A stretch of 64,000 nt of DNA from Bacteroidota bacterium. GTDB lineage: Bacteria > Bacteroidota > Bacteroidia > Chitinophagales > Chitinophagaceae. How positions within the stretch are numbered: position 1 is the first letter of the stretch; each line of letters starts with the position of its first letter. Below are positions 1 to 64,000 of the stretch, piece by piece. A program made the position numbers and the translations under genes. Location: the NCBI GenBank assembly GCA_018267545.1, contig JAFDYG010000466.1, positions 186,001-250,000 on the forward strand. The letters are read 5' to 3'. The notes under the pieces were generated by a model, which was given only the letters and a program-made list of their open reading frames with translations, was not told the origin of the DNA and did not search any database.

Positions 1-1503
1 CGGCTTGGAGAGCAGGGGAAGGTGCTGGGGTATATTCCGACGGAAGCGTACCCGGGCGGGCTGACGCTTTTGAACGGCGAGCTGTATGTGGCCAATATCG
101 AAGCGAAGGGCTCGCGTGTCTTGTCGAGCTATGGCGGGACCAGCGCCTACCAGATTCACCAGGAGCTGGCCTCGGTGAGTGTCATACCGCTGCCGAAGAA
201 GCGGCAGCTTCGGTCCTTTACGCGGGCGGTGCGGCAACATGGGCTGTATTTCAGACTCGCCGTGACGAACCGGCTGCCGAGGCGGGGTGTGGCTCCGCGG
301 CCGGTGCCGGAGCGGATCGGAGAGCCTTCGGTATTCAAGCATGTCGTTTATATTATTAAAGAAAACAAAACCTACGACCAGGTATATGGAGATATGCCGC
401 AGGGGCGTGGGAGTGCGAAGCTGTGTGTCTATGGCGACAGCGTGACGCCGAATCAACACCGGCTGGCTAGTGCCTTCTCGCTCATGGATAATTATTATGC
501 ATCGGGTAAATGCAGCGCAGAGGGGCACCAGTGGGCCGACGCGGCTATGGTGTCGGACTATATGGAGAAGAACGTGCGGGCCTGGTTCAGGAGCTATCCG
601 CACCGGCAGGACGATGCGCTGGTATACAATAAAAACGGATTTATCTGGAACAACGCGATGGACCATGGCAAGAAGGTAAAAGTTTACGGCGAGGCCTGTA
701 CTACCGTCTATGACCATTCGCTTCGTTGGAACGATATCTATCAGAAATACGTCAATCGTATCGACCAGGGGTTTACCAATACGACTACGATCGGCCGGAT
801 TCGACCCATTATCCATCCCAGCTATCCGGATTGCGACAATCTTGTCTTTACGGACCAATTGCGCGCGGAGATTTTTATCGCGGACTGGAAACGCGCTTCG
901 GATGCTGCCGGCGATAGTCTGCCGGACCTGATGGTAGTCTCGCTGCCGAACGATCATACGGCGGGAACCTCTCCGGATTTTCCCGTGCCGAGGGCGATGG
1001 TTGCCGATAACGATTTGGCCGTGGGGCGTATCATCGATGCGATCTCGCACAGCCGGTTTTGGGATAGTACGGTGGTCTTTGTCACGGAGGACGACTCGCA
1101 GTCGGGCTGGGATCATATCTCGCCGTATCGGACGACGGGGCTTGTGATCAGTCCTTATTCGGTTTTGGGCCGGGCGGTTCATACGAACTATAACCAGACG
1201 GGCATGGTCAGGACGATCGAGCAGATCCTGGGGATACCGCCGATGAATGTCATCGATGCGACGGCCTTGCCGCTCTTCGATTGTTTCACCGACAAGAAAT
1301 CTTCCTTTGTCTATACGCATGCGCCGACGAATATTCCGTTGGATTTGATGAATAAGCCGCTTGCGGGACTGCAGGGTAAGGCTGCTTACTATGCAAAGCA
1401 GTCGCGTAAGGTGTTTAAGGATGTGGATGGGGGAGAGGATGAGCTGATGAATCAAATTTTGTGGTTCGATGCGATGGGGGAGGCGGAGTATCCGGGACGT
1501 TAA
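1..1503 (+). CDS. Phosphoesterase / alkaline-phosphatase-like protein, 5'-truncated by window edge
   Basis: The frame is open from base 1, so the gene begins left of the window; about 500 residues are visible. The visible N-terminal ~95 residues look like the end of a YncE/YVTN-type beta-propeller. From about residue 108 the text is typical of the PF04185 phosphoesterase family: IIKENKTYDQVYGD, then an AEGHQWADAAMVSDY stretch, a PNDHTAGT motif near residue 312 and an EDDSQSGWDH motif near 355. Family members that fuse a propeller to this hydrolase are annotated as bifunctional YncE/alkaline phosphatase-like proteins and are usually exported. The C-terminus (…AEYPGR, stop at 1503) is intact. 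The next gene is convergent and starts its stop only 13 bases away. The substrate is unknown. Family assignment is firm; phosphatase versus phospholipase-C activity cannot be decided. Confidence 0.85.
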   Translation, partial: RLGEQGKVLGYIPTEAYPGGLTLLNGELYVANIEAKGSRVLSSYGGTSAYQIHQELASVSVIPLPKKRQLRSFTRAVRQHGLYFRLAVTNRLPRRGVAPRPVPERIGEPSVFKHVVYIIKENKTYDQVYGDMPQGRGSAKLCVYGDSVTPNQHRLASAFSLMDNYYASGKCSAEGHQWADAAMVSDYMEKNVRAWFRSYPHRQDDALVYNKNGFIWNNAMDHGKKVKVYGEACTTVYDHSLRWNDIYQKYVNRIDQGFTNTTTIGRIRPIIHPSYPDCDNLVFTDQLRAEIFIADWKRASDAAGDSLPDLMVVSLPNDHTAGTSPDFPVPRAMVADNDLAVGRIIDAISHSRFWDSTVVFVTEDDSQSGWDHISPYRTTGLVISPYSVLGRAVHTNYNQTGMVRTIEQILGIPPMNVIDATALPLFDCFTDKKSSFVYTHAPTNIPLDLMNKPLAGLQGKAAYYAKQSRKVFKDVDGGEDELMNQILWFDAMGEAEYPGR

Positions 1504-1516
1504 TGGGGTTTGTGCG

Positions 1517-2995
1517 TTAGCGGGTTGTTGGTGGGATCCAGGGCGCTCCGATTTTTTCGCGCTGCCAGAAGTCGGGGCTGCCGGGGGGTGCGAAGCGGTA
1601 GCGGTAGAGGATGGCGCGGATATAACGGGGTGGGTGGTCTGGGAATGGATTGCCCGCGAAGAGGCTGAGGGTCTTGGGGTCGTTTTTTAATAGTTTTTGG
1701 ATTAGTGCCTGGGTCCATGGATAATCGTCGGGTGTCGACATGGCGGCAAACCAGAGCTGCCAGTCGAGTCTTAGCTGATAGGGGGCGATCTGGGCCGGGC
1801 GTTCGTTGGTGGCTACTGGGAGCCCTTTGTAGGAATAAGCTTGCCAGTGTGCATTTTCATCCGGTGTGGTGTCGTTAGTTCCTTCGAAGACGATGTTGAA
1901 ACGTTCCTGTCCTACCGAGCCAAAGGCTCCATAAGTATTCACAAGATTTAGCGGGTCGTAAGACGTATTCATCACCTGGCTGGGTGAAATCATGTTTAAG
2001 ATGGGGTTGATGCTCAGCAGTGCTACGAGCAGGGTGATGACCCAGGCCGTTGTGTTCATGGCGCGGGAGGGTTCTGCTTTTTCTGCTGCTGCTATAGCTC
2101 TTAGGACGAGGGGTTTGGGAAGTATTTTGGCCCAGAAGCCGTCGTCGAAGCAGGCGAGGGCGGGGATGATGGTGAGCCAGTTGAGGAACGAGAGATTGCC
2201 ACTTAGGATTAGGATAATTTGAAGCGTCACCATGATAACGCCGGCGATGTGGCGGCCGATGCGCGGCCAGAAGGCGAACCAGGGGGCTATTAGCTCGGCG
2301 AGCCAGTTGAACCAGACGCCTGTCTGGAGGATAGTTTTTGGCAGGAAGTGGAACCAGCGGCTTAGCGGGCCGGGGATGGGTTGTGTCTCGAAATGATAAT
2401 AGAGGGCGGTGGCCTTGGTCCAGATGGCGTCGCCGCGGAGCTTGATCAGTCCCGAGCCGAGCATGATGCGGAAGATGAGCCAGCGGAATAGTATGATGAT
2501 GGGCAGTGGCGGCGGACGTTTCGGAAAGGGGCGTGCGTCTGTTAGCGGGCAGAGGAAGATCGCTAGGAAGCCGGTTTCTAGTAATTGAATCTCCCATCCG
2601 TAGCCATACCATTCTTGTCCGATGTTGGCAAATGAGGTGTAGAGAACCCATAGGGCGGCCATCATCCAGGCGTTGGCGTATCCGGCGATGACAAAGCAGG
2701 AGAGGAGGAAGCCCAGCCAGGCGGCGATCATCAGAGTAGTGTCGGAATGGTTTAGCCAGAATAGGGAGGGGAGCTTCAGGAAGCCGGCTGTTGAGCCGAT
2801 GCGATCGCTGATGAGGTTTAGATATGTGCTGGCGGGGGTAAGGCCTTCGGAGCCGAAGAGGGGTAGGGATTGATCGATGGCTACGGCGAATGCTATGGCG
2901 TATATGAAGCCTAGCAGCCGGAGGATGACGAAGCGTGTCAGCCAGTAGCTGTGGTTTGTGCCGGTGGCGGGAGCGCCGCCACCGGCCGAAGAAAT
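1517..2995 (-). CDS. Lipase-maturation-factor-family membrane protein, start codon unclear
   Basis: Multi-pass membrane protein resembling bacterial members of the lipase maturation factor (LMF1) family. The core includes the family-like GQEWYGYGWEIQLLETGFLA block, a RWLIFRIMLGSGLIKLRG block and a soluble C-terminal part with PYQLRLDWQLWFAAM. The first in-frame ATG (2731) would begin inside the protein. Upstream, the same frame stays open to 3025 and encodes a convincing family N-terminus (SYWLTRFVILRLLGFIYAIA, at about 2950-2891), giving roughly 490 aa, the expected size. No ATG, GTG or TTG lies in this frame upstream of 2731. The interval given starts at an ATT (2995) that abuts the stop of the preceding NHL-repeat gene and is only a working choice. 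Either a rare start, translational coupling or a sequence error is involved. Function in bacteria is not established. Confidence 0.75.
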   Translation of the reverse strand: MSSAGGGAPATGTNHSYWLTRFVILRLLGFIYAIAFAVAIDQSLPLFGSEGLTPASTYLNLISDRIGSTAGFLKLPSLFWLNHSDTTLMIAAWLGFLLSCFVIAGYANAWMMAALWVLYTSFANIGQEWYGYGWEIQLLETGFLAIFLCPLTDARPFPKRPPPLPIIILFRWLIFRIMLGSGLIKLRGDAIWTKATALYYHFETQPIPGPLSRWFHFLPKTILQTGVWFNWLAELIAPWFAFWPRIGRHIAGVIMVTLQIILILSGNLSFLNWLTIIPALACFDDGFWAKILPKPLVLRAIAAAEKAEPSRAMNTTAWVITLLVALLSINPILNMISPSQVMNTSYDPLNLVNTYGAFGSVGQERFNIVFEGTNDTTPDENAHWQAYSYKGLPVATNERPAQIAPYQLRLDWQLWFAAMSTPDDYPWTQALIQKLLKNDPKTLSLFAGNPFPDHPPRYIRAILYRYRFAPPGSPDFWQREKIGAPWIPPTTR

Positions 2996-4320
2996 TATTG
3001 TCTTACCATCTTCCGTATGGTGTGATTATATGTATCTGCAATATACAACGCTCCCTGCGAATCGATGTTGATGCCCCAGGGGGTATGGAATCGGGCGACC
3101 GAGCCGAGGCCGTCGACATTGCCGGCTGTGGTGGAGCCTGCGATGGTTGTTACTACGCCGGCCTGGGTGACCTGTCTGATCTCGTGATTTTGGGTATCGG
3201 CTACGTAGAGGGTTCCGTCGCGGGCGATACAAATGGAAGCTGGGGCGAAGAACTGGGCGGCGCGGCCGACTCCGTCTTTGGAACCTTGGCGGACGGTGTC
3301 GCCGGCGATAGTGCTGACCATACCGGTGGAGATATCGTACTTGCGGACGGCCTGGCTATAGGTATCGGCTACGTATGCGTTGCCTAAGGAATCAGCGCAA
3401 ATGCCAAAGGGTGTCTGGAAGGTGGCGATTCTGCGGGGTCCGTCGGAGTGACCGGAAATGCAGGTGTTTCCAGCGAGGGTAGAAATGGTTTCGCCGCTGA
3501 TGAAGCGAATATTGTTGTTCCCCATATCGGTGAAATAAACGCCGTTTCCGTCGGGGTTTACGAAGATCCCGTTGGGCTCGTATAATAGGGCGTATGACAG
3601 GGGACCGTCTACGTTTCCGCTTTGTGCGCCACCGGCGATGGTGGTTACTTTTTGGGTTGCGGGGTCGTATTTCTTGACGCGGTTTGCGTAGGAATCGCTG
3701 ATATATAAGAAACCATTCAAGTCGACGGCGACATAGGACGGCATCTGGAACTGGGCCGATGTGCCGACTCCATCGGCGGTGCCATAGGTTCCGCCGGCGA
3801 GGGTTGTAACGGTTCCGTTTTTGGTGATCTTACGGATACGGTAGTTCGCCATGTCAGCGACATACATATTGCCGTCTTTATCTACACATATCCCATTGGG
3901 TTTGTTGAATTGTGCAGCGCTGCCGTTACCATCGGCAAAACCTTTGACGCTGCCGGCAATTGTCGTGACGAACCAGGCGGTGTCGTAGGTCAGGGTTGGG
4001 CCGGTGATCTTTGCGCCGCCCGTGGCCAGGGTTACGAGGCCGGAGCCTGCTTTCATGGGGATGGTTACGTCCAGGCTGGTATCGGTCGCCGCGGTGATGA
4101 CGGCGGATAGGCCGTTGATTTTCACGGTGTCGTAAGCGATAGTCGTGTTGAAGCCGGTTCCGATGATGTGGACGGAGGTTCCTCCGGCTCCGTGGGTGGG
4201 GGAGATGGAGGTTATGGTAATCTTTTTAAATGGGGTGTCGTTGGGGTCGGTGTGGGTCTTGGTGCAGCCGTTGGCTGCGAATAGTGCAGCGGCTGTGATA
4301 AGGAGTAGGGGGTATTTCAT
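2995..4320 (-). CDS. TIG/IPT-domain and NHL-repeat lipoprotein
   Basis: 441 aa, predicted exported lipoprotein: short leader ending LFAANGC with the lipid Cys near residue 19. Residues about 33-113 form an IPT/TIG immunoglobulin-like domain (ITSISPTHGAGGTSVHIIGTGF). From about 120 onward are NHL-type propeller repeats with the recurring pattern FNKPNGICVDKDGNMYVAD…N.RIRKIT..G.VTTLAG, five to six copies, finishing with a TYNHTIRKM blade. Proteins of this architecture are common on the surface of Bacteroidota; the propeller probably binds protein or glycan, but no catalytic residues are evident. The gene lies directly upstream of the lipase-maturation-like gene on the same strand with no gap, so the two are likely co-transcribed. 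Function unknown beyond the domain calls. Confidence 0.85.
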   Translation of the reverse strand: MKYPLLLITAAALFAANGCTKTHTDPNDTPFKKITITSISPTHGAGGTSVHIIGTGFNTTIAYDTVKINGLSAVITAATDTSLDVTIPMKAGSGLVTLATGGAKITGPTLTYDTAWFVTTIAGSVKGFADGNGSAAQFNKPNGICVDKDGNMYVADMANYRIRKITKNGTVTTLAGGTYGTADGVGTSAQFQMPSYVAVDLNGFLYISDSYANRVKKYDPATQKVTTIAGGAQSGNVDGPLSYALLYEPNGIFVNPDGNGVYFTDMGNNNIRFISGETISTLAGNTCISGHSDGPRRIATFQTPFGICADSLGNAYVADTYSQAVRKYDISTGMVSTIAGDTVRQGSKDGVGRAAQFFAPASICIARDGTLYVADTQNHEIRQVTQAGVVTTIAGSTTAGNVDGLGSVARFHTPWGINIDSQGALYIADTYNHTIRKMVRQ

Positions 4321-4400
4321 AGTATTGACAATGTTGTATATTGGATAACGTTTGGAATGGACTTATAGTGCGCTGATGGTTGTTTGAAAAGATATTGAAA

Positions 4401-4829
4401 ATGAAAGATTTGCGATTTCCTGACCTGTTGTTGCTTTTTTTGTTGGTGCCGGTTCTTTTGTCTAACAGATATGGAACCTTCGATATTCAGGTGCATGATA
4501 CCTACTTCGTGATTGCTCACGTCCATTTTCTTACGATAATCACGGTGATTTTGGGGGTGACGTGGATTGGTCATCAGCTGTGCAGGAAGTATGATCTGCT
4601 GGCGAAGGGGTGGAGGTGGATGCAGGTTGTTCTTAGCGTTTTAAGTCTTGGGACTCTCCTGGTCGTATCTTCTTTTGTACTCAAAGAGCCATTGAGCTAT
4701 CGGAATATTCAATTAATGATGTATTGTGACGAGGCGCGGGAGCAGAGCATACTTATTTTCGTATTGACCCAGCTGGTCTTTTGGCTAGTCGTTGTTGTAA
4801 AATTTGTAGTGCGCGCTGTTCGTATGTAA
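4401..4829 (+). CDS. Small four-helix membrane protein with cytochrome oxidase subunit I signature
   Basis: 142 aa from the ATG at 4401; a TTG at 4380 in the same frame is less likely. About four hydrophobic segments are visible (residues about 8-20, 36-55, 75-95 and 120-140). Residues 32-42 read HDTYFVIAHVH, almost the same as the HDTYYVVAHFH signature of heme-copper oxidase subunit I, where the first His/Asp are near the Mg site and the last two His bind heme a3 and heme a. The rest of the ~500-residue oxidase is absent and no CuB ligands are visible, so this is not a functional oxidase subunit by itself. Whether it binds heme is inference. Neighbours give no respiratory context. The family is uncharacterised as far as I can tell. 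Confidence 0.7.
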   Translation: MKDLRFPDLLLLFLLVPVLLSNRYGTFDIQVHDTYFVIAHVHFLTIITVILGVTWIGHQLCRKYDLLAKGWRWMQVVLSVLSLGTLLVVSSFVLKEPLSYRNIQLMMYCDEAREQSILIFVLTQLVFWLVVVVKFVVRAVRM

Positions 4830-4866
4830 TTACGATCTTTTTGCATCAGGGATAAAATTTGCTGCT

Positions 4867-6864
4867 ATGAAATCTCTTTTCCTTACGATGAGCCTGATAA
4901 CAATCTCGTTGTCAGTGATGCTGGGGCAGCCGGACCCGCGGAATGTCATCATGTTCAACAGCTATAGTGCTTCTCTCAGCATTACGCCGGACCGGAGGGT
5001 ATGTCTTCTGACGAAGGCGGGGGAAGTGGCGATTCCGGCAGAAAAGGCTAACACCTGGAATCTGGTAAGTCCAAAAGATTATACGCTCTCTGGCCCTATA
5101 TTCGAAAATATCAACTTCTTTAATCGGGATACGGGTTTTGTGTCCGGCTTTATCTATGAAGGCAAGCAGGTGTACGACGTTTATTATCGCACGACAGACG
5201 GCGGTAAAAAATGGGAAATGCGTCGTTTCCCCGATGCGGGCTGGGCGGACAAGGCGGTTCATCTCGATAATGGCGAGGCCTGGGTTGTTATTGCCGGTTC
5301 GGGTCATATCGATTACTCGAACGATTATGGAGTGAGCTGGCAACGGATCAATACTCCTGAGCCAAAGCAACGGTTTACCTCGCTCTTTTTTAATAAGAGC
5401 GGGGAAGGATTTATTGGCTCGCTTTGGGATTATCTTTCCTATACGAATGACAATGGACAAACCTGGCGAAACGTTCCGACGCCGCTCGATCAGCGTGCTT
5501 ACGAAAAGACCGATATCAATGCCCGTCCTGAAATCGATCGGACGGCTATTTTCAAAGACTATCTGATTGTCAAACAGAATGGATTACTATTCTTTACAAG
5601 GAAGGATAGTATTCGTTGGCGGCCTTTGCTGGGATATCGGGACTTTATCGCGGACAATAATACAAACGCCTTATTTCTTATCGATAAAAAGACGGTCTTC
5701 AAGGTTGACGATGACCTGCAGCCGATAGCTACCTATCCGATAGATGGCGACCTGTCTACAGGAAGCTTCAATGCCGGTCTGTTGGCCTTTTGGGATGGCC
5801 GGCAGCTGGCTACTATCGATGAGAAAGGGGTGGTATCGAAGACCCCGCTTTATACGGATGAGGTTAGTGAGAAAGTGATTAAGCCCTGGAGTGTCGGTTA
5901 TTGGGAAAACGGAGAAGAGATCGGATATCTGAATGGAAAGCTTTATGTGAAGAAAAACTTCGATGATAAAAACTGGGAGTATCTGACTACGCTTCCTTTC
6001 AAAGCAGGCCAGGATTCGTTGTGGATGATCGGTAAGGATTCTCTTTTGTTGAAGGGCCGGCTGGATACGTTGACCTATTACGATCTAAAAACGAAGAGGC
6101 TCACCGTTACGACCGAAGCCAACTCGATTAGGACTTTTTGTCAGCAGAAGATCAGTAAGGTTGTCTTTGAAACGGGCAGCCAGGGTTGCTTCCATTATTA
6201 CAAAGACTATGTTATCTATAAGCGAAACGACGAAGGTGTCTTTGAATTTGAGAAAAATGGAACCAAGGGGATGGACCATAAAGGGGGCCTCTACGGATAT
6301 CCCGATGAAATCAGCGGCGGGAAGGTAGAGTCGTTTGTCCAGGGTTTTCCGGCTGCTCTGAATGAGCTACCTTCTATCAAGGCCATGACATTTACACCTG
6401 CGGACTATGAAAAAGCCAGGAAGGATATCAGAGAATTTCAGCAGCGTATAAAACAGAATAAAACCAGCAGGGGTATCGAAGAAAAAGGATTTTGGATGAA
6501 TGAAAACAACCTTGACTTCAACCGGTTATTGTCTTTACCCGACAGCGTAGCGCGTCTGGATTCTATGAGGGTCGACAAGCTATTAGACAATATGTCCCCG
6601 AACTTCAGCACGACGACGAACTGGACGGCGATAAATCTTATTTCTGAACAGGGTGAGGTATTGACGATACGAAACTCCTATGATTGCAAACCCAACTCTT
6701 TTCTTTTCCCCTGGGTGGTCTCGTTAAATGGCTTTCGCATAACCAGGAACTCGATAGCGGTCAATCGGTTTATCGGTGAAACCTATCCGAGGTTTGTCGC
6801 CGATGAAGGGCATGCCGACATTATCGAGCACCTGGTGCAAAAGCTGTATAAAAAGGCGGATTAG
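4867..6864 (+). CDS. Secreted BNR/Ycf48-like propeller protein of unknown function
   Basis: 665 aa with a cleavable-type signal peptide (MKSLFLTMSLITISLSVMLG). Residues about 50-210 contain repeats of the BNR/Ycf48 sort: NRDTGFVSGF, TTDGGKKWEMRRF, SNDYGVSWQRI, TNDNGQTWRNV. These Asp-box-like turns indicate a beta-propeller. The central part (210-480) looks like further, more diverged propeller strands. The C-terminal ~170 residues include a charged helical stretch (DYEKARKDIREFQQRIKQNK) and a globular end that I do not recognise. No catalytic motif is apparent. It is preceded by the small COX1-like membrane protein on the same strand (37-base gap) and ends in a 4-base convergent overlap with the SDR gene. 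Probably periplasmic or surface-exposed. Confidence 0.7.
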   Translation: MKSLFLTMSLITISLSVMLGQPDPRNVIMFNSYSASLSITPDRRVCLLTKAGEVAIPAEKANTWNLVSPKDYTLSGPIFENINFFNRDTGFVSGFIYEGKQVYDVYYRTTDGGKKWEMRRFPDAGWADKAVHLDNGEAWVVIAGSGHIDYSNDYGVSWQRINTPEPKQRFTSLFFNKSGEGFIGSLWDYLSYTNDNGQTWRNVPTPLDQRAYEKTDINARPEIDRTAIFKDYLIVKQNGLLFFTRKDSIRWRPLLGYRDFIADNNTNALFLIDKKTVFKVDDDLQPIATYPIDGDLSTGSFNAGLLAFWDGRQLATIDEKGVVSKTPLYTDEVSEKVIKPWSVGYWENGEEIGYLNGKLYVKKNFDDKNWEYLTTLPFKAGQDSLWMIGKDSLLLKGRLDTLTYYDLKTKRLTVTTEANSIRTFCQQKISKVVFETGSQGCFHYYKDYVIYKRNDEGVFEFEKNGTKGMDHKGGLYGYPDEISGGKVESFVQGFPAALNELPSIKAMTFTPADYEKARKDIREFQQRIKQNKTSRGIEEKGFWMNENNLDFNRLLSLPDSVARLDSMRVDKLLDNMSPNFSTTTNWTAINLISEQGEVLTIRNSYDCKPNSFLFPWVVSLNGFRITRNSIAVNRFIGETYPRFVADEGHADIIEHLVQKLYKKAD

Positions 6865-7697
6865 TGGTCGGTGCTAGTGGAAACGGTTTCCCATTCTGCT
6901 ACTTCCTTCGTCATCTGTTCGGTTTTCTTGCGGAAATTTTCAACGGCGTCTTTACCGATGGGTAGGTGGAGCGGGGGATTCTCGCTGTTTGCCAGCTTGA
7001 CGATTACGTTTGCGAGCTTGACGGGGTCGCCGGGCTGGTTACCGTGGAGGGTGGTGACGAGTGTGCGTATGCCGCCGACGGTATCTTTATAAGCGTCGAG
7101 GATTTGCCTGGAGCTTTGGTAAGAGTCGGTCGAAACGAACTCGGTGCTGAACAGGCCAGGGGCAGCGGCGGTCACGTGGATGCCGAGGGGCTTGAGCTCG
7201 AGGGCGAGGCCTTCGGTGATTCCTTCGACGGCGTACTTGGTCGAGCCGTAGAGGCCGAAGCCGGGGGCGCTGTTCAGGTAGCCAAAGAGCGAAGAAATAT
7301 TGATGATATGACCCGAGCCTTGTTTGCGGAGCTGGGGCAGGATGGCCCTGGTCACGTTGAGGAGGCCGAAGACGTTGGTGTCATATTGTTTCTTTACTTC
7401 TTCATCGGTGGCTTCTTCGGTGGCGGCGAGCAAGCCATAGCCGGCGTTGTTAACGAGGACGTCGATGCGGCCGAAGCGATAGAGGGCGGCGTTTACGCCA
7501 GCTTTTACTTCTTCTTCTTTGGTGACGTCGAGAGTGACGACGAGGGCATTTTCTTCATTGTTCAGGCGGGCGCTCAGCTCCTGGGCGTTCTTTCTTACGG
7601 TAGCTACTACCTTGTCGCCGCTGGCGAGAGCTGCTTTAGCGATTTCGAAGCCAAATCCTTTGGAGGCGCCGGTGATGAACCATACTTTGTTTTTCAT
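6861..7697 (-). CDS. SDR-family oxidoreductase
   Basis: 278 aa classical short-chain dehydrogenase/reductase. The nucleotide-binding TGASKGFG glycine motif is at residues 9-16, followed by a VTLDVT segment, VNNAGYGLL, a conserved Ser in HIINISS, and the catalytic YGSTK (Tyr-x3-Lys) with AVEGITEGLALEL behind it. These are all the residues required for an NAD(P)H-dependent reductase. The substrate is unknown. A perfect 16-bp palindrome sits 31 bases upstream of the ATG, and an identical one precedes the adjacent TetR regulator gene, so this enzyme is very likely the TetR target. Such TetR-SDR pairs often respond to electrophiles or small toxic compounds (family knowledge, not shown here). Confidence 0.92.
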   Translation of the reverse strand: MKNKVWFITGASKGFGFEIAKAALASGDKVVATVRKNAQELSARLNNEENALVVTLDVTKEEEVKAGVNAALYRFGRIDVLVNNAGYGLLAATEEATDEEVKKQYDTNVFGLLNVTRAILPQLRKQGSGHIINISSLFGYLNSAPGFGLYGSTKYAVEGITEGLALELKPLGIHVTAAAPGLFSTEFVSTDSYQSSRQILDAYKDTVGGIRTLVTTLHGNQPGDPVKLANVIVKLANSENPPLHLPIGKDAVENFRKKTEQMTKEVAEWETVSTSTDH

Positions 7698-7727
7698 GAC
7701 TTTTGTTTTAGTGTGTTATATTTAAAT

Positions 7728-7743
7728 ATGACCGATCGGTCAT
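7728..7743. promoter_or_regulatory. TetR operator, copy 1 (SDR promoter)
   Basis: Perfect palindrome ATGACCGATCGGTCAT, 16 bp, 31 bases before the SDR start codon. The ACCGATCGGT core is the type of site bound by TetR-family dimers. An identical copy lies in front of the TetR gene at 8376-8391. Confidence 0.8.
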
Positions 7744-7759
7744 ATAATGGGCAAAAAAA

Positions 7760-8347
7760 TTAGAGGAGCTGATCCCCGATCATTTTTTTCAGGTTACGGC
7801 CGATGATATTCATCTTGTCGATACTCTTGGTGGTATTGGTGATCAGAATACCGCCTTCGATCATGGCGAACATCAGGGTGGCAAATTCTTTGTAGTTCCA
7901 TTCGGGTTTGAAGACGCTCTGGTTGATACCTTTTGCGATGATGTCGACGATCAGCTGCTGGCTGATGTCGATGAATTGGGCCACTTTTAGCCGGACGGTC
8001 TCGTTGAGGTCGTCGGCTTCGACGCCGAAGTTCATCATGGGGCAGCCGCCTTCGACGGGGGGCGCCAGGGGGTTACGGAAGGTATCGATATAGGCGAAGA
8101 GCTGGTCTTTGGGGTTATCGAAGCGGTTGATATGGGATAAGACATTTTTGCTCAACAGCTGCATATTATAATCGACTACGGATTCGGCGAGGACGTCTTT
8201 GTTGTCGAAGTGGACGTACAGGCTTCCTTTGGAGAGTCGGGTCGCTTCCATGATATCGCTCATCGCGGTCGCTGCTATTCCTTTCTTGTTGAAGATCGGG
8301 GCGGCGCGTTCGATAATCATTTGTCTTGTTTCTTCTCCTTTAGTCAT
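7760..8347 (-). CDS. TetR/AcrR-family transcriptional regulator
   Basis: 195 aa. The N-terminal ~60 residues form the TetR DNA-binding domain: TRQMIIERAAPIFNKKG, then the helix-turn-helix ATAMSDIMEATRLSKGSLYVHF with KDVLAESVV behind it. The rest is an all-helical ligand-binding and dimer domain typical of the family, containing a GCPMMNFGVEADD segment. The gene is upstream of the SDR gene on the same strand (62 bases between coding regions), and each has its own copy of the same palindromic operator, pointing to autoregulation plus control of the SDR. Ligand unknown. Start is ATG 8347, with the operator 29 bases upstream. Confidence 0.92.
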   Translation of the reverse strand: MTKGEETRQMIIERAAPIFNKKGIAATAMSDIMEATRLSKGSLYVHFDNKDVLAESVVDYNMQLLSKNVLSHINRFDNPKDQLFAYIDTFRNPLAPPVEGGCPMMNFGVEADDLNETVRLKVAQFIDISQQLIVDIIAKGINQSVFKPEWNYKEFATLMFAMIEGGILITNTTKSIDKMNIIGRNLKKMIGDQLL

Positions 8348-8375
8348 CTTGTTTCGATTTCTGATGTAAAATTAA

Positions 8376-8391
8376 ATGACCGATCGGTCAT
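8376..8391. promoter_or_regulatory. TetR operator, copy 2 (autoregulatory)
   Basis: Same perfect palindrome ATGACCGATCGGTCAT as at 7728-7743, located 29 bases upstream of the TetR ATG. Identity over all 16 bases and similar distance to both starts support one regulator acting at two promoters. Confidence 0.8.
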
Positions 8392-8412
8392 ATCCAAATT
8401 TATTTTTTGGAA

Positions 8413-8431
8413 GGGGGTGGGGGGCACCCCC
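8413..8431. other. G-rich perfect hairpin in divergent intergenic region
   Basis: GGGGGTG-GGGGG-CACCCCC: a 7-bp perfect stem with a five-G loop, in the 167-base gap between the TetR gene and the divergent BACON lipoprotein gene. No T-run follows on either strand, so it is not a standard intrinsic terminator. Function unknown. Confidence 0.5.
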
Positions 8432-8514
8432 GGGGAGGTTGTTTAAACCGATGGGTAATTCGGGTCCTTACTGCCTTTTCGATCATATAATTTTGCTGTT
8501 GTTAATAATAATCA

Positions 8515-10125
8515 ATGCGTTACAAGGTTATACCCCTTATCCTATTTGTTCTTCTTTTTATTTCCTGTCATAAAGAAGATAAACCCGATCATAACTTTCT
8601 TGCGATCGATAAGTCGGAGATACGGCTCGATACGGCTGTGGGTTCGACCCAGATGGTCACGATCAATTCGTCCGTGGCCTGGACGGCGGAGATTCCGAGC
8701 GGTTCGGTGGCATGGCTCAAGCTCGACACGATGGCTGGGGCTGCTGGCAAGACCATTGTCAAGGTGAGCAGCATCAAAGGTAATCCGACGCCAACGACTG
8801 CGGCTATTACGTTCCGTGCGGCGGGTAGGAGCTTTCCAAGACCGGTTGTGCTGATGGTAACACAGAAGGCGTATGGCTTTTCGATCGGGCTGAACAAGCT
8901 GCTTGGAGGGTCGGGAGATGAATCGTCGAGGATGGCGAAGACGGCCGATGGCGGCTTTATCATCGCGGCTACTACCAATAGCGCGAATGGAGATGTGCAT
9001 GGCAATCATGGCGGTGACAACGATGCCTGGATAATCCGGCTTAATAATAATGGGGATACGGTATGGACCCGCGCCCTCGGTGGGTCGGGGGATGACGCGG
9101 CGACTGCCGTACTCCCCAATTTTGACGGCAGCAGCGTTGTCGTCGGGTTTACGACCAGCGACAACGGAGATATAACGGACAAACGGCCGGGGTTTTACCA
9201 AGACCTTTGGGTCGTGAAGCTCGATCCGAATGGCCGTGTTGTTTGGTCCAGGACCTATGGGGGCAGTAGTGTCGATGGGGGATACGCTATTACCGCTGCG
9301 CCGGATGGAGGATATGTGGTAGCGGGTTTAACGGCCAGTGAGAATGGTGATGTCGCGGGGCTTCATGGTTATGCGGATGTATGGATGATGAAGCTGGATG
9401 GGAATGGACGTTCAGTCTGGTCGAGGACCTATGGGGGAAGCGACTGGGAGGAGCCTCGCGCTATTGTCGCCACGACCGATGGGTATGTAGTAGCGGGTCT
9501 TACTTTTAGCAGCGATGGGGACGTGAAGGGTTATCATGTGCCGACGTATATCGGAGCGGACTTCCTGGTTTTGAAGGTCGATCTCAACGGCAACAAGATT
9601 TGGGCGAGGGCTTATGGAGGCACGAATGATGAAGTGGCTACATCGCTTACTCTGTTGGGTGATGAATACGTGGTGGCGGGTTATGCTACCAGCACCGATG
9701 GGGATGTGACGGGCTTGCATGGTAACAGTCTCTCCGACGATATGTGGGTGGTGAAATTGAACAAGGACGGAAATATCGCCTGGGAGAATACTTTTGGGGG
9801 ATCGTCGCTGGATGCGGCGGTTTCGGTCGCGGCGACGCCCGATGGCGGGATCCTTGTGGGCGGGGCGACCTTTAGTAATAATGGCGACGTGAGCGGACTG
9901 CATAAGGGAGATGGCGCGGATGGGTGGCTAGTCAAGCTGGACGGTGCGGGGAACAAGCAGTGGACGAAGGTGCTTGGGGGAAGCGGCGATGAACAGATTT
10001 CGGGTATAACGGTTAGCGGAGATGGATATTGTCTATCGGGTTTTACTACGAGCGGCGACGGAGATGTGGCCGGGCACAACCACGGAAATTATGATCTGTG
10101 GGTGATGAAGCTGGTTGTGCAGTAA
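8515..10125 (+). CDS. BACON-domain lipoprotein with seven GGSxD repeats
   Basis: 536 aa surface lipoprotein: leader ending LLFISCHKED with lipid Cys near residue 19. Residues about 30-115 are a BACON domain (AIDKSEIRLDTAVGSTQMVTI … VAWTAEI…WLKL), a module often found on Bacteroidota glycan- or mucin-facing proteins. From about residue 130 to the end run seven tandem repeats of about 55-60 residues with the consensus GGSxD-x(8)-DGGYVVAGxTxSxxGDVxGxHG-x(3-6)-DxWVVKLxxxGxxxWxRxY, the last one ending at the stop. The repeats probably fold as a beta-propeller. No catalytic residues stand out. Its promoter region is the same intergenic stretch as that of TetR, but no operator copy lies close to its own start. 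Ligand unknown. Confidence 0.82.
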   Translation: MRYKVIPLILFVLLFISCHKEDKPDHNFLAIDKSEIRLDTAVGSTQMVTINSSVAWTAEIPSGSVAWLKLDTMAGAAGKTIVKVSSIKGNPTPTTAAITFRAAGRSFPRPVVLMVTQKAYGFSIGLNKLLGGSGDESSRMAKTADGGFIIAATTNSANGDVHGNHGGDNDAWIIRLNNNGDTVWTRALGGSGDDAATAVLPNFDGSSVVVGFTTSDNGDITDKRPGFYQDLWVVKLDPNGRVVWSRTYGGSSVDGGYAITAAPDGGYVVAGLTASENGDVAGLHGYADVWMMKLDGNGRSVWSRTYGGSDWEEPRAIVATTDGYVVAGLTFSSDGDVKGYHVPTYIGADFLVLKVDLNGNKIWARAYGGTNDEVATSLTLLGDEYVVAGYATSTDGDVTGLHGNSLSDDMWVVKLNKDGNIAWENTFGGSSLDAAVSVAATPDGGILVGGATFSNNGDVSGLHKGDGADGWLVKLDGAGNKQWTKVLGGSGDEQISGITVSGDGYCLSGFTTSGDGDVAGHNHGNYDLWVMKLVVQ

Positions 10126-10176
10126 TGGTTTTGTGTGGTAAAACGCTACCTTCGTCCGTGCCAATACATATCATCT

Positions 10177-10665
10177 ATGGACAATCTGAACTTGTATCTC
10201 GAATATCATCAATGGGCGAACAATAAGGTGCTGGAAAAGCTGGCTTTAGTTCCGAAGGAAGATTGGTCGCGGGATGTGGGGGGAAGCTTTCCGACGTTGC
10301 GTGAGCTTTACCAGCATGTTTTGGGCGGTGACTATCGCTGGCTGATGCGGTGGAAAGGGGTGCCGATTGCTGAAATCCCTTCTCACTTTATCGTCGATGA
10401 CTATGACAGTCTCGTTGCGTTGTGGCGACCGATATTGGAGGAGACGTTGGTTGTTGGCGCGGCGTTTTTGGCCGGGAAGGCCGAGCAGCCGATCAACTTT
10501 ATAACGGCGCGGGGGCTGGATGTTACGCAGCCGTTTTGGCAGACGTTGTACCAGGTGGTTAATCATGGTACTTATCATCGTGGGCAGGTTACCAATGCGC
10601 TTCGGATTCTGGGACGTGAGGCGGTGTCGACGGATATTTTCTTGTTTTTTAGGGAGAAGGCTTAG
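10177..10665 (+). CDS. DinB-family protein
   Basis: 162 aa from ATG 10177; the frame extends to 10135 but the first 14 residues look non-coding. It is a four-helix DinB/YfiT-type protein. The three metal-ligand histidines expected for the family are visible: LYQHVLGGDYRW near residue 46, and NHGTYHRGQV near residues 129-133. DinB-like proteins are often metal-dependent, thiol-linked enzymes, but the exact reaction here is unknown. It overlaps by 4 bases with the convergent RES-domain toxin gene. Confidence 0.88.
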   Translation: MDNLNLYLEYHQWANNKVLEKLALVPKEDWSRDVGGSFPTLRELYQHVLGGDYRWLMRWKGVPIAEIPSHFIVDDYDSLVALWRPILEETLVVGAAFLAGKAEQPINFITARGLDVTQPFWQTLYQVVNHGTYHRGQVTNALRILGREAVSTDIFLFFREKA

Positions 10666-11120
10666 GTAGTTTTGATGCGGATGTCGTAGACGAAGTCGCG
10701 AAGGTCTGTTATTTTTATCGTGTTGATGTCTGCATGTAGCGGGTTGATCAGGTAATTGAACTCTGCGGGGATGACGGCTGATGGAAGCTTGATGATGAGG
10801 TGTTCTGCTGCTTGCAGGAGGCGGGTCCCGAAGGCCTTGGCCGATGCGGGCGCCGGAGCCTGCGACCAATCGCCGGGAAGTTCCGTTACCGCCACTTCGC
10901 GTATCGAAGTATCGGGCAGCTCCAGTGTAATGATGCTTAGTGCGCGGGGGATATCGTCCTGGTTGACGTTGACGGTATATTCGAGCAGTGCGAGGGCGCG
11001 GCTTTCGGATGCGTAGAGGCAGGGAACTCCTTTTTGGTTCCACCGGCCTCCGAAGAGACGGGCGCCTTCTCCCGATAGATCCTTTGCATGTCGAGTCCGA
11101 CCAATCCGGTATACGATCAC
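10662..11120 (-). CDS. RES-domain toxin
   Basis: 152 aa, matching the normal size of RES toxins. Family residues are visible: MIVYRIGRTRHA with the conserved Arg near the start, GEGARLFGGRWNQKG, the YASESRALALLEYTVN block with the conserved Glu, and a C-terminal PSAVIPAEFNYLINPLH segment. RES proteins paired with DUF2384 antitoxins act on NAD+ or ADP-ribosylate a cellular target (established for MbcT and ParT). The gene follows its antitoxin by 9 bases on the same strand, as is usual for this pair. It overlaps the end of the convergent DinB gene by 4 bases. Confidence 0.9.
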   Translation of the reverse strand: MIVYRIGRTRHAKDLSGEGARLFGGRWNQKGVPCLYASESRALALLEYTVNVNQDDIPRALSIITLELPDTSIREVAVTELPGDWSQAPAPASAKAFGTRLLQAAEHLIIKLPSAVIPAEFNYLINPLHADINTIKITDLRDFVYDIRIKTT

Positions 11121-11129
11121 GAGAAGAAT

Positions 11130-11576
11130 TTAAGAGTAAACGCCGTAGTCGATTCGGCCAATGACATTCTTTACTTCCTCGCGGCCGTATTGTGTATCCA
11201 ATAAGTCATAGGGCGCCTGTCCTCCGAGCGCTTTGTTGGGGCGGAAGATCCATTCGTTGAAGCGGATCTCCTCTTCGAATACTTCATAGCCATACGAGTA
11301 GATCTCGGCAAGGCCAAGGATCTTCTCGCTTAGCGTAAGATTGAATTTGTCAGCCGCTTTTTTATTGATGAGAGTAGCTCGCGCAACGGAGAGGATGTCG
11401 GCCAGCTGGTCGTAGTCCAGACCGGTCTTTTGCTTGAAGTGCTCCAGGGCCTTTTTGGAGATGCCTTGCCGGATCAGGTCTATCTTCTCGAAAGAAGTAA
11501 AGTGATATTCTGGCTTGGCTCCTCCGTGGATGGCCAGGAGGACGGGGGGCTGCTTTCCCTTGGCTATGAGCGGCAT
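11130..11576 (-). CDS. Xre/MbcA/ParS-type antitoxin (DUF2384)
   Basis: 148 aa from the ATG at 11576; the frame could extend to 11633 but those residues are unlikely. An N-terminal Xre-like helix-turn-helix region (DLIRQGISKKALEHFKQKTGLDYDQLADILSVARATL) is followed by the DUF2384 toxin-binding region, with FNLTLSEKILGLAEIYSYGYEVF and the typical C-terminal pattern NEWIFRPNKALGGQAPYDLLDTQYGREEV (seen in pieces; NKALGGQAP and DLLDT are the family hallmarks). It neutralises the RES toxin encoded immediately downstream and probably represses its own operon. Gene order antitoxin-toxin is canonical. Confidence 0.9.
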   Translation of the reverse strand: MPLIAKGKQPPVLLAIHGGAKPEYHFTSFEKIDLIRQGISKKALEHFKQKTGLDYDQLADILSVARATLINKKAADKFNLTLSEKILGLAEIYSYGYEVFEEEIRFNEWIFRPNKALGGQAPYDLLDTQYGREEVKNVIGRIDYGVYS

Positions 11577-11676
11577 GGGTATAAAATTTATGAAGTACAG
11601 TGTAAAATTATACTTTTTTTGGGAATAAGGCAACTTTTAGCGAGATTGTAACCGATTGCATAACTAAAAAGCCGCC

Positions 11677-13557
11677 ATGAAAAAGATTCTACTACTCCTT
11701 CTCCTGCTGGTCTTCGTCTATTTGGGCGTCCAGGCACAGCACTACCGCAACTTCAAGTCATCCATCTACTGCCGGGCCTATGAGGTCAAGCTGATGGAAG
11801 ATACCACTAATTATCTAAAGCCTATCTGGAACGAGATCACCCGGCAGATGAAGGTGGACAAAATCTACCTGGAAACGCACCGGGACCTGTTGATCGTCGA
11901 CCAGCGCACGCTGGATATCGCCAAGAAGTTTTTTAAAGACAGGGGTGTGGAGGTTGCGGGTGGCATTACCTTAACGGTCAGTGAGCCGAATCGTTTTCAG
12001 ACCTTTTGCTATAGCAATCCCGATGACCGGAAGAAGGTGCGTGAGCTGAGTGAATATACGGCGAGGAACTTCGATGAATTTATCCTGGACGACTTCTTCT
12101 TTACCAACTGCAAAGACGATGGCGCCATCAAGGAGAAGGGCAGCCGAAGCTGGACGCAGTACCGGCTGGATCTCATGGTGGAGGCGGCGCAGTCGCTGAT
12201 CGTGGGACCTGCTAAGGCCGTCAATCCCAAAGTGAAAGTAGTCGTCAAATATCCGAACTGGTACGAGCATTTTCAGGGGCTGGGGTTCAACCTGGAGAAA
12301 GAGCCCAAGATCTTCGACGGGATCTATACGGGTACGGAGACGAGGGATGCGGTCATGAGCGCGCAGCACCTGCAGCCGTACCTGGGCTATAACATCGTCC
12401 GGTATTTTGAGAATATAGCGCCGGGCAGGAATGGCGGGGGATGGGTGGACCCGGGTGCAATGGGAACCGCGGACAGATATGCCGAGCAGATCTGGATAAC
12501 CCTTTTCGCCAAGGCGCGGGAGCAGACTCTGTTCGACTTTCGTCAGCTGAGCCGGCCGATCTATCCTTCGGACCGGGCGTCCTGGCAGGGGGCGAAAAAT
12601 TCGCTCGACTACGACGAAATGATGCAGCCGGTCAACTACAATGGCGGCGCGCCATCCAGGCCCTCTTCGATTGCGGCCATTGCGGGCTATACCTTCAACA
12701 AGGTGGACAGTCTGCTGGGATTTTTGGGCAAGCCGGTGGGCATCAAGAGCTATCGGCCCTATCACTCGACGGGGGAGGACTTTTTGCAAAACTATCTCGG
12801 TATGATCGGGCTGCCGATGGACATGCGGCCGGAGTTTCCGTCGGAGGATAGCGTGATACTGCTGACGGAGGAGGCGAAATTCGATTTGGCTATCGTGGAT
12901 AAGATAAAGCGTCAGCTTGTTTCGGGCAGGACTGTGGTGGTTACGTCGGGGCTTCTTCGGGCCTTGCAGGATAAGGGTATCGGGGACATCGCCGAGCTGC
13001 GTATGTCGGAGCGGAGGGCCATGGTGCAGGACTATACGGTGAGCGGGGCATTCCGGCTGATTCATGCGGATAAGGCGGTGTTGATTCCGCAGGTGCAGTA
13101 CCTGACGAATGATTCGTGGGAGATCGCTTCTGCGGTTAGTGGACCGAATGGGTGGCCGGTGCTGCATGAGGCGGATTATTCGAAGGGGCATTTGTATGTG
13201 CTGACGATTCCGGATAATCCTGCGGATTTGTATAATCTGCCGGCTCCGGTGCTGAATAAGATTCGGGAGGTTTTATGTAAGCCGCTTCGGTTGCAGATCG
13301 AGGGGCCTTCGCAGGTGAGCTTGTTCGTTTATGATAATCATACCTGTGTGGTGGAATCGTTTTTGGATAGTGAGACGGAGGTGAAGCTGGTGACGCCGAA
13401 ACAGTGGGGGAGGATTACGGATCTGGTGACGCACCAGGTGATTGATGGGGAGGTGAGGAAGCCGGGGTTTAGTTATATAGAGCGTGGGTTGCAGGAACGG
13501 AATGTGTATTCTGTGACGGTCAAGCCGCACTCGTTTAGGGTGTTTAGGGTTGAGTAG
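11677..13557 (+). CDS. Secreted TIM-barrel glycoside-hydrolase-like protein, unknown family
   Basis: 626 aa with a signal peptide (MKKILLLLLLLVFVYLGVQA). The N-terminal ~330 residues read like a (beta/alpha)8 hydrolase: KIYLETHRD, a strand with FDEFILDDFFFTNC near residues 128-141 where acidic residues sit at a strand end, VKVVVKYPNWYEHF near 190, and IFDGIYTGTETRD near 210. Such barrels with paired Asp/Glu at strand ends are common among glycosidases, but I cannot assign a GH number. A second domain (about 380-500) contains LAIVDKIKRQLVSGRTVVVTSGLL, resembling a Rossmann-like glutamine-amidotransferase/trimerisation domain, and the C-terminus is beta-rich. No immediate partner gene. Enzymatic activity is an inference. 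Confidence 0.6.
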   Translation: MKKILLLLLLLVFVYLGVQAQHYRNFKSSIYCRAYEVKLMEDTTNYLKPIWNEITRQMKVDKIYLETHRDLLIVDQRTLDIAKKFFKDRGVEVAGGITLTVSEPNRFQTFCYSNPDDRKKVRELSEYTARNFDEFILDDFFFTNCKDDGAIKEKGSRSWTQYRLDLMVEAAQSLIVGPAKAVNPKVKVVVKYPNWYEHFQGLGFNLEKEPKIFDGIYTGTETRDAVMSAQHLQPYLGYNIVRYFENIAPGRNGGGWVDPGAMGTADRYAEQIWITLFAKAREQTLFDFRQLSRPIYPSDRASWQGAKNSLDYDEMMQPVNYNGGAPSRPSSIAAIAGYTFNKVDSLLGFLGKPVGIKSYRPYHSTGEDFLQNYLGMIGLPMDMRPEFPSEDSVILLTEEAKFDLAIVDKIKRQLVSGRTVVVTSGLLRALQDKGIGDIAELRMSERRAMVQDYTVSGAFRLIHADKAVLIPQVQYLTNDSWEIASAVSGPNGWPVLHEADYSKGHLYVLTIPDNPADLYNLPAPVLNKIREVLCKPLRLQIEGPSQVSLFVYDNHTCVVESFLDSETEVKLVTPKQWGRITDLVTHQVIDGEVRKPGFSYIERGLQERNVYSVTVKPHSFRVFRVE

Positions 13558-13616
13558 TTAATTGTGTGATTTTGGGGGGATAATCTGATTTTATTCGGTT
13601 TTCTTATCAAAAAACG

Positions 13617-14243
13617 TCAGGAGAAGCTGATCAGCTTTTTTACGACGGCGATTTTTATGAGCTCGGCGGTGTTGCGGGCGTTTAGTTTGAGGAGGAGGTT
13701 TTTGCGGTGGGTGTCGACGGTGGTGGAGGAAACGAAGAGGCGGGTGGCGATCTCCTGGTTGGTGAGGCCTTCGGCGATGAGCTCGAGGACTTCTTTTTCA
13801 CGGCGGGTGAGGACGGGGGCGTCGGGAGTTTGGTCGCGGCGGAGGGTGGAGGAGGCCTCGTCGCTGAGGAACAGCTTGCCTTTGATGACGGTGTTGATGG
13901 CTTCCATCAGCTCGTCCCGGGTGGCGTTCTTTAGGAGATAGCCGGAGGCGCCGTTGTCCATGATCTTGCGGATAAAGCTCTGCTGGTTGAACGTGCTGAG
14001 GCCGATGATAAATATAGAAGGATAGAGCTCCTTTACCTCTTTGCAGAGGTCGATGCCGCTGCCATCGGGGAGGTTGATATCCATGAGGATGACGTCGGGC
14101 TGGTTGATGCGGAGGGAGGCCATGCAGGAAGCGATGGTGGTGGCGTGGCCGGTCCATTCGATTGCTGTTTCGTTTTGCAGGAGGGAACGGATGCCCTCGA
14201 TGACCATATAGTGGTCGTCTATGATAAATACTTTAATTGACAT
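13617..14243 (-). CDS. NarL/FixJ-type response regulator
   Basis: 208 aa. Receiver domain: acidic pair IIDDHY at residues 8-12, phospho-acceptor Asp55 in VILMDINLPDG, and a conserved Lys in LLKNAT near 105. C-terminal LuxR helix-turn-helix (VLTRREKEVLELIAEGLTNQEIATRLF, then SSTTVDTHRKNLLLKL). Its start overlaps the 3' end of the upstream histidine kinase gene by 11 bases, the standard arrangement for a cognate kinase-regulator pair. Target genes cannot be read from the sequence. Confidence 0.93.
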   Translation of the reverse strand: MSIKVFIIDDHYMVIEGIRSLLQNETAIEWTGHATTIASCMASLRINQPDVILMDINLPDGSGIDLCKEVKELYPSIFIIGLSTFNQQSFIRKIMDNGASGYLLKNATRDELMEAINTVIKGKLFLSDEASSTLRRDQTPDAPVLTRREKEVLELIAEGLTNQEIATRLFVSSTTVDTHRKNLLLKLNARNTAELIKIAVVKKLISFS

Positions 14244-16208
14244 GTGTTAGTGGTATCTCGATGAGTACGGAGGTTCCCTTGCCTGGAGTGGACTGGATGT
14301 CCCATTTTCCTTTTAAAAACTCGACGCGATTGGTAATACTTGTCCAGCCGATGCCGCCGGAGGTCTTGAGGGCGGTGGTATCGAAGCCCTTTCCGTCGTC
14401 TTCGACGGTGATGGACAGGGTATCGTTGTCACCCCTGGAGACCTGTACGATGGCCGTCTTTGCGGAAGCGTGCTTGAGGCTGTTGTTGATCAGCTCCTGT
14501 ACGATTCGATAGATGGTGATCGAAGTAGTCTGATCGATGGGCTTGCCGTCCTCGAGTCCCATCGACTGATAAGTCACGGTGAGGGCGCCGCTGCCGGTGA
14601 TATCGTTACAGAAGTCTTTTAGGGCTGTATTCAACCCAAACTTCACCAGGGCTTCGGGCATCATATTGTGTGCGACGCGGCGCATCTCGCGGATGCTGCT
14701 GTCGAGCATGTCCATGCTTCGTTCGAAGGCCTGGGCTGTTTCGGGAGTGAGGATGAGGTTGCCTTTCATATTATTGAATCCGTATTTTATTCCGCTGAGC
14801 ATGCCGCCGAGGCCGTCGTGGAGGTCTTTAGCCAGGCGAGTCCGTTCCTGTTCCTCCCCCTTGAGAACGGCTTCCGTGAAGTGGAGCTGCTTTTCGATCT
14901 CGAGCTCGGCGATGCGTTGCTGCTGGAGGGCCCTTTTCTGGCGGAAGTTCCAGTGAGGAGGGCCAGGAGCGCGAGCAGGACGATGGCGCCGCCGATGAGG
15001 GCGTAATTGGTGATGGTTTTTTGTTTGAGCTCGAGCAGGTGAAGCTGTTGCTCCGCTTCGAGCTGGGAAATGCGGTATTGTTTCTTTTCGGTCTCGTATT
15101 TCTTTTCGAGCTCGGCCGAGTTCTTGCTGACGATATCTGCGACCATGTCCTCGAGGGTAGCGCTGCATTCCTTCGTCAGGTCGAAACCTTTGTCGCGATT
15201 GCCGGTGGCGTATTCGATATCGGACATAATCAACAGGAGGGGGGCCAGCTCTTCCCGGTATTTATTAGTAGTATCGATTATATAAGATCTTTTAGCGTAT
15301 TGCCTGGCGAGATCATATTTGCCCTGCTGGAGGTAACAGGTTGCGAGGGCGCGGGTGGCGGTGGCCTGGCCGTCCTGGGAGCCGATGGATACCCAAAGGG
15401 CCAGGATTTTTTCCTCGAAGCCGATCGTGGCGGCGTAGTCGTGCCGGACGAGTGAGGCGTCGGCCATATTGGACAGGGTAGTAGCGATGAGCCTGGGGTC
15501 TTTCAGGGCGACGCTAAGGGTATAGGCCTCTTCGAGCAGGGGCATGGCTATCGCGTGGTCGTTTCTTGATTCGTAAGCCCGGGCGAGATTGACCAGGCAA
15601 CGGGCGATGAGGGGCTGTTTGCCCGTCAGCCGGGCCAGAGCTACGGCTTTCTTTCCATAGTTGGCGGCGACGTCGTTCCGGTTCATGGCTGCATACAGGT
15701 TGCACAGGGCGTCGTTGACGTCGGCTTCGCGGTCCTTGAGTCCCCTGCGTTCCATGATGGATAGGCCCTGGAGACAGTATTCGATTGCTTTTGGGTACTC
15801 TCCTTTGTCACGATAGCCAAGACCAAGATTGAACAGGGCGGTGCCGATATAGATGGAATCCAGTCCGTGCTGGGTTGCCTGCAGGGCCTGCTCCATAAAA
15901 TACAGCATAGAATCGTACTTGCCCTGGACCCGGTAGTTTTCGCCATATGTATTGTAGTACCGCCACCAGCCTATGTTGTAATTGTGTTTTTTTAGCAGGG
16001 GCGGGATTTGGTCGAGGTAGCTGCGGGCCTCTTTGGGGGAATTGTTTTGAACGACGTCGGCAATGTCTACCAGCAGCTGGACCCTGGAGGTATCCTCTTT
16101 TGTTTTTTGCAATAGGTTTAGCAGGCTGTCTTGTCTGGGATTTGACTGGGGTTTGGCAGCGGAACTAATCAGAATTGTCAATAAAGCTATATACCAACAC
16201 TTATGCAT
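14233..16208 (-). pseudogene. TPR-containing HisKA_3 sensor kinase, interrupted by a frameshift
   Basis: One sensor kinase is spread over two frames. Frame A (from ATG 16208) has a signal peptide, TPR repeats typical of this Bacteroidota family (residues about 50-330), a coiled coil, and a transmembrane helix (ALIGGAIVLLALLALL) ending near residue 418. It then runs into non-protein-like Ser/Arg-rich text. Frame B carries the expected continuation from about base 14952: FRQKRALQQQRIAELEIEK, the phospho-acceptor KDLHDGLGG, and the HATPase domain with GGIGWTSITNRVEFLKG, ending at 14233. Joining them needs a net one-base addition around 14950-14970. Either the gene is inactivated or there is a sequence error. 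The response regulator downstream is intact. If intact, the product would be about 650 aa. Confidence 0.85.
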
Positions 16209-16382
16209 GCAGGAAAATAATCATTTTTTTCGACAAACATAGGCGAGAGGGCGGCTGGGGGCAATCCTATAAAAAGGGGATATTTTACCAAAAAGTTATC
16301 AAGGTGAAGAGGAAACCATAATTTTGAAATATAGGCTACATTTAAGCTGTTCACAAGGCTTCAAATCTAATATCTGATAGTA

Positions 16383-17303
16383 GTGGTAATCGCCAAGAAA
16401 ATTAAAAGCTTTATAATCAAACGGACTGTACGGTCCGAGGAAGGGCTGTTGAAGATTGCTGTGGGTTTTTTGGGTACGAATAAATACAAGAAGGCAATCG
16501 AGCTCTTTACGCAGGTCATCGAAATCAATCCTGCCAGCGCCATAGCCTATGGTCATCGGGCGCTCGCTTTATTCAAGGTGCTGGACGTAGAGGCTGCCTT
16601 GAAAGACGTGGGGAGGGCGATTGTACTAGAACCTCACTATCATGATTCCTGGTTTACGAAGGGGGAGATTCACCGTCACCGTAAAGAATACGGGGAGGCG
16701 GAGGAGTGTTATAAACACGCGGACCGTCTGTGCCCGCGCAGCTTCTATTATTTGATGGGGCTGGTAAAGGCGACTAGCGCGCAGAAGAAATATGGGGATT
16801 CCATCGCTTATTGCAACCAAATCCTGGAGCAGCGACCGGATGATCATATGGCTTTGCACTACCGGGGGCTGGCTTTTGCGCGGATGGGGAAGTTTCAGTC
16901 GGCGATCAACGACTATTTGAAGCTCCTCGAAATCGGGAAGCAGACGGCTGGCAACTACAACTATATCGGGTTTTGGTATAGCGAGATCGGGGATTTTAAG
17001 CGGGCGGACAATAATCTGAGCGTGGCCTTGCAAATGAATCCGAAGCATCCCTATGCTCTTGAAAATATGGGTCGTGTTTGTTACCTGAGGGGGGAATATA
17101 AGCGGGGGTTGGAGCTTGTCAACCGGTCGCTGGAAATAGACCCGTCAAATTCGCATGGTTATAAGAACAGGGCTTTGATCTACCTTAAGATCGGGGAGCG
17201 GCAGCTGGCGATGGAGGACCTGAAGAAGGCCAGGGGTATGGGGTATGCGGAGGACTATGACCGGGAGGTGGAGGCGCTGCTGCAGATAGAATTTGGGTTG
17301 TAA
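16383..17303 (+). CDS. TPR-repeat protein
   Basis: 306 aa starting at GTG 16383. It contains about seven consecutive tetratricopeptide units, for example KKAIELFTQVIEINPASAIAYGHRALAL, YGDSIAYCNQILEQRPDDHMALHYRG, DNNLSVALQMNPKHPYALENMGRV and GLELVNRSLEIDPSNSHGYKNRAL (regular spacing of 34 residues). There is no signal peptide or transmembrane segment, so it is probably a cytoplasmic scaffold. It lies alone between the divergent sensor kinase gene and a small lipoprotein gene; partner proteins are unknown. The N-terminal ~25 residues (VIAKKIKSFIIKRTVRSEEG) are basic, without a recognised domain. Confidence 0.8.
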   Translation: MVIAKKIKSFIIKRTVRSEEGLLKIAVGFLGTNKYKKAIELFTQVIEINPASAIAYGHRALALFKVLDVEAALKDVGRAIVLEPHYHDSWFTKGEIHRHRKEYGEAEECYKHADRLCPRSFYYLMGLVKATSAQKKYGDSIAYCNQILEQRPDDHMALHYRGLAFARMGKFQSAINDYLKLLEIGKQTAGNYNYIGFWYSEIGDFKRADNNLSVALQMNPKHPYALENMGRVCYLRGEYKRGLELVNRSLEIDPSNSHGYKNRALIYLKIGERQLAMEDLKKARGMGYAEDYDREVEALLQIEFGL

Positions 17304-17351
17304 GTATGTAATTTGGCTGGCTGGCGCATCTTATGATAAAAACCCCTAATT

Positions 17352-17663
17352 ATGAAAAAGCTCATCCTGGCGTTTATGGCCGTCCTGGCCATTGCCTGCT
17401 CATCTTCAAAACATAGTACCGGAAATAGCACGAGGGATGGGTCCTCGTATGAAAATGCGATAGTCATCAAGGAGACTAGCGAGAAGAAAGGTGTCGATGC
17501 GGAGTATGACTGGCTGCGTGAGCATTATCCGGGTTATAAAAGGGGGAGGCAGGCGCTGACGACCAAGAATGGGAAGCCATATGATGTATTGTCGATTGAG
17601 ACTGCGGATGGAGTGAAAAAAGATGTGTATTTTGATATCTCGAAATTCTTCGGGAAATGGTAA
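17352..17663 (+). CDS. Small hypothetical lipoprotein
   Basis: 103 aa; leader MKKLILAFMAVLAIACSSSK with the lipid Cys at residue 16. The mature part has a short linker, then a compact ~65-residue domain (DAEYDWLREHYPGYKRGRQALT … KPYDVLSIETADGVKKDVYFDISKFFGKW) also seen as a stand-alone domain in other Bacteroidota lipoproteins as far as I recall, without known function. Its last 7 bases overlap the start of the outer-membrane barrel gene, so the two are probably co-translated and may work together at the cell envelope. Confidence 0.75.
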   Translation: MKKLILAFMAVLAIACSSSKHSTGNSTRDGSSYENAIVIKETSEKKGVDAEYDWLREHYPGYKRGRQALTTKNGKPYDVLSIETADGVKKDVYFDISKFFGKW

Positions 17664-19906
17664 AATGTCAGGTTATACTTTTTGTTTTTCTTTCGAATGT
17701 GGTGCTGGCTCAGGGGCCGGGGAAGGATTCGGCGAGGGTGAGGAGGGCGGATTCTGTGAAGGTGGCGGCCTCCGCGGGTGTGAAGGGGAAGATTTTGGCG
17801 GCGGTGGAGGTGAAGGGGACGAAGCCGGTTATCCAGATGGAGACGGATCGGCTGCGGTTCAATGTGGCGGGGAGCGACCTGGTGGCGGGCAATACCATCT
17901 GGGGTGTTATCGAGAAGACGCCGCTGGTGCGGGCGTCGGAGGATGGGGCGATTCAGATCAGTGGGACTTCCGGTGCGGTAGTCTATATCAATAACAAGAA
18001 GAAGGTGCTTTCGGGAATGGCGTTGAAGGCGTATCTCAGCGCGATGCCGTCGGACAACCTGGAAGCGATCGAGGTGATTACTACGCCTTCGAGCAAGTAT
18101 GATGCGGAGGGCGGGGCGGGGATCCTCAATATTATTACCCGAAAGAAGAAGGAGGAAGGTTTTGACGGGAATGCTACGCTGACTATGCGGGAGACCGCGG
18201 TGAATTCGCAGTCGGGGAGTGTGTTTTTGAATAATAGGAGCGGGAAGTGGGATATTTATTCGAGTCTTTATCTTGTCAATAGGAGGAGGAAGCCGGAGTC
18301 GAGTCAGGATATTTATTTTCCCGGGGTTGGCGGCGCAGGGGGTTCGTCGGGCGGATTGTTGAGCAGGGAGATTAGTACGAAGGAGATGACCAGGTCGTTT
18401 TCTTCGGGCGCCAATGTTGGGATCGACCATCAGATCAACCAGCGTCATGTGGTGGGGCTTCTTTTTGACTTTGCGGGCAGCTGGGATAAAAAGGGCCGGG
18501 GCTCTTATAGCTATGATCGATGGAGTGGGGCGGATTCGCTTAGTTTTTCGGATAACCAGGACCGGTTGAATTCGCAGACTTATTCATTGAACTTGAATTA
18601 CGAGGGGAAGCTGGATTCATCGGGGAGGAAGCTGAACGTGGATTTTGACGCTTTGCATTATGTCTCTTCCAATCATTCCATCAGCAAGACGGATGCATTG
18701 GACCTGCTTACGGAAAAGGACTTGTTCGTGCAGGATTACTTTAGGAGCCAATCCCCGCAGCAGGTCGATAACCAGTCCCTCAAAGCAGACTATCACTGGC
18801 CGCTGGGCAAGCGGATGTTCGTGGAGCTGGGGGCGAAGGTTTCCTATTCACAAATCAATAATGATCTTCTTTTTGAAAACAATACCGGGGGTATGACCTG
18901 GGTCAAGGACGATTTGCGGAGCAATTTGTTCAAGTATGACGAGCGTATTGGCGCCGCTTATTTGGTCCTGAATCAGAAGATAAGCGCCCTGTGGTCTTAC
19001 CAGGTGGGGACGAGGGTGGAGAATACGGTTGCAAAGGGTTATCTGCAGGGCAATCTGGCTGTCGACCGGAATTATACCAATGCATTTCCGACTGCCTACC
19101 TAAAATATTCACCTTCGCAGCGGAAGTCGTATGGTCTGACGGTATCGAGCCGGATTACCAGGCCCAGCTATTGGGACGTGAATCCTTTCCGGACCTATAC
19201 GACGGACAAGACTTACTTCGAGGGAAATCCTTTTCTTCGGCCTTCGAGGTATCACCGGGAGGAGCTGAGCCATGTATTGAATACTTCAAAGGCGACCTAT
19301 ACTTTCCAAGTAGCGGCCAGTCAGACATTGGACGAGTTTTATTCGCTGCCTTACGGCGAATCGGGGGATGTGATCGTCAACAAGCGGACCAACTATGGGA
19401 ATAAGTATGGCTATACGGGCACGGCTATCTACTATAGCCGGATTCGGCCCTGGTGGCAGCTCTCCGGCACGGTTCTGGGGGGATATGTCGTCTCGAAGGG
19501 AGGATATGCGGGTATTCCGATCGACAATGAGACCTGGCTGCTGAGCGTATCGACCAATCAGACCTTTACGATTTCGAAGAAGGGCAGGCTTACCTGTACG
19601 GTAATTGCCAATAATACGCTGCCTGCTACGATCGTCAATACGCGTGTGGGGGATCGTTTCGAGACGGAGTTCCGGATTCGGAAGGGGGCGGGGCCATTCA
19701 ATATTTCGCTGGCGGCGATAGATCTTTTCAAGAGCAATAAGGATAATTTTATGCGGCAGGCGGGGGATTTAAGGATGACGGAAAGTTATTATTACGATAC
19801 GAGGAGTGTGCTGCTCACCGTGAATTATAATTTTGGAAAGTCTACGGTGAGGGAGAAACGGGATCGGGATACGGAATTCGAGAATGTGAAGAGCCGGTTG
19901 ATGTGA
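17657..19906 (+). CDS. Outer-membrane beta-barrel (TonB-dependent-receptor-like) protein
   Basis: 749 aa with signal peptide (MVKCQVILFVFLSNVVLA). Residues about 45-165 are plug-domain-like (VEVKGTKPVIQMETDRLRFNV … VVYINNKKKVLSG … DNLEAIEVITTPSSKYDAEGGAGILNI), and the rest is a long series of amphipathic beta-strands ending in a typical C-terminal strand with VLLTVNYNFGKS. This is the OMP_b-brl_3 / outer-membrane beta-barrel family of Bacteroidota, smaller than SusC and lacking the CarboxypepD_reg N-terminal domain. It follows a small lipoprotein (7-base overlap) and precedes a TonB-domain protein gene that starts 23 bases later, suggesting an energised transport operon. The substrate is unknown. 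Confidence 0.85.
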   Translation: MVKCQVILFVFLSNVVLAQGPGKDSARVRRADSVKVAASAGVKGKILAAVEVKGTKPVIQMETDRLRFNVAGSDLVAGNTIWGVIEKTPLVRASEDGAIQISGTSGAVVYINNKKKVLSGMALKAYLSAMPSDNLEAIEVITTPSSKYDAEGGAGILNIITRKKKEEGFDGNATLTMRETAVNSQSGSVFLNNRSGKWDIYSSLYLVNRRRKPESSQDIYFPGVGGAGGSSGGLLSREISTKEMTRSFSSGANVGIDHQINQRHVVGLLFDFAGSWDKKGRGSYSYDRWSGADSLSFSDNQDRLNSQTYSLNLNYEGKLDSSGRKLNVDFDALHYVSSNHSISKTDALDLLTEKDLFVQDYFRSQSPQQVDNQSLKADYHWPLGKRMFVELGAKVSYSQINNDLLFENNTGGMTWVKDDLRSNLFKYDERIGAAYLVLNQKISALWSYQVGTRVENTVAKGYLQGNLAVDRNYTNAFPTAYLKYSPSQRKSYGLTVSSRITRPSYWDVNPFRTYTTDKTYFEGNPFLRPSRYHREELSHVLNTSKATYTFQVAASQTLDEFYSLPYGESGDVIVNKRTNYGNKYGYTGTAIYYSRIRPWWQLSGTVLGGYVVSKGGYAGIPIDNETWLLSVSTNQTFTISKKGRLTCTVIANNTLPATIVNTRVGDRFETEFRIRKGAGPFNISLAAIDLFKSNKDNFMRQAGDLRMTESYYYDTRSVLLTVNYNFGKSTVREKRDRDTEFENVKSRLM

Positions 19907-19929
19907 TATTTTCTTCCTATTTTGGCGGT

Positions 19930-20646
19930 ATGAAGCTTATCCCCCTGTTACTGCTGCTTACCCTGTCCGTTAGCGCTCAATCGCAGTCGAAAGGAGCATT
20001 TTATGGATATGATGCCGACTGGCAGCCCACTGAAGACAAGTCTCCTCGTTACATGATTCATGTTCACCAAGTCAGCGATACTTGCTGGCAGCGGGATTAT
20101 TATAACTTCAAGGGGTCGATACTCAAGTCTGAGCAATATTTGGATCAGGAAGGGAATAAGCTGAATGGGATTGCCTATTACTACGATGAAATGGGGTACC
20201 TCGATTCTGCGGGATTTTTTTTGAATGGCAAAAAGAACGGAGATTTTTTTAAGTATCGAAATAGAGATACTTTTTCTATTATAAATAAGTATGTATACAA
20301 AAATGACTCTTTGTTTGAAGTAGTGGATGTGAGCAAAGAAAAGCAGGATAGTATAGAGAGTGCAGCATTTCCTGGTGGACCGGAAGAGTGGCTTCGATTT
20401 TTAAAAAGGAATTTGAAATATCCTAATCGCGCTTTTAATCTCAAGGTTCAGGGTGTGGTGAGAATAGGTTTTATAGTGGATGCAAAAGGAAAGGTCGTGT
20501 ACGCGCTTGTTATCCGGTCGGTAGAGTATTCGTTGGATATGGAGGCATTGAGAATTATACTGAAATCGGGAGATTGGCAGCCGGGGATTGCAAATGGGGT
20601 AAGGACGAAATCATATAAGATACAGCCCATTATTTTTAAATTGTAA
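19930..20646 (+). CDS. TonB C-terminal-domain protein
   Basis: 238 aa from ATG 19930 (upstream in-frame codons to 19903 are unlikely). Signal peptide MKLIPLLLLLTLSVSAQS; middle part resembles MORN/toxin-antitoxin-like 'YYDEMGYLDSAGFFLNGKKNG' repeats (antitoxin-component YwqK type). The C-terminal ~80 residues are a TonB_C domain: AFPGGPEEWLRFLKRNLKYP, VQGVVRIGFIVDAKGKV, then DMEALRIILKSGDWQPG. There is no N-terminal transmembrane anchor of the classic TonB type, so it is probably a periplasmic protein that uses the TonB fold for binding. It follows the barrel gene directly and may interact with it. Confidence 0.82.
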   Translation: MKLIPLLLLLTLSVSAQSQSKGAFYGYDADWQPTEDKSPRYMIHVHQVSDTCWQRDYYNFKGSILKSEQYLDQEGNKLNGIAYYYDEMGYLDSAGFFLNGKKNGDFFKYRNRDTFSIINKYVYKNDSLFEVVDVSKEKQDSIESAAFPGGPEEWLRFLKRNLKYPNRAFNLKVQGVVRIGFIVDAKGKVVYALVIRSVEYSLDMEALRIILKSGDWQPGIANGVRTKSYKIQPIIFKL

Positions 20647-20662
20647 AGGAGTAATTTTATAA

Positions 20663-22729
20663 ATGGCTAGACAGAATGGCAGCGTCGAGAAGGAGAAATC
20701 CATGGAGTCGTGGATTTGGGATGCTGCGTGTAGCCTTCGGGGTGCTTCGGATGCGCCTAAGTACAAGGATTATATATTACCCTTAATTTTTTTCAAGCGG
20801 TTTTGTGACGTGTTTGGCGATTCGAAAGAATTGTCCTGGGATGTTATTCGCGGTAAAACGGGAGAACAAGTTACTCTTATCTTGCGTTCGGTTGCTGATA
20901 AGAATCCTGCTTTGAAGGGGATTATCGATCGAATAGACTATAATGCCAGCAATCATGGGCTGCGGGAGATCGACGACGAGCGATTGCAGCGGCTGATCGA
21001 GAAGATAAGCGAGAAGCGGCTTGGGCTGCAGGATGTGGAGCCGGATATCATCGGCCGGAGCTATGAGTATCTGATTCGGAAGTTTGCGGAGGGTAGTGGG
21101 CAGAGTGCCGGAGAGTTCTATACGCCGGGTGAGGTGGGGGCTATCATGGCAAGGGTTATGGCGCCGGAGCCGGGGATGGAGGTTTATGATCCGACTTGTG
21201 GAAGCGGGGGGCTTTTGATCAAGTGCGGGGAATATGGGGGAAAGTCTTTGAAGCTGTATGGTCAGGAGTTTACGCCGGCGACCTGGGCGATGAGCAAGAT
21301 GAATATGGTCATTCATGACATGGAGGGGCATATCGAGATCGGGGATACGATGAATCATCCGAAGTTTCTTCGGGGAGAGGCATTGATGCAGTTCGACCGG
21401 GTGGTGGCCAATCCTATGTGGAATCAGCCCGATTTCGGTGAGAAGGTGTATCTAAATGATCCGTATGGCCGCTTTGGGTTTGGGATACCGCCTAGTGGGA
21501 ATGCAGATTGGGGTTGGATACAGCATATTTTTTCTTCTTTGAAGGACGATGGGAAGGCGGCGGTGGTATTCGATACCAATGCTGCGTCGAGGGGGAGTAA
21601 TGTCAAGACCTTGATACGAGAGAAGGCTATCCGGGCAGCTTTTTTGGATAGGGGATATATCGAGGCGGTGTTATTATTGCCCGAGAATCTGTTTTATAAC
21701 ACGGCGGCTCCAGGAGTTATTTTCTTTTTTACCAAGAAGGAATGTAAGGACATTTTGTTTGTGAATGCTTCCAAGGAATTTGTGAAGGGAAGTCCCAAAA
21801 ACTATATTTCTTCTGCGGGTATCGATAAGATCGTGGAGACGATACAGACGCGGAAGGAGGTCGAAGGTTTTTCTGTCTTGCTTGGGATTTCAGCGATCAA
21901 GGATATCGACTATGATTTGAGTCCACAGCGGCATATTCCGGTGGATGCGGCTATGCCGGATTGGGATCTGGATCATTTGAGGAAGGAGATCGAGAGTACG
22001 AGGGCGAAGATCGAGGAGCTGCATGCTGTGACGGAGAGCTATTTGGGCAAGATAGGAAACTTGTTGCGGTCGGAGCCTTTGCCGGAAGGGTGGGCTTCCT
22101 GTTCCTTTAAATCGTTGCTGCTAGAGGACTTTAGCGGTGAGTGGGGGAGGGAGGTTCCTGGGCGGGGATTGGCGAGGGTGGCGGTTATTCGCGGGACAGA
22201 TATTCCGGATGTGAGATTGGGCCGGGTTTCGGGGTGTCCGTACCGGTATATCAAGGAGGCTGTATTGGAGCGTAAGCGGGTTCGGGAGGGGGATATTGTT
22301 ACGGAGATATCGGGGGGAGGGAAGCATCAGCACACGGGGAGGGTTCTTTATATCGATAGGGCGTTGATGGATGCGAATCCGCCGTTGCTGTTCAGCAATT
22401 TTACGAAGCTGCTGCGATTCGATGGCTCGGTGGTTTTACCGAAGTATGTCTATTATTATTGGGAATATCTCTATTTGATCGGGAGGATTGCGCGGTATGA
22501 AAAGCAGCCTACGAGCATCAAGAATTTTAAGCTGGATGATTTTTTGGCGAGTGAGAGGATTTGTTATCCGCGGTCGAGGGAAAAGCAGTGGGAAATCTGC
22601 CGGGTGCTGGACGGAGTGATAGGTGAGCAGCTGGCGATTAAGGGGTTAGCGAATGAATTGATTGCCATGCAGTTTACTCTTTTTAGGGATTTGCTGAATG
22701 GGCAGCGGATACTCGATTCCAGATTTTGA
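20663..22729 (+). CDS. Type I N6-adenine methyltransferase fused to a half specificity domain
   Basis: 688 aa, longer than a typical HsdM (about 500). N-terminal HsdM helical domain (SWIWDAACSLRGASDAPKYKDYILPLIFF in part), then the methyltransferase core with SAM motif DPTCGSGG near residue 175 and catalytic motif IV NPMW near residue 251 (usual NPPF/NPPW). The C-terminal ~220 residues, starting near LPEGWASCSFKSLL, look like a single HsdS target-recognition domain plus a helical spacer ending FTLFRDLLNGQ. This is the layout of M-S fusions, which dimerise to read a bipartite site. No hsdR or separate hsdS is seen near it, and a terminator follows, so it may act as a lone methyltransferase. 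Recognition sequence unknown. GC content is lower than that of its neighbours in places, hinting at transfer. Confidence 0.88.
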   Translation: MARQNGSVEKEKSMESWIWDAACSLRGASDAPKYKDYILPLIFFKRFCDVFGDSKELSWDVIRGKTGEQVTLILRSVADKNPALKGIIDRIDYNASNHGLREIDDERLQRLIEKISEKRLGLQDVEPDIIGRSYEYLIRKFAEGSGQSAGEFYTPGEVGAIMARVMAPEPGMEVYDPTCGSGGLLIKCGEYGGKSLKLYGQEFTPATWAMSKMNMVIHDMEGHIEIGDTMNHPKFLRGEALMQFDRVVANPMWNQPDFGEKVYLNDPYGRFGFGIPPSGNADWGWIQHIFSSLKDDGKAAVVFDTNAASRGSNVKTLIREKAIRAAFLDRGYIEAVLLLPENLFYNTAAPGVIFFFTKKECKDILFVNASKEFVKGSPKNYISSAGIDKIVETIQTRKEVEGFSVLLGISAIKDIDYDLSPQRHIPVDAAMPDWDLDHLRKEIESTRAKIEELHAVTESYLGKIGNLLRSEPLPEGWASCSFKSLLLEDFSGEWGREVPGRGLARVAVIRGTDIPDVRLGRVSGCPYRYIKEAVLERKRVREGDIVTEISGGGKHQHTGRVLYIDRALMDANPPLLFSNFTKLLRFDGSVVLPKYVYYYWEYLYLIGRIARYEKQPTSIKNFKLDDFLASERICYPRSREKQWEICRVLDGVIGEQLAIKGLANELIAMQFTLFRDLLNGQRILDSRF

Positions 22730-22862
22730 ATTTTTTTTCCAGTTTTGGGAGTGAATTGGCCGTGCCGGGTTTTGTAGAGGGTTGATTTTTAGATTGTTGT
22801 GTATTGGCACGAGCATTGGATATACTTATTCGGTTTTTCATAGGATATTGGATTTAAAAACG

Positions 22863-22894
22863 GGAGTGTATTTCTATACTGCTCCTTTTTTTTT
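22863..22894 (+). terminator. Intrinsic terminator after methyltransferase gene
   Basis: GGAG-t-GTAT, TTCT loop, ATAC-tg-CTCC, followed by nine T's. The stem has one small internal bulge. It lies about 130 bases downstream of the methyltransferase stop and closes the plus-strand run. Confidence 0.75.
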
Positions 22895-22991
22895 GCCCCT
22901 ATGTGAAGGGCCTATGCAGGCGGTGAGGGGGATTATGTGAACGCGCGCATGGCGGCTGCGGCGGCGGGATATGGCGATTGTTGGGGGCTCT

Positions 22992-23363
22992 TTAATTTAG
23001 CAAGGCTGCTTTTTGTTTGTTGAATTCTTCGGTTGTGAGGACTCCCTCGTCCAATAGTTGTTTTAGCTGACGAAGCTGGTCTATTTTATCCTTATTATAA
23101 GATTGGTGTTGGTTTGTGTTGTTTACCACGATGGTGGGAGGCTGTTTATTGCTGGCGGAGAATGCCCAGATCAGGGCGCCGAGCCAGCCGAGAAATGTCC
23201 AGCCCAGGAAGAAGTTGAGAACGAAGATGCCGCCGGCGTTGTTTTTATTTCTGTTGAAGCCGATGATTGTGGGCAGGAAATAAAGGGGTAGGAGAATGAA
23301 GAGGATGAGAAGCCATTCAGAGCCGCCGGGCATTGCAATTAAAAAGGTGGTAGAGTTAAGCAT
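22992..23363 (-). CDS. Superinfection-immunity-family membrane protein with SHOCT domain
   Basis: 123 aa. Two hydrophobic helices (WLLILFILLPLYFLPTIIGF and GIFVLNFFLGWTFLGWLGALIWAF) match the Imm_superinfect family (PF14373), named after the T4 Imm protein that blocks DNA entry of related phages. The C-terminal ~30 residues form a SHOCT-type helical hairpin (KIDQLRQLKQLLDEGVLTTEEFNKQKAALL), a motif frequently added to small membrane proteins. Chromosomal copies are very common in bacteria and most have no proven antiphage role, so that function is uncertain. It stands alone, downstream of the terminator of the two-component operon. Confidence 0.85.
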   Translation of the reverse strand: MLNSTTFLIAMPGGSEWLLILFILLPLYFLPTIIGFNRNKNNAGGIFVLNFFLGWTFLGWLGALIWAFSASNKQPPTIVVNNTNQHQSYNKDKIDQLRQLKQLLDEGVLTTEEFNKQKAALLN

Positions 23364-23436
23364 AGCAAAGGTTTATGGTTATAGCACGAACGTGCTTGGG
23401 GAATCTGTTATTGCCGGTGGTATTTTGAAAATAGGT

Positions 23437-23463
23437 AAAAACACCTAGCAATATGCTTAGGTG
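23437..23463 (-). terminator. Intrinsic terminator of the sensor/regulator operon
   Basis: On the minus strand CACCTA(a)GCA-TAT-TGC-TAGGTG followed by TTTTT: nine base pairs with a single bulged base. It lies 67 bases downstream of the response regulator stop and upstream of the SHOCT gene, separating the two units. Confidence 0.75.
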
Positions 23464-23529
23464 AATGTAAGTTTATTTCGTGAAAAGTAGTTGCGCGGAT
23501 AAAAAATATTCCGGTGCAGCTTGGGCGCG

Positions 23530-24291
23530 TTAGGAAAGTTTTTTGAAGTATTCCATGGGAGATAGTTTGAAGTGACGTTGGAAGTTTTTGCCGAAGACAC
23601 TTTGGGAGCTGTAGCCGACGAGGCTGGTGATTTCGGCGAGGCTGTGTTCGTTTTGGGCGATGAGCTCGGCGGCCTTTTTGAGGCGGGTGATGTCGATGAG
23701 CTCTTTTGGTGAGAGGGAGGAGAGGGATTTGATCTTGCGGTAGAAGGTGGGGCGGCTCATGTTCATGTGGGCAGCGAGCTGGTCGATGTCGAGGTTGGGG
23801 TCTTTGAGATGTTTGCGGATATAGTCGTCGAGCTTTTTGAGGAATTGCTCGTCGGTTTTGGAGTGGGCCATGACGCGGACGTCTTCGAAGGGGGAGCTGG
23901 CGAAGTGGTCTTTTATTTTGAGGCGATTTTTGAGGAGGTTGGCGACCTGTAGCTGGAGGAGCTCGGGCGAAAAGGGCTTTTGGATATAGGCGTCGGCGCC
24001 GACTTCGAGGCCTTCGATGTGGGCTTTGTAGGTGTTTTTTGCGGTGAGGAGCACGACGGGGATATGGCAGTATTCGACGCGGGATTTGATAGTGTGGCAG
24101 AGCTGGAATCCGTCGATGCCGGGCATCATGATATCGCTCACAATTAAATTAATCATATGTTCTTCGAGGAGGGCGAGGGCTGCTTCGCCGCCCGTGGCGA
24201 GGTGTAGGGTATAGGTCTCGCCGAGGACGTCGTCGAGGAATTCCAGCATGTCTGCGTTATCGTCTATAATTAAGATGGTATCTTTTTCCAT
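23530..24291 (-). CDS. Response regulator with AraC-type DNA-binding domain
   Basis: 253 aa. Receiver: IIDDNADM acidic pair, phospho-acceptor Asp53 in IVSDIMMPG, Thr/Lys near LLTAKN, and KPFSPELL. Linker, then an AraC HTH domain (LDIDQLAAHMNMSRPTFYRKIKSLSSLSPKELI … GYSSQSVFGKNFQRHFKLSPMEYFKKLS). This is exactly the C-terminal portion that in most Bacteroidota hybrid two-component systems is fused to the sensor kinase. Here it is encoded separately, its ATG overlapping the kinase 3' end by 22 bases. It presumably activates the divergent susC-susD-sulfatase operon. Confidence 0.93.
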   Translation of the reverse strand: MEKDTILIIDDNADMLEFLDDVLGETYTLHLATGGEAALALLEEHMINLIVSDIMMPGIDGFQLCHTIKSRVEYCHIPVVLLTAKNTYKAHIEGLEVGADAYIQKPFSPELLQLQVANLLKNRLKIKDHFASSPFEDVRVMAHSKTDEQFLKKLDDYIRKHLKDPNLDIDQLAAHMNMSRPTFYRKIKSLSSLSPKELIDITRLKKAAELIAQNEHSLAEITSLVGYSSQSVFGKNFQRHFKLSPMEYFKKLS

Positions 24292-27200
24292 TTACTCAGT
24301 TTGAACTCGAATTTCTGGTGAATCGGCAGGGATAGGTTAAAAATTATGTTGTTGGTGTCGCCGGATATGAGCGTTAGGGTTCCGTTATGTAGTTCGGTTA
24401 GAGATTTGGCCAGAGAAAGGCCGATGCCGGTGCCGGGTTTTTCGGTGCTGCGAAGGCGGAAGAAGGGTTCGAAGATCTTTTGACGGAATTCTTCGGGGAT
24501 GGCTTTGCCGTCGTTGGCGAATTGGATGGAGAAGGTTTCGGGGGATGTGGTAATTTTTATAGATGCGCTGGATGAGGAGTATTTGATGGCGTTGGATAAC
24601 AGGTTGGTGATAATTTTTATGAAGGCTTCGATGTCGACGTAGGCGATGAGGTGATTTTGGGGGAAATCGGTATGGATGGTAATGCCGGCTTTGTCTGCTT
24701 CGGGTTTGAAGACTGCGATTTGCTCGTGAAGGATGTTGGTGATGTCGGCGTTTACGAAGCTGAGTCCGAACTGATCGGCTTCGGTCTTGCGGAAGTCGAG
24801 GAGCTGGGTGGTGAGCTCGAGGAGGCGTTTGCCGCTCTTGTCCATCATGAGGAGGGGCTTGCGGATGGAAGGAGTTTCGTCGATCTTCTTTATGAGGCGT
24901 TCGAGGGGGCCTAAAATAAGGGTGAGCGGAGTTTGGATTTCGTGAGCGATGTTGGTGAAGAATTCGATTTTTGACTGGTAGATTTCTTTTTCTTTTTCGT
25001 ATTCGAATCGTTCGAGCTTTCTGCGGTTCTTTCGTTCGGTCGAGCGGTGATAGGACCGGATGCATAGCCAGAGGATGAGGCCGATGGTGTGGATATAGAT
25101 GACCCAGGCCCAGGCGCTTTTCCAGAAGGGTGGGCGGATTTTTATAAAGAGCCGGGTCTCTTTGCCGGTCCAGCTGCCGACGTTGCTTTCTGCCCGTACG
25201 ATAAAAGTGTAGGAGCCGGGAGAGAGGTCGGTGAAATAGGCTTTTCTGTTGCTGCTGAGGTAGGTCCAGTCTTTGTCGAGTCCTTTCATGAAATATTTGT
25301 ACCGGGTTACGGCGGGGGAAGAATAGTTGAGTGCGGCGAACTCGATGCTGAAGGAGGACTGGTTGTGATCCAGGCGGATGCTGTCCGTATATAAGATGGA
25401 TTTTTTTAGGGGGGAGGAGAGGGTATCGGGGACGACCTCGGTGTTGTTGACTGCGAAGCCTGTGATATAGGTGGCGGGTGTATAAGGAGATTGCGTGAAC
25501 CGGTCCGGGTCGAAGGCGATCATCCCTTTTACGGAGCCAAAATACATCTCACCCGAGTGGTCTTTAAATGCGCTATTATAATTGAACTGGTCGGTAATGA
25601 GTCCGTTGGATTGGGTGTAGACCTTTACCTGTTCGGTTTTCAGGTTGAGACAGGCGAGTCCTTTTAGGGAGCTGATCCAAATATTTTTGTGGTCGTCTTC
25701 GAGGATGCGGAAGAGATTGTTGCTGGGGAGACCGTTTTCTGTGGTGAACTTCTTGATTTGTTTGCGTGTGGAGTCCAGCCGGATGAGGCCGCCGCCTTCG
25801 GTGGCGAACCAGATGGAGTGGTCGCTGTCTTCGAAGATGCCCTGTACTTTGTGGTCGCGCTCGCCCTTTTCTGCGAATCGGATATTGCCTTTTTCCCCGG
25901 TGCGCCGGTTGAAATAAAAACTACCTCTTTCCAGGCTTCCGGTGTAGATGGTTCCGTTGTGGTCTTCGAGGATATCGTATACGAATGAGCCCCAGGGAAT
26001 CTGGCGGCAGCGGGTGAAGCGGTGGTGACTTGCGTCATAATTATAAAGTCCTGCGCCTATGCCGGTGGTTCCGATGAGGATGTTGCTATCCCTGGTCTGG
26101 TGGATGCACATGATGAAGTCGGCGTTCATGGTGTCGCGTTCGCCGATGAGCTTGAAGCGATCGATGATGCGTCCTGTTTTGAGATCCATGATCTCCAGGC
26201 CGTGCTGGAAGGGACCGACGTAGAGGCGGTTGCCTACGGCCAGCAGGCCGTGGATGTTTGGATAAGACAGACCCGAGGCGGTTCCGTCGGTCGTATAATT
26301 GGTAAATTTTCCGGTGCGGGTATCGAGCTTGTTGATGCCGGCGTCTTCGGTTCCAATCCAGATATTATTGTCCTTATCGCTACAGATTTCCCGGATAGCA
26401 TTTCCCTGGATGGAGTTGGCATTTTGCAGGGGATAGTATTTCTTGAAACGGGCGTTTTCTGAGGAAAAATAATTCAGGCCGCCGAAGAAGGTACCTGCCC
26501 AGAGTCCGCCCTGGTTGTCGCGGCACAGAGAATAAATGGCATTGTCGGTCAGGGAGTAGTCGTCGCCTGCGCGTTTGCGCAGGTTTTTGCTCGAATCGGT
26601 ATGGGTGTTATAGATATAAATACCCGATTCGGTGGCTATCCAGTATTCACCGGGGCCTGACTGGACAATGTCGCGGACGAAGATCTCGGTGTTGTCTTTG
26701 TTGCGGAGCAGGAGGGAGCGGATATTACCGGTTTTGGGGTCGTAGCTTTTCAAACCTTCCCTGGTGGTACCGATCAGGATGAGGCCATTCTCTGCGGGAT
26801 ATATTTTGCTGATCAGCTTTAGCTGGGGGCGCAGGGTTCGGTCGATGACCTGGATGGTAGGCCCATTCATTACGGATATGGAGCCGTCGTCGTGGCCCAG
26901 CCAGAGGTGGTTGGATGAATCGGCTGTCAGACAGCTGGCGAACTGACCGGTGCGGGTGAGGCGGTCTTTTTTGGGCTCGTAGTGCGATAATTCGCTTCCT
27001 GCGAGGAACCAGAGGTCGCCGGAGGGACCGATTTGGATATAGGAAATGCTGCTGGAGGAGAGTGCGGGTACTTCGGTGAAGGTCTCCTTTACGGTATTGT
27101 ATTTAAAGAGTCCCCGTTCGGTCCCGACCCAGATCATCCTGTCCTGGTCTTCGGCAATGGAGCTGATGACGTTGTTCCCGATATTCTTATAGGTCTTAAA

Positions 27201-27401
27201 CGTATAGCCGTCGAAGCGGTTGAGGCCTCCTTTTGTACCAAACCAGAGGAGCCCTTTACTGTCCTGGGTGATCGTGATGACAGTATTGTGGGCGAGGCCG
27301 TCGTCTGCCTGGTAGTGTTTGAAATAATAAGACTGCCCCTGACAATGGACGGTAATCAGCAGCACGAGACAAGCGAATATCTTTCGGAGCAGGCGGGACA
27401 T
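24270..27401 (-). CDS. Two-component sensor kinase with Reg_prop propellers and Y_Y_Y domain
   Basis: 1043 aa. Signal peptide; residues about 30-680 are periplasmic Reg_prop repeats forming beta-propellers (GLLWFGTKGGLNRFDGY, NNIWIGTEDAGINKLD and others); Y_Y_Y domain about 690-765 (LSPGSYTFIVRAESNVG); transmembrane helix about 780-800; then HisKA with phospho-acceptor His in NIAHEIQTPLTLILGPLE, and HATPase (NLLSNAIKYSS, GTGIGLSLAKSL). The protein stops after the ATPase domain, whereas classical hybrid versions continue into receiver and AraC domains; those are supplied by the next gene. The sensor domain would detect oligosaccharide in the periplasm. It is divergent from susC with about 105 bases between start codons. 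Confidence 0.93.
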   Translation of the reverse strand: MSRLLRKIFACLVLLITVHCQGQSYYFKHYQADDGLAHNTVITITQDSKGLLWFGTKGGLNRFDGYTFKTYKNIGNNVISSIAEDQDRMIWVGTERGLFKYNTVKETFTEVPALSSSSISYIQIGPSGDLWFLAGSELSHYEPKKDRLTRTGQFASCLTADSSNHLWLGHDDGSISVMNGPTIQVIDRTLRPQLKLISKIYPAENGLILIGTTREGLKSYDPKTGNIRSLLLRNKDNTEIFVRDIVQSGPGEYWIATESGIYIYNTHTDSSKNLRKRAGDDYSLTDNAIYSLCRDNQGGLWAGTFFGGLNYFSSENARFKKYYPLQNANSIQGNAIREICSDKDNNIWIGTEDAGINKLDTRTGKFTNYTTDGTASGLSYPNIHGLLAVGNRLYVGPFQHGLEIMDLKTGRIIDRFKLIGERDTMNADFIMCIHQTRDSNILIGTTGIGAGLYNYDASHHRFTRCRQIPWGSFVYDILEDHNGTIYTGSLERGSFYFNRRTGEKGNIRFAEKGERDHKVQGIFEDSDHSIWFATEGGGLIRLDSTRKQIKKFTTENGLPSNNLFRILEDDHKNIWISSLKGLACLNLKTEQVKVYTQSNGLITDQFNYNSAFKDHSGEMYFGSVKGMIAFDPDRFTQSPYTPATYITGFAVNNTEVVPDTLSSPLKKSILYTDSIRLDHNQSSFSIEFAALNYSSPAVTRYKYFMKGLDKDWTYLSSNRKAYFTDLSPGSYTFIVRAESNVGSWTGKETRLFIKIRPPFWKSAWAWVIYIHTIGLILWLCIRSYHRSTERKNRRKLERFEYEKEKEIYQSKIEFFTNIAHEIQTPLTLILGPLERLIKKIDETPSIRKPLLMMDKSGKRLLELTTQLLDFRKTEADQFGLSFVNADITNILHEQIAVFKPEADKAGITIHTDFPQNHLIAYVDIEAFIKIITNLLSNAIKYSSSSASIKITTSPETFSIQFANDGKAIPEEFRQKIFEPFFRLRSTEKPGTGIGLSLAKSLTELHNGTLTLISGDTNNIIFNLSLPIHQKFEFKLSKWKKIPS

Positions 27402-27452
27402 AGATGATTCGAAATTAAGGAGAATGAGACAAAACGACCAAACTTTGATCAG

Positions 27453-27480
27453 TTGTTACGGGCGGGTTTAATTTATTTTG
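27453..27480 (+). promoter_or_regulatory. Candidate Bacteroidota-type promoter for susC
   Basis: TTG at 27453-27455, 18 bases, then TATTTTG at 27474-27480, close to the Bacteroidota primary sigma pattern (TTG … TAnnTTTG). It lies 26 bases before the susC ATG. One base short of the -7 consensus, so tentative. Confidence 0.35.
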
Positions 27481-27506
27481 GCAAGGTAAACCCTAAAAAA
27501 AGCCAA

Positions 27507-30500
27507 ATGAAAAAACTAACTTTTGCTTGCAGATGCTTTATGCTTCTTGCGCTGCTGGCTGCTACCTTCGACTTGAGGGCTGCTGCGATCGTCGTCTCCG
27601 GGGTTGTCACCGATAGCAAGGGAGAAGCTCTCTCCGGCGTATCTGTGACGCTTAAAGGAACGACGACTGCTACCTCTACGGGCGCGAACGGCAGCTACTC
27701 TCTCAATGTGCCAAATGGGAATGGCGTTCTTGTTTTTACTTATGTTGGATATGTCTTGCAGGAGGTGCCGATCAATGGGCAGACCTCTATCAATGTTTCG
27801 CTCAAGAGTGAGGATAAGGCTCTGAGCGACGTCGTCGTGGTGGGTTATGCGACGCAGAAGAAGGTGAGTGTCACCAGTGCGGTCAGCGTGATCAATGCGG
27901 ACGATATTACGCGTCGCCCGGTAACGAACTCGGTTCAGTCCCTTCAGGGTCTTTCGCCAGGCGTGACCATCCTGGATCAGGGAGGAGCGCCGGGACGGGC
28001 GAATGTTACGGCTCGTGTGCGGGGGATTACGACGCTCAGCGGGAACAATCCTTTGATCCTGGTCGATGGGATTGAACAGGGTATCAACAATATCAACCCG
28101 GACGATATCGAATCGGTCTCTATCCTGAAGGATGCGGCGGCAACCTCGATTTATGGGTCGCGTGCGGCGACGGGTGTTATGCTGGTCACGACCAAGCGGG
28201 CGAAGAATGGTCCGCCTACAGTGTCTTATAATGGATATGTCGGGATGCAGAAGCTGGGGGACCACCCTACCTCTATCTCTACTATCGACTATCTCAAACA
28301 GCAAAATGTAGCCTATGCCAATGCGGGTCTTGCGCAACAGTATAGCGATGCGCTGATCGCCGGCTATTCTTCCGATGCTGCTTCCAACCGCCTCAAATAT
28401 CCTTTAGCCAACGATTGGTACAACCAGCTCTATCATGCGGGTCTGATGACGAATCACAATGTCAGTATCAGCGGGGGGACGGAAAAATTCAAGAGCCTGG
28501 TTACGCTCCGGGATTTTCAACAGGATGGGATTGTCGATAATTTTAGCAATAACTCGAAGGAAATCCGGTTGAATACGGACTTTACGGCGTCGGATCATTT
28601 CAAGTTCAGCTTCGACGGGAACTATAGAAGACTTTATTCCACCCAACCCCAGGATGCCTACAATGTTTACTACAACACGCTGCATGGGGCGCAGCTGGTG
28701 GTTCCGCAATATCCCGATGGGAATTACGGGCTTAGCGTTCAGGGGAACAATCCGTTGATCAACGACCATCTCTCGGGTTATGACAACGACTACTTCGATA
28801 ACCTTACGGCCAATATCCGGATGGAGTGGAATATCCTGAAGGGTTTAAAATTCAACACACAATATGGCGTGACCACCACCTTCGACCGGGAGAAGGTCTT
28901 TACGGCTTCCTTTAATGTGGTCGACGACAGCTTCCCTTCGCGTACCAAGGTGCGGGCTACGAACTCGCTGAATGAAATCCGGAACAATACCTATATCGAA
29001 ACGATCAACAGTACGCTGACCTACAATATCGGTTTCAAGGACCACCACTTCAATATCCTGGGTGGTTACTCCCAGATCTATAACAGCGCCAGCAACCTGA
29101 CGGCTTTCCGGAATACCTTCTACAACAATAGTATCCAGGCGATCTCGGCGGGGGCTTCCAGCTCGAAGGACAATACGGGAGCGGATGTTTCTTCGGGTTT
29201 GCGGTCTTATTTTGGACGGCTCAACTATGACTTTGCGGGTAAATATCTGTTAGAGGTGAATGGCCGGTATGATGGGTCTTCGAATTTTACGGGGAGCAAT
29301 CTTTATAGCTTCTTCCCTTCTTTCTCTGCGGGATGGCGGGTGTCGCAGGAGAAATTCTGGGAGCCGCTGTCGGATGTGGTACAGGAATTCAAGCTGCGGG
29401 GTTCGTGGGGTAAGACGGGGAACCAAACGGTTTCGCCCTATACCTTCTACGAGGCCTTATCGACGCAGAATTATAATTTTAGCGGGGGTGCGGCGACGGG
29501 TTATGCGTTGTTGAACTATGCGAACAAGGATATCAAGTGGGAGACGACGAGACAAACTGATCTCGGGCTCGATGCGAGCCTTTTGGAGCGCAGGCTGGAT
29601 GTTACTTTTGATTATTATGATAAGCTTACCTCTGGAATTTTATTGAGTCTTCCGATAGCCGGGGCCATCGGGCTGAATGCGCCGGTTCAAAATGCGGGGG
29701 TGGTATCGAATAAGGGATGGGAGCTGGGCGTCAACTACCGGAACTATGATCGTAAGCTCAAGTATAGCCTCAACTTCAATATCTCGAATAATGTCAACAA
29801 GGTAGTGGACCTGAAAGGGACGGGGCCGTATATCAGCGGTTCGACGAACGATGGTCTTTATGCTACCAATGTAGGGATGCCGATCGGGGTGCTTTGGGGT
29901 TTCAAGACGGCAGGACTTTATAAGGATGCGCAGGACGTATCGAGCTCGGCCAAGTATGACCCGAATACGTATCCGGGGGATATCAAATATGTGGATGTGA
30001 CCAAGGATGGGAAGATTACGGCGGATGACCGGGTCAATATCGGGGATCCGTTCCCGCACTATACGTTTGGGCTGACATCGAATTTTCAGTACAAGGACTT
30101 CGATCTGTATCTTTTCTTCCAGGGTGCGGTAAAACAGGATGCCCGGGTCTCGGGGGCTTTTGCCGACGCGGGGAACAACCAGGGTTTTTTGATCGATATC
30201 GAGAAGGATTATTGGACGCCAACGAATCCGAATGCGAGGTTTGCCAGGCCACAGAAATTTACCGACAAGAATGCGCAGATATCCGATTTCTGGATCGTGC
30301 ACATGGGGTATGTCCGTGTCAAGAACTTGCAGTTAGGCTATACGGTGCCGAGGGCTATCGCGAGCAAGCTGGGGGTAAAGAAGGTCCGGTTTTATCTGAG
30401 CGGGACCAATCTGTTTACGATCTCGAAGGCGAATGAATGGGGCATCGACCCGGAGTTTCCAACGGGAAGGGCGGACTACTATCCTCAGACGAAGGTATAT

Positions 30501-30527
30501 ACGTTTGGGGCCAATGTTAACTTTTAA
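27507..30527 (+). CDS. SusC/RagA-family TonB-linked outer-membrane protein
   Basis: 1006 aa from ATG 27507. Signal peptide, then a CarboxypepD_reg-like domain (IVVSGVVTDSKGEALSGVSVTLKG … VLVFTYVGYVLQEVPI), the TonB box region followed by the SusC signature around LSDVVVVGYATQKK, the plug domain (VINADDITRRPVTNSVQSLQG … ILVDGIEQG … ESVSILKDAAATSIYGSRAATGVMLVTTK) and a ~750-residue 22-strand barrel ending KVYTFGANVNF. It transports oligosaccharides or peptides across the outer membrane together with SusD. The partner gene starts 18 bases downstream. Regulation is likely by the divergent two-component pair. Confidence 0.95.
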   Translation: MKKLTFACRCFMLLALLAATFDLRAAAIVVSGVVTDSKGEALSGVSVTLKGTTTATSTGANGSYSLNVPNGNGVLVFTYVGYVLQEVPINGQTSINVSLKSEDKALSDVVVVGYATQKKVSVTSAVSVINADDITRRPVTNSVQSLQGLSPGVTILDQGGAPGRANVTARVRGITTLSGNNPLILVDGIEQGINNINPDDIESVSILKDAAATSIYGSRAATGVMLVTTKRAKNGPPTVSYNGYVGMQKLGDHPTSISTIDYLKQQNVAYANAGLAQQYSDALIAGYSSDAASNRLKYPLANDWYNQLYHAGLMTNHNVSISGGTEKFKSLVTLRDFQQDGIVDNFSNNSKEIRLNTDFTASDHFKFSFDGNYRRLYSTQPQDAYNVYYNTLHGAQLVVPQYPDGNYGLSVQGNNPLINDHLSGYDNDYFDNLTANIRMEWNILKGLKFNTQYGVTTTFDREKVFTASFNVVDDSFPSRTKVRATNSLNEIRNNTYIETINSTLTYNIGFKDHHFNILGGYSQIYNSASNLTAFRNTFYNNSIQAISAGASSSKDNTGADVSSGLRSYFGRLNYDFAGKYLLEVNGRYDGSSNFTGSNLYSFFPSFSAGWRVSQEKFWEPLSDVVQEFKLRGSWGKTGNQTVSPYTFYEALSTQNYNFSGGAATGYALLNYANKDIKWETTRQTDLGLDASLLERRLDVTFDYYDKLTSGILLSLPIAGAIGLNAPVQNAGVVSNKGWELGVNYRNYDRKLKYSLNFNISNNVNKVVDLKGTGPYISGSTNDGLYATNVGMPIGVLWGFKTAGLYKDAQDVSSSAKYDPNTYPGDIKYVDVTKDGKITADDRVNIGDPFPHYTFGLTSNFQYKDFDLYLFFQGAVKQDARVSGAFADAGNNQGFLIDIEKDYWTPTNPNARFARPQKFTDKNAQISDFWIVHMGYVRVKNLQLGYTVPRAIASKLGVKKVRFYLSGTNLFTISKANEWGIDPEFPTGRADYYPQTKVYTFGANVNF

Positions 30528-30545
30528 CCATCAATCAAGAAAGTC

Positions 30546-32120
30546 ATGAAAACAAAATATATAATCGGACTTGCCGGCGGGCTTCTTTTCTTTTCTTCGT
30601 GCCGGAAGGATCTGCTAGTGACGGTGCCGACGGATCGGATTTCGTCCGAGATCTACTGGAAGACGGACGTCGACGCGACCAATGCGGCGAATGCGGTGTA
30701 TACCTATACGGATGGGACGGTATTGACCTTTTGGGATGGCTTATCAGATATCGGTCACTTCAATACGACGGGAGCTGCCGAGGCGCCGATCGATCAGGGC
30801 GTGGCGGATGCGTTGAATTCCAGATTTGCCGAGCAGTATACCACCAGCTATAAGGGAATCCATGCGGCCAACTATTTTATGGACAATATCCAGAAGGTAA
30901 CGGTATCGAATGCTGCGTTGGTCAACAGCCGGATCGGGGAAGTACGTGCGCTGCGGGCGTACTATTATCTGAAGCTGGTAGGTTGGTATGGGGCTGTGCC
31001 GCTTGTGACGACGAGTATCGGGATCGAAGATGGGGCGAAGCTGGTTCGTACCGATGTGGCGAAAATCTATGATTTTATCGCTGCTGACCTGGATACGGCG
31101 GTGACGCTGCTGCCTAATACCCAGACGGACAAGGGGCGGATTACCAAGGGGGCGGCGTATGCGTTGAAGGCCCGGGCGATGCTCTATGCGGGCCGGTACC
31201 CGGAAGCGGCAGCTGCGGCCAAGGCGGTCATCGACAGTAAGGTGTATACGCTCTATCCGAAGTATCAGAACCTGTTTACCTATGCGGCCGAGAACAATAG
31301 CGAGGTCATCATGGATAAGGAATTTCTGAAGGACCTTTATTCGAACAATGTGTTTTTCAGCGTGGCGCCTTCTTCGCTGGCTTCGGCTGTGGCGCAGGTG
31401 GTGCCGACCAAGCAATTGGCGGACGAATTCGAGATGACCAATGGGAAGATGATCACGGATGGGACGAGCGGGTTCGACCCCTACAATCCTTACGTTAATC
31501 GGGACCCGCGGATGGGATTCTCTATATATAGGCCGGGGGACCTGCTGGTCAATGGGAAGACGTATAACTCTACACCGGGCAGTGGAACGGCGGATGCTAT
31601 CGGGGGTGGTAATCTTTATGCGACGACTACGGGATATAACTTAAAGAAGTATGTCAATCCGGAGGATGTGGGGACGCCTTCGAACTGCGGGATCAATATC
31701 ATCATCATTCGGTATGCGGAAGTATTGCTCACGTATGCGGAAGCAAAGATCGAGGCCAATCAAATCGATCAGAGCGTCTATGATGCGATCAACCTGGTCA
31801 GGTCGCGGAGCGATGTGAATATGCCTGCGATCGCTACGGGGCAGACGCAGGCGCAGCTGCGGGCGGCGGTCCGGCATGAGCGTATCGTGGAACTGGCTTT
31901 CGAAGGATTGCATACCTTCGATATCCGTCGCTGGAAGACGGCGGAAACGGTGATGCCGGGGCCGATACAGGGTATTACGTATGTAAAGAGCGGAACGCTG
32001 ACGACGGTGGTCAACAATAGCTTCATCCGGTCATTCAAGGCAAACCGGGACTATCTATGGCCAATCCCGCAGCAGGAAATTATTTTGAACAAGAATCTTA
32101 CACAAAACCCAAATTGGTAA
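30546..32120 (+). CDS. SusD/RagB-family substrate-binding lipoprotein
   Basis: 524 aa lipoprotein (leader …LLFFSSCRKD, lipid Cys near residue 20). All-helical SusD fold with TPR-like helices: VGEVRALRAYYYLKLVGWYGAVPL-type segment (IGEVRALRAYYYLKLVG here), ITKGAAYALKARAMLYAGRYPEAAAAAKAVID, and the C-terminal family features RYAEVLLTYAEAKIEA, VRHERIVELAFEGLHTFDIRRWK, and IPQQEIILNKNLTQNPNW at the very end. It caps the SusC barrel and delivers ligand. Stop is 1 base before the sulfatase ATG, indicating one operon. Confidence 0.95.
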   Translation: MKTKYIIGLAGGLLFFSSCRKDLLVTVPTDRISSEIYWKTDVDATNAANAVYTYTDGTVLTFWDGLSDIGHFNTTGAAEAPIDQGVADALNSRFAEQYTTSYKGIHAANYFMDNIQKVTVSNAALVNSRIGEVRALRAYYYLKLVGWYGAVPLVTTSIGIEDGAKLVRTDVAKIYDFIAADLDTAVTLLPNTQTDKGRITKGAAYALKARAMLYAGRYPEAAAAAKAVIDSKVYTLYPKYQNLFTYAAENNSEVIMDKEFLKDLYSNNVFFSVAPSSLASAVAQVVPTKQLADEFEMTNGKMITDGTSGFDPYNPYVNRDPRMGFSIYRPGDLLVNGKTYNSTPGSGTADAIGGGNLYATTTGYNLKKYVNPEDVGTPSNCGINIIIIRYAEVLLTYAEAKIEANQIDQSVYDAINLVRSRSDVNMPAIATGQTQAQLRAAVRHERIVELAFEGLHTFDIRRWKTAETVMPGPIQGITYVKSGTLTTVVNNSFIRSFKANRDYLWPIPQQEIILNKNLTQNPNW

Positions 32121-32121
32121 T

Positions 32122-33798
32122 ATGGTCAGATGGTTGTTAGCGATTTTTCTTTTTTCGAGTTTTGCGGCTATGGCGCAAAAGAGGCCGAATATCGTAGTAA
32201 TCCTGGCCGATGATATGGGATTTTCGGATGTCGGCTGTTACGGGGGAGAGATACATACGCCGAACATCGATTTTTTAGCGGCGAATGGAATTCGATACCG
32301 GCAGTTTTATAATACTTCGCGGTGCTGTCCGACGCGGGCTTCGTTGCTGACGGGATTGTATAATCAGCAAGCGGGGATCGGGAAGATGACGGATGCAGAA
32401 GATGAGCCGGGCTATCTCGGGCATATTACGGAGAATGCGGTGACGTTGGCGGAGGTGCTGAAGACGGCTGGCTATCAGACGGCGATGTCGGGGAAGTGGC
32501 ATGTCTCCAATACGAATGGCTTTAAGAATCCGCAGGAGCAGCTGGACTGGCTGAACCATCATAAGCAGCGGGAAGAGTTCTCTCCGTTGGAGCAGTATCC
32601 GACGAGCAGGGGTTTCGACAAGTTCTTCGGGACTATCTGGGGTGTGGTGGATTTTTATGATCCTTTTAGTCTTGTTAGCGGGACGACTCCGATTCGGAAT
32701 GTACCGGCGGGGTATTATCATACGGATGCGATCAATGATACGGCGGTGGAGTATATCAAGGGCTTTGCGGGGTCGTCGCAGCCCTTCTTCCTGTATGTGG
32801 CGGAGAATGCTCCGCACTGGCCGTTGATGGCGAAGCCGGAGGATATTGCCAAGTATAAGGATACCTACAAAGGTGGCTGGGATGCGGTCCGGAAGGCGCG
32901 TTATGACCGGATGGCGAAGATGGGAGTGATCGATTCGACGAAGACGAAGCTATCCGGGCGTTGGAATGACAAGCTGAGCTGGGAGAATAACCCGGACAAG
33001 GACTGGGATGCGCTGGCGATGGCGGTACATGCGGCGATGATCGACAGGATGGACCAGGGGATTGGCCGGATTATTGAGGCGTTGAGGAAGACTGGCCAGC
33101 TGGACAACACCTTGATTGTGTTTTTGTCGGACAATGGGGCGAGTGCGGAGAATGCGGCAAACTATGGTCCGGGTTTCGACCGGCCTAGCGAGACCCGGGA
33201 TGGGCGAAAGATCGTCTATGCGACGAAGAAGCAGGCGGACCCGGGGCCGGAGACCACCTATTCGTCGATTGGGCAGCGTTGGTCGAATGTCGCCAATACG
33301 CCCTATCGTTATTGGAAGGCGGAGTCTTACGAGGGGGGCATTCATACGCCTATGATCGCTTTCTGGCCTAAGGGGATTACCGTGAAAAAGGGTGGTTTTA
33401 GCGACCAGGTGGGGCATGTAATGGACTTTATGACTACGTTTGTGTCTCTGGCGGGGGCGACCTATCCGTCGACGTACAAGGGACATGTTATCCCGGCTTC
33501 GTCGGGTGTGAGCCTGGTTCCGAGCTTTAAGGGGGCGAAGGTCAAGGGGCATGAGGAATTGTTTAACGAGCACTTTGGCGCGCGGTATGCGAGAGTTGGA
33601 AATTGGAAGCTGGTCTCTCTTGCGGCGGATAGCGCATGGAAATTATATGACTTGTCCGTGGACAAGAGCGAGACGGAAGACGTGGCGGCGAAGTATCCTG
33701 AGCGGGTTCAGCAGCTGGAGGGGCAGTGGCGTCAGTGGGCGGATACGCATATGGTGCTGCCGAAGCCATCGAAGAAGAAATTGAATACTGAGTTTTAA
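32122..33798 (+). CDS. Arylsulfatase-family sulfatase
   Basis: 558 aa, signal peptide ending FAAMAQ. N-terminal metal-binding motif ILADDMGFSDVGCYGG, and the sulfatase signature CCPTRASLLTG at residues 68-78, in which Cys68 is the residue converted to formylglycine (C-x-P-x-R). The SGKWHV motif (residues about 127-132), NAPHWPLMAK near 225, and FLSDNGAS near 335 supply the remaining active-site and calcium ligands. It hydrolyses sulfate esters; the substrate cannot be read from the sequence. A formylglycine-generating maturase (anSME) is needed and is not in the window. It sits between susD and a glutaminase-family protein in the same operon. Confidence 0.92.
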   Translation: MVRWLLAIFLFSSFAAMAQKRPNIVVILADDMGFSDVGCYGGEIHTPNIDFLAANGIRYRQFYNTSRCCPTRASLLTGLYNQQAGIGKMTDAEDEPGYLGHITENAVTLAEVLKTAGYQTAMSGKWHVSNTNGFKNPQEQLDWLNHHKQREEFSPLEQYPTSRGFDKFFGTIWGVVDFYDPFSLVSGTTPIRNVPAGYYHTDAINDTAVEYIKGFAGSSQPFFLYVAENAPHWPLMAKPEDIAKYKDTYKGGWDAVRKARYDRMAKMGVIDSTKTKLSGRWNDKLSWENNPDKDWDALAMAVHAAMIDRMDQGIGRIIEALRKTGQLDNTLIVFLSDNGASAENAANYGPGFDRPSETRDGRKIVYATKKQADPGPETTYSSIGQRWSNVANTPYRYWKAESYEGGIHTPMIAFWPKGITVKKGGFSDQVGHVMDFMTTFVSLAGATYPSTYKGHVIPASSGVSLVPSFKGAKVKGHEELFNEHFGARYARVGNWKLVSLAADSAWKLYDLSVDKSETEDVAAKYPERVQQLEGQWRQWADTHMVLPKPSKKKLNTEF

Positions 33799-33816
33799 TT
33801 TTTTAAATACCTGTTG

Positions 33817-36222
33817 ATGAAACATCTTTTGAGAAGACTATCGGTTTTGACTTTTGGCGGGGCGGTGCTTGCCATTTCCGCATCCGCGCAGGTTTCGAAG
33901 ATGCCTGCTTATCCTTTGATAACGCACAATACCTATTTTAGCGTTTGGTCGAATACGGACCAATTGAACGAGTCGGTGACGCATCACTGGACGGGAAAGG
34001 ACCAGTCCTTGCTGGGCGTTATTTCGGTCGATGGGAAGGCGTATCGTTTTATGGGGGCGCCTTCGCCGGAGTATAAGACTTTATTGGCCTCGGGTGATGA
34101 AGCGTCGTATTCGGCAAAATATAAAATGGAGACGGCTCCGGCGGAGGGCTGGAATCAGCCTTCGTTCGATGATAAGGATTGGCAGACGGGGAATGGGCCT
34201 TTTGGGGACAGCCGGGCGAAAGTAGGGGTTTCGTGGACGGGGACGGATATCTGGGTGCGTCGTCGCTTCGATTTGTCCGCGCTGCCTACGGGCCGGCTGA
34301 TGTTGAAGGTTTTTCACGACGATGATGCGGAGATCTTTTTAAATGGCCAGCGGTTGCAGCGGCAGCGGGGAGCTAATGGAGATTATGAGATGGTTCCTTT
34401 GTCGGACGAGGCTAAGGCCAAGCTGAAGGTAGGGGAGAATTTGATTGCGATGCATTGTAAGAATACGGGTGGCGGGAGCTGGATTGACGCGGGATTTTCG
34501 GAAGAGGTATTGAATAAGGAACAGGCGGGTATTGCGCTGGCTTCGCAAAAGTCGGTGAATGTGTCTGCTACGCAGACGGCTTATACATTTGCCTGTGGAC
34601 CTGTGGATTTGAAGGTGGTGTTTACTTCGCCGTTGATTTTGAATGATCTTGACCTTTTTGCTTCTCCCGTTTCTTATGTTACTTATTCGGTGTCGTCTAA
34701 TGATGGAGCGAAGCATACGGTGTCGGTTACGCAGGGGGTGTCGACAAACCTGGCGGTGAATCAGCCTTACCAGGCTGTGCAGACTTCGGTTTATAGTAAG
34801 GAAGGCTTGACTATTTTGAAGGCGGGAACGGTCGAGCAGCCTGTGTTGCAGAAAAAGGGAGACAATTTGCGAATAGATTGGGGGTATGTGTATGTGGCGG
34901 CGCCTGCTGGTTCTGCGAAGCAGGAAGTCAAGGCGGATGTGGGGAAGACTTCGATGTTGAATACGACGTTGAGCTTTGGTTCCGTGGGGGCTGCGGCTTC
35001 GAGCAAGTATTTGATGGTAGGGTATGACGAATTATTTTCAGTTCAGTACTTTGGCACCAATCTGCGTCCGTGGTGGAGGAATGCACCGGGTGCGACGATG
35101 GATGGGATGCTGGGCCGGGCTTCGAAGAACTATGCCGCGGTATTGGCGAAGTGTGCGGCTACGGATAAGAAAATTTATGGAGATGCGCTTGCAGCGGGTG
35201 GGGAGACTTATGCGAAACTGTGCGTCTCTGCATATCGGCAAAGTATTGCCGCGCATACGTTGGTGAAGAGTCCGCAGGGAGACCTGCTGTTCCTGTCGAA
35301 GGAGAATTTCAGCAATGGTTCGATCAATACGGTGGATGTTACGTATCCTTCGGCTCCGTTGTATTTGTTATACAATCCTGAATTGTTGAAGGGGATGCTG
35401 AATGGCATCTTTTATTATAGTGAGAGCGGGAAGTGGGCGAAACCTTTTGCGGCGCATGATCTGGGGACGTATCCGCTGGCGAACGGACAGACATACGGAG
35501 AAGATATGCCCGTGGAAGAGTGTGGGAACATGATTATCCTGGCGGCGGCGATTGTTCGGAAAGAAGGAAATGGCTCCTATGCGAAGGCGCACTGGAAGAC
35601 GTTGACGACCTGGGTGAATTATCTGGCGGAAATGGGTTTTGACCCGGGCAATCAGCTGTGTACGGATGACTTTGCCGGGCACCTGGCGCACAATGCAAAT
35701 CTTTCGGTAAAGGCGATCGTGGCGATCGGTGGTTATGCACAGATGGCTAAGGCGGTCGGTGATGGCGCTACGGCGACGAAGTACGGGCAGATGGCGAGCG
35801 AGATGGCTGCGAAGTGGGTAGAGAAGGATGATGCGGGTGATCACTATGCGTTGGTCTTCGACAACAAGAATACCTGGAGTCAGAAGTACAATATGGTTTG
35901 GGATAAGGTATTACATCTGGGGTTGTTCCCGCAGAAGGTGTATGATACGGAGATGGCTTATTACATGACGCATCAGCAGGAATTTGGACTACCGCTGGAT
36001 AGCCGGAAGACGTATACGAAATCGGACTGGATATTATGGACGGCGTCGATGTCGGATAAGAAATCGGATTTCGATCAATTGGTGGGACCAGTGTATAAGT
36101 TTGTTTTGGAGACGCCTTCCAGGGTGCCGTTGAGTGACTGGCATGAGACGAAGGATGGGAAACAGGTAGGGTTTCAGGCGAGGAGTGTGATTGGGGGGTA
36201 TTGGATGAAATTGCTGCGGTAA
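33817..36222 (+). CDS. Glutaminase-family (DUF4965/DUF5127-type) secreted protein
   Basis: 801 aa from the ATG at 33817 (a TTG precedes it by one codon). Signal peptide, then a DUF4964/5127-like N-terminal region (PAYPLITHNTYFSVWSNTDQLNESVTHHWTGKDQSL), an inserted galactose-binding-like domain (residues about 105-215: WNQPSFDDKDWQTG … DIWVRRRFDLSAL … HDDDAEIFLNGQRL), and a C-terminal alpha/alpha-barrel (DUF4965/DUF1793) with GNMIILAAAIVRKEG, NQLCTDDFAGHLAHNANLSVKAIVAIGGYA and KYNMVWDKVLHLGLFP. Founding members are fungal glutaminases A, but Bacteroidota members lie in glycan loci and may be glycosidase-like; the barrel fold resembles six-hairpin glycosidases. It follows the sulfatase gene after 18 bases. 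Confidence 0.85.
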   Translation: MKHLLRRLSVLTFGGAVLAISASAQVSKMPAYPLITHNTYFSVWSNTDQLNESVTHHWTGKDQSLLGVISVDGKAYRFMGAPSPEYKTLLASGDEASYSAKYKMETAPAEGWNQPSFDDKDWQTGNGPFGDSRAKVGVSWTGTDIWVRRRFDLSALPTGRLMLKVFHDDDAEIFLNGQRLQRQRGANGDYEMVPLSDEAKAKLKVGENLIAMHCKNTGGGSWIDAGFSEEVLNKEQAGIALASQKSVNVSATQTAYTFACGPVDLKVVFTSPLILNDLDLFASPVSYVTYSVSSNDGAKHTVSVTQGVSTNLAVNQPYQAVQTSVYSKEGLTILKAGTVEQPVLQKKGDNLRIDWGYVYVAAPAGSAKQEVKADVGKTSMLNTTLSFGSVGAAASSKYLMVGYDELFSVQYFGTNLRPWWRNAPGATMDGMLGRASKNYAAVLAKCAATDKKIYGDALAAGGETYAKLCVSAYRQSIAAHTLVKSPQGDLLFLSKENFSNGSINTVDVTYPSAPLYLLYNPELLKGMLNGIFYYSESGKWAKPFAAHDLGTYPLANGQTYGEDMPVEECGNMIILAAAIVRKEGNGSYAKAHWKTLTTWVNYLAEMGFDPGNQLCTDDFAGHLAHNANLSVKAIVAIGGYAQMAKAVGDGATATKYGQMASEMAAKWVEKDDAGDHYALVFDNKNTWSQKYNMVWDKVLHLGLFPQKVYDTEMAYYMTHQQEFGLPLDSRKTYTKSDWILWTASMSDKKSDFDQLVGPVYKFVLETPSRVPLSDWHETKDGKQVGFQARSVIGGYWMKLLR

Positions 36223-36279
36223 TTACGCGGGGTTAATAAGCGGTACGATTTTGGTACGGTAAGCGGTAAATCCTATCAT

Positions 36280-37248
36280 ATGGAAGCTGCTTACCGTATT
36301 TTTTCTATAGTAACTTTACTCACAATTTTTATTGGGTGTTCGAAGAAAGGAGACACGCCTTCGGCGGAGGGAGGAGCGGCGTGCTCGACGACGAAGGCGG
36401 ATGCGGAGAGCATTGCTATTTTTCCAGCGGACAACGCGTGGCATCAGGATATTTCCGGGTCGGCTGTAGATGCGTATAGTACGCAGATCTTGTCGGCGTA
36501 TTCGGGCACGGGGGTAAAGGCGGATTTCGGGAGTGGGTTGTATGAGGGGAAGATTATTGGGATTCCGTTCAATGTCGTGTGTGCGAGTCAGCCGAAGGTG
36601 GCGATAAAGTTTAGGGCTAATGACTATGACGATAATTATGGAGATGAGAGTGATCCGGGGCCATATCCGATTCCGTTGAATGCGGCGATCGAGCCTCCGG
36701 GGGATGCGCACGTGATCGTGGTAGACAAAGACAACAAGAAGCTTTATGAGCTATATAACGCAAGTGTGAATGGGGATCATTGGGAGGCGTCGAGCGGGGC
36801 GGTTTTCGATCTGGCCTCGAATACGTTGAGGAAGGATGGATGGACGTCGGCGGATGCGGCGGGGCTGCCGATATTTCCTGGGCTGGTGCGGTATGATGAA
36901 ATGCTGAAGGGTACTATCAATCATGCGATACGGTTTACGCTGGCGAAATCGCATACGGTAGCGGCGCATATTTCACCGGCGCGTCATGAGGGAAATGGGA
37001 CGGGGACGATGCATACGGCGTTGCCATTCGGGGCGAGGATAAGGCTGAAGGCCAGCTATGATATCAGTAAGTTTCCGGCGCATGTGCAGGTGATATTGAC
37101 GGCGATGAAGAAGTATGGGTTGATTTTGGCGGATATCGGGAGCGATATGTATATCAGCGGTGCGCCGGATGACAGGTGGAGCAATGATGAGCTGCAGAAG
37201 CTGGGGCAGGTGAAGGCGTCGGATTTCGAGGTGGTGAAGTTTAATTAG
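36280..37248 (+). CDS. Secreted lipoprotein of a widespread uncharacterised family
   Basis: 322 aa; leader ending TIFIGCSKKGD, lipid Cys near residue 20. The mature part has recognisable conserved blocks: FPADNAWHQDISGSAVD, GIPFNVV…QPKVAIKF, ESDPGPYPIPLNAAIE, HVIVVDKDNKKLYELYNA, TLRKDGWTSADAAGLPIFPGLVRYDE, and GLILADIGSDMYISGAPD. I recall this block order from a broadly distributed secreted family with no assigned activity. Conserved Asp, His and Trp residues suggest an enzyme but nothing more. It is 57 bases downstream of the glutaminase-family gene and may be the last gene of the PUL-like operon or a separate unit. Confidence 0.7.
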   Translation: MEAAYRIFSIVTLLTIFIGCSKKGDTPSAEGGAACSTTKADAESIAIFPADNAWHQDISGSAVDAYSTQILSAYSGTGVKADFGSGLYEGKIIGIPFNVVCASQPKVAIKFRANDYDDNYGDESDPGPYPIPLNAAIEPPGDAHVIVVDKDNKKLYELYNASVNGDHWEASSGAVFDLASNTLRKDGWTSADAAGLPIFPGLVRYDEMLKGTINHAIRFTLAKSHTVAAHISPARHEGNGTGTMHTALPFGARIRLKASYDISKFPAHVQVILTAMKKYGLILADIGSDMYISGAPDDRWSNDELQKLGQVKASDFEVVKFN

Positions 37249-37677
37249 ATGGATAGAGCTGGTTCAAAAACCGAAAGACCGCCCCTTGCGGAACGGCCCC
37301 GGATGTTTGTCGAACCAAGACAAAACTGTTAGTCACACAGAAATACGGACCTCACCTTGTATAATTGCTAACGGACCAAGAGACGATGTTGATGATGGGG
37401 AAATAAATGCGTTCAGATGTGGTGTGGGAAGGGTAAGCTACCGGGCGAGTTCGCGACCGGGCGAAGGAAGGACGGGGAGAGGCAGAACTTCTGATTGCTG
37501 CGAGGGCGTAAAGCCCAGCCATCAGGAATAAGACTTTTATCATTGCTGGATGTTTCGATTGTTACGAACTCAAAAGTATATCAGGGCGATAGGGTTTGGG
37601 ACGCTAGTTTCCCAACGGTGGAATTTAACAGACGGAAGGCGGGAAAAATCATAGCTTTGGATAAAACGAAATGTCAT
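37249..37677. other. 429-base intergenic stretch without a clear gene
   Basis: No convincing gene seen. A 63-codon minus-strand frame (37352-37543) begins with a hydrophobic MIKVLFLMAGLYALAAI-like leader but its remainder is low-information and Ser/Arg-rich; it could be a small exported peptide or chance. A plus-strand frame extends in from 37495 but the likely start of the next gene is 37678. No tRNA or terminator identified. Confidence 0.4.
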
Positions 37678-38283
37678 ATGTCGTCCAAACTTTATTTAAC
37701 CTTATCTGCGCTTCTTTTTTCCCTGGTCCTATTGGGGCAATCTCAACAATATGCTGTTTTTAATAGAACTCTTTCGATAGAAGGGGATCGCATTCATCTC
37801 GACGCGAAGAAGGGAATGGGTGTCGCCTGGGTGAAGGGAATGAGCTTTTCTACGGGGACTATCGAATTCGACGTGAAGGGTAAGGATGTGCTGCAGCAGA
37901 GCTTTGTCGGGGTTGCTTTTCATGGTTTAAATGATTCCACTTATGAGGCGATTTACTTTAGGCCGTTCAACTTCCGTTCGACGGATGAGGTGAGAAAGGT
38001 GCATGCGGTACAATATATAGCGCAGCCGGAGTATCACTGGGAGCTGTTACGGACGAAGTTTCCGGGCAAGTATGAGAAGGGGATTTCTCCCGCGCCGGAT
38101 CCAAACGAGTGGTTTCATGTGAAGGTTGTGGTCGGGGATAAAAAGGTGGAGGTGTTTGTGAACGGACAGGGGACGTATTCATTATTGGTGGAGCCGACCC
38201 TGGTCAATGAGCGGGGGAGGATGTTGGGTTTTTGGGTTGGGGAGGGGTCGGATGGAGACTGGAAAAATCTAAAAGTCAAATAA
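37678..38283 (+). CDS. Secreted LamG/DUF1080-like protein
   Basis: 201 aa from ATG 37678, the first codon with a signal peptide behind it (MSSKLYLTLSALLFSLVLLG); the frame extends to 37495 but those residues look non-coding. The mature part is a concanavalin-like beta-sandwich: TGTIEFDVKGKD, SFVGVAFHGLNDSTYEAIYFRPFNF, WFHVKVVVGDKKVEVFVNG, LGFWVGEGSDGDWKNLKVK. This resembles DUF1080/3-keto-disaccharide-hydrolase-type and LamG domains, which bind or cleave saccharides. Short single-domain version; catalytic activity uncertain. Located between the PUL-like operon and an acyltransferase. Confidence 0.75.
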   Translation: MSSKLYLTLSALLFSLVLLGQSQQYAVFNRTLSIEGDRIHLDAKKGMGVAWVKGMSFSTGTIEFDVKGKDVLQQSFVGVAFHGLNDSTYEAIYFRPFNFRSTDEVRKVHAVQYIAQPEYHWELLRTKFPGKYEKGISPAPDPNEWFHVKVVVGDKKVEVFVNGQGTYSLLVEPTLVNERGRMLGFWVGEGSDGDWKNLKVK

Positions 38284-38353
38284 TATTTACACGAAAGTGG
38301 TATAGGATGGAAGAGAGAAGAAGCTGAGATTTGCAAAATTATTCTTCTAGCCT

Positions 38354-39511
38354 ATGCAGCACCCGCGTACTCGCTATTTAGCGAACCTAACCCCTTTGCG
38401 TGGAATCGCAGCTTTGCTGACGGTGCTTTATCATGCCGATCTTATTTTTGGCCATGGGGGCAACCTGCTCCTTCCTTTCAAGTTCTCGCTGTTGTTTACG
38501 AAGCTGTATTTAATGGTGGATTTCTTCTTTATCCTGAGCGGCTTCATCCTTTGTCATGTATATGCACAGTGGTTTAGTATCGTAGTGAGCTGGCCTGCGT
38601 TCAAGAAGTTTACGCTGGCGAGGCTGGGGAGGGTGTATCCGTTGCATGTGGCCACGTTGTGGTATTTGATCCTGGTACGGGTAATTTTTTTATGTTTCGG
38701 GGGTGTGGATACGGAGCCTTTCTCCGGTGAGAGCTTCACCTGGGTGTCGATTCCTACGAATTTATTGCTGATCCAGAGCATGAATGTGCATGGGTGGTTT
38801 AGTTGGAACAATGCGGCCTGGTCGATCAGCACCGAGTGGTGGATGTATATGCTGTTTCCGTTGCTGGTGGGTCCGTTTTTGCGGTTCAAGCGTTGGTTTA
38901 GGGTTTTGGTAGGGCTTTTGTGTGTGGGAGGATATTTGTTTATCATGTTCTTTCTGCGATCGAGGGTGACGGTGCCGTCTTCGCTTTCTTTTCTTGGGAC
39001 GAATGTCGTGCCGGATATCAACGTTGCGTATCAGTATGGGTTTGTGAGGTGCTTTTGTGGTTTTGTCCTGGGGATGGTCGTTTGGAGGGCTTATACGGAA
39101 GGATTTGCGCGAAAGTTTTTTGCGAATGGGGTGACCTTGCTGGCTTGGGTGGTGGGGATTGTGATCTGTCTTCACTTTGCGGTATATGACGTGCTGACCG
39201 TTTGTTTCTTTCCTGCGGTGATTCTTTCTGCGGCGTATGGAAGCAAGACTATCGACCGGGTGTTTTCGGGGCGTGCGGTGCAAAGGCTGGGGGATCTATC
39301 CTTTTCTATTTACCTGGTGCATCAGCCGATACTTTATACGTGGATGATGGCGCAGGCGCTGTTTCATCTGTCTGTTCCAGTGCCTGGGTTCTGGGTGGGG
39401 TGGTTGATTGGTGCTGTTTTTGTGGCGTTGACTATTTGGGTCGCGTCGGGGACCTACAAATATATTGAAGTGCCCGCTCGGAAGTGGCTCAATGGGTTAT
39501 ACACCTGTTAG
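38354..39511 (+). CDS. Acyltransferase-3 family membrane protein
   Basis: 385 aa with about ten transmembrane helices. N-terminal signature LTPLRGIAALLTVLYHADLIFG contains the conserved Arg and the proposed active-site His (LYHA), followed by FFFILSGFILCHVY with the conserved FxxSGF, RLGRVYPLHVATLW, and WSISTEWWMYMLFPLL. This OafA/YrhL-type enzyme transfers acyl (often acetyl) groups to extracellular polysaccharide, peptidoglycan or lipid sugars. Substrate unknown. It ends 2 bases before the convergent ATPase gene that closes the eCIS operon. Confidence 0.92.
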   Translation: MQHPRTRYLANLTPLRGIAALLTVLYHADLIFGHGGNLLLPFKFSLLFTKLYLMVDFFFILSGFILCHVYAQWFSIVVSWPAFKKFTLARLGRVYPLHVATLWYLILVRVIFLCFGGVDTEPFSGESFTWVSIPTNLLLIQSMNVHGWFSWNNAAWSISTEWWMYMLFPLLVGPFLRFKRWFRVLVGLLCVGGYLFIMFFLRSRVTVPSSLSFLGTNVVPDINVAYQYGFVRCFCGFVLGMVVWRAYTEGFARKFFANGVTLLAWVVGIVICLHFAVYDVLTVCFFPAVILSAAYGSKTIDRVFSGRAVQRLGDLSFSIYLVHQPILYTWMMAQALFHLSVPVPGFWVGWLIGAVFVALTIWVASGTYKYIEVPARKWLNGLYTC

Positions 39512-39513
39512 CT

Positions 39514-40842
39514 TTATGGCACGAAGGGTTTACCCTGTTTATTGAGTTCGATTTGAATGCCTTTTTGGACGTCGGCCAGGTGGATAGCCAGGGGTTTTTG
39601 GGTGTTTCGTTCGAGGGCTTTAAGGGAGGCGTAGTGGACGACGTTGATAATGCTGCCGCCTGCCAGCTCGTATTTTTTTACTTCTTCGGGAATATCGACG
39701 GATGGGTTATAGACGGCTCCGTCCGGAAAAGACTTCTTCCAAATCTCTTTTCGTTCCCTGGCGTCGGGGAAGGGAAAGCGGAGGATGGCATTGAAGCGAC
39801 GGATGAAGGCTTCGTCGATATTGTTTTTCATATTGGTGGCGAGGATGATGAGGCCGTTGTAGTCTTCGATACGCTGGAGCAGGTAGGAGACTTCCTGGTT
39901 GGCGTATTTGTCGTTGGAATCGCGGACGCTGGTGCGTTTGCCAAAGAGGGCGTCGGCTTCGTCGAAGAAGAGGATCCAGCCTTTGTCTTCGGCGCGGGCG
40001 AATAGGAGCTCGAGGTTTTTTTCGGTTTCACCGATGTATTTCGAGACGACCATGGAGAGGTCGATCTTGTAGACGTCTTTTTGCATCTCTTTACCGAGGA
40101 GAGCGGCGGTGAGTGTCTTACCCGTGCCTGGCGGTCCATAAAACAGGGCGCGATAGCCTTTCTTCAGCCGGTCGCTCATACCGAGCTCGTTCATCAGGTG
40201 GTCATTGTACTTCAGCCAATTGGTGATTTCATTGATCTGGGATTGAAGCTCGTCGTTGATGACGAGGGAGTCCCAGGAGCGTTTCTCCCTGATGAGACGG
40301 GCGGGGAAGCTGCTGTTGAAGTGAGGGGCGGAGGGGCGTCCGATGAGGAAGGTATCGATATAATCCTGCGAGATGATGATTCTTCCGCTCATGAGGGGCT
40401 CGCCGTAGGGGACGTCTTCGAGCCAGAGGATTTTCTTCTGGCCGAAGGTGTGTTCGGAGCCGAAAAGCTGCTGGAGGACGAGGCGTTGTTGTTTGTCCTC
40501 GCCGGCAAGTATAAAGAGAGCGGTTTCGCCGGTTGGGAGGAAGCTGCGGGAGTTCTTCCCGCGGACTCCGCCGAGCTTGGGGAAGTTGGTGTTATTGGGC
40601 AGCTTGCTTTCGATGGCTTCGTCGAAGAGGTGGGGGTGAAAGTGGGGGGCGAGGCCGATGAGCAAGAGGGTAGCTTCGAGGCCGTTTAGCTTATTGTCGG
40701 TGATGAACTTTGCGATGGGCAGCTGCCATTTTTTGGGTGGGGGAAGGACGGGATTGGCAATGGGGGTATCGGATGGAAAATATTGATCGAGCCGATAACG
40801 GATTAGCTGATCGAGGTATTGAAATTCGGGAACTGTGGACAT
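39514..40842 (-). CDS. eCIS AAA+ ATPase (Afp15-like)
   Basis: 442 aa from ATG 40842; a TTG at 40851 in frame is also possible. N-terminal ~190 residues contain no known catalytic motif. AAA+ core: Walker A GPPGTGKTLTAALLGKE, Walker B WILFFDEADALFG, sensor 1 IILATNMKNNIDEAFIRRFN with the Arg finger, and a lid domain. This family is a standard component of extracellular contractile injection systems (Afp15/Pvc15 type), thought to take part in assembly or cargo handling. It is the last gene of the run and follows the DUF4157 gene closely. The organism therefore has the ATPase found in almost all eCIS loci and absent from classical phage tails. Confidence 0.93.
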   Translation of the reverse strand: MSTVPEFQYLDQLIRYRLDQYFPSDTPIANPVLPPPKKWQLPIAKFITDNKLNGLEATLLLIGLAPHFHPHLFDEAIESKLPNNTNFPKLGGVRGKNSRSFLPTGETALFILAGEDKQQRLVLQQLFGSEHTFGQKKILWLEDVPYGEPLMSGRIIISQDYIDTFLIGRPSAPHFNSSFPARLIREKRSWDSLVINDELQSQINEITNWLKYNDHLMNELGMSDRLKKGYRALFYGPPGTGKTLTAALLGKEMQKDVYKIDLSMVVSKYIGETEKNLELLFARAEDKGWILFFDEADALFGKRTSVRDSNDKYANQEVSYLLQRIEDYNGLIILATNMKNNIDEAFIRRFNAILRFPFPDARERKEIWKKSFPDGAVYNPSVDIPEEVKKYELAGGSIINVVHYASLKALERNTQKPLAIHLADVQKGIQIELNKQGKPFVP

Positions 40843-40847
40843 GCTGA

Positions 40848-42197
40848 TCAAGAGGGTATTTTATGGTCTATGAGATTGGGTTTTGTTCCTTTTTCTCCGC
40901 AGCAGGCCCAGTGATAGGTGAGCTCGTGTGGTACGGGGCCGGAGACGTCACCGCCGAGGCGTGGGTCTTGTGTGCTGGAGAAGAGACCTCCGGCTGCGGT
41001 CTTCGAATTATAGCGAACCATGTGATCGGGCAGGTCGTTTTCGCCTACGTTGTCATGGTAATGAGCAACGGCTTTCCAGGAGGCAAAGCCCAGGGTATGG
41101 CCGGAGCCGTCGGCGGCTTTTGTTTTATAAGCAAAGGAGTCCAATTCCGGTCTGATATCGGTCGATTTGGGGTCTACGCGCCAGGCCTCGTAGTAGTGCA
41201 GCGGGCTTTTCAATTTCTTTTCGGGGATGGGGCGCATGTTGCAATCGAATGCCTGATATTGGATGGAGACTTCCTGTATGATCCAGCCGCCCTTGTCTCC
41301 GGCTTCATGATCTATGTTCCAGGCAGCGTCCCAGATGAGCTCGCCGCAGCCTTCGTCCATGATGGAGCCGGAGCTGATGGATAGCTTGGGTACGACGTAT
41401 TTGGGGGGCTCTTTGGGTTGATCTTTTGCGGATTTGCTTTTTGTTTTTGGGTGGGCTTGCTTGTCGTGGTCGCATTGTACCTGGTCGCGGTAGGCGCCGC
41501 CGGTTTGCTGGACGACGTGGGTGAGCTCGTGGGCTAGCAGGTGCTGGCCGCTGGTGGAGTCGGGGTTGTACTTTCCGCTATTGAAGTAGATATCTTTTCC
41601 GTGCGTGAAGGCCTGGGCGCCGAGTTCCTTGTTCATGCCGACGGAATCGGCGCCGGTGTGGATGTTGACGTCGTGGAAGCTGGTTCCGAATGCGGACTCC
41701 ATCTGGTAGCGGGTGGATTCGGGCATGGACTGACCTTTTCCGCGGGTGCTGTCTATGAGATTCGAGACGCCTGCGGATGCTTCTTCCTGTTCGCAGTGGG
41801 CGCATTTGGTTTGGAGCTTGGGATTCTCGTGGGTGTCGGATTTTGTTTGGACTTCGGGTTTCTCCTGGATATCACGGTCGTTTCTGATTCGCTGGTCATT
41901 GGTGGAGAAGTTTTCGTCTTCGATGGGAGTGGAGAGGCGCTGGATGGAGCTGATCTCCTGGCGTTGGACGGCGGGGCCGTCTTCCATGTCTTTTTTGGCG
42001 ACGATTTTGTCGGCTACGCTGTCTGCTTCCTTTTCATATTTATCGTTCGGTTTACCGATCATCATGCTGGTTTGGAAGAAGGGTTCTTCCTGTTTGGTTT
42101 GCACCGCTTCGCCATGGCCGAAGAAGGATTCCTGTCCGGGTGTGCTACTTGGGCCATAGGCTGATTTGCCGGTTCGATAGCTGCTGCTTTTGTGCAT
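40848..42197 (-). CDS. DUF4157 (eCIS-core) metallopeptidase-like protein
   Basis: 449 aa from ATG 42197 (earlier in-frame codons to 42350 are unlikely). N-terminal ~45 residues are polar with SFFG at 24-27 and FFQ at 40-42. An acidic DKYEKEADSVADKI segment (52-65) precedes a variable linker; a Cys pair KCAHC lies near 131-135. The DUF4157 domain is about 155-235: YQMESAFGTSFHDVNIHTG, GAQAFTHGKDIYFN and HELTH at 223-227, an intact HExxH zinc-binding motif. The C-terminal ~200 residues (KLSISSGSIMDEGCGELIWD … VPHELTYHWACCGEKG) do not match anything I know and may be the variable effector part. DUF4157 is the best-known marker of eCIS loci and is often attached to toxin domains. Located between the DUF4241 gene and the ATPase. 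Confidence 0.9.
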   Translation of the reverse strand: MHKSSSYRTGKSAYGPSSTPGQESFFGHGEAVQTKQEEPFFQTSMMIGKPNDKYEKEADSVADKIVAKKDMEDGPAVQRQEISSIQRLSTPIEDENFSTNDQRIRNDRDIQEKPEVQTKSDTHENPKLQTKCAHCEQEEASAGVSNLIDSTRGKGQSMPESTRYQMESAFGTSFHDVNIHTGADSVGMNKELGAQAFTHGKDIYFNSGKYNPDSTSGQHLLAHELTHVVQQTGGAYRDQVQCDHDKQAHPKTKSKSAKDQPKEPPKYVVPKLSISSGSIMDEGCGELIWDAAWNIDHEAGDKGGWIIQEVSIQYQAFDCNMRPIPEKKLKSPLHYYEAWRVDPKSTDIRPELDSFAYKTKAADGSGHTLGFASWKAVAHYHDNVGENDLPDHMVRYNSKTAAGGLFSSTQDPRLGGDVSGPVPHELTYHWACCGEKGTKPNLIDHKIPS

Positions 42198-42208
42198 TTG
42201 GAAATCAT

Positions 42209-42799
42209 TTATATGATACTGAAATCGATTGTAATGGTAACGGGTTTGTTGTTTGCTGTGCCCCACCATGCGGTGTACTGGCCGTCGCCGAGGCCGCTGG
42301 CGAACATGGGGATGGTATCCTTTTTTTCCCTGAAGGGTTGGTGGAGGCACCAGTCTCCGGCGCTGCGGGACGTGGGGGTTGCGTTTGCTCTGAACTCTTT
42401 ATTCAATATGTCTTCATAATAATTGCCTTTGGGGTGAGCGGCTTTGTATTCCGTTAGAAGCCGGCAGAATCGCTCCGACGTCGACTGGTCTATAAAACAG
42501 CTGAGGCCGGCGTCTACCATGTGCGTATTTCCGCCCCATTCTGTCAGGGCGGGTTCCCATGCCGTGGCTGGTTTAGTCGAAAACAGCACTCTGGCGAATG
42601 CCACTCTTAGGTTTACCAGGAGCAGCTGTACCGGAAATTGGCCCTTCGGCACTTCGGTTATGAAGGGCGGGCTGGTACAGGTTTGAAAGGGGTCGCAGGC
42701 GATAAGGACGCCAGTTGGCACGGTCAGGTCTCCGACTTCTATAATCGTTGCTCCTTCGGGCGGGTTATCGAATAGTAGTGACAGGTCTTTCATGTTCAA
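42209..42799 (-). CDS. DUF4241-domain protein inside the eCIS operon
   Basis: 196 aa. Family features of DUF4241 (PF14025): GDLTVPTGVLIACDPFQ near residues 23-40, VPKGQFPVQLLLVNLRVAFARVLF, the WEPALTE block, DAGLSCFIDQ near 98-107, and a C-terminal PMFASGLGDGQYTAWWG near 165-181. No signal peptide or transmembrane segment. DUF4241 has no established biochemical role; it occurs sporadically in polymorphic-toxin and immunity contexts. It sits 10 bases downstream of the big cargo candidate and 11 bases upstream of the DUF4157 gene, so it could be an immunity protein, chaperone or second cargo. It lacks the SFFG/FFQ signature of its neighbours. Confidence 0.8.
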   Translation of the reverse strand: MNMKDLSLLFDNPPEGATIIEVGDLTVPTGVLIACDPFQTCTSPPFITEVPKGQFPVQLLLVNLRVAFARVLFSTKPATAWEPALTEWGGNTHMVDAGLSCFIDQSTSERFCRLLTEYKAAHPKGNYYEDILNKEFRANATPTSRSAGDWCLHQPFREKKDTIPMFASGLGDGQYTAWWGTANNKPVTITIDFSII

Positions 42800-42809
42800 A
42801 AATTAGTGA

Positions 42810-45587
42810 TCATAAATTTACGGGCGGCATATAATTTTCCACCTGGGTACCTCTCTTACGGTTTTGCGTTGGCTCTTCCAGCTCATAATTCGCGGGGTCT
42901 TCCATGAATTGTTTCACCTGCGGGGACTGGGCGCCGGTAAAGCGGCCGTGTGCATTCCACCACGTGGCGGCGTCTACGATGTGGCCGAGGTCGGCCTCGG
43001 GTTCGGGGTACCAGCCTACATTCGGTGGTCTGCTATTAAAATATTCATTCGTTTCTCTTTTGAATTTTCCCATAAAGGCCATTCTGTCGATAACTGCTTT
43101 TCTCACTTTGGCCTTAGTCGTTTCATCCAGCTTCCCCATATATTCTTCCCGTTTTGACCTGTCGCTGGCGAGGGTCCATTCTCCTGCGTTGACTTCCGCG
43201 ACGAATTTCGTTATGAGCAGGAATGTCTGGGTCAGGCCGTCATTGCTTTTTCTTACCTTGACGAGATTCACCAAATCGGTTTTCGCTTCAAATCCTTTGA
43301 CGATGTATAGCTTTTGGTCGGTGGTTCGTTTGAACAAGCTCCCGATGCTGACGTCGGTCTTTTTGATCTGGGGAGGGGTGTATACCAGCGGAATCAGGAT
43401 CTGTAAGGTATCGGATAGTTTTTCGAGCAGAGGATTGAGCTTGTCGATGTCTTTATAGTCATATCCTTTGGCGCCGGTGTTTTGGACTTTGGCGACAAGC
43501 TTCGTGGCGTCGGCGACCAGCTTCAGGGCTTTTTCATATGCGATATGATGCACGGAGTTTTTATCCCGAATCTCCGGTTTGTTTTGAAGCTGTGTCATCA
43601 GGTCATTTACGGGGATGGGGGTAGTAGCGACCATGAGCTGGCTGTCTTTCCCTTGTCCGCTGAAGAACAGGGTATGATTCTGGTCGTCTACGCTCTTGAA
43701 TTTAACCTTTTTATTCCACCAATCCAAGGCGGCGGTCTTTCCTTTTTCGACTGCGGCAGCTCCGAGCTGCTTTCCTTTTTCTATGAGGAGGCGGCCGCCG
43801 ATGGTCATGAGGCGGCTGTGGATGCCGGCTCTGATGGTGCCGATCGCGTCGGTGGGGGTTGGCTGGGTTTCGGTTGCTGCTGCTGATCCGGTTGCGGTTC
43901 CGGCCGGGTGGTCTTTAGCGCCGACCATTTCTTTTAGGAAGGCTTCGCCGTTGTTCATGAAGGAGAGGACGCGGGTCTCCATGCTTCCGATGAAGGCTCC
44001 GGCTTTGCCGGCGATGGAATCGACGATCGAGGTGATGCCGTTGATGGGAGCGTGAAGTGGGGTTACGAGCTTTTGCACTGGGCCGGAGTCGGCTATTTTC
44101 TTTATGATATCGTCGGCGAAGCTGACTTTTTCTCTTAGGAGCTCAACGATAGATTTACCCGAGATCGCGGTTACCAGCTTACCCAAGAGTTTGAACAGAC
44201 GGGATGGGGGATGGGTGATGATAAAATTGAGCACCCATTCGACTGCCGAGTCTGCGATTTTTTTGAGTATAACAGCGGGCTGGGTGACGGCCTGGAGGCG
44301 ATCTTTTATGCTTGCCACGACCTCGTCGAGCTTTCCTTTTACGTTTTCGAAGAATCCGGAAGTGATCTCGCGTAGTGCTCCGGTAGCTTTATCGATGGCG
44401 CCGCCTGGGTCCGTGGCTGCCTCGATGGTGTTCATGATGCCCGCGTAGGCCATGCTGAACCCGTTGAACCAGTCTTTTTTTGTAAGGTCGAGCGCGCTGA
44501 GTGTACTATTGACGTGACCGGCCAATTTTCTGTAAGCCGATACGAGGCCGGTGATCACTCTTTTAATAGTGCTGAGAACCTTCATGAATCCGCGTTCTCC
44601 CCGGCCGCCGCCAGTGTCTTTCTCTTCCTTTTCTTCTTCACCTGCGGGGATGGGGAGCCCTTGTATCTCACCGAAGAGTGACTTGACGAGGACGTTGCCC
44701 ATGCCGGCGGGGCTGAAGAGCTTTTGCAGGTCCTCCTTTTTCAGGCTGCGGATGGTATCTATGACGCCAACGATGGTCTTGGCGCTGCTGTATAATTCGG
44801 GGAGAGTATCTACGAGCCATTTGGCCAGGATTGCGAGCTCGCTGGCGCCTCCGGTGAGGCCGGCGGCTGCCAGTTCGGCTCCGGCTGCGGCTACGTCGCC
44901 GACAGTTTCGAGGCCCTGGACGATATGTTCTTTTTTAATTTCGAACTTGACCTCTTCGTGGGCCTTCTCGTCATTGAACTGTTTGGCGAAGTACTTCATC
45001 CACATATTGAACGTAGTGACGTTATCGTCGTCCATGCGGTGCATTATCTGGTCGAAGGCGTTGGTCCATTGCGAGACCAGGGTTCCTATGGTAAAAGTCT
45101 CTCCCTGCAGTGCGATGATGAGATAATCGAAGGGGCTCAGGCGATGTCCGACTATAGGTATTTTGATAGTCCACTGCCAGATGATTGCCATGATTTTGCT
45201 CTGGTCGCCTCCTGTGAGCCAGGAGTTATCTGTGAGGATGTTTTTTATCTTTTTGGCGTCGATTTTGGCCTGGCTGCGGATAGCGATTACTTCGGGCGGG
45301 ATGGTTACGGCTGTGGGGCTTGTTGTGGGGGCTGTTGCGGGTGCGGGGACGGAAGTGGGTGCGGGAGCGGAGGTGGCTGCCAGACCGGGTGTTGGAGTGG
45401 AGGGGGCGTCGGGTTTTGCCTGTATGGTTGGTGTGCGTTGGAAGAAATGGTCTTTGTCTGCGGAATCCTGATCGGTTTCACCGCCGAAGAAGCTGTTCTC
45501 TCCTTTGGTTTGGGCAAAGAAGGGGGTGCCCGTCGTGGATGTCTTGGCGGGAGTGGCGGTGGTCGTCGATGTTTCAGCTACCTTCAC
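42810..45587 (-). CDS. Large putative eCIS cargo protein with HNH-like C-terminus
   Basis: 925 aa, starting at GTG 45587 (no ATG upstream in frame). Residues 1-130 are Thr/Pro/Ala-rich and disordered, with TPFFAQ (21-26), SFFG (32-35) and FFQ (48-50). Residues about 130-560 are long helices with small-residue-rich stretches (VGDVAAAGAELAAAGLTGGA and others), as in carriers of toxins. About 590-640 contains the pre-toxin motif WWNKKVKFK…DQNHTLFFSGQG…LMVATTPIPV, seen in DUF4157-linked toxins. The C-terminal ~60 residues carry GHIVDAATWWN (H869, N878) and NYELEEPTQNRKRG (N900, N909), the pattern of a diverged HNH nuclease. It sits between the tape measure and DUF4241 gene. Secretion and nuclease activity are inference; a structural role is possible. 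Confidence 0.75.
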   Translation of the reverse strand: MKVAETSTTTATPAKTSTTGTPFFAQTKGENSFFGGETDQDSADKDHFFQRTPTIQAKPDAPSTPTPGLAATSAPAPTSVPAPATAPTTSPTAVTIPPEVIAIRSQAKIDAKKIKNILTDNSWLTGGDQSKIMAIIWQWTIKIPIVGHRLSPFDYLIIALQGETFTIGTLVSQWTNAFDQIMHRMDDDNVTTFNMWMKYFAKQFNDEKAHEEVKFEIKKEHIVQGLETVGDVAAAGAELAAAGLTGGASELAILAKWLVDTLPELYSSAKTIVGVIDTIRSLKKEDLQKLFSPAGMGNVLVKSLFGEIQGLPIPAGEEEKEEKDTGGGRGERGFMKVLSTIKRVITGLVSAYRKLAGHVNSTLSALDLTKKDWFNGFSMAYAGIMNTIEAATDPGGAIDKATGALREITSGFFENVKGKLDEVVASIKDRLQAVTQPAVILKKIADSAVEWVLNFIITHPPSRLFKLLGKLVTAISGKSIVELLREKVSFADDIIKKIADSGPVQKLVTPLHAPINGITSIVDSIAGKAGAFIGSMETRVLSFMNNGEAFLKEMVGAKDHPAGTATGSAAATETQPTPTDAIGTIRAGIHSRLMTIGGRLLIEKGKQLGAAAVEKGKTAALDWWNKKVKFKSVDDQNHTLFFSGQGKDSQLMVATTPIPVNDLMTQLQNKPEIRDKNSVHHIAYEKALKLVADATKLVAKVQNTGAKGYDYKDIDKLNPLLEKLSDTLQILIPLVYTPPQIKKTDVSIGSLFKRTTDQKLYIVKGFEAKTDLVNLVKVRKSNDGLTQTFLLITKFVAEVNAGEWTLASDRSKREEYMGKLDETTKAKVRKAVIDRMAFMGKFKRETNEYFNSRPPNVGWYPEPEADLGHIVDAATWWNAHGRFTGAQSPQVKQFMEDPANYELEEPTQNRKRGTQVENYMPPVNL

Positions 45588-45618
45588 GTTGTTGTCTTTT
45601 TTATTGGTCCGTTCTGCC

Positions 45619-47247
45619 TTACCAATCCAGGTGGATAGGGGAGGGCAGCCAAGGTAATTTTATGATGCTCATATTCCAGGGGAGCGGATAGGTTCGAATG
45701 AGTATGTCGACTGCGTGTTTCTCCATGATTAGGTGGAGCTTGCCGTTTTTGGGATTGATCTTTCCGGAGCGGGTCAGGAAATTGCCGCGTAATCCTTCAA
45801 CCGTAATATTCTTTACGCCCCAATGGTCGATGAGGCCTTCGAGGAGCTGAGTTGCTTCATTCAGCTCGCTTTCCTGCCAGGATATTTTTTGAGATAAGGG
45901 AAACTCCAGCGGGACTCCGCAGATCAGCTTTGGGATGACGAGGGAGTGCTCCTCGGCTTGTTCGTGGCCGGTGGCGAGGTAGTGAATGAGATGGATGGCT
46001 TTTTGTTGGGTATGGATATCGATGAACTTTCCGTTTGCGACGAGCCTGGTTGTTTTGAACAGGTTGTTGAGGAAGGGGTGGGCCAGGATGATGCCGGCGT
46101 TGCTGGCGAAGAGGCCTTCTTCGGGAAGTTGGTCGGGGTCGAAACGGGCGGGGGTGTCGGTGTTCCCGGATGTTGGTTCGTGGTGGGTTTCGATGGGTGC
46201 GGATTGGGGGTCGGTGTTTTTAGGGCTCTCTTTGGGTATGGGCTGGGGCTCTTGGTTTTGGGGTTTGATGGGTTCGTGGGTGGAAGTGGTTTTATTTATT
46301 ATAGTTGTGTCGACGGGTGTCGATGGTTGTTGTTCGGGTGTTGGGTGTGTGGCTGGGACTGTGGGGGGAGTTAGGGTTAGGGTTGGGGATTGGATTTGGG
46401 TAGATGCATTGTTGGTTAGGATGGCTATTGCGAGGGGGTGTTTGAGCAAGTAATCTTCAAGGTTGGGGTTGGGCGTGGGGTTGGGGGTGGGTTTGGTGTG
46501 GTTGATCCAGTAGTGGGTAAGGAGGGTATGGGTCAGCTGTAAGGGGGTGGTGTTTTGGCGATTCTGGGTGCTGGCGGCGGCCAGGGCTAGAATGCCTTGC
46601 CAGATTTGTGCGGGTGAGGGTATAGATAGGGGTTCTTGCTGAGAAATGTGGACGAGCAGCTGGTGCAGCTCGATTAAATATCGGGTTAGCCCGTTTTGAG
46701 AGCGGGCGGTGAGTATTTCGATGAGCCTGGTGAGAAAGACTGCGTCGTGCTGAAGTGTTATTCTTATTAGGATATGGGTCTGTGTTAGGAGTTTTTGTTT
46801 GAGCTGGGTGATGGCTTCATAATTGACGGCTAGTGTTTCCAGGACTTTGTTTTCCCATTCTTTGGTGATTCGTAGTAAGTTCCAGGGCAGGTAGCCTTTC
46901 TCCATATAGAAAAGCCACTGAGAATGGGCGTTGTGGCGGGCGCTGCGGCGGATGGCGGCGGACTGGGTATTGGAGGAATGGGTTATGTCGATTGTTTTTA
47001 GTTTGTCGATAAGGCGGTCTTTTAGCTCCTGGTCGTTGAAGTCACGGCTGCGGAAGGCGCCGAGGTCGATGACGAGGTGGTCGATATAGAGGGTTTCGTC
47101 TTCGGTGGAGTTGTCGTCGAACCATTTTTCGAGTATGGGTAATAGGGTATGGTAATAGTCGTCGTTCAGCCTGTTTTGCAGGTCGAAGGGCGGCTGTTTG
47201 CCGTCGAGGTTTAGTTCGAGAAGCTGGCGGCGGATGGTGTGGTTCAT
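45619..47247 (-). CDS. Contractile-injection-system tape-measure protein (Afp14-like)
   Basis: 542 aa from ATG 47247, which overlaps the stop of the giant upstream gene in an ATGA. The N-terminal ~100 residues are typical of the CIS_TMP family: MNHTIRRQLLELNLDGKQP, LPILEKWFDDNSTEDETLYIDHLVIDLGA, and LIDKLKTIDI; the C-terminal part has GVPLEFPLSQKISWQESELNEATQLLEGLIDHWG and PLPWNMSIIKLPWLPSPIHLDW. In the middle (about residues 235-400) is a Thr/Pro/Gln low-complexity stretch. Members set the length of the inner tube in eCIS, by analogy with Afp14. The family sits exactly where expected, behind the baseplate genes. Confidence 0.88.
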   Translation of the reverse strand: MNHTIRRQLLELNLDGKQPPFDLQNRLNDDYYHTLLPILEKWFDDNSTEDETLYIDHLVIDLGAFRSRDFNDQELKDRLIDKLKTIDITHSSNTQSAAIRRSARHNAHSQWLFYMEKGYLPWNLLRITKEWENKVLETLAVNYEAITQLKQKLLTQTHILIRITLQHDAVFLTRLIEILTARSQNGLTRYLIELHQLLVHISQQEPLSIPSPAQIWQGILALAAASTQNRQNTTPLQLTHTLLTHYWINHTKPTPNPTPNPNLEDYLLKHPLAIAILTNNASTQIQSPTLTLTPPTVPATHPTPEQQPSTPVDTTIINKTTSTHEPIKPQNQEPQPIPKESPKNTDPQSAPIETHHEPTSGNTDTPARFDPDQLPEEGLFASNAGIILAHPFLNNLFKTTRLVANGKFIDIHTQQKAIHLIHYLATGHEQAEEHSLVIPKLICGVPLEFPLSQKISWQESELNEATQLLEGLIDHWGVKNITVEGLRGNFLTRSGKINPKNGKLHLIMEKHAVDILIRTYPLPWNMSIIKLPWLPSPIHLDW

Positions 47248-50200
47248 GGGGTAGGTTGTGGGGGTTCGGGTTCGGGTGCTGGTGGTGCGGTGGTTTGGGT
47301 TGCGGGTTCGATCGGTGCGGGTTTGGCTGACCAGCAATAGAGCTGGCTGACCTGGCTGGAGAAGACGGGGGGCTGTTTGGCCCGGGATTTCTCGAGGCGG
47401 TCTGCGCAGGGGTCGACGGCTGTGGGTGCGGGTGGGCAGGGGTGACAGGGCTGGCAGTCGGCCATGGTTGCGAAATTCGTTTTGAAAAGGAATTGGGTAA
47501 ACTCACAGCTCGAGAAATTGGCGCCTGTTTTTGTGCGGCTGGTCATTCCTTTGAGCCAGGCTTTGTATTGTGTTTCGAAGCGGTTGCAGTCCTGGGGGGT
47601 GAGCCATAGGACGCGGAGCAGGACGTGGGCAGGTGCTTCGCGGTAGAGTGCGTTTTCGAGGATGAGTCGATTGTCCTGACGGCTGAATTTGTCCGGCCAC
47701 GCGGGTAGGGCTATGGTCGCGATAAAGGACCAGGGGTCGTTGCCGGGGATGAAGGAAATATTTTTTACTTCCTGGCAGGGATCGTCGTTGTCGACTTCCC
47801 AGAGGAAGCTACAGTCGGATTGTTTGCTGCAATAAGTATCGGTCAGGCACGTGCAGTCTTCGGGGTGTTCGTTGCGGGGGCGGAGCAGGATATGTTCGAC
47901 GAGATGCAGGCCTTCGGTGTTGGCGGCTTTTCGGGTGCGTTGGATGGCGTCGATCACGGACTCGCGTGCGATATAGGACTGGGGGTGGATGGCCACTGTG
48001 TCCTTGGGGTCGGCGAGGGTGATGGTGAAGCAGCGGCAGTCGCTGCAGAAGGTCGAGAGGTAGTAGTCGCTGTGAGCGAGGAGGGAGGTGCCCTCTTCGA
48101 GGGCTTTTTGGGCTTCGGCTCCGGTGTTGAAAGAGCAGGTGCTGGTCCAGGAGGGGGCCGGGAAGTCGGAAGTTGTGGCGCTGGGGCTTGGGAAGTTTAG
48201 CTCGATGGAGTAGCGGTTGTCGGTGGTCTTGATGAAGGGATATGAGTCGGCGAAAAGCAGGAGTTGTTTTTTAAACTCTTCTTGATCGAGCGAGGGTTCG
48301 GGTTGGATATCGGTGATGTTGTCGTCGTAGATCTTGTCGATCAACTCGATGGTCAGGAGAATGTCTTCTTTGTTTGGGTCGGTGATAGGGGTTTTGGCAA
48401 AGGGCGTTTCCTGGTCGTTGGTGAGTATAAGGAAGTCATTTTCGCGGTGGCTGGTGAAGGCTTTGGGGTTCCACTGGGCGAACTGACTGATCAATTGTTG
48501 TTTTGCTTCGTCTCGTTTCGAGGGGGTGGGGTAGGTGGTGGTATGTTTTAAAATGGACTGACCGCAATTGACCTGGAAGGTGTTGGCGCAGTCGTTGAGC
48601 TGGTAGGCGAGGACGGAGTTCTCTTCGCGGAGGGCGCAGATGAATTTTTCGACGCCGGTGGGGCCCCAGGCTGCGTCTTCGGTGGAGAAGCGGGTAGCGC
48701 TTTCGGCGAGGACCTCGTGGATATAGATGCGATAAGTTGTGGCGTCGCCGCAGTCGCAAGTGTCGGTGAAGAGGTTGCCGGGGAAGCGGAGGAGACGGAT
48801 GAAGACGCCGAAGTCGAGCTGGGCATCGGAGATGGTTTTGAAATAATTAGTGCTTTGCCACTCGAATGATGTGTTGCTTGCGGTGGGTGTTGCTTCGGTG
48901 GGTGTGGGTGCGGTGGGGTCGGTGATGATGAGGCCGCAGTAATAAACGTAGTTCTTTGGTGCGCCGCAGGGTGTTGGGGGGATAGTTTTATCCTTGGGGA
49001 CGCAGAAGCGTTTGCAGAATTCGTCCGAATTGAATTCGATCCTCTTTAGCGGATAGGAGCCTGTGATGGTTACCATCTTTTTTATCACGTCGGCGTCGGC
49101 GCCGCCGAAGGCCACTTTCGTTTCTTTGGGTATAAAGACGATGGGACCGGGGGGAGGATCGTTGCTAATGATCTCGGTGAGGCTGATGAGAGAGTTATAG
49201 CTGCTCTCTTTGGCGGCGTCTTCCAGGAGAGAGAGGTAGCTATTCATGAAGGCTGTTTTTGCCTCGTCTTCGGAGGGGTAGCCTTTGACGCTCTCGAGGA
49301 GGATCATGGGTTTGCCGGTGGAGTAATAGCAGTTATGGCATTTTATGACGAAGTGGTAGCCGGGCTGGCCTGTTTTGGGGTCTTTGCGGTGTTTGGTGAT
49401 GCAGCCGTCGAGGCAGATCTCTAAGAATTTTACGCCTTGTCTTAGCAGTGTGGCGAGCTTTTCTTTGTCCTGGTCTGCGGTGGATTGGTCGGGGTAGTCG
49501 CGGGTACATTGGGAGACGCGTTGGTCGCGGTCGACGAGCTGCCAGGAGAATTGGCCTTGCTGGCTTTTCTCGTCCATTTTTATGCTGATGAAGTCGTTGG
49601 GGTTGGTTTGGGCGATGGTTTTTTGGAATTGCAAATTGTTGTTGAGCGATTCGGGGGTTGCGGGGATGGTTAGCGTGGATGTTGGGATGGCGGGGTCGTC
49701 TGCGAGGAGTGTCCAGCCGGATGGGTCTTGTTGGAGACGGAGGCTGGCGACGTGTGACCAGACGTTGTTTAGTGCGTCGAGTGCGGCGGCCGTGGTTTCG
49801 TATTCTGTGGTGCTGTCGAAGGAATAGCGGTTGCCGTCTTCGTAGCCGAGGTAATAATGAAACTTATATCGATAGGGATCGCTGTCGATCTTGAGGGTGT
49901 AGAGCTGCTGGCGGAATTTGTCCAGCATGGTTTTGGTGAAAGCGGTGGCTTCGTCTTTGGATTTACCGGTGGCAAAGCTGGCTTGTTTACGGCCTCCGCT
50001 GATGATCCAGACGACGCCGTCGTCTTCGACCCAGTAGTTGTTGGGGTCGGTGGCGGATAGGAGTACTGTGATGGCGTGGTTACGTGCGTCTTCGGCGGTG
50101 TCGAATTCGTCCGCGGCTTGTAGTTTAAAGGAGTTTGTGACGGGTAGGATGATGTAGGTATGTTTCTCGGGCTTGTCGATGATCGTGTTGTTGATGTCGA

Positions 50201-52850
50201 TCTTGAAGGCGTCGAGATTTATGAATTGTAGCGTGTCGGTTTTTTGTTTGTTGCGGTAGAGTGTTCCGGGGGATGGCTGCCAGGAGGCGGGGTCGGGTGG
50301 CTGGTTGTCGACCAGGGTGGTGTTGGCCATGTTCAGGGCTTCCTCTTTGGAGGTAAAGAACTGGGTGGAGGCGATGCTGGATTTACCGGTATAGTCGACG
50401 AGCTTGGGCTTGAACATGTAGGTGCTCGGGAAGATGTCCCATTGTGAGGGCTTTTGGGCGAAGAGGGAGGAGAGGCGGTCGGCTACTGCGTTGGCGGTTT
50501 CTTCGGTGGGATATTTGTCGATGAGAATAGCGACCTGGCCTTCGGTATAATGTAGGGTGATGATCGCTTCGTGCGAGCCGGGAGTAGATTCGCCGGGGGT
50601 AGTTACTTCATAGTTGGAGCGGTCCTTTAGGGCTGCCAGCAGTTGGTTTGCTGCCTGGCGGGCGGAGTCTTCGGAATTATATATTTCGGAGGGGCTGAAG
50701 AATGCTTTTCCGCCGATGGTGATGGTAAATCTGTAGTTGGGCTCTGATTTATGGATGATGAAATTGCATAAGCTATGTCGTTTTCCGTTGGCGGCGCCTA
50801 TCTGGGCCATCCATTTCTTTTCAAGACCGGAGATATTGGCCGTGTTCCATGCCGTCATGGTGTAGTCGGCGGCTTGTCCGCGCTGGCTGCTGAGCGTAGC
50901 GTATTGCGAAAGGTAGCTTTCTTCTGCTTTTATTTGGTTTTGTGCTTTTTTCTGAGGGTCGGCCGGACCGAATTGGAGGAGAGCGTAGTCGGTAAATCGC
51001 TCTGCGAACCGGGACAGCAGGTGATCGAGGAAGTATTGCCGTCTTTTGAGGTTTAGGGCGGAGTCTTCCAGCTCGCCGTGGAGGAGGTTGGATAGGCTTG
51101 TAGGATGGTAATCCAGGGTAAAGGTGAATTTGTCACCTGTTATGCTGATGAGTGAATAGAGCGTGTCGAGCATGCCGTTGTTGAGGACGTAGGTGGCGTG
51201 GTTTTGGGCGTCTTGTTTTTGTTCGAAGGTTTTTTGGCTGAGTAGGGCGATGTCGTCTATCGAGATTGTATAAGAGTAGGGTGTGGTATCGGATATCGTG
51301 AGTTTGGCCGTGCCGGATTCGAAGGCGGCTTTTAGGCGGACGATATCGTTTTGCATGTCGTTCCAGTCGTCGTACTCCAAGGGGGCGCCAGGGGCGTCCG
51401 ATTTGGCCGGATAGACGAGAGTTGTGCCTTCGGTGCCGAGGAGGGTTTGCAGGTCTTGGTCCACGGCGGATTTCCAGAGGAGGTCGACGTCGGGGACGTA
51501 GTTGGGACCGTCGGGGTCGTCGCCGTTGAGGAGTGGATTTAGTGGATAGGTGGGGCCGTCACCGGAGGGGCCCATAGAAAACAGGTTGCGGATATTGGCT
51601 AGCTGTGAGAGATAATCCGCGAGCAGCTGGTCGAAGAAGAGTAAGAAACCTTTTAGCTGACGGGCTGCCGCTCTTCTTGCGACGGGAGCGTCTTCGGGTA
51701 TGCCGCCTTTGGCGATGCCGTATACGTTGGGGAAGTCGTTTTGTATCGAGTAGTAATCGGCCAGGTCATCCCGGAAAGTACCTTGGGGATAAGCCAGGTC
51801 AAGATTGGGCAAGGGGGTGTCGTAGATGTTTCTCCTGGCGGCTGTTTGTAGCATTGTCGTGAATAGGGAAGCGTCGAAAGGGACGGGCTTGCCGTTGCGG
51901 AGAAATTGGATGCCGCAGCATTCGGGGGAGAAGTCTATGACGTGATAAGCTGGAATATTGAACTTCCAGCTTGCGCTGGGGGTGCCGCCACAGGGCTTCC
52001 ATTGCAAGTCTCGTAAGGTCGAGATGCCGCTGACTTCGAATAATGCTTTATATAGATCGGATAAGTGGACTTCTTTTTTTAGCTGGATCTGCTGTAGCTG
52101 GTCTGTGTCGACGAAGCCGTGGCTGGTCGTGGTATCGTAGGGCCTGCCGGCGAAGATGGCGTCGATGGGTTTGTTTTTGTCGAGCAGCTCCTGCAGGGTA
52201 TAAAAGTGCGGCACGGGAGAAAGGAAATTGCCGAGCGCCTGCATCATGTCGAGATAGACCTGGGTTGGGTCGGCGTCGGTGTCCAGTTCGACGATGGCGC
52301 AGACGCCGAGCTGGACTTTGCCCAGGACGGTGATGTCGGCGATATCTTCGCAGAGATTGCGGTGTGCGTTTAGCTTTTCGAAGGCGGCTTTTAGCATCTC
52401 GTCGTCGTTCGCGTCGTCTTCGGTTTCGAGATAGATATGATACAGTCCGTTGAGGAGGGCTGGGGTGCGGCCCTGGGGCAGGCAAGGGTCTTGCTGGTCT
52501 GTTACTACTTCCAGCCAGGCGTTGCGGATGCCTTCTATGTCGGAGAGCAGCTTGCGATAGTCGAGGATGGTAAGGGGATTGTTGGACAGGATTTGGGCGG
52601 GTGAATAGAAATTGTTGTCCGGGGTGGTGGACTGGGTGGCCGGGCCGGTGGCTTGGGGCGCGCGTGCGAAGATGTCGGCCGCGGGGAGCTGGGTACGGTA
52701 GTCGAGGTCCACCATTGCATAGCAAAGGACTTCGAGGATGGTGATACCGGGGTCGTGTACGTTATAGTCCGTCCATAATTTACCTGTGAGATTACCCAGG
52801 TGGGTAATCCCTTCGTTGCGGAGGTCATTAAAGTCCAGGTAATTGGCCAT
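47244..52850 (-). CDS. Giant Afp12-like eCIS baseplate protein with internal repeats
   Basis: 1868 aa. N-terminus NYLDFNDLRNEGITHLGNLTGKLWTDYNVHDPGITILEVLCYAMVDLDYRT is that of eCIS baseplate-wedge proteins (Afp12 type). C-terminus has EGLHLVEHILLRPR, GNDPWSFIATIALPAWP and APAHVLLRVLWLTPQDCNRFETQYKAWL, again as in that family. Usual members are about 900-1000 aa; here the middle (roughly residues 680-1640) holds around ten diverged ~80-100-residue units, each with a strand-like YRFTI-type start and a helix starting after an [ED]-A pair (for example NSEDSARQAANQLL, DTAEDARNHAITVLL, PSEDEAKTAFMNSYL). Its 5' end overlaps the baseplate-J gene by 23 bases. Possibly it doubles as a cell-contact module. 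Confidence 0.85.
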   Translation of the reverse strand: MANYLDFNDLRNEGITHLGNLTGKLWTDYNVHDPGITILEVLCYAMVDLDYRTQLPAADIFARAPQATGPATQSTTPDNNFYSPAQILSNNPLTILDYRKLLSDIEGIRNAWLEVVTDQQDPCLPQGRTPALLNGLYHIYLETEDDANDDEMLKAAFEKLNAHRNLCEDIADITVLGKVQLGVCAIVELDTDADPTQVYLDMMQALGNFLSPVPHFYTLQELLDKNKPIDAIFAGRPYDTTTSHGFVDTDQLQQIQLKKEVHLSDLYKALFEVSGISTLRDLQWKPCGGTPSASWKFNIPAYHVIDFSPECCGIQFLRNGKPVPFDASLFTTMLQTAARRNIYDTPLPNLDLAYPQGTFRDDLADYYSIQNDFPNVYGIAKGGIPEDAPVARRAAARQLKGFLLFFDQLLADYLSQLANIRNLFSMGPSGDGPTYPLNPLLNGDDPDGPNYVPDVDLLWKSAVDQDLQTLLGTEGTTLVYPAKSDAPGAPLEYDDWNDMQNDIVRLKAAFESGTAKLTISDTTPYSYTISIDDIALLSQKTFEQKQDAQNHATYVLNNGMLDTLYSLISITGDKFTFTLDYHPTSLSNLLHGELEDSALNLKRRQYFLDHLLSRFAERFTDYALLQFGPADPQKKAQNQIKAEESYLSQYATLSSQRGQAADYTMTAWNTANISGLEKKWMAQIGAANGKRHSLCNFIIHKSEPNYRFTITIGGKAFFSPSEIYNSEDSARQAANQLLAALKDRSNYEVTTPGESTPGSHEAIITLHYTEGQVAILIDKYPTEETANAVADRLSSLFAQKPSQWDIFPSTYMFKPKLVDYTGKSSIASTQFFTSKEEALNMANTTLVDNQPPDPASWQPSPGTLYRNKQKTDTLQFINLDAFKIDINNTIIDKPEKHTYIILPVTNSFKLQAADEFDTAEDARNHAITVLLSATDPNNYWVEDDGVVWIISGGRKQASFATGKSKDEATAFTKTMLDKFRQQLYTLKIDSDPYRYKFHYYLGYEDGNRYSFDSTTEYETTAAALDALNNVWSHVASLRLQQDPSGWTLLADDPAIPTSTLTIPATPESLNNNLQFQKTIAQTNPNDFISIKMDEKSQQGQFSWQLVDRDQRVSQCTRDYPDQSTADQDKEKLATLLRQGVKFLEICLDGCITKHRKDPKTGQPGYHFVIKCHNCYYSTGKPMILLESVKGYPSEDEAKTAFMNSYLSLLEDAAKESSYNSLISLTEIISNDPPPGPIVFIPKETKVAFGGADADVIKKMVTITGSYPLKRIEFNSDEFCKRFCVPKDKTIPPTPCGAPKNYVYYCGLIITDPTAPTPTEATPTASNTSFEWQSTNYFKTISDAQLDFGVFIRLLRFPGNLFTDTCDCGDATTYRIYIHEVLAESATRFSTEDAAWGPTGVEKFICALREENSVLAYQLNDCANTFQVNCGQSILKHTTTYPTPSKRDEAKQQLISQFAQWNPKAFTSHRENDFLILTNDQETPFAKTPITDPNKEDILLTIELIDKIYDDNITDIQPEPSLDQEEFKKQLLLFADSYPFIKTTDNRYSIELNFPSPSATTSDFPAPSWTSTCSFNTGAEAQKALEEGTSLLAHSDYYLSTFCSDCRCFTITLADPKDTVAIHPQSYIARESVIDAIQRTRKAANTEGLHLVEHILLRPRNEHPEDCTCLTDTYCSKQSDCSFLWEVDNDDPCQEVKNISFIPGNDPWSFIATIALPAWPDKFSRQDNRLILENALYREAPAHVLLRVLWLTPQDCNRFETQYKAWLKGMTSRTKTGANFSSCEFTQFLFKTNFATMADCQPCHPCPPAPTAVDPCADRLEKSRAKQPPVFSSQVSQLYCWSAKPAPIEPATQTTAPPAPEPEPPQPTP

Positions 52851-55800
52851 TCTTATAAATTTTAATCTTATGAGTATTGTTTGCCGGCGTGGTATCCCAT
52901 TGAGGGCAATCCGTGTGTACGATGGTCACGTCGATAGTGCCGGCGAATAAAATCGAGCGTGGGGTCAAAGGGAAAATCTCTGCCTGACCGGAAGGGGCTT
53001 TTATGGTCTCGTCTTCGTCGTGGCGCCATTTCCAGTCGATGATATAGTCGATATAATCCCGTGTCTCTAGGAAGCGGATGACGTCGGAGCGGTTGATTAC
53101 CTGACCGAACCGGAGCTTGTCGAACTGACCGACTGACCAGGGGGCCATGAACTCGCGGATATCGTCCTGGAGCTTTTGTTTGTAAAACGTCTCGTCCTTG
53201 TCGGGGAGGAGCTTTACCTGAATACTGAAATCCACTTTTTCGTAGCGTGGGTTCATGGCACGGAAGCGGACGAAGGGTGAAGTGAGCTGCCGCATCTTGT
53301 CTTCGATGGCTTCCAGCATGCTCAGCGGCACGCGGGGTTCGAAGCTGGCCGGGGCCTTTAGCTGGTTGAGGTCGGGGATGACGGCGAGCAGGACGTAACC
53401 GGGCGCCATCGGATAATCGTTTGCGTATTTGTGTGCGTTGAGTCCCAGGCTATGGGGGATACATTTGGCTTTGAAGACCTGGGGGAAGGCGTCGAGCGCG
53501 ATCCGTTCGTAGTCGGTGCTCTGGATGGCGCGGCCTTTGTGGCGCAGGGTTTCGCTGACGCGCACGTAGAAGTAACCGTCGGTTTCGGCGACGCGTCCGC
53601 CGAAACTATCGTAAGGCTGGTCCACCTTTTTGATATTCGCGTCGGCCGTATTCAGCTTGGTCAAAGAATTGGAGAGTAGTGGTGTGTCCAGCCGTTCCGT
53701 GTCGTTGGTGGCTGCGTCGGTAAAGGTCGCTTCGATGGCCTGGGTATATACTGCGATTGTTTCGGCGACGATGCCGCTATTGCCGGGGATGGAAGCGCGG
53801 ATCCAGGAAAGCCCGGAAGGCATTACGGTATTTTCTGTATTTATATTTCCGGGTATAGCGAATTTAATTATGCCGGATGTAGAGAGGTCGTTGGTTTTGT
53901 CGTCGAGTATTTCGAAGCCGGTTCGCAGGGGTTTCCAGACGTTTTCGTCGAGGTAGCTCCACTGCAGGGGCTCGGGGTCCTCTTCGGTATCCGAGGTTGC
54001 CTCGGCCAGCTGGAAGAGGATGTTGACATCGCTACCGGGAACCAGGGCTGTGAGGCCGAGGAAGAGAGTGCCTTCGTCGCAGAAGGAGGGAAAGAGAGTT
54101 GGAGACTGAGAAAGCTCTTCCTTTTTGTATGTGCCGGAGAAGGGGTAGAGATGGATGAGATTTATATCGGTGATCGTGGCGACGGCGGTATAGTCCAGAG
54201 ACATCCCTTGTATGATGGGTGTCCAGGGTTCATTGGGGATGATGGCCTGGAATGCCTGGGTGTTGTCGATCATGTCCTGGGTGCTGCTGTTGTCGCCCTG
54301 GATCTTGTTGACCTCGTCCTGGAGGTTGAGGCCGGGAACCGGGTTGTTATCGTCGGTATAGCGGCGATATAATCCTCCGCGGACTTCGCGTGCGTCCTGG
54401 TCTGTGATATCTTCGTCGGTGGTGGGGTCGACGTGGCCGTAGAGATTATGGTCGACCCGTTTTTTGATGTCTTCGAGGATATTCTTGATGTCTCCGACGT
54501 TGTTTCTGATCTGGTTGGTGCTGAAGACGATGGGTTCGCCGGCTTTGTTGTAGTAGACGGCGTTTTCGATCTTGAGGTCGTCCGCGTTTTTTTTGTCGCC
54601 GGTTTGGCCGGAGATCTTGCTGAGGGCCATCATCTGGCGAGCCAGGACGTAGGCGTAGTCTTTTTGTAGGAAGTCCTGGTTTTGGAGATTCAGCCGGATA
54701 AAGCCGTATTGGGTCGACGCGTCGTACTTCGTTAGTGGTGTGGACGGATCGATGTGGAAGGCTTGGGATTTGGCGTAGTCTTTTTCAAAATTCGTATTGG
54801 TGATGGCGATGGTTTGTTGATAGTCTGCGGTTGAGCAGGTCTTTGGGGCTTCGTCCCGGTTGTTTTCGAATAATTTACGGTTGTTGAATTGGGTGGTTGT
54901 GTTTTGGGTGGTGTGAGGGGTGTTTTCCTGTTCGGATAGCCAGCCTTGTTTTTGGAGGACGGCGATGTTGATTTCGAAGGCGTTTTCGTCGAGACCGAAA
55001 TTGCCGGGATTATTGTTGTCCGCCCAGTAGGCGCGATAATATTCTCTGAAATTGGAGGGTTTGTCTTTCCAGTTTAGGTTGACGTGGAGGTCGGTCCATT
55101 TTTTATTGAAGACTTCCTGGCTGCCGATGTAGAAGTTGGGGCCGACGAGGTTTTTGGCTGGGGTGACTGGTGTTGGCGCTGCGGGGACGGGTGCGGACTC
55201 GATGACAGGGCCGCTTGGGGGATTGGGTTGTACGGCGGTGACGATATCGAAGTCGATGATGGTGGGGCGGGTTCCGAAGGGGTAGATGGGTTTGCTGACG
55301 TCCTGGATGCTTTCGTCGTTCTGGACGATAAATTTCTTTAGGCCGCAGACTTGTACGGTGATGTTGGTGTCGTTGATGACGACGTCGCGGAAGAAGTGAT
55401 ATAGGGAGACTTCGATGGGATGGTCGCTGGCGGGGCGGATGCAGCAATTGGCGTCGGCTGCGGGGGCGCCGGGTGTGGTTGCGTCGGTGGTGGGGGCGGA
55501 GGGGGTGATTTTTATTTTTACGTTGTCGTTTAGTGTGATGCGGGCGGCGGGCAGCTGGGTATCGATGTCTTCTTTGAGGACGTCTTTGTTGTAGAAGGTG
55601 ACGGGTGGTTCTTCCAGCTGTAGCTTCGAGTCGATGGTGAGCTTGAAGGTATGGTCGTCGCCGGCGGCGGTGAAGTCGGATAAGGTGATGGTGGGGTTTG
55701 CTGTCGGAGTTATCCAGTCTTTGTCTCCGCTGAAGGCGATGCTGAGGCCTTGTTGTGTTTGTAGGGCCGATTGGATGTCGCCCGACAAGGTTGCGGGGTC

Positions 55801-57198
55801 GTGGATCAGGTTATTGGTGCAGTGCTTGCTTTTTAGCGTGCACGTGAGGGTGATAGTAATATTTCGTGTGCCTTCGTTGAGAAGGAGTACGGGAGAGGCC
55901 AGGACGAGGGCGAGGCGTGCGTTCGGATAGGGGCGTATTGTATTATTTGTGGGGTCGGTGTATTTGCTGTAGCGGGCTCCCAGGGTCGGCCAGCTGTTGA
56001 GGGGGCTGTCGGGGAAAGGTTTGTCGATGCCGTCCGACATCGTAGCTACTGGGGCCATATATACGCCTTGTACGTAGAGGTCATTACCGGCGGATTGGTT
56101 ATTGACGTAGAGGGTGCGGAGGTCGGTTACCTGGGCCTGGTTGACGACGATCTCGTCGTCGAGGCCGAAGAGTATATCCGATTTGTTTACGTCTTTGGGG
56201 CCTTTAAGAAGAGTTCCTTTTTCGAGCCGGTAACTGGTGAGCTGTTTTTGGATGGAGAATACGATGTGTGCCTTGTCCGGTATGGCTCCTTTTGGTTGGA
56301 AGGCCAGGACCTGGCGATAGAAGAAATCGACGTGTTTTTTTGTATAAGTGTTGAGACTGTCCTGCAGGTGGCGGAATAGGTTCAGGAAGGCGAAGATCAG
56401 GGCCAGGTGTGGTTGGTGCCGTTGTTTTAGGTCGTCGCGGAGGCTTTCGAAGCTTTGCTGCAGGCTGATGCCGGCGGCGCCTGTTGAGGCGTTGATGGCT
56501 TTTAGGAAGGGGGTGGATATGCTGGCGATGGCTTTGTATAGGGCGATGAGCCTGGCGCGTTTGGTTGGGCCCAGTTTTTTGAACTCTTTTTTGGTTTGAG
56601 TCGTGGAGAGATCGGCCGTAGTTAAGTTCCAGGGATTTCCGGTTGTTTCGGTCTGTAGGAAGGCGGAGAGGTCGACCGGTGTGATATGGCAGAACTTCAC
56701 CGCGGTGTTCAGGTCGATGATAAAGGCCTTTAAATTATCGCGGAGGCCTTTTTTTATCAAGCCGTCGAGGACGATCTCGATGGGCAGGCCGCTGTTGTTC
56801 AACTTCTGGTCCCAAGTATTGAAGGGCCGTAGGATTTTTGTGCAGAGATAATTAACCAGGATGTCCAGGCCGGCCTTGGTGGGGCGACGGAGGAACTTCT
56901 TTTGGTAGGTAGCTATCTGTGCGGTGATGGCGTCCTGGCGGAAGTTGAGGATGGCGGCGTTGAGAAAGGGCAGGCTGTTCTGGAAGAAGGGCTGCCAGTC
57001 TTTTTTTATGAGACTGTTGTTGGGCCCAACGTCGTAGAAATTGATCTGGCGGGAGAATTTTACGAAATAGCCGAGCATATCTGCCATGGTGCGGCCATCC
57101 AGCTGGGCTGGGCCGTCCAGGAGGTCTTCCATGACTCGTTGGGATTGGCTGGTGCCGGCGTCGTTCTGAAAGGGATGTATGAGCGCTTTGCAGTTCAT
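52828..57198 (-). CDS. Giant baseplate J/gp47-family protein (Afp11-like)
   Basis: 1456 aa. A long N-terminal part (about 1-900) is variable and beta-rich, with a leading helical segment (MNCKALIHPFQNDAGTSQSQRVMEDLL). The C-terminal ~300 residues match baseplate J-like proteins: VAETDGYFYVRVSETLRHKGRAIQSTDYERIALDAFPQVFKAKCIP in part, PMAPGYVLLAVIPDLN, VPLSMLEAIEDKMRQLTSPFVRFRAMNPRYEKVDFSIQVKL, and RFGQVINRSDVIRFLETRDYIDYI. In T4 terms it corresponds to gp6, forming the baseplate wedge. The start overlaps gp25's stop in ATGA, and its stop overlaps the next gene by 23 bases: translational coupling. Much longer than the standard Afp11. Confidence 0.87.
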   Translation of the reverse strand: MNCKALIHPFQNDAGTSQSQRVMEDLLDGPAQLDGRTMADMLGYFVKFSRQINFYDVGPNNSLIKKDWQPFFQNSLPFLNAAILNFRQDAITAQIATYQKKFLRRPTKAGLDILVNYLCTKILRPFNTWDQKLNNSGLPIEIVLDGLIKKGLRDNLKAFIIDLNTAVKFCHITPVDLSAFLQTETTGNPWNLTTADLSTTQTKKEFKKLGPTKRARLIALYKAIASISTPFLKAINASTGAAGISLQQSFESLRDDLKQRHQPHLALIFAFLNLFRHLQDSLNTYTKKHVDFFYRQVLAFQPKGAIPDKAHIVFSIQKQLTSYRLEKGTLLKGPKDVNKSDILFGLDDEIVVNQAQVTDLRTLYVNNQSAGNDLYVQGVYMAPVATMSDGIDKPFPDSPLNSWPTLGARYSKYTDPTNNTIRPYPNARLALVLASPVLLLNEGTRNITITLTCTLKSKHCTNNLIHDPATLSGDIQSALQTQQGLSIAFSGDKDWITPTANPTITLSDFTAAGDDHTFKLTIDSKLQLEEPPVTFYNKDVLKEDIDTQLPAARITLNDNVKIKITPSAPTTDATTPGAPAADANCCIRPASDHPIEVSLYHFFRDVVINDTNITVQVCGLKKFIVQNDESIQDVSKPIYPFGTRPTIIDFDIVTAVQPNPPSGPVIESAPVPAAPTPVTPAKNLVGPNFYIGSQEVFNKKWTDLHVNLNWKDKPSNFREYYRAYWADNNNPGNFGLDENAFEINIAVLQKQGWLSEQENTPHTTQNTTTQFNNRKLFENNRDEAPKTCSTADYQQTIAITNTNFEKDYAKSQAFHIDPSTPLTKYDASTQYGFIRLNLQNQDFLQKDYAYVLARQMMALSKISGQTGDKKNADDLKIENAVYYNKAGEPIVFSTNQIRNNVGDIKNILEDIKKRVDHNLYGHVDPTTDEDITDQDAREVRGGLYRRYTDDNNPVPGLNLQDEVNKIQGDNSSTQDMIDNTQAFQAIIPNEPWTPIIQGMSLDYTAVATITDINLIHLYPFSGTYKKEELSQSPTLFPSFCDEGTLFLGLTALVPGSDVNILFQLAEATSDTEEDPEPLQWSYLDENVWKPLRTGFEILDDKTNDLSTSGIIKFAIPGNINTENTVMPSGLSWIRASIPGNSGIVAETIAVYTQAIEATFTDAATNDTERLDTPLLSNSLTKLNTADANIKKVDQPYDSFGGRVAETDGYFYVRVSETLRHKGRAIQSTDYERIALDAFPQVFKAKCIPHSLGLNAHKYANDYPMAPGYVLLAVIPDLNQLKAPASFEPRVPLSMLEAIEDKMRQLTSPFVRFRAMNPRYEKVDFSIQVKLLPDKDETFYKQKLQDDIREFMAPWSVGQFDKLRFGQVINRSDVIRFLETRDYIDYIIDWKWRHDEDETIKAPSGQAEIFPLTPRSILFAGTIDVTIVHTDCPQWDTTPANNTHKIKIYKNGQLPGL

Positions 57199-57620
57199 AT
57201 GGGTTGTGCCGCTTCGTTGAGATAATAATCGTACACGTAGTTAAACCGGGAGTTGGTATTAGGAATAGAGTACTCCACTGCGATGGTGAAGCGACCTTCC
57301 AGGAGCTCATCGGAGCCGGCGGGGGTGACGGTGATGTTCTCGACGTTGATCCTCGGCTCGTAGAAGAGAATGGAATTTTGTACTCTGTCCTTGAGATAGC
57401 CAATGACGGCGTTGTCGAGTGGGTCGAAGACGTACTCGTTGAGATTGCAACCGTATTTGGGTTGCATGACTCGTTCGCCGAGAGTGGTGGAAAGGAGGAT
57501 GTTGAGGCTCTCCTCGATATCTTTTACGCCGCTGACGAGGTTGACGGTGCCTGCGTCGTGGTCGAAGGCCGGGGGGAAGGCCCAGCCGGTGCCGAGGAAG
57601 GGATATGTAGCGTCGTTCAT
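57195..57620 (-). CDS. gp25/GPW baseplate protein (Afp9-like)
   Basis: 141 aa, usual length. Family features: FLGTGWAFPPAF, VSGVKDIEESLNILLSTTLGERVMQPKYGCNLNEYVFDPLD (seen in pieces), ILFYEPRINVENITV, and a C-terminal strand IEVEYSIPNTNSRFNYVYDYYL-like segment (VEYSIPNTNSRFNYVYDYYL). Gp25 proteins form a conserved baseplate core together with gp6-type proteins and initiate sheath assembly. The gene ends in an ATGA overlap with the giant baseplate-J gene. Confidence 0.93.
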   Translation of the reverse strand: MNDATYPFLGTGWAFPPAFDHDAGTVNLVSGVKDIEESLNILLSTTLGERVMQPKYGCNLNEYVFDPLDNAVIGYLKDRVQNSILFYEPRINVENITVTPAGSDELLEGRFTIAVEYSIPNTNSRFNYVYDYYLNEAAQPI

Positions 57621-57638
57621 TTTAGTGTGTGTTTGTAG

Positions 57639-57929
57639 TTAGCCACCAATTTGGACGGTGGGTAGTCCGGCGACGATGACGCCGCTGTGGCCGGTCATGT
57701 CGCCTTGTCTTGCGGCGGGTCGTCCGCCGATGAGCACTGTGGTCGAGCCCTGGACGATAACGTCGGGAGGGCCTACGCATGTGAGCATATCGCCTACTAC
57801 GGCTGCGGGCAGTCCTCCGACGAGGACGTTGGGCACGCTGGGTCCTATGACGGGGCCGCCGACGTGGGGCACCGGTCCATTGGACAGCGGGCAGGTATGC
57901 ATATCGGTCATTCTAGCTGCGGAAGGCAT
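57639..57929 (-). CDS. PAAR-domain spike tip protein (Afp10-like)
   Basis: 96 aa, made wholly of PAAR-type repeats: AARMTDMHTCPLSNGPVPHVGGPVIGP (His residues for zinc in the tip), VGGLPAAVVGDMLTCVGPPDV, VLIGGRPAARQGDMTGH and a final VAGLPTVQIGG. It caps the VgrG-like spike and sharpens the injection needle. The single PAAR domain has no effector extension. One base after the spike gene's stop on the minus strand. Confidence 0.95.
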   Translation of the reverse strand: MPSAARMTDMHTCPLSNGPVPHVGGPVIGPSVPNVLVGGLPAAVVGDMLTCVGPPDVIVQGSTTVLIGGRPAARQGDMTGHSGVIVAGLPTVQIGG

Positions 57930-57930
57930 G

Positions 57931-59709
57931 TCAATTTATTTTTACGATCGAGCCGCTGATTTCGGTGATGCCCTGGGCGGCTACTTTGGCCAGGGCTCCT
58001 TCTACGTCTACGTTGGCGTCGGCCTTTATCGAAATCGAGGCGGCGCCGATGGATAAGGTGGCGCCAGCGGAGATGTCGAGGTTGGCGGCCGCCTTGATCT
58101 TGATATCGAGGGGGCTGTCGACCGTGATGCCGCTGGTGTCCATGGTGATTTTGTTGCTATTCTGATCTTTGATCTCCACTTTGGTCCCCTGCTCGTCGAG
58201 CTGTATGCTGTTGCCTGCAGGGGTATCTATCGTGATGGTTTTGGTTTGGTCGTTGAAATGTACGCGCATCTTGCTGCGTGTCGTGAATCCCTTTTCATTG
58301 TTTGCGTCCTGTGGAGTTATGGGCGCTTGTTTGGCGCTGCTGTGCAACATGCCCAGGACTACGGCGTGACGGGGGTCGTCGTTGATAAATCCAACGATCA
58401 CCTCGTCTCCAATCTCGGGCATGAAGAAAGCGCCTCTGTCGCTGCCTGCGTCGAGGCTGGCGATGCGGGTCCATATACCTTGCGCGTTATTGTCGATGAC
58501 GGGCACCTTTACCTGAATGCGAAACTCGCCGTCGGGGTCGTTCTCCAGCTTTACCACCACACCGATCTGCAGGCCATGGACGGCGCCGATGAGGCCTGCG
58601 GCTTGCGGGTCGTTGACGTTGGAGTAGACATCGGAGTACCGTTCGGGGTCGAGGCCGAACTGGATATGTGTATCCCAGGTACCGGCTGTTATGTCCTGGC
58701 GGACGGCGGTGACGTATACGTTGCCGTTAAAGCGGTCGCCGATGCCGTCGAGCTTGGCCATGTCGCCGGGGTTGATGCCGGAGAAGCCGGTCACTCTGGC
58801 GCGGCCCCTGGTTTTGGACAGGCGGCTGCGTAGCATCAGGCCGTCGACCCAGCCTTGCAGCTCCTGCTCGAGGAGGTAGCCGCTGTGGTGCATCTGGTAT
58901 TTTTCGGGGCTGACGGCTCCGGCGAGGTCGCTGCCCGAGAGATTTCCTGGTTGCTGAAAGCTGGAGGCTTCGGTGGTATCGGCGTTGAATAGCGTTTGGT
59001 TGGCGTGGTCCCAGGAAGTCGCTTCCACCTTCTTCCATTGGTCGCGGGCGTCCATCTCGGCTTCGAACTCGATGACGGAGAAGCCGTAGGTGACCTGCAC
59101 TACGGGTTGGGTAGAAGTGTCGGGTGGGGCGATCCTGATCTTGCCGTCCTGTACGATCACGAGCATGCCGTTGGCTTCGGCGCGCATCAGCAGGAAGTCC
59201 CAGTCGGTGATGTGGTGCTGAACGAGCTGTTTGTGTGTGAGAGTCGTTGTCTTGAGGTCGCTGCTCAGCCCCGAATATCCTCCGATGACCTCATCGAAAA
59301 TCTCGCTGTCCTTTTTATTCTCGAAATAGCGGCTGTTGCGGCCGAGGGTCATTTTAACCGTTTCGTCGCGGCATTCTACGGTGAGCTGGGTATTACCGTT
59401 CTCCTTTACTTTTATCGACTGGCGTGTGATCACTCCTTTGAAGGCCTGGCTGTTGGTGCCGTCGAAGCCCAGGCTGATGGTGATACTTTTGCCGGGGATA
59501 AAAGTATTGCTATTGCTGAGCTCGAAATTCCGTTGAGCGGCGTCTCCGTCCCTGACGACGATGCGGGCCACGGGGATTCGGTTCACCTCCTTCATGATGC
59601 TGATGTTCATGATCTGGTAGGTGGCGTCGATGGCCGTACCGTCTACTTCGATGGCGAAGGTGACGACGTCGTGTGTCGAGGGATTTGGAATCAAGAGTTC
59701 ATCAGCCAT
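57931..59709 (-). CDS. VgrG-like spike protein (Afp8-like)
   Basis: 592 aa. N-terminal gp27-like part (about 1-360: FAIEVDGTAIDATYQIMNISIMKEVNRIPVARIVVRDGD in pieces, HKQLVQHHITDWDFLLMRAEANGMLVIVQDGKI). Gp5-like OB-fold about 375-455 (GVVVKLENDPDGEFRIQVKVP … GAFFMPEIGDEVIVGFINDDPRHAVVLGML). C-terminal beta-helix-forming repeats (NSIQLDEQGTKVEIKDQNSNKITMDTSG and IDIKIKAAANLDISAGATLSI-type), ending VAAQGITEISGSIVKIN. The trimer forms the central spike that carries the PAAR tip. Its ATG overlaps the LysM gene stop by 8 bases. Confidence 0.93.
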   Translation of the reverse strand: MADELLIPNPSTHDVVTFAIEVDGTAIDATYQIMNISIMKEVNRIPVARIVVRDGDAAQRNFELSNSNTFIPGKSITISLGFDGTNSQAFKGVITRQSIKVKENGNTQLTVECRDETVKMTLGRNSRYFENKKDSEIFDEVIGGYSGLSSDLKTTTLTHKQLVQHHITDWDFLLMRAEANGMLVIVQDGKIRIAPPDTSTQPVVQVTYGFSVIEFEAEMDARDQWKKVEATSWDHANQTLFNADTTEASSFQQPGNLSGSDLAGAVSPEKYQMHHSGYLLEQELQGWVDGLMLRSRLSKTRGRARVTGFSGINPGDMAKLDGIGDRFNGNVYVTAVRQDITAGTWDTHIQFGLDPERYSDVYSNVNDPQAAGLIGAVHGLQIGVVVKLENDPDGEFRIQVKVPVIDNNAQGIWTRIASLDAGSDRGAFFMPEIGDEVIVGFINDDPRHAVVLGMLHSSAKQAPITPQDANNEKGFTTRSKMRVHFNDQTKTITIDTPAGNSIQLDEQGTKVEIKDQNSNKITMDTSGITVDSPLDIKIKAAANLDISAGATLSIGAASISIKADANVDVEGALAKVAAQGITEISGSIVKIN

Positions 59710-60418
59710 TGCTCGAGAGCTTTATTAATGGTGGAAAGGATAACTGTACGCCAGGTTTTAACCTTCTTACCGTCGTCAGTCCGTTATAGGCTCCTACCTC
59801 GGATAGGAACCCGGGGTCGTTGTAGATGTTATACGTCATATTATCCAGGCGATCACCCTGGGTCACTTTCCGGTAGTGAGTGAGGTCCGGAGAAGTGAGC
59901 TTGGACTCGGCCAGGATTTCCTCCCGCGACTTGTGGTGCAGGAAGGTGGCGTTGATCTTTACGCGAAGGGGGCTGCCATCGGGTTCGAAGAGAGTATAAT
60001 TGATATCGACGTTGGCCAGGACGCAGCGAAACTTGACGTCCGAGCCCCACATGACGATCAGGAAATTGGGCCGGTGGATACCGCCGTCTACGTAATAGGC
60101 ACAATCCAGGAAATCCTGGAGCTGTTTTGTCACGGGCTTGGTGATATAATCGCTGGTTTTGCCCGAATAGCCTTCCATAGTCCTGGTGCCGTCGAGGATG
60201 AACTCGAGGCGGAACTCTTCCGGTGCGGTGGAGCGGTAGCGGATCTCGGTGCCTTCGTTGCCATGTCCCTGTTGCTGGTCGACGCTCACTTTGAAATTCT
60301 TCGTGAAGGTCTCCGGGTTGATGGGGGCAACGAACTTGAGGTCTGTCCGTTCGTTTTGAAATTGCCGGTCGGTGAAGGATCGGATGATCAGCTTCTCCAG
60401 TTTTTTTCTATCGCCCAT
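59702..60418 (-). CDS. LysM-domain baseplate hub protein (Afp7-like)
   Basis: 238 aa. N-terminal ~180 residues belong to the contractile-injection tube-associated family (LKFVAPINPETFTKNFKVSVDQQQG … EFRLEFILDGTRTMEGY … NFLIVMWGSDVKFRCVLANVDINYTLFEPDGSPLRVKINATF in pieces). The C-terminal ~50 residues are LysM-like: YRKVTQGDRLDNMTYNIYNDPGFLSEVGAYNGLTTVRRLKPGVQLSFPPL. It links tube and spike in the Afp7/Pvc7 position. Overlaps DUF5908 gene by 11 bases and the spike gene by 8. Confidence 0.9.
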   Translation of the reverse strand: MGDRKKLEKLIIRSFTDRQFQNERTDLKFVAPINPETFTKNFKVSVDQQQGHGNEGTEIRYRSTAPEEFRLEFILDGTRTMEGYSGKTSDYITKPVTKQLQDFLDCAYYVDGGIHRPNFLIVMWGSDVKFRCVLANVDINYTLFEPDGSPLRVKINATFLHHKSREEILAESKLTSPDLTHYRKVTQGDRLDNMTYNIYNDPGFLSEVGAYNGLTTVRRLKPGVQLSFPPLIKLSSNG

Positions 60419-60578
60419 GTTGTTCTTTTAAGATTTCCAGGATTTTGTCTACGCATATTTTCACCAGCTGCTCGGGGGACGTACTATCCCCCGAGCTGGC
60501 GTCCGGCTTGGAGTTTCCCGTTCTACCGTCTTCGGTGACCGTGGCTCTGATGACTAGTTCTCTAATCTCTACCGGCAT
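60408..60578 (-). CDS. Tiny DUF5908-family protein (Afp6-like position)
   Basis: 56 aa: begins MPVEIRELVIRATVTEDG, then a Ser/Gly-rich linker and a C-terminal helix LVKICVDKILEILKEQ. The start and the end pattern (an N-terminal strand PVEIRELVI plus a short amphipathic helix) are those of DUF5908 proteins found in Bacteroidota eCIS loci between the tube and LysM genes. It overlaps the LysM gene start by 11 bases and follows the tube gene stop by 3 bases, so it fits an operon. Short but convincing by position and composition. Confidence 0.85.
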   Translation of the reverse strand: MPVEIRELVIRATVTEDGRTGNSKPDASSGDSTSPEQLVKICVDKILEILKEQHGR

Positions 60579-60581
60579 ATA

Positions 60582-61043
60582 TTATCCTTTATCGGTAAAA
60601 AGAAGACGATTATAATTCAATTCCAGTGTCTCCAGGAGCACTTCACCGCGCTCGGCGTTTAGCTCGCCGATCTTCCAGCTCCGGGGCCATACGTTGTTGA
60701 TGGTCCATTGGAGGAGGGGTTTGTGCTGTTCGTCCAGCAAATAAATGTGGACGGTGGAGAGGGGCTGGTATTTTTCTTCATCGAATGTCCGTTTCAGCCA
60801 GGTCGTCAGGCCGGAGGCGCCGGGGCCTAGCAGCCCTCGTTTGAGCACTAGCGGGCCGTACTTTCTCCGGGTGGGGATGACGTGTTCGAAACGGTTTTCG
60901 CCTCCTTCCCGGATGGTTTCGGTGTCGATCGTCGAATCCAGTCCTGTTACGGACTGGAAGCGGATATCGACGGCCTTTGCCGTATCCAGGGTGAAATTCA
61001 CGCGGAAGTGGAAATTGACATTCTGATAAAAACTATCGGCCAT
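60582..61043 (-). CDS. eCIS inner-tube protein (gp19/Afp1/5-like), copy 1
   Basis: 153 aa, phage T4 gp19-like tail tube family. Features: FYQNVNFHFRVNFTL, VRFQSVTGLDSTIDTETIREGGENRFEHVIPTRRKYGPLVLKRGLL-type tract (seen as FQSVTGLDSTIDTETI and RKYGPLVLKRGLLG), WTINNVWPRSWKIGELNAERGEVLLETLELNY. It forms the hollow tube through which cargo moves. The second copy lies 35 bases upstream, and two paralogues in tandem are the norm in eCIS (one for the main tube, one for the baseplate adaptor). Confidence 0.93.
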   Translation of the reverse strand: MADSFYQNVNFHFRVNFTLDTAKAVDIRFQSVTGLDSTIDTETIREGGENRFEHVIPTRRKYGPLVLKRGLLGPGASGLTTWLKRTFDEEKYQPLSTVHIYLLDEQHKPLLQWTINNVWPRSWKIGELNAERGEVLLETLELNYNRLLFTDKG

Positions 61044-61078
61044 GTGGTCGGCTTTTATGGTTTGGATGCAACGGCCTG

Positions 61079-61543
61079 TTAAGCGTTGGCTTCAACGATC
61101 TTGAGCCCTTCGTGGACGAGGTCCATCGACTCTATGGCGACTTCGTTGGCGTCGGCTTTCAGGTTCGTGGACTGAACCTTGGAAGGCCAGGCTTTCGACA
61201 GCGCCCAGGTGATGATGGGTTTGTGCTCTTCGTCCAGGAGCTTGATCGTGATATCCCTTCTGAATTTTTCTGCGCCTTCCTGGAACATCATCGTCTTCTT
61301 CCAAAGCTCGAAATATTTGAAATCGCCGAGGAAAGTGCCGCGTTTGAGAGTGATGTTTGCGTATTTGGTGAGGCCGGGTTGCTTCGTCTTATGATAGACC
61401 GGGCTATTGCCTTCGCGGTATTCGATGACTTCTGTTTCGAAATCGAGGCCGCTGACCTCCGTAAAACCAAAGCGATCTTCGCCCCATTCGACTTGGAAGT
61501 GGAATTTCGGGAGGGGATAATTCTTTTTAGGATCGTCTGCCAT
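61079..61543 (-). CDS. eCIS inner-tube protein (gp19/Afp1-like), copy 2
   Basis: 154 aa, gp19-like tube family: YPLPKFHFQVEWGEDRFGFTEVSGLDFETEVIEYREGNSPVYHKTKQPGLTKYANITLKRGTFLGD (seen in pieces), then WALSKAWPSKVQSTNLKADANEVAIESMDLVHEGLKI. The Lys-rich KQPGLTKY segment is characteristic of the main tube protein, so this is probably the principal tube subunit and copy 1 the adaptor. Positioned downstream of the two Cys-rich coiled-coil genes. Confidence 0.93.
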   Translation of the reverse strand: MADDPKKNYPLPKFHFQVEWGEDRFGFTEVSGLDFETEVIEYREGNSPVYHKTKQPGLTKYANITLKRGTFLGDFKYFELWKKTMMFQEGAEKFRRDITIKLLDEEHKPIITWALSKAWPSKVQSTNLKADANEVAIESMDLVHEGLKIVEANA

Positions 61544-61577
61544 ACATTAATTTTTAAAAGCGTGATTGGATTGATGT

Positions 61578-62582
61578 TTATTTTGTTGGAGCTGGCGTGG
61601 GAGCTGGGGCTGTCGGGGCCGCACACCGGGTAGCGGGGTCGACGGCTTTGATGACTGCGTCCAGCCCGTCTTTCCATGCCTTGTATTTGTCCCGTTGTTT
61701 AGTGACTTCGAGGAGCCTGGTGTTCAGCTCGTCTACGACTTGATTGTCCTCTTCGAAGATCGTGGAGATCTCCTCGTAGTAATCGCTGTCGCAGATGGGG
61801 AACTCGAGCATGGGTTCGAGGCCGATGTCTTCGATCTGTCCTTCGCCCTGGTGAACGTGGTGGTGATGGGGGCGACCGGGTTTTTGGATATTGCCTCCGT
61901 AGCAGTGTTCGTCGCAGTGGAAGGCGTTCTTCCATTCGTGCAGGACGGTATGGAGACCGAAGTGGTGACCCAGGTTTTTGTCGAGGCGATTAGCCAGGTC
62001 GACTGCGGCGATAAAGGCGTCGAACAGGCCGTCGCGGGTTGCGATGACGGCGTCGAGCTTCTTGCCATAGTCGGTGATCAGGGTGCGTACGCTTGCCGTG
62101 GGGGGCAGGCCGGGATTGTTGATACACTGGACGCAGTTGACGAGGACGTCGTACTTCCTTTTCAGGTGGTCCAGCTGCATATAGAAATCCCGGATCATGC
62201 AATAAAGAATCCTTATGGACTTCACCGTCAGCTCGGAATTCTTTTCGATCCGGTACAGGTGGTGGAGAAGGATCTCCAGCTGGTGGCAGACTTTGCGTGC
62301 GGCGTCGTCCACTTTAGTCAGCTCGTCGTACCAGGTCTTCCAGAAGTCGCGCTGGGTTTTCATGTAATTGAGGTGGTTGGTAATGGCGGTCACCTCTTTG
62401 TCGGCTGCGTTGAGCTGGGCGGTCACTTCGTTGTACTCTTCCATCCAGCCGTCGAAGCAGCAATCCCCGGAGCCGGTGGGAGGATCCTCGGGTTTGCCCC
62501 CGGGTTTCTTCCTCTCGCAGCACTCCTTCACCTTAGGATCCCAGTCAGCTATTTCGCAATTTTTATAGTTAAGTATGAGCAT
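61578..62582 (-). CDS. Cys/His-rich coiled-coil protein of unknown function in eCIS operon
   Basis: 334 aa, no recognised domain. N-terminal Cys pairs (KECCERKK, GDCCFDGW); long helices from about 45 to 200 with heptad-like patterns; a CDEHC motif near residues 221-225, and a run HHHHVH near 237-242. Two copies of the pattern QRD-x-[WY]-K-x-W-x-D-x-L occur, at 78-88 (core WKTWYDEL 81-88) and at 297-307 (core YKAWKDGL 300-307). A related motif, YKTWDDNL, is present in the next upstream gene's product, so the two are distant paralogues. C-terminus is Ala/Pro/Thr-rich. It lies between sheath and tube genes where no standard Afp homologue is expected. Possibly a lineage-specific scaffold or metal-binding component; this is conjecture. 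Confidence 0.7.
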   Translation of the reverse strand: MLILNYKNCEIADWDPKVKECCERKKPGGKPEDPPTGSGDCCFDGWMEEYNEVTAQLNAADKEVTAITNHLNYMKTQRDFWKTWYDELTKVDDAARKVCHQLEILLHHLYRIEKNSELTVKSIRILYCMIRDFYMQLDHLKRKYDVLVNCVQCINNPGLPPTASVRTLITDYGKKLDAVIATRDGLFDAFIAAVDLANRLDKNLGHHFGLHTVLHEWKNAFHCDEHCYGGNIQKPGRPHHHHVHQGEGQIEDIGLEPMLEFPICDSDYYEEISTIFEEDNQVVDELNTRLLEVTKQRDKYKAWKDGLDAVIKAVDPATRCAAPTAPAPTPAPTK

Positions 62583-62612
62583 GGTCTTTTGTTTTGTTGG
62601 TGAGTCAAAAGT

Positions 62613-63644
62613 TTAGGCGTTCGATGGTTGCTGTGCGGGCGACTTGCCGACCAGGTCCGAGAAAGTGTCCCGGACTTCGCCGCAGATGTCACAGATTTCG
62701 CACAGACACTTGTCCAGCCTTGGTTCGCAGTGACCTTTGCCGATCTCTACGCAGCCGCATTTCGGACAGCAGATCTCGGATACCGTCTTGTACACGCCGT
62801 CGTAGTCACAGCGTTGGTTGTACAAATCGATAATCGAGTCGGTGCGGTCTGCGAGGGATTGTACCAGGTCCTTTTGGGTGTTATCGAGGTCCGTCTTGCG
62901 CGTCTTGATCGTGGTGGTGAGGATGTTGTCGAAATCGACGGCGCGAGTGGACAGCTCGGTTTGGAGGGGGACGAGGCTGCCGATGTTTCCGAACTTCTGG
63001 ACGCCGATGACGTCGGAAGAGGCCTTGAAGATGGAGTCGATGTCGAAGGCGAGACCGGCCTTGGGCATGCAAACCATGAGCTTGAGGATTTCTTCTGCGT
63101 CCTTGCAGCCTTCGGGGGGATTGGGGGACTGGTTGTCGTCCTTGCAGCTATCTGGATTTTTTCCGGTGATGATACACCACTGGGACGTGCTGCAGCTGTC
63201 GTTGAGGGAATTCTCCAGCTTCACCGCGGCATCGCGAAGGTCGGCGACTTTGGCTTTTACATCTTTAACGGTATTGAAGATGTTTTTAAGGGCGGTCGCG
63301 AGGTTGTCGTCCCAGGTCTTGTAGCTGGCGACGTTGATCGTGATACGCTTATTTGCCTGCATCAGCTGGGAGCCCATGCTGATCTCCGTGTTGACGTACC
63401 GCTGGAGATTGTCTTGGGTGCGAAGGAACTTTCGTTCTTTCTTTTTGTACAGGGTCTCTTTACCGTCATAGGCGATCTCGAGCTTTTTGACGTTATCGCG
63501 GGAGGTCATCAGATTGGTACAATACACCTTCTTGACCGTGTTGATCTTTTTCTGCGTGGCGTTGTCCCTTTCTTCACAGTCGGGGATGTCGCTGGGCTGG
63601 TGCTGGTTCCGGTCGTTCCTTTGATTTTGGTATGACGTAGCCAT
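62613..63644 (-). CDS. Cys-rich coiled-coil protein of unknown function in eCIS operon
   Basis: 343 aa, no recognised domain. Polar N-terminus (MATSYQNQRNDRNQHQPSDI), then long helices with charged heptads (about 30-165, 180-270). Shared motif YKTWDDNL at residues 108-115. The C-terminal ~60 residues form a Cys-rich knot: CDYDG, EICCPKCGCVEI, HCEPRLDKCLCEICDICG, i.e. several CxxC pairs like a zinc or disulfide-stabilised module. It sits directly downstream of the sheath gene and upstream of its paralogue. Conservation in other Bacteroidota eCIS loci would need database confirmation. Structural component or accessory factor; not assignable. Confidence 0.7.
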   Translation of the reverse strand: MATSYQNQRNDRNQHQPSDIPDCEERDNATQKKINTVKKVYCTNLMTSRDNVKKLEIAYDGKETLYKKKERKFLRTQDNLQRYVNTEISMGSQLMQANKRITINVASYKTWDDNLATALKNIFNTVKDVKAKVADLRDAAVKLENSLNDSCSTSQWCIITGKNPDSCKDDNQSPNPPEGCKDAEEILKLMVCMPKAGLAFDIDSIFKASSDVIGVQKFGNIGSLVPLQTELSTRAVDFDNILTTTIKTRKTDLDNTQKDLVQSLADRTDSIIDLYNQRCDYDGVYKTVSEICCPKCGCVEIGKGHCEPRLDKCLCEICDICGEVRDTFSDLVGKSPAQQPSNA

Positions 63645-63666
63645 AATGAGTTTTTTTTAGCGTGCT

Positions 63667-64000
63667 TTAATTTTCGGCCAGCATTTTATGCATGAACTGC
63701 AGGATGATGAACTCTGCGGGGCGGACGGCTGCCAGGCCGATCTGTATAATCATGCGTCCTTCCCAGATATCGAGCTCGGTCATAGTTTGTCCCAGGCCGA
63801 TATGTACGAAGAAGGCTTCCTTGGTGGAGGCTCCCATGAGGGCTCCGGCCTTCCATTGCTGGGTGAGGAAATTCTCGATCATGGCTTTTATGCGGGTCCA
63901 TGTGTTCTCGTCGTTGGGTTCGAAAACAAATTGGTCGGCGGCGTTCTTGACAGAAGTCTCTACCATGATAAAGAAGCGGCGGACGGAGATGTAGCGCCAT
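63667..64000 (-). CDS. Tail sheath protein, C-terminal part (cut by window edge)
   Basis: The last ~111 residues are visible; the frame is open to the window edge (first complete codon at 63999). The reading WRYISVRRFFIMVETSVKNAADQFVFEPNDENTW, followed by a helix to WKAGALMG, EAFFVHIGLGQTM and a final RPAEFIILQFMHKMLAEN, is the conserved C-terminus of phage-type tail sheath proteins (Afp2-4). It shows that the eCIS operon extends to the right beyond the window. Only one sheath copy can be judged. Confidence 0.9.
   Translation of the reverse strand, partial: WRYISVRRFFIMVETSVKNAADQFVFEPNDENTWTRIKAMIENFLTQQWKAGALMGASTKEAFFVHIGLGQTMTELDIWEGRMIIQIGLAAVRPAEFIILQFMHKMLAEN

Follow-up and report, generated by a model that had tools for sequence, protein, structure and literature searches.

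The phenylalanine string that recurs near the N-termini of two proteins of a Chitinophagaceae eCIS cluster, SFFG followed by FFQ, is best explained as the local form of a conserved leader of Bacteroidota eCIS cargo. This FF leader would be a hydrophilic, low-complexity, flexible N-terminus in which phenylalanine occurs mainly in FF pairs, with [VI]QxK typically coming next. It is spread over the sample, is present on the two cargo proteins of an AlgoCIS-like locus, and its state is near all-or-none per locus. Judging from sequence, we consider it rather probable that it acts as the loading (cargo-recognition) leader of AlgoCIS-like particles, multivalent in the family of the window (the whole stretch of 64,000 nucleotides that was analysed), and we infer that it is needed for loading.

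The eCIS cluster occupies the minus strand of the window from about 39.5 to 63.6 kb and encodes tube, hub/spike, baseplate and tape-measure proteins, a 925-aa protein, a DUF4241 protein, a DUF4157/eCIS_core protein and an AAA ATPase (Table 1). Tube, baseplate, tape-measure, AAA and cargo genes stand together in this one cluster and AlgoCIS is a close match, and on these two grounds the cluster can be classed as a predicted AlgoCIS-like eCIS. For the tube protein the best PDB match is the cyanobacterial 7b5h (E = 7.8e-58), slightly ahead of AlgoCIS 7adz. Two T4-gp19-type tube proteins are encoded side by side (61079-61543 and 60582-61043), and the same arrangement is present in the AlgoCIS-like locus (L260, 8234-9109). 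As the DUF4241 gene directly follows that of the 925-aa protein, an immunity or accessory role of its product is possible. The 449-aa protein is the one eCIS_core match at E <= 0.001 in the genome of the window (7.3 Mb, 553 contigs); its start was taken as the ATG at 42197, a longer GTG frame from 42350 overlapping the preceding gene.

Table 1. Features of the window's eCIS cluster that bear on the FF leader
Feature	Position	Strand	Evidence or remark
eCIS inner-tube protein	61079..61543	-	matches AlgoCIS tube 7adz, E = 3e-55
eCIS tape-measure protein	45619..47337	-	CIS_TMP, E = 7.9e-98
925-aa DUF4157-less cargo candidate	42810..45587	-	slot directly after the tape-measure gene
Leader of 925-aa protein, residues 1-60	45408..45587	-	leader-profile matches, E = 5.2e-5 and E = 0.0016
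FF pair 1 of 925-aa protein, residues 23-24	45516..45521	-	
FF pair 2 of 925-aa protein, residues 33-34, inside SFFG	45486..45491	-	
FF pair 3 of 925-aa protein, residues 48-49, inside FFQ	45441..45446	-	
IQAK of 925-aa protein, residues 55-58	45414..45425	-	corresponds to the [VI]QxK that follows the last FF in relatives
GH-E-like C-terminal stretch of 925-aa protein (HNH/EndoVII nuclease family), tentative	42852..42998	-	
DUF4241 protein	42209..42799	-	PF14025, E = 2.8e-34; between the 925-aa gene and the DUF4157 gene
449-aa DUF4157 (eCIS_core) protein	40848..42197	-	PF13699, E = 6e-31
FF pair of 449-aa protein, residues 25-26, inside SFFG	42120..42125	-	
FF pair of 449-aa protein, residues 40-41, inside FFQ	42075..42080	-	
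eCIS_core (DUF4157) domain of 449-aa protein, residues 158-234	41496..41726	-	with HELTH
AAA ATPase, candidate leader receptor	39514..40851	-	PF00004

The first-pass annotation of this DNA had placed SFFG at residues 32-35 and FFQ at 48-50 of the 925-aa protein, and the same strings at 24-27 and 40-42 of the DUF4157 protein. These residues are correct, as is the gap of 12 residues between the strings in both proteins; the SFFG codons of the 925-aa gene begin at 45494, and the FFQ codons of the DUF4157 gene end at 42072. Missed at that stage were the FF at residues 23-24 and the IQAK at residues 55-58 of the 925-aa protein, the leader of which reads PFFAQTKGENSFFGGETDQDSADKDHFFQRTPTIQAKP; the protein has an N-terminal FF leader and then QxK, as AlgoCIS-like (Cgo type) cargo has. 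In the 449-aa protein both FF pairs are present, followed by a degenerate QxKL (FFQTSMMIGKP). By eye, the protein's FFQ falls at the FFQ position of the Cgo2-like protein of genome G733 (see below), SFFG being an extra upstream pair.

The string itself turned out not to be the conserved unit. The acidic G-E that had been described after both SFFG motifs is offset by one residue (FFGGE versus FFGHGE) and is not kept in 16 aligned relatives, and a search for the exact pattern SFFG-x12-FFQ in 1,075 ORFs (window and 80 other stretches) returned only the two window proteins. FF-to-FF spacings range from 6 to 44, 9 being the commonest value in a set of 86 leaders. SFFG-x12-FFQ with G-E was therefore rejected as a conserved tag, because the exact string is confined to the two window genes and the spacings vary. 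A recent duplication of leader DNA was rejected as well, since alignment in the SFFG-FFQ register gives 42 identical bases out of 87, of which 19 lie within the two FF-codon blocks. The rest of the N-termini had been called unrelated, which is too strong a statement: the alignment of the 925-aa leader with the leader of locus L035 beats all of 500 shuffles.

Phenylalanine-rich disordered segments might also match by coincidence. By plain local alignment the two window leaders match modestly: a score as high was reached by 12 of 5,000 shuffles, which speaks for coincidence, and in a test with 500 shuffles the best shuffle (54) exceeded the real score (47). When these two 60-residue leaders were both shuffled 200,000 times, at least two FF appeared in both in 142 cases, one of which also had a shared spacing, figures that apply to a pattern chosen after the fact. 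The pairwise case by itself is post hoc and modest; it is the family data that carry the argument. A chance origin of the window pair is unlikely, and chance as the general explanation is scarcely credible in view of the enrichment of FF over controls and the outcome of a whole-genome profile search, both given below.

To survey the family, eCIS_core was sought in 195 of its genomes, of which 68 have a match. Forty stretches, none longer than 19.9 kb, were drawn around strong eCIS_core matches in 38 genomes, namely 38 of the 39 other genomes with a match at E <= 2e-19 (G120 was left out); some matches fall outside these stretches. Twenty further stretches around eCIS_core genes came from Echinicola, Cyclobacterium, Lunatimonas, Flavobacterium, Ulvibacter, Algibacter, Mariniphaga, Maribellus and others; the named genomes searched amount to 25 of 80 loci, and the 20 stretches derive from the 21 with a match (G199 was left out). 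The 330 control ORFs comprise 302 from 20 control stretches in genomes of the same family and 28 window ORFs outside the cluster. ORFs are the longest non-overlapping frames of at least 100 aa and not gene calls, with uncertain starts, and some of the 112 DUF4157 ORFs are short or cut off at an edge. An FF was counted if it fell among the first 110 residues in hydrophilic surroundings, with disorder-promoting residues making up at least 72% of its flanks.

By this rule, an FF leader is present in 79 of the 112 DUF4157 ORFs (45/76 in the family, 34/36 in other Bacteroidota) versus 10 of the 330 control ORFs, and at least two FF pairs occur in 51/112 versus 0/330. The remaining 33 DUF4157 ORFs have no leader by the FF rule, and FF-free eCIS loci exist within the same family. 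A first, looser rule matched 41 of 537 ORFs, among which were two ordinary proteins, and when applied to 537 reversed proteins it matched 7; with looser thresholds, 28-58 of the 302 control ORFs match for one FF and 1-5 for two. Loci L074 and L234 become FF-positive at looser settings and L224 is FF-negative in one setting. The proposal of a shared N-terminal cargo tag holds and even widens, from two proteins to these 79 DUF4157 ORFs, the two proteins that would correspond to AlgoCIS lumen cargo and several DUF4157-less proteins, with a near all-or-none distribution per locus. Outside Bacteroidota, 9 plasmid-borne DUF4157 proteins (putative eCIS cargo) have no leader FF, the leader of L266 being unjudgeable as its frame begins just before DxYExEAD; this plasmid sample comprised 10 of 87 records, one of them from Bacteroidota and likewise without leader FF. 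A cyanobacterium has the QxKL and DxYExEAD segments without FF.

The composition of 86 leaders, some of them from DUF4157-less proteins, shows how strongly phenylalanine is paired: 331 phenylalanines lie in runs of at least two and 34 are single, and 165 FF are observed versus 27.2 expected when each leader is shuffled. FF is preceded by S or P in 86 of 163 cases and followed by G, Q or S in 96 of 163. Three pairs are found in much of the large cargo of the window's family, with the consensus FFxK-FFG-FF-[VI]QAKL (16 aligned), and two pairs in many small cargo proteins near the AAA gene. Cargo of other Bacteroidota has mostly one FF before QAKL, with a second or third pair in 11 of 36.

A leader profile was built from 16 leaders of other genomes, the window being excluded. 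Among 537 ORFs it recovered the 925-aa leader at E = 5.2e-5, and it came near noise for the window's DUF4157 leader (E = 0.59) and for two DUF4157-less leaders of L047 (E = 0.059 and 0.1). Over the 195 whole genomes of the family it gave 23 matches in 18 genomes, 21 of them at eCIS loci, a count that is no independent test because many of these matches are training sequences; the scarcity of good matches elsewhere is one. The two off-locus matches (G179, E = 0.0017; G083, E = 0.009) are short frames with an internal stop in genomes without an eCIS_core match. The sole match in the 7.3-Mb genome of the window is the 925-aa leader (E = 0.0016), the two-FF DUF4157 leader not being found. By its profile scores, the 925-aa leader is assigned to the family-wide FF leader.

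The FF leader is separable from DUF4157. At least two FF were found in 8 of 431 and in 2 of 202 DUF4157-less ORFs of the eCIS stretches. Four of these ten cases are not clean and were set aside: the 608-aa protein of L234 is a false positive, the 127-aa protein of L058 a decayed DUF4157 fragment, the 260-aa protein of L067 keeps part of the core and the 519-aa protein of L217 keeps the DxFExEAD helix. The six clean carriers are the 925-aa protein of the window, one protein each in L037, L038 and L043, and two in L047. Those of L037, L038 and L043 are small proteins encoded beside the AAA gene, with two or three FF each; those of L047 are an M14/AspA-like protein (E = 0.005, below the cut-off) and an OmpA-domain protein (E = 1.3e-9). 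Pairwise comparison of the L047 leaders gave scores of 42 and 26 versus best values of 52 and 43 in 500 shuffles, without likeness beyond FF. The small protein of L037 is 55% identical over 44 residues to the window's DUF4157 protein, after its leader, and the leader of L038 is 49% identical over 57 residues to the DUF4157 protein of L036, so that both small proteins look like domain losses in which the FF leader was kept. Two further loci have a common leader on (nearly) unrelated bodies, like polymorphic toxins. In L224 (11154-12057) a Tox-MPTase2-like protein (one FF; E = 0.0048, below the cut-off) and the neighbouring ORF have a common leader and no detectable body similarity; in L067 (12061-14552) two neighbours have 61 residues of leader in common and their bodies match over 23 residues only (E = 0.003).

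These carriers bear directly on the reading that the resemblance reflects common descent only; on this view the 925-aa protein would be a DUF4157 protein whose domain has been lost, FF-QxK would form the N-terminal border of the eCIS_core fold, and the motif would be a remnant or structural anchor. In DUF4157 cargo the last or only FF often stands shortly before QxKL-GxPxDxYExEAD, and the 925-aa body (residues ~600-676) is weakly similar to the C-terminal parts of large DUF4157 cargo proteins, both as this reading expects. FF is kept, however, in all six clean carriers, where helix and domain are gone, and the domain is kept where FF is gone, both in a clade of nine FF-free loci described below and in other phyla. 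Moreover, what the L043 protein has in common with the DUF4157-bearing counterpart from L046 is for the most part low-complexity repeat. We judge descent alone an unlikely explanation.

The FF pairs could also be cleavage or docking sites of DUF4157, taken as a metallopeptidase-like domain with HExxH that processes cargo in cis or in trans. DUF4157 does carry HExxH, some gluzincins cleave before bulky hydrophobic residues, and in the window the DUF4157 protein is encoded two genes on from the 925-aa protein. Against this, FF-free loci retain the same HExxH domain, the three DUF4157-less small proteins retain FF, and growth inhibition by Cgo1 is reportedly independent of its metalloprotease motifs, according to the text available from Danov et al. 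2024 (PMC11297309). Processing strikes us as improbable.

At full length the 925-aa protein had no match in Pfam or NCBIfam at E up to 0.1, eCIS_core included, and none in the PDB at E up to 1. A search for close relatives of its body in 393 other family genomes gave partial matches, all of them weak, in only 5. When the last 200 residues were searched alone, a sub-threshold resemblance to GH-E appeared (Pfam E = 0.014, 16.4 bits versus a cut-off of 25), in a stretch containing GHIVDAATWWN...FMEDPANYELE...NRKRG. The protein is probably a cargo with its DUF4157 partner encoded two genes downstream.

The leader is also tied to the locus. Concordance was assessed in 38 loci with at least two cargo proteins, 88 proteins in all (the 925-aa protein and those DUF4157 ORFs that reach 240 aa, other DUF4157-less ORFs being left out), and within loci 6 pairs of cargo proteins were discordant in FF presence versus 24.7 after shuffling, 0 of 10,000 shuffles being as low; as eCIS_core matches guided the choice of loci, and the loci share descent, this concordance may partly be inheritance. 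On a tree of 53 of the 54 AAA proteins (L041 was left out by the length limit), FF state changes 4 times versus 12.5 times after shuffling, with 0 of 500 shuffles as low, a result that means clustering and not binding, since related loci are not independent. Looser thresholds give 6-7 discordant pairs and 4-5 changes. The tree contains a clade of nine FF-free family eCIS loci (L042, L044, L048, L050, L059, L062, L063, L068 and L071) in which all sampled cargo, large and small, is without FF. At 9/9 of these loci the gene upstream of AAA encodes a non-DUF4157 protein of 454-536 aa that is not cargo.

A ParA/MinD-type ATPase gene, recognized by its P-loop pattern, is present in 7 of 41 family eCIS loci (L036, L037, L038, L041, L047, L055 and L060), in 0 of 20 other Bacteroidota loci and in 0 of 20 control stretches; Pfam confirmed three of three tested, and the window has none by pattern. 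It adjoins the gene of a small FF protein in 6 of the 7 loci and could belong to a particle-positioning system.

The leader might instead act outside loading, by keeping a toxin soluble or inactive in the producer or by assisting exit or translocation in the target cell. Truncation of PVC signal peptides alters payload stability as well as loading, as stated in the accessible part of Evans and Waterfield (PMC11495950), which fits such a role. On the other side, FF presence varies together with the locus and with the AAA tree, as would be expected of a leader with a partner in the producing cell, although this is compatible with a role outside loading as well. We rate this possibility below common descent and somewhat above processing.

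If the leader does act in loading, the FF pairs may be short linear hydrophobic docking motifs that are bound by a common part of the assembly or loading machinery, and via the leader cargo with DUF4157 and cargo without it, of which the 925-aa protein is an example, would enter the same tube. The most plausible binder would be the AAA ATPase of the cluster, the likeliest reader because of the analogy with Pvc15, the gene adjacency and the AAA tree; its role as leader receptor, drawn by analogy, is the most speculative element of the proposal. A sequence-readable loading code can be sketched, tentatively and with less confidence than the loading role itself, in which FF pairs dock to the particle's AAA ATPase or to a tape/tube complex, the number of pairs tunes avidity, FF-free clades use another code, and cargo and machine are matched. 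The FF-pair tail on the cargo of syringe-like particles may thus be an address label for loading. A simple motif of this kind would make cargo of AlgoCIS-like systems, DUF4157-less cargo included, findable by sequence, and would make the recognition target of the machine testable by point mutation.

Cargo of known location connects the leader to AlgoCIS. In genome G733 the tube is identical to AlgoCIS Alg1 over 138 residues, and its cluster, on a 4.79-Mb contig, encodes a 197-aa protein, the size given for Alg16A, together with two adjacent DUF4157 proteins, one of 498 aa with two HExxH motifs, as described for Cgo1, and one of 1,228 aa. We infer that G733 is Algoriphagus machipongonensis and that its two DUF4157 proteins would be the counterparts of Cgo1 and Cgo2. 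The N-terminal sequences of the two are ...KDFFGVQAKLETGKPGDKYEQEAD and ...DDFFQAKLNVGQPGDKYELEAD, with DFFGVQAKL or DFFQAKL. According to the available text of Xu et al. 2022 (PMC8894135), the tube lumen of AlgoCIS is filled by Cgo1 and Cgo2, which have a similar disordered N-terminal domain; that text describes no FF motif for it. The likeness to the window extends to the tube (E = 3e-55), to the AAA protein (47% identical over 432 residues in the AlgoCIS-like locus), to the position of the cargo genes between tape measure and AAA in both clusters, and to an N-terminus with FF, which in both G733 proteins stands before QAKL. The systems differ in that the AlgoCIS-type cargo proteins have one FF pair each before QAKL while the window proteins have three (925 aa) and two (449 aa), and in that both AlgoCIS cargo proteins carry DUF4157, which in the window is present in the 449-aa protein and absent from the 925-aa protein.

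N-terminal cargo signals as such are known. The signal peptides of PVC/Afp effectors are disordered hydrophilic N-terminal stretches (50-70 residues in PVC), as the FF leader may also be, and the PVC signal peptide directs loading together with the AAA ATPase Pvc15, as far as the accessible parts of PMC11297309 and PMC11495950 report, where the underlying work (Jiang 2022, Kreitz 2023, Steiner-Rebrova 2023) is cited. PVC/Afp belong to lineage Ia, whereas the FF motif is a feature of the window's leaders; furthermore, Pvc15 has tandem AAA domains according to the same partial source (PMC11495950), whereas Pfam recognizes a single AAA stretch in the AAA protein of the window. The portions consulted call disordered signal peptides Afp-homologue-specific (Evans and Waterfield, PMC11495950) and report that no conserved signal sequence was detected for eCIS (Danov et al. 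2024, PMC11297309). No description of an FF leader of eCIS cargo was found among the matches listed in the literature searched, which mostly excludes subscription papers and bioRxiv, nor, within that same literature, a sequence-conserved signal in the AlgoCIS-like lineage. In the accessible text on eCIS-associated toxins (Geller 2021, PMC8213781; Danov 2024, PMC11297309), DUF4157 lies N-terminally in the toxin candidate or its gene lies near that of the candidate, as here; the marker there is the DUF4157 domain, without mention of an FF motif in that text, whereas the FF leader described here can occur without DUF4157.
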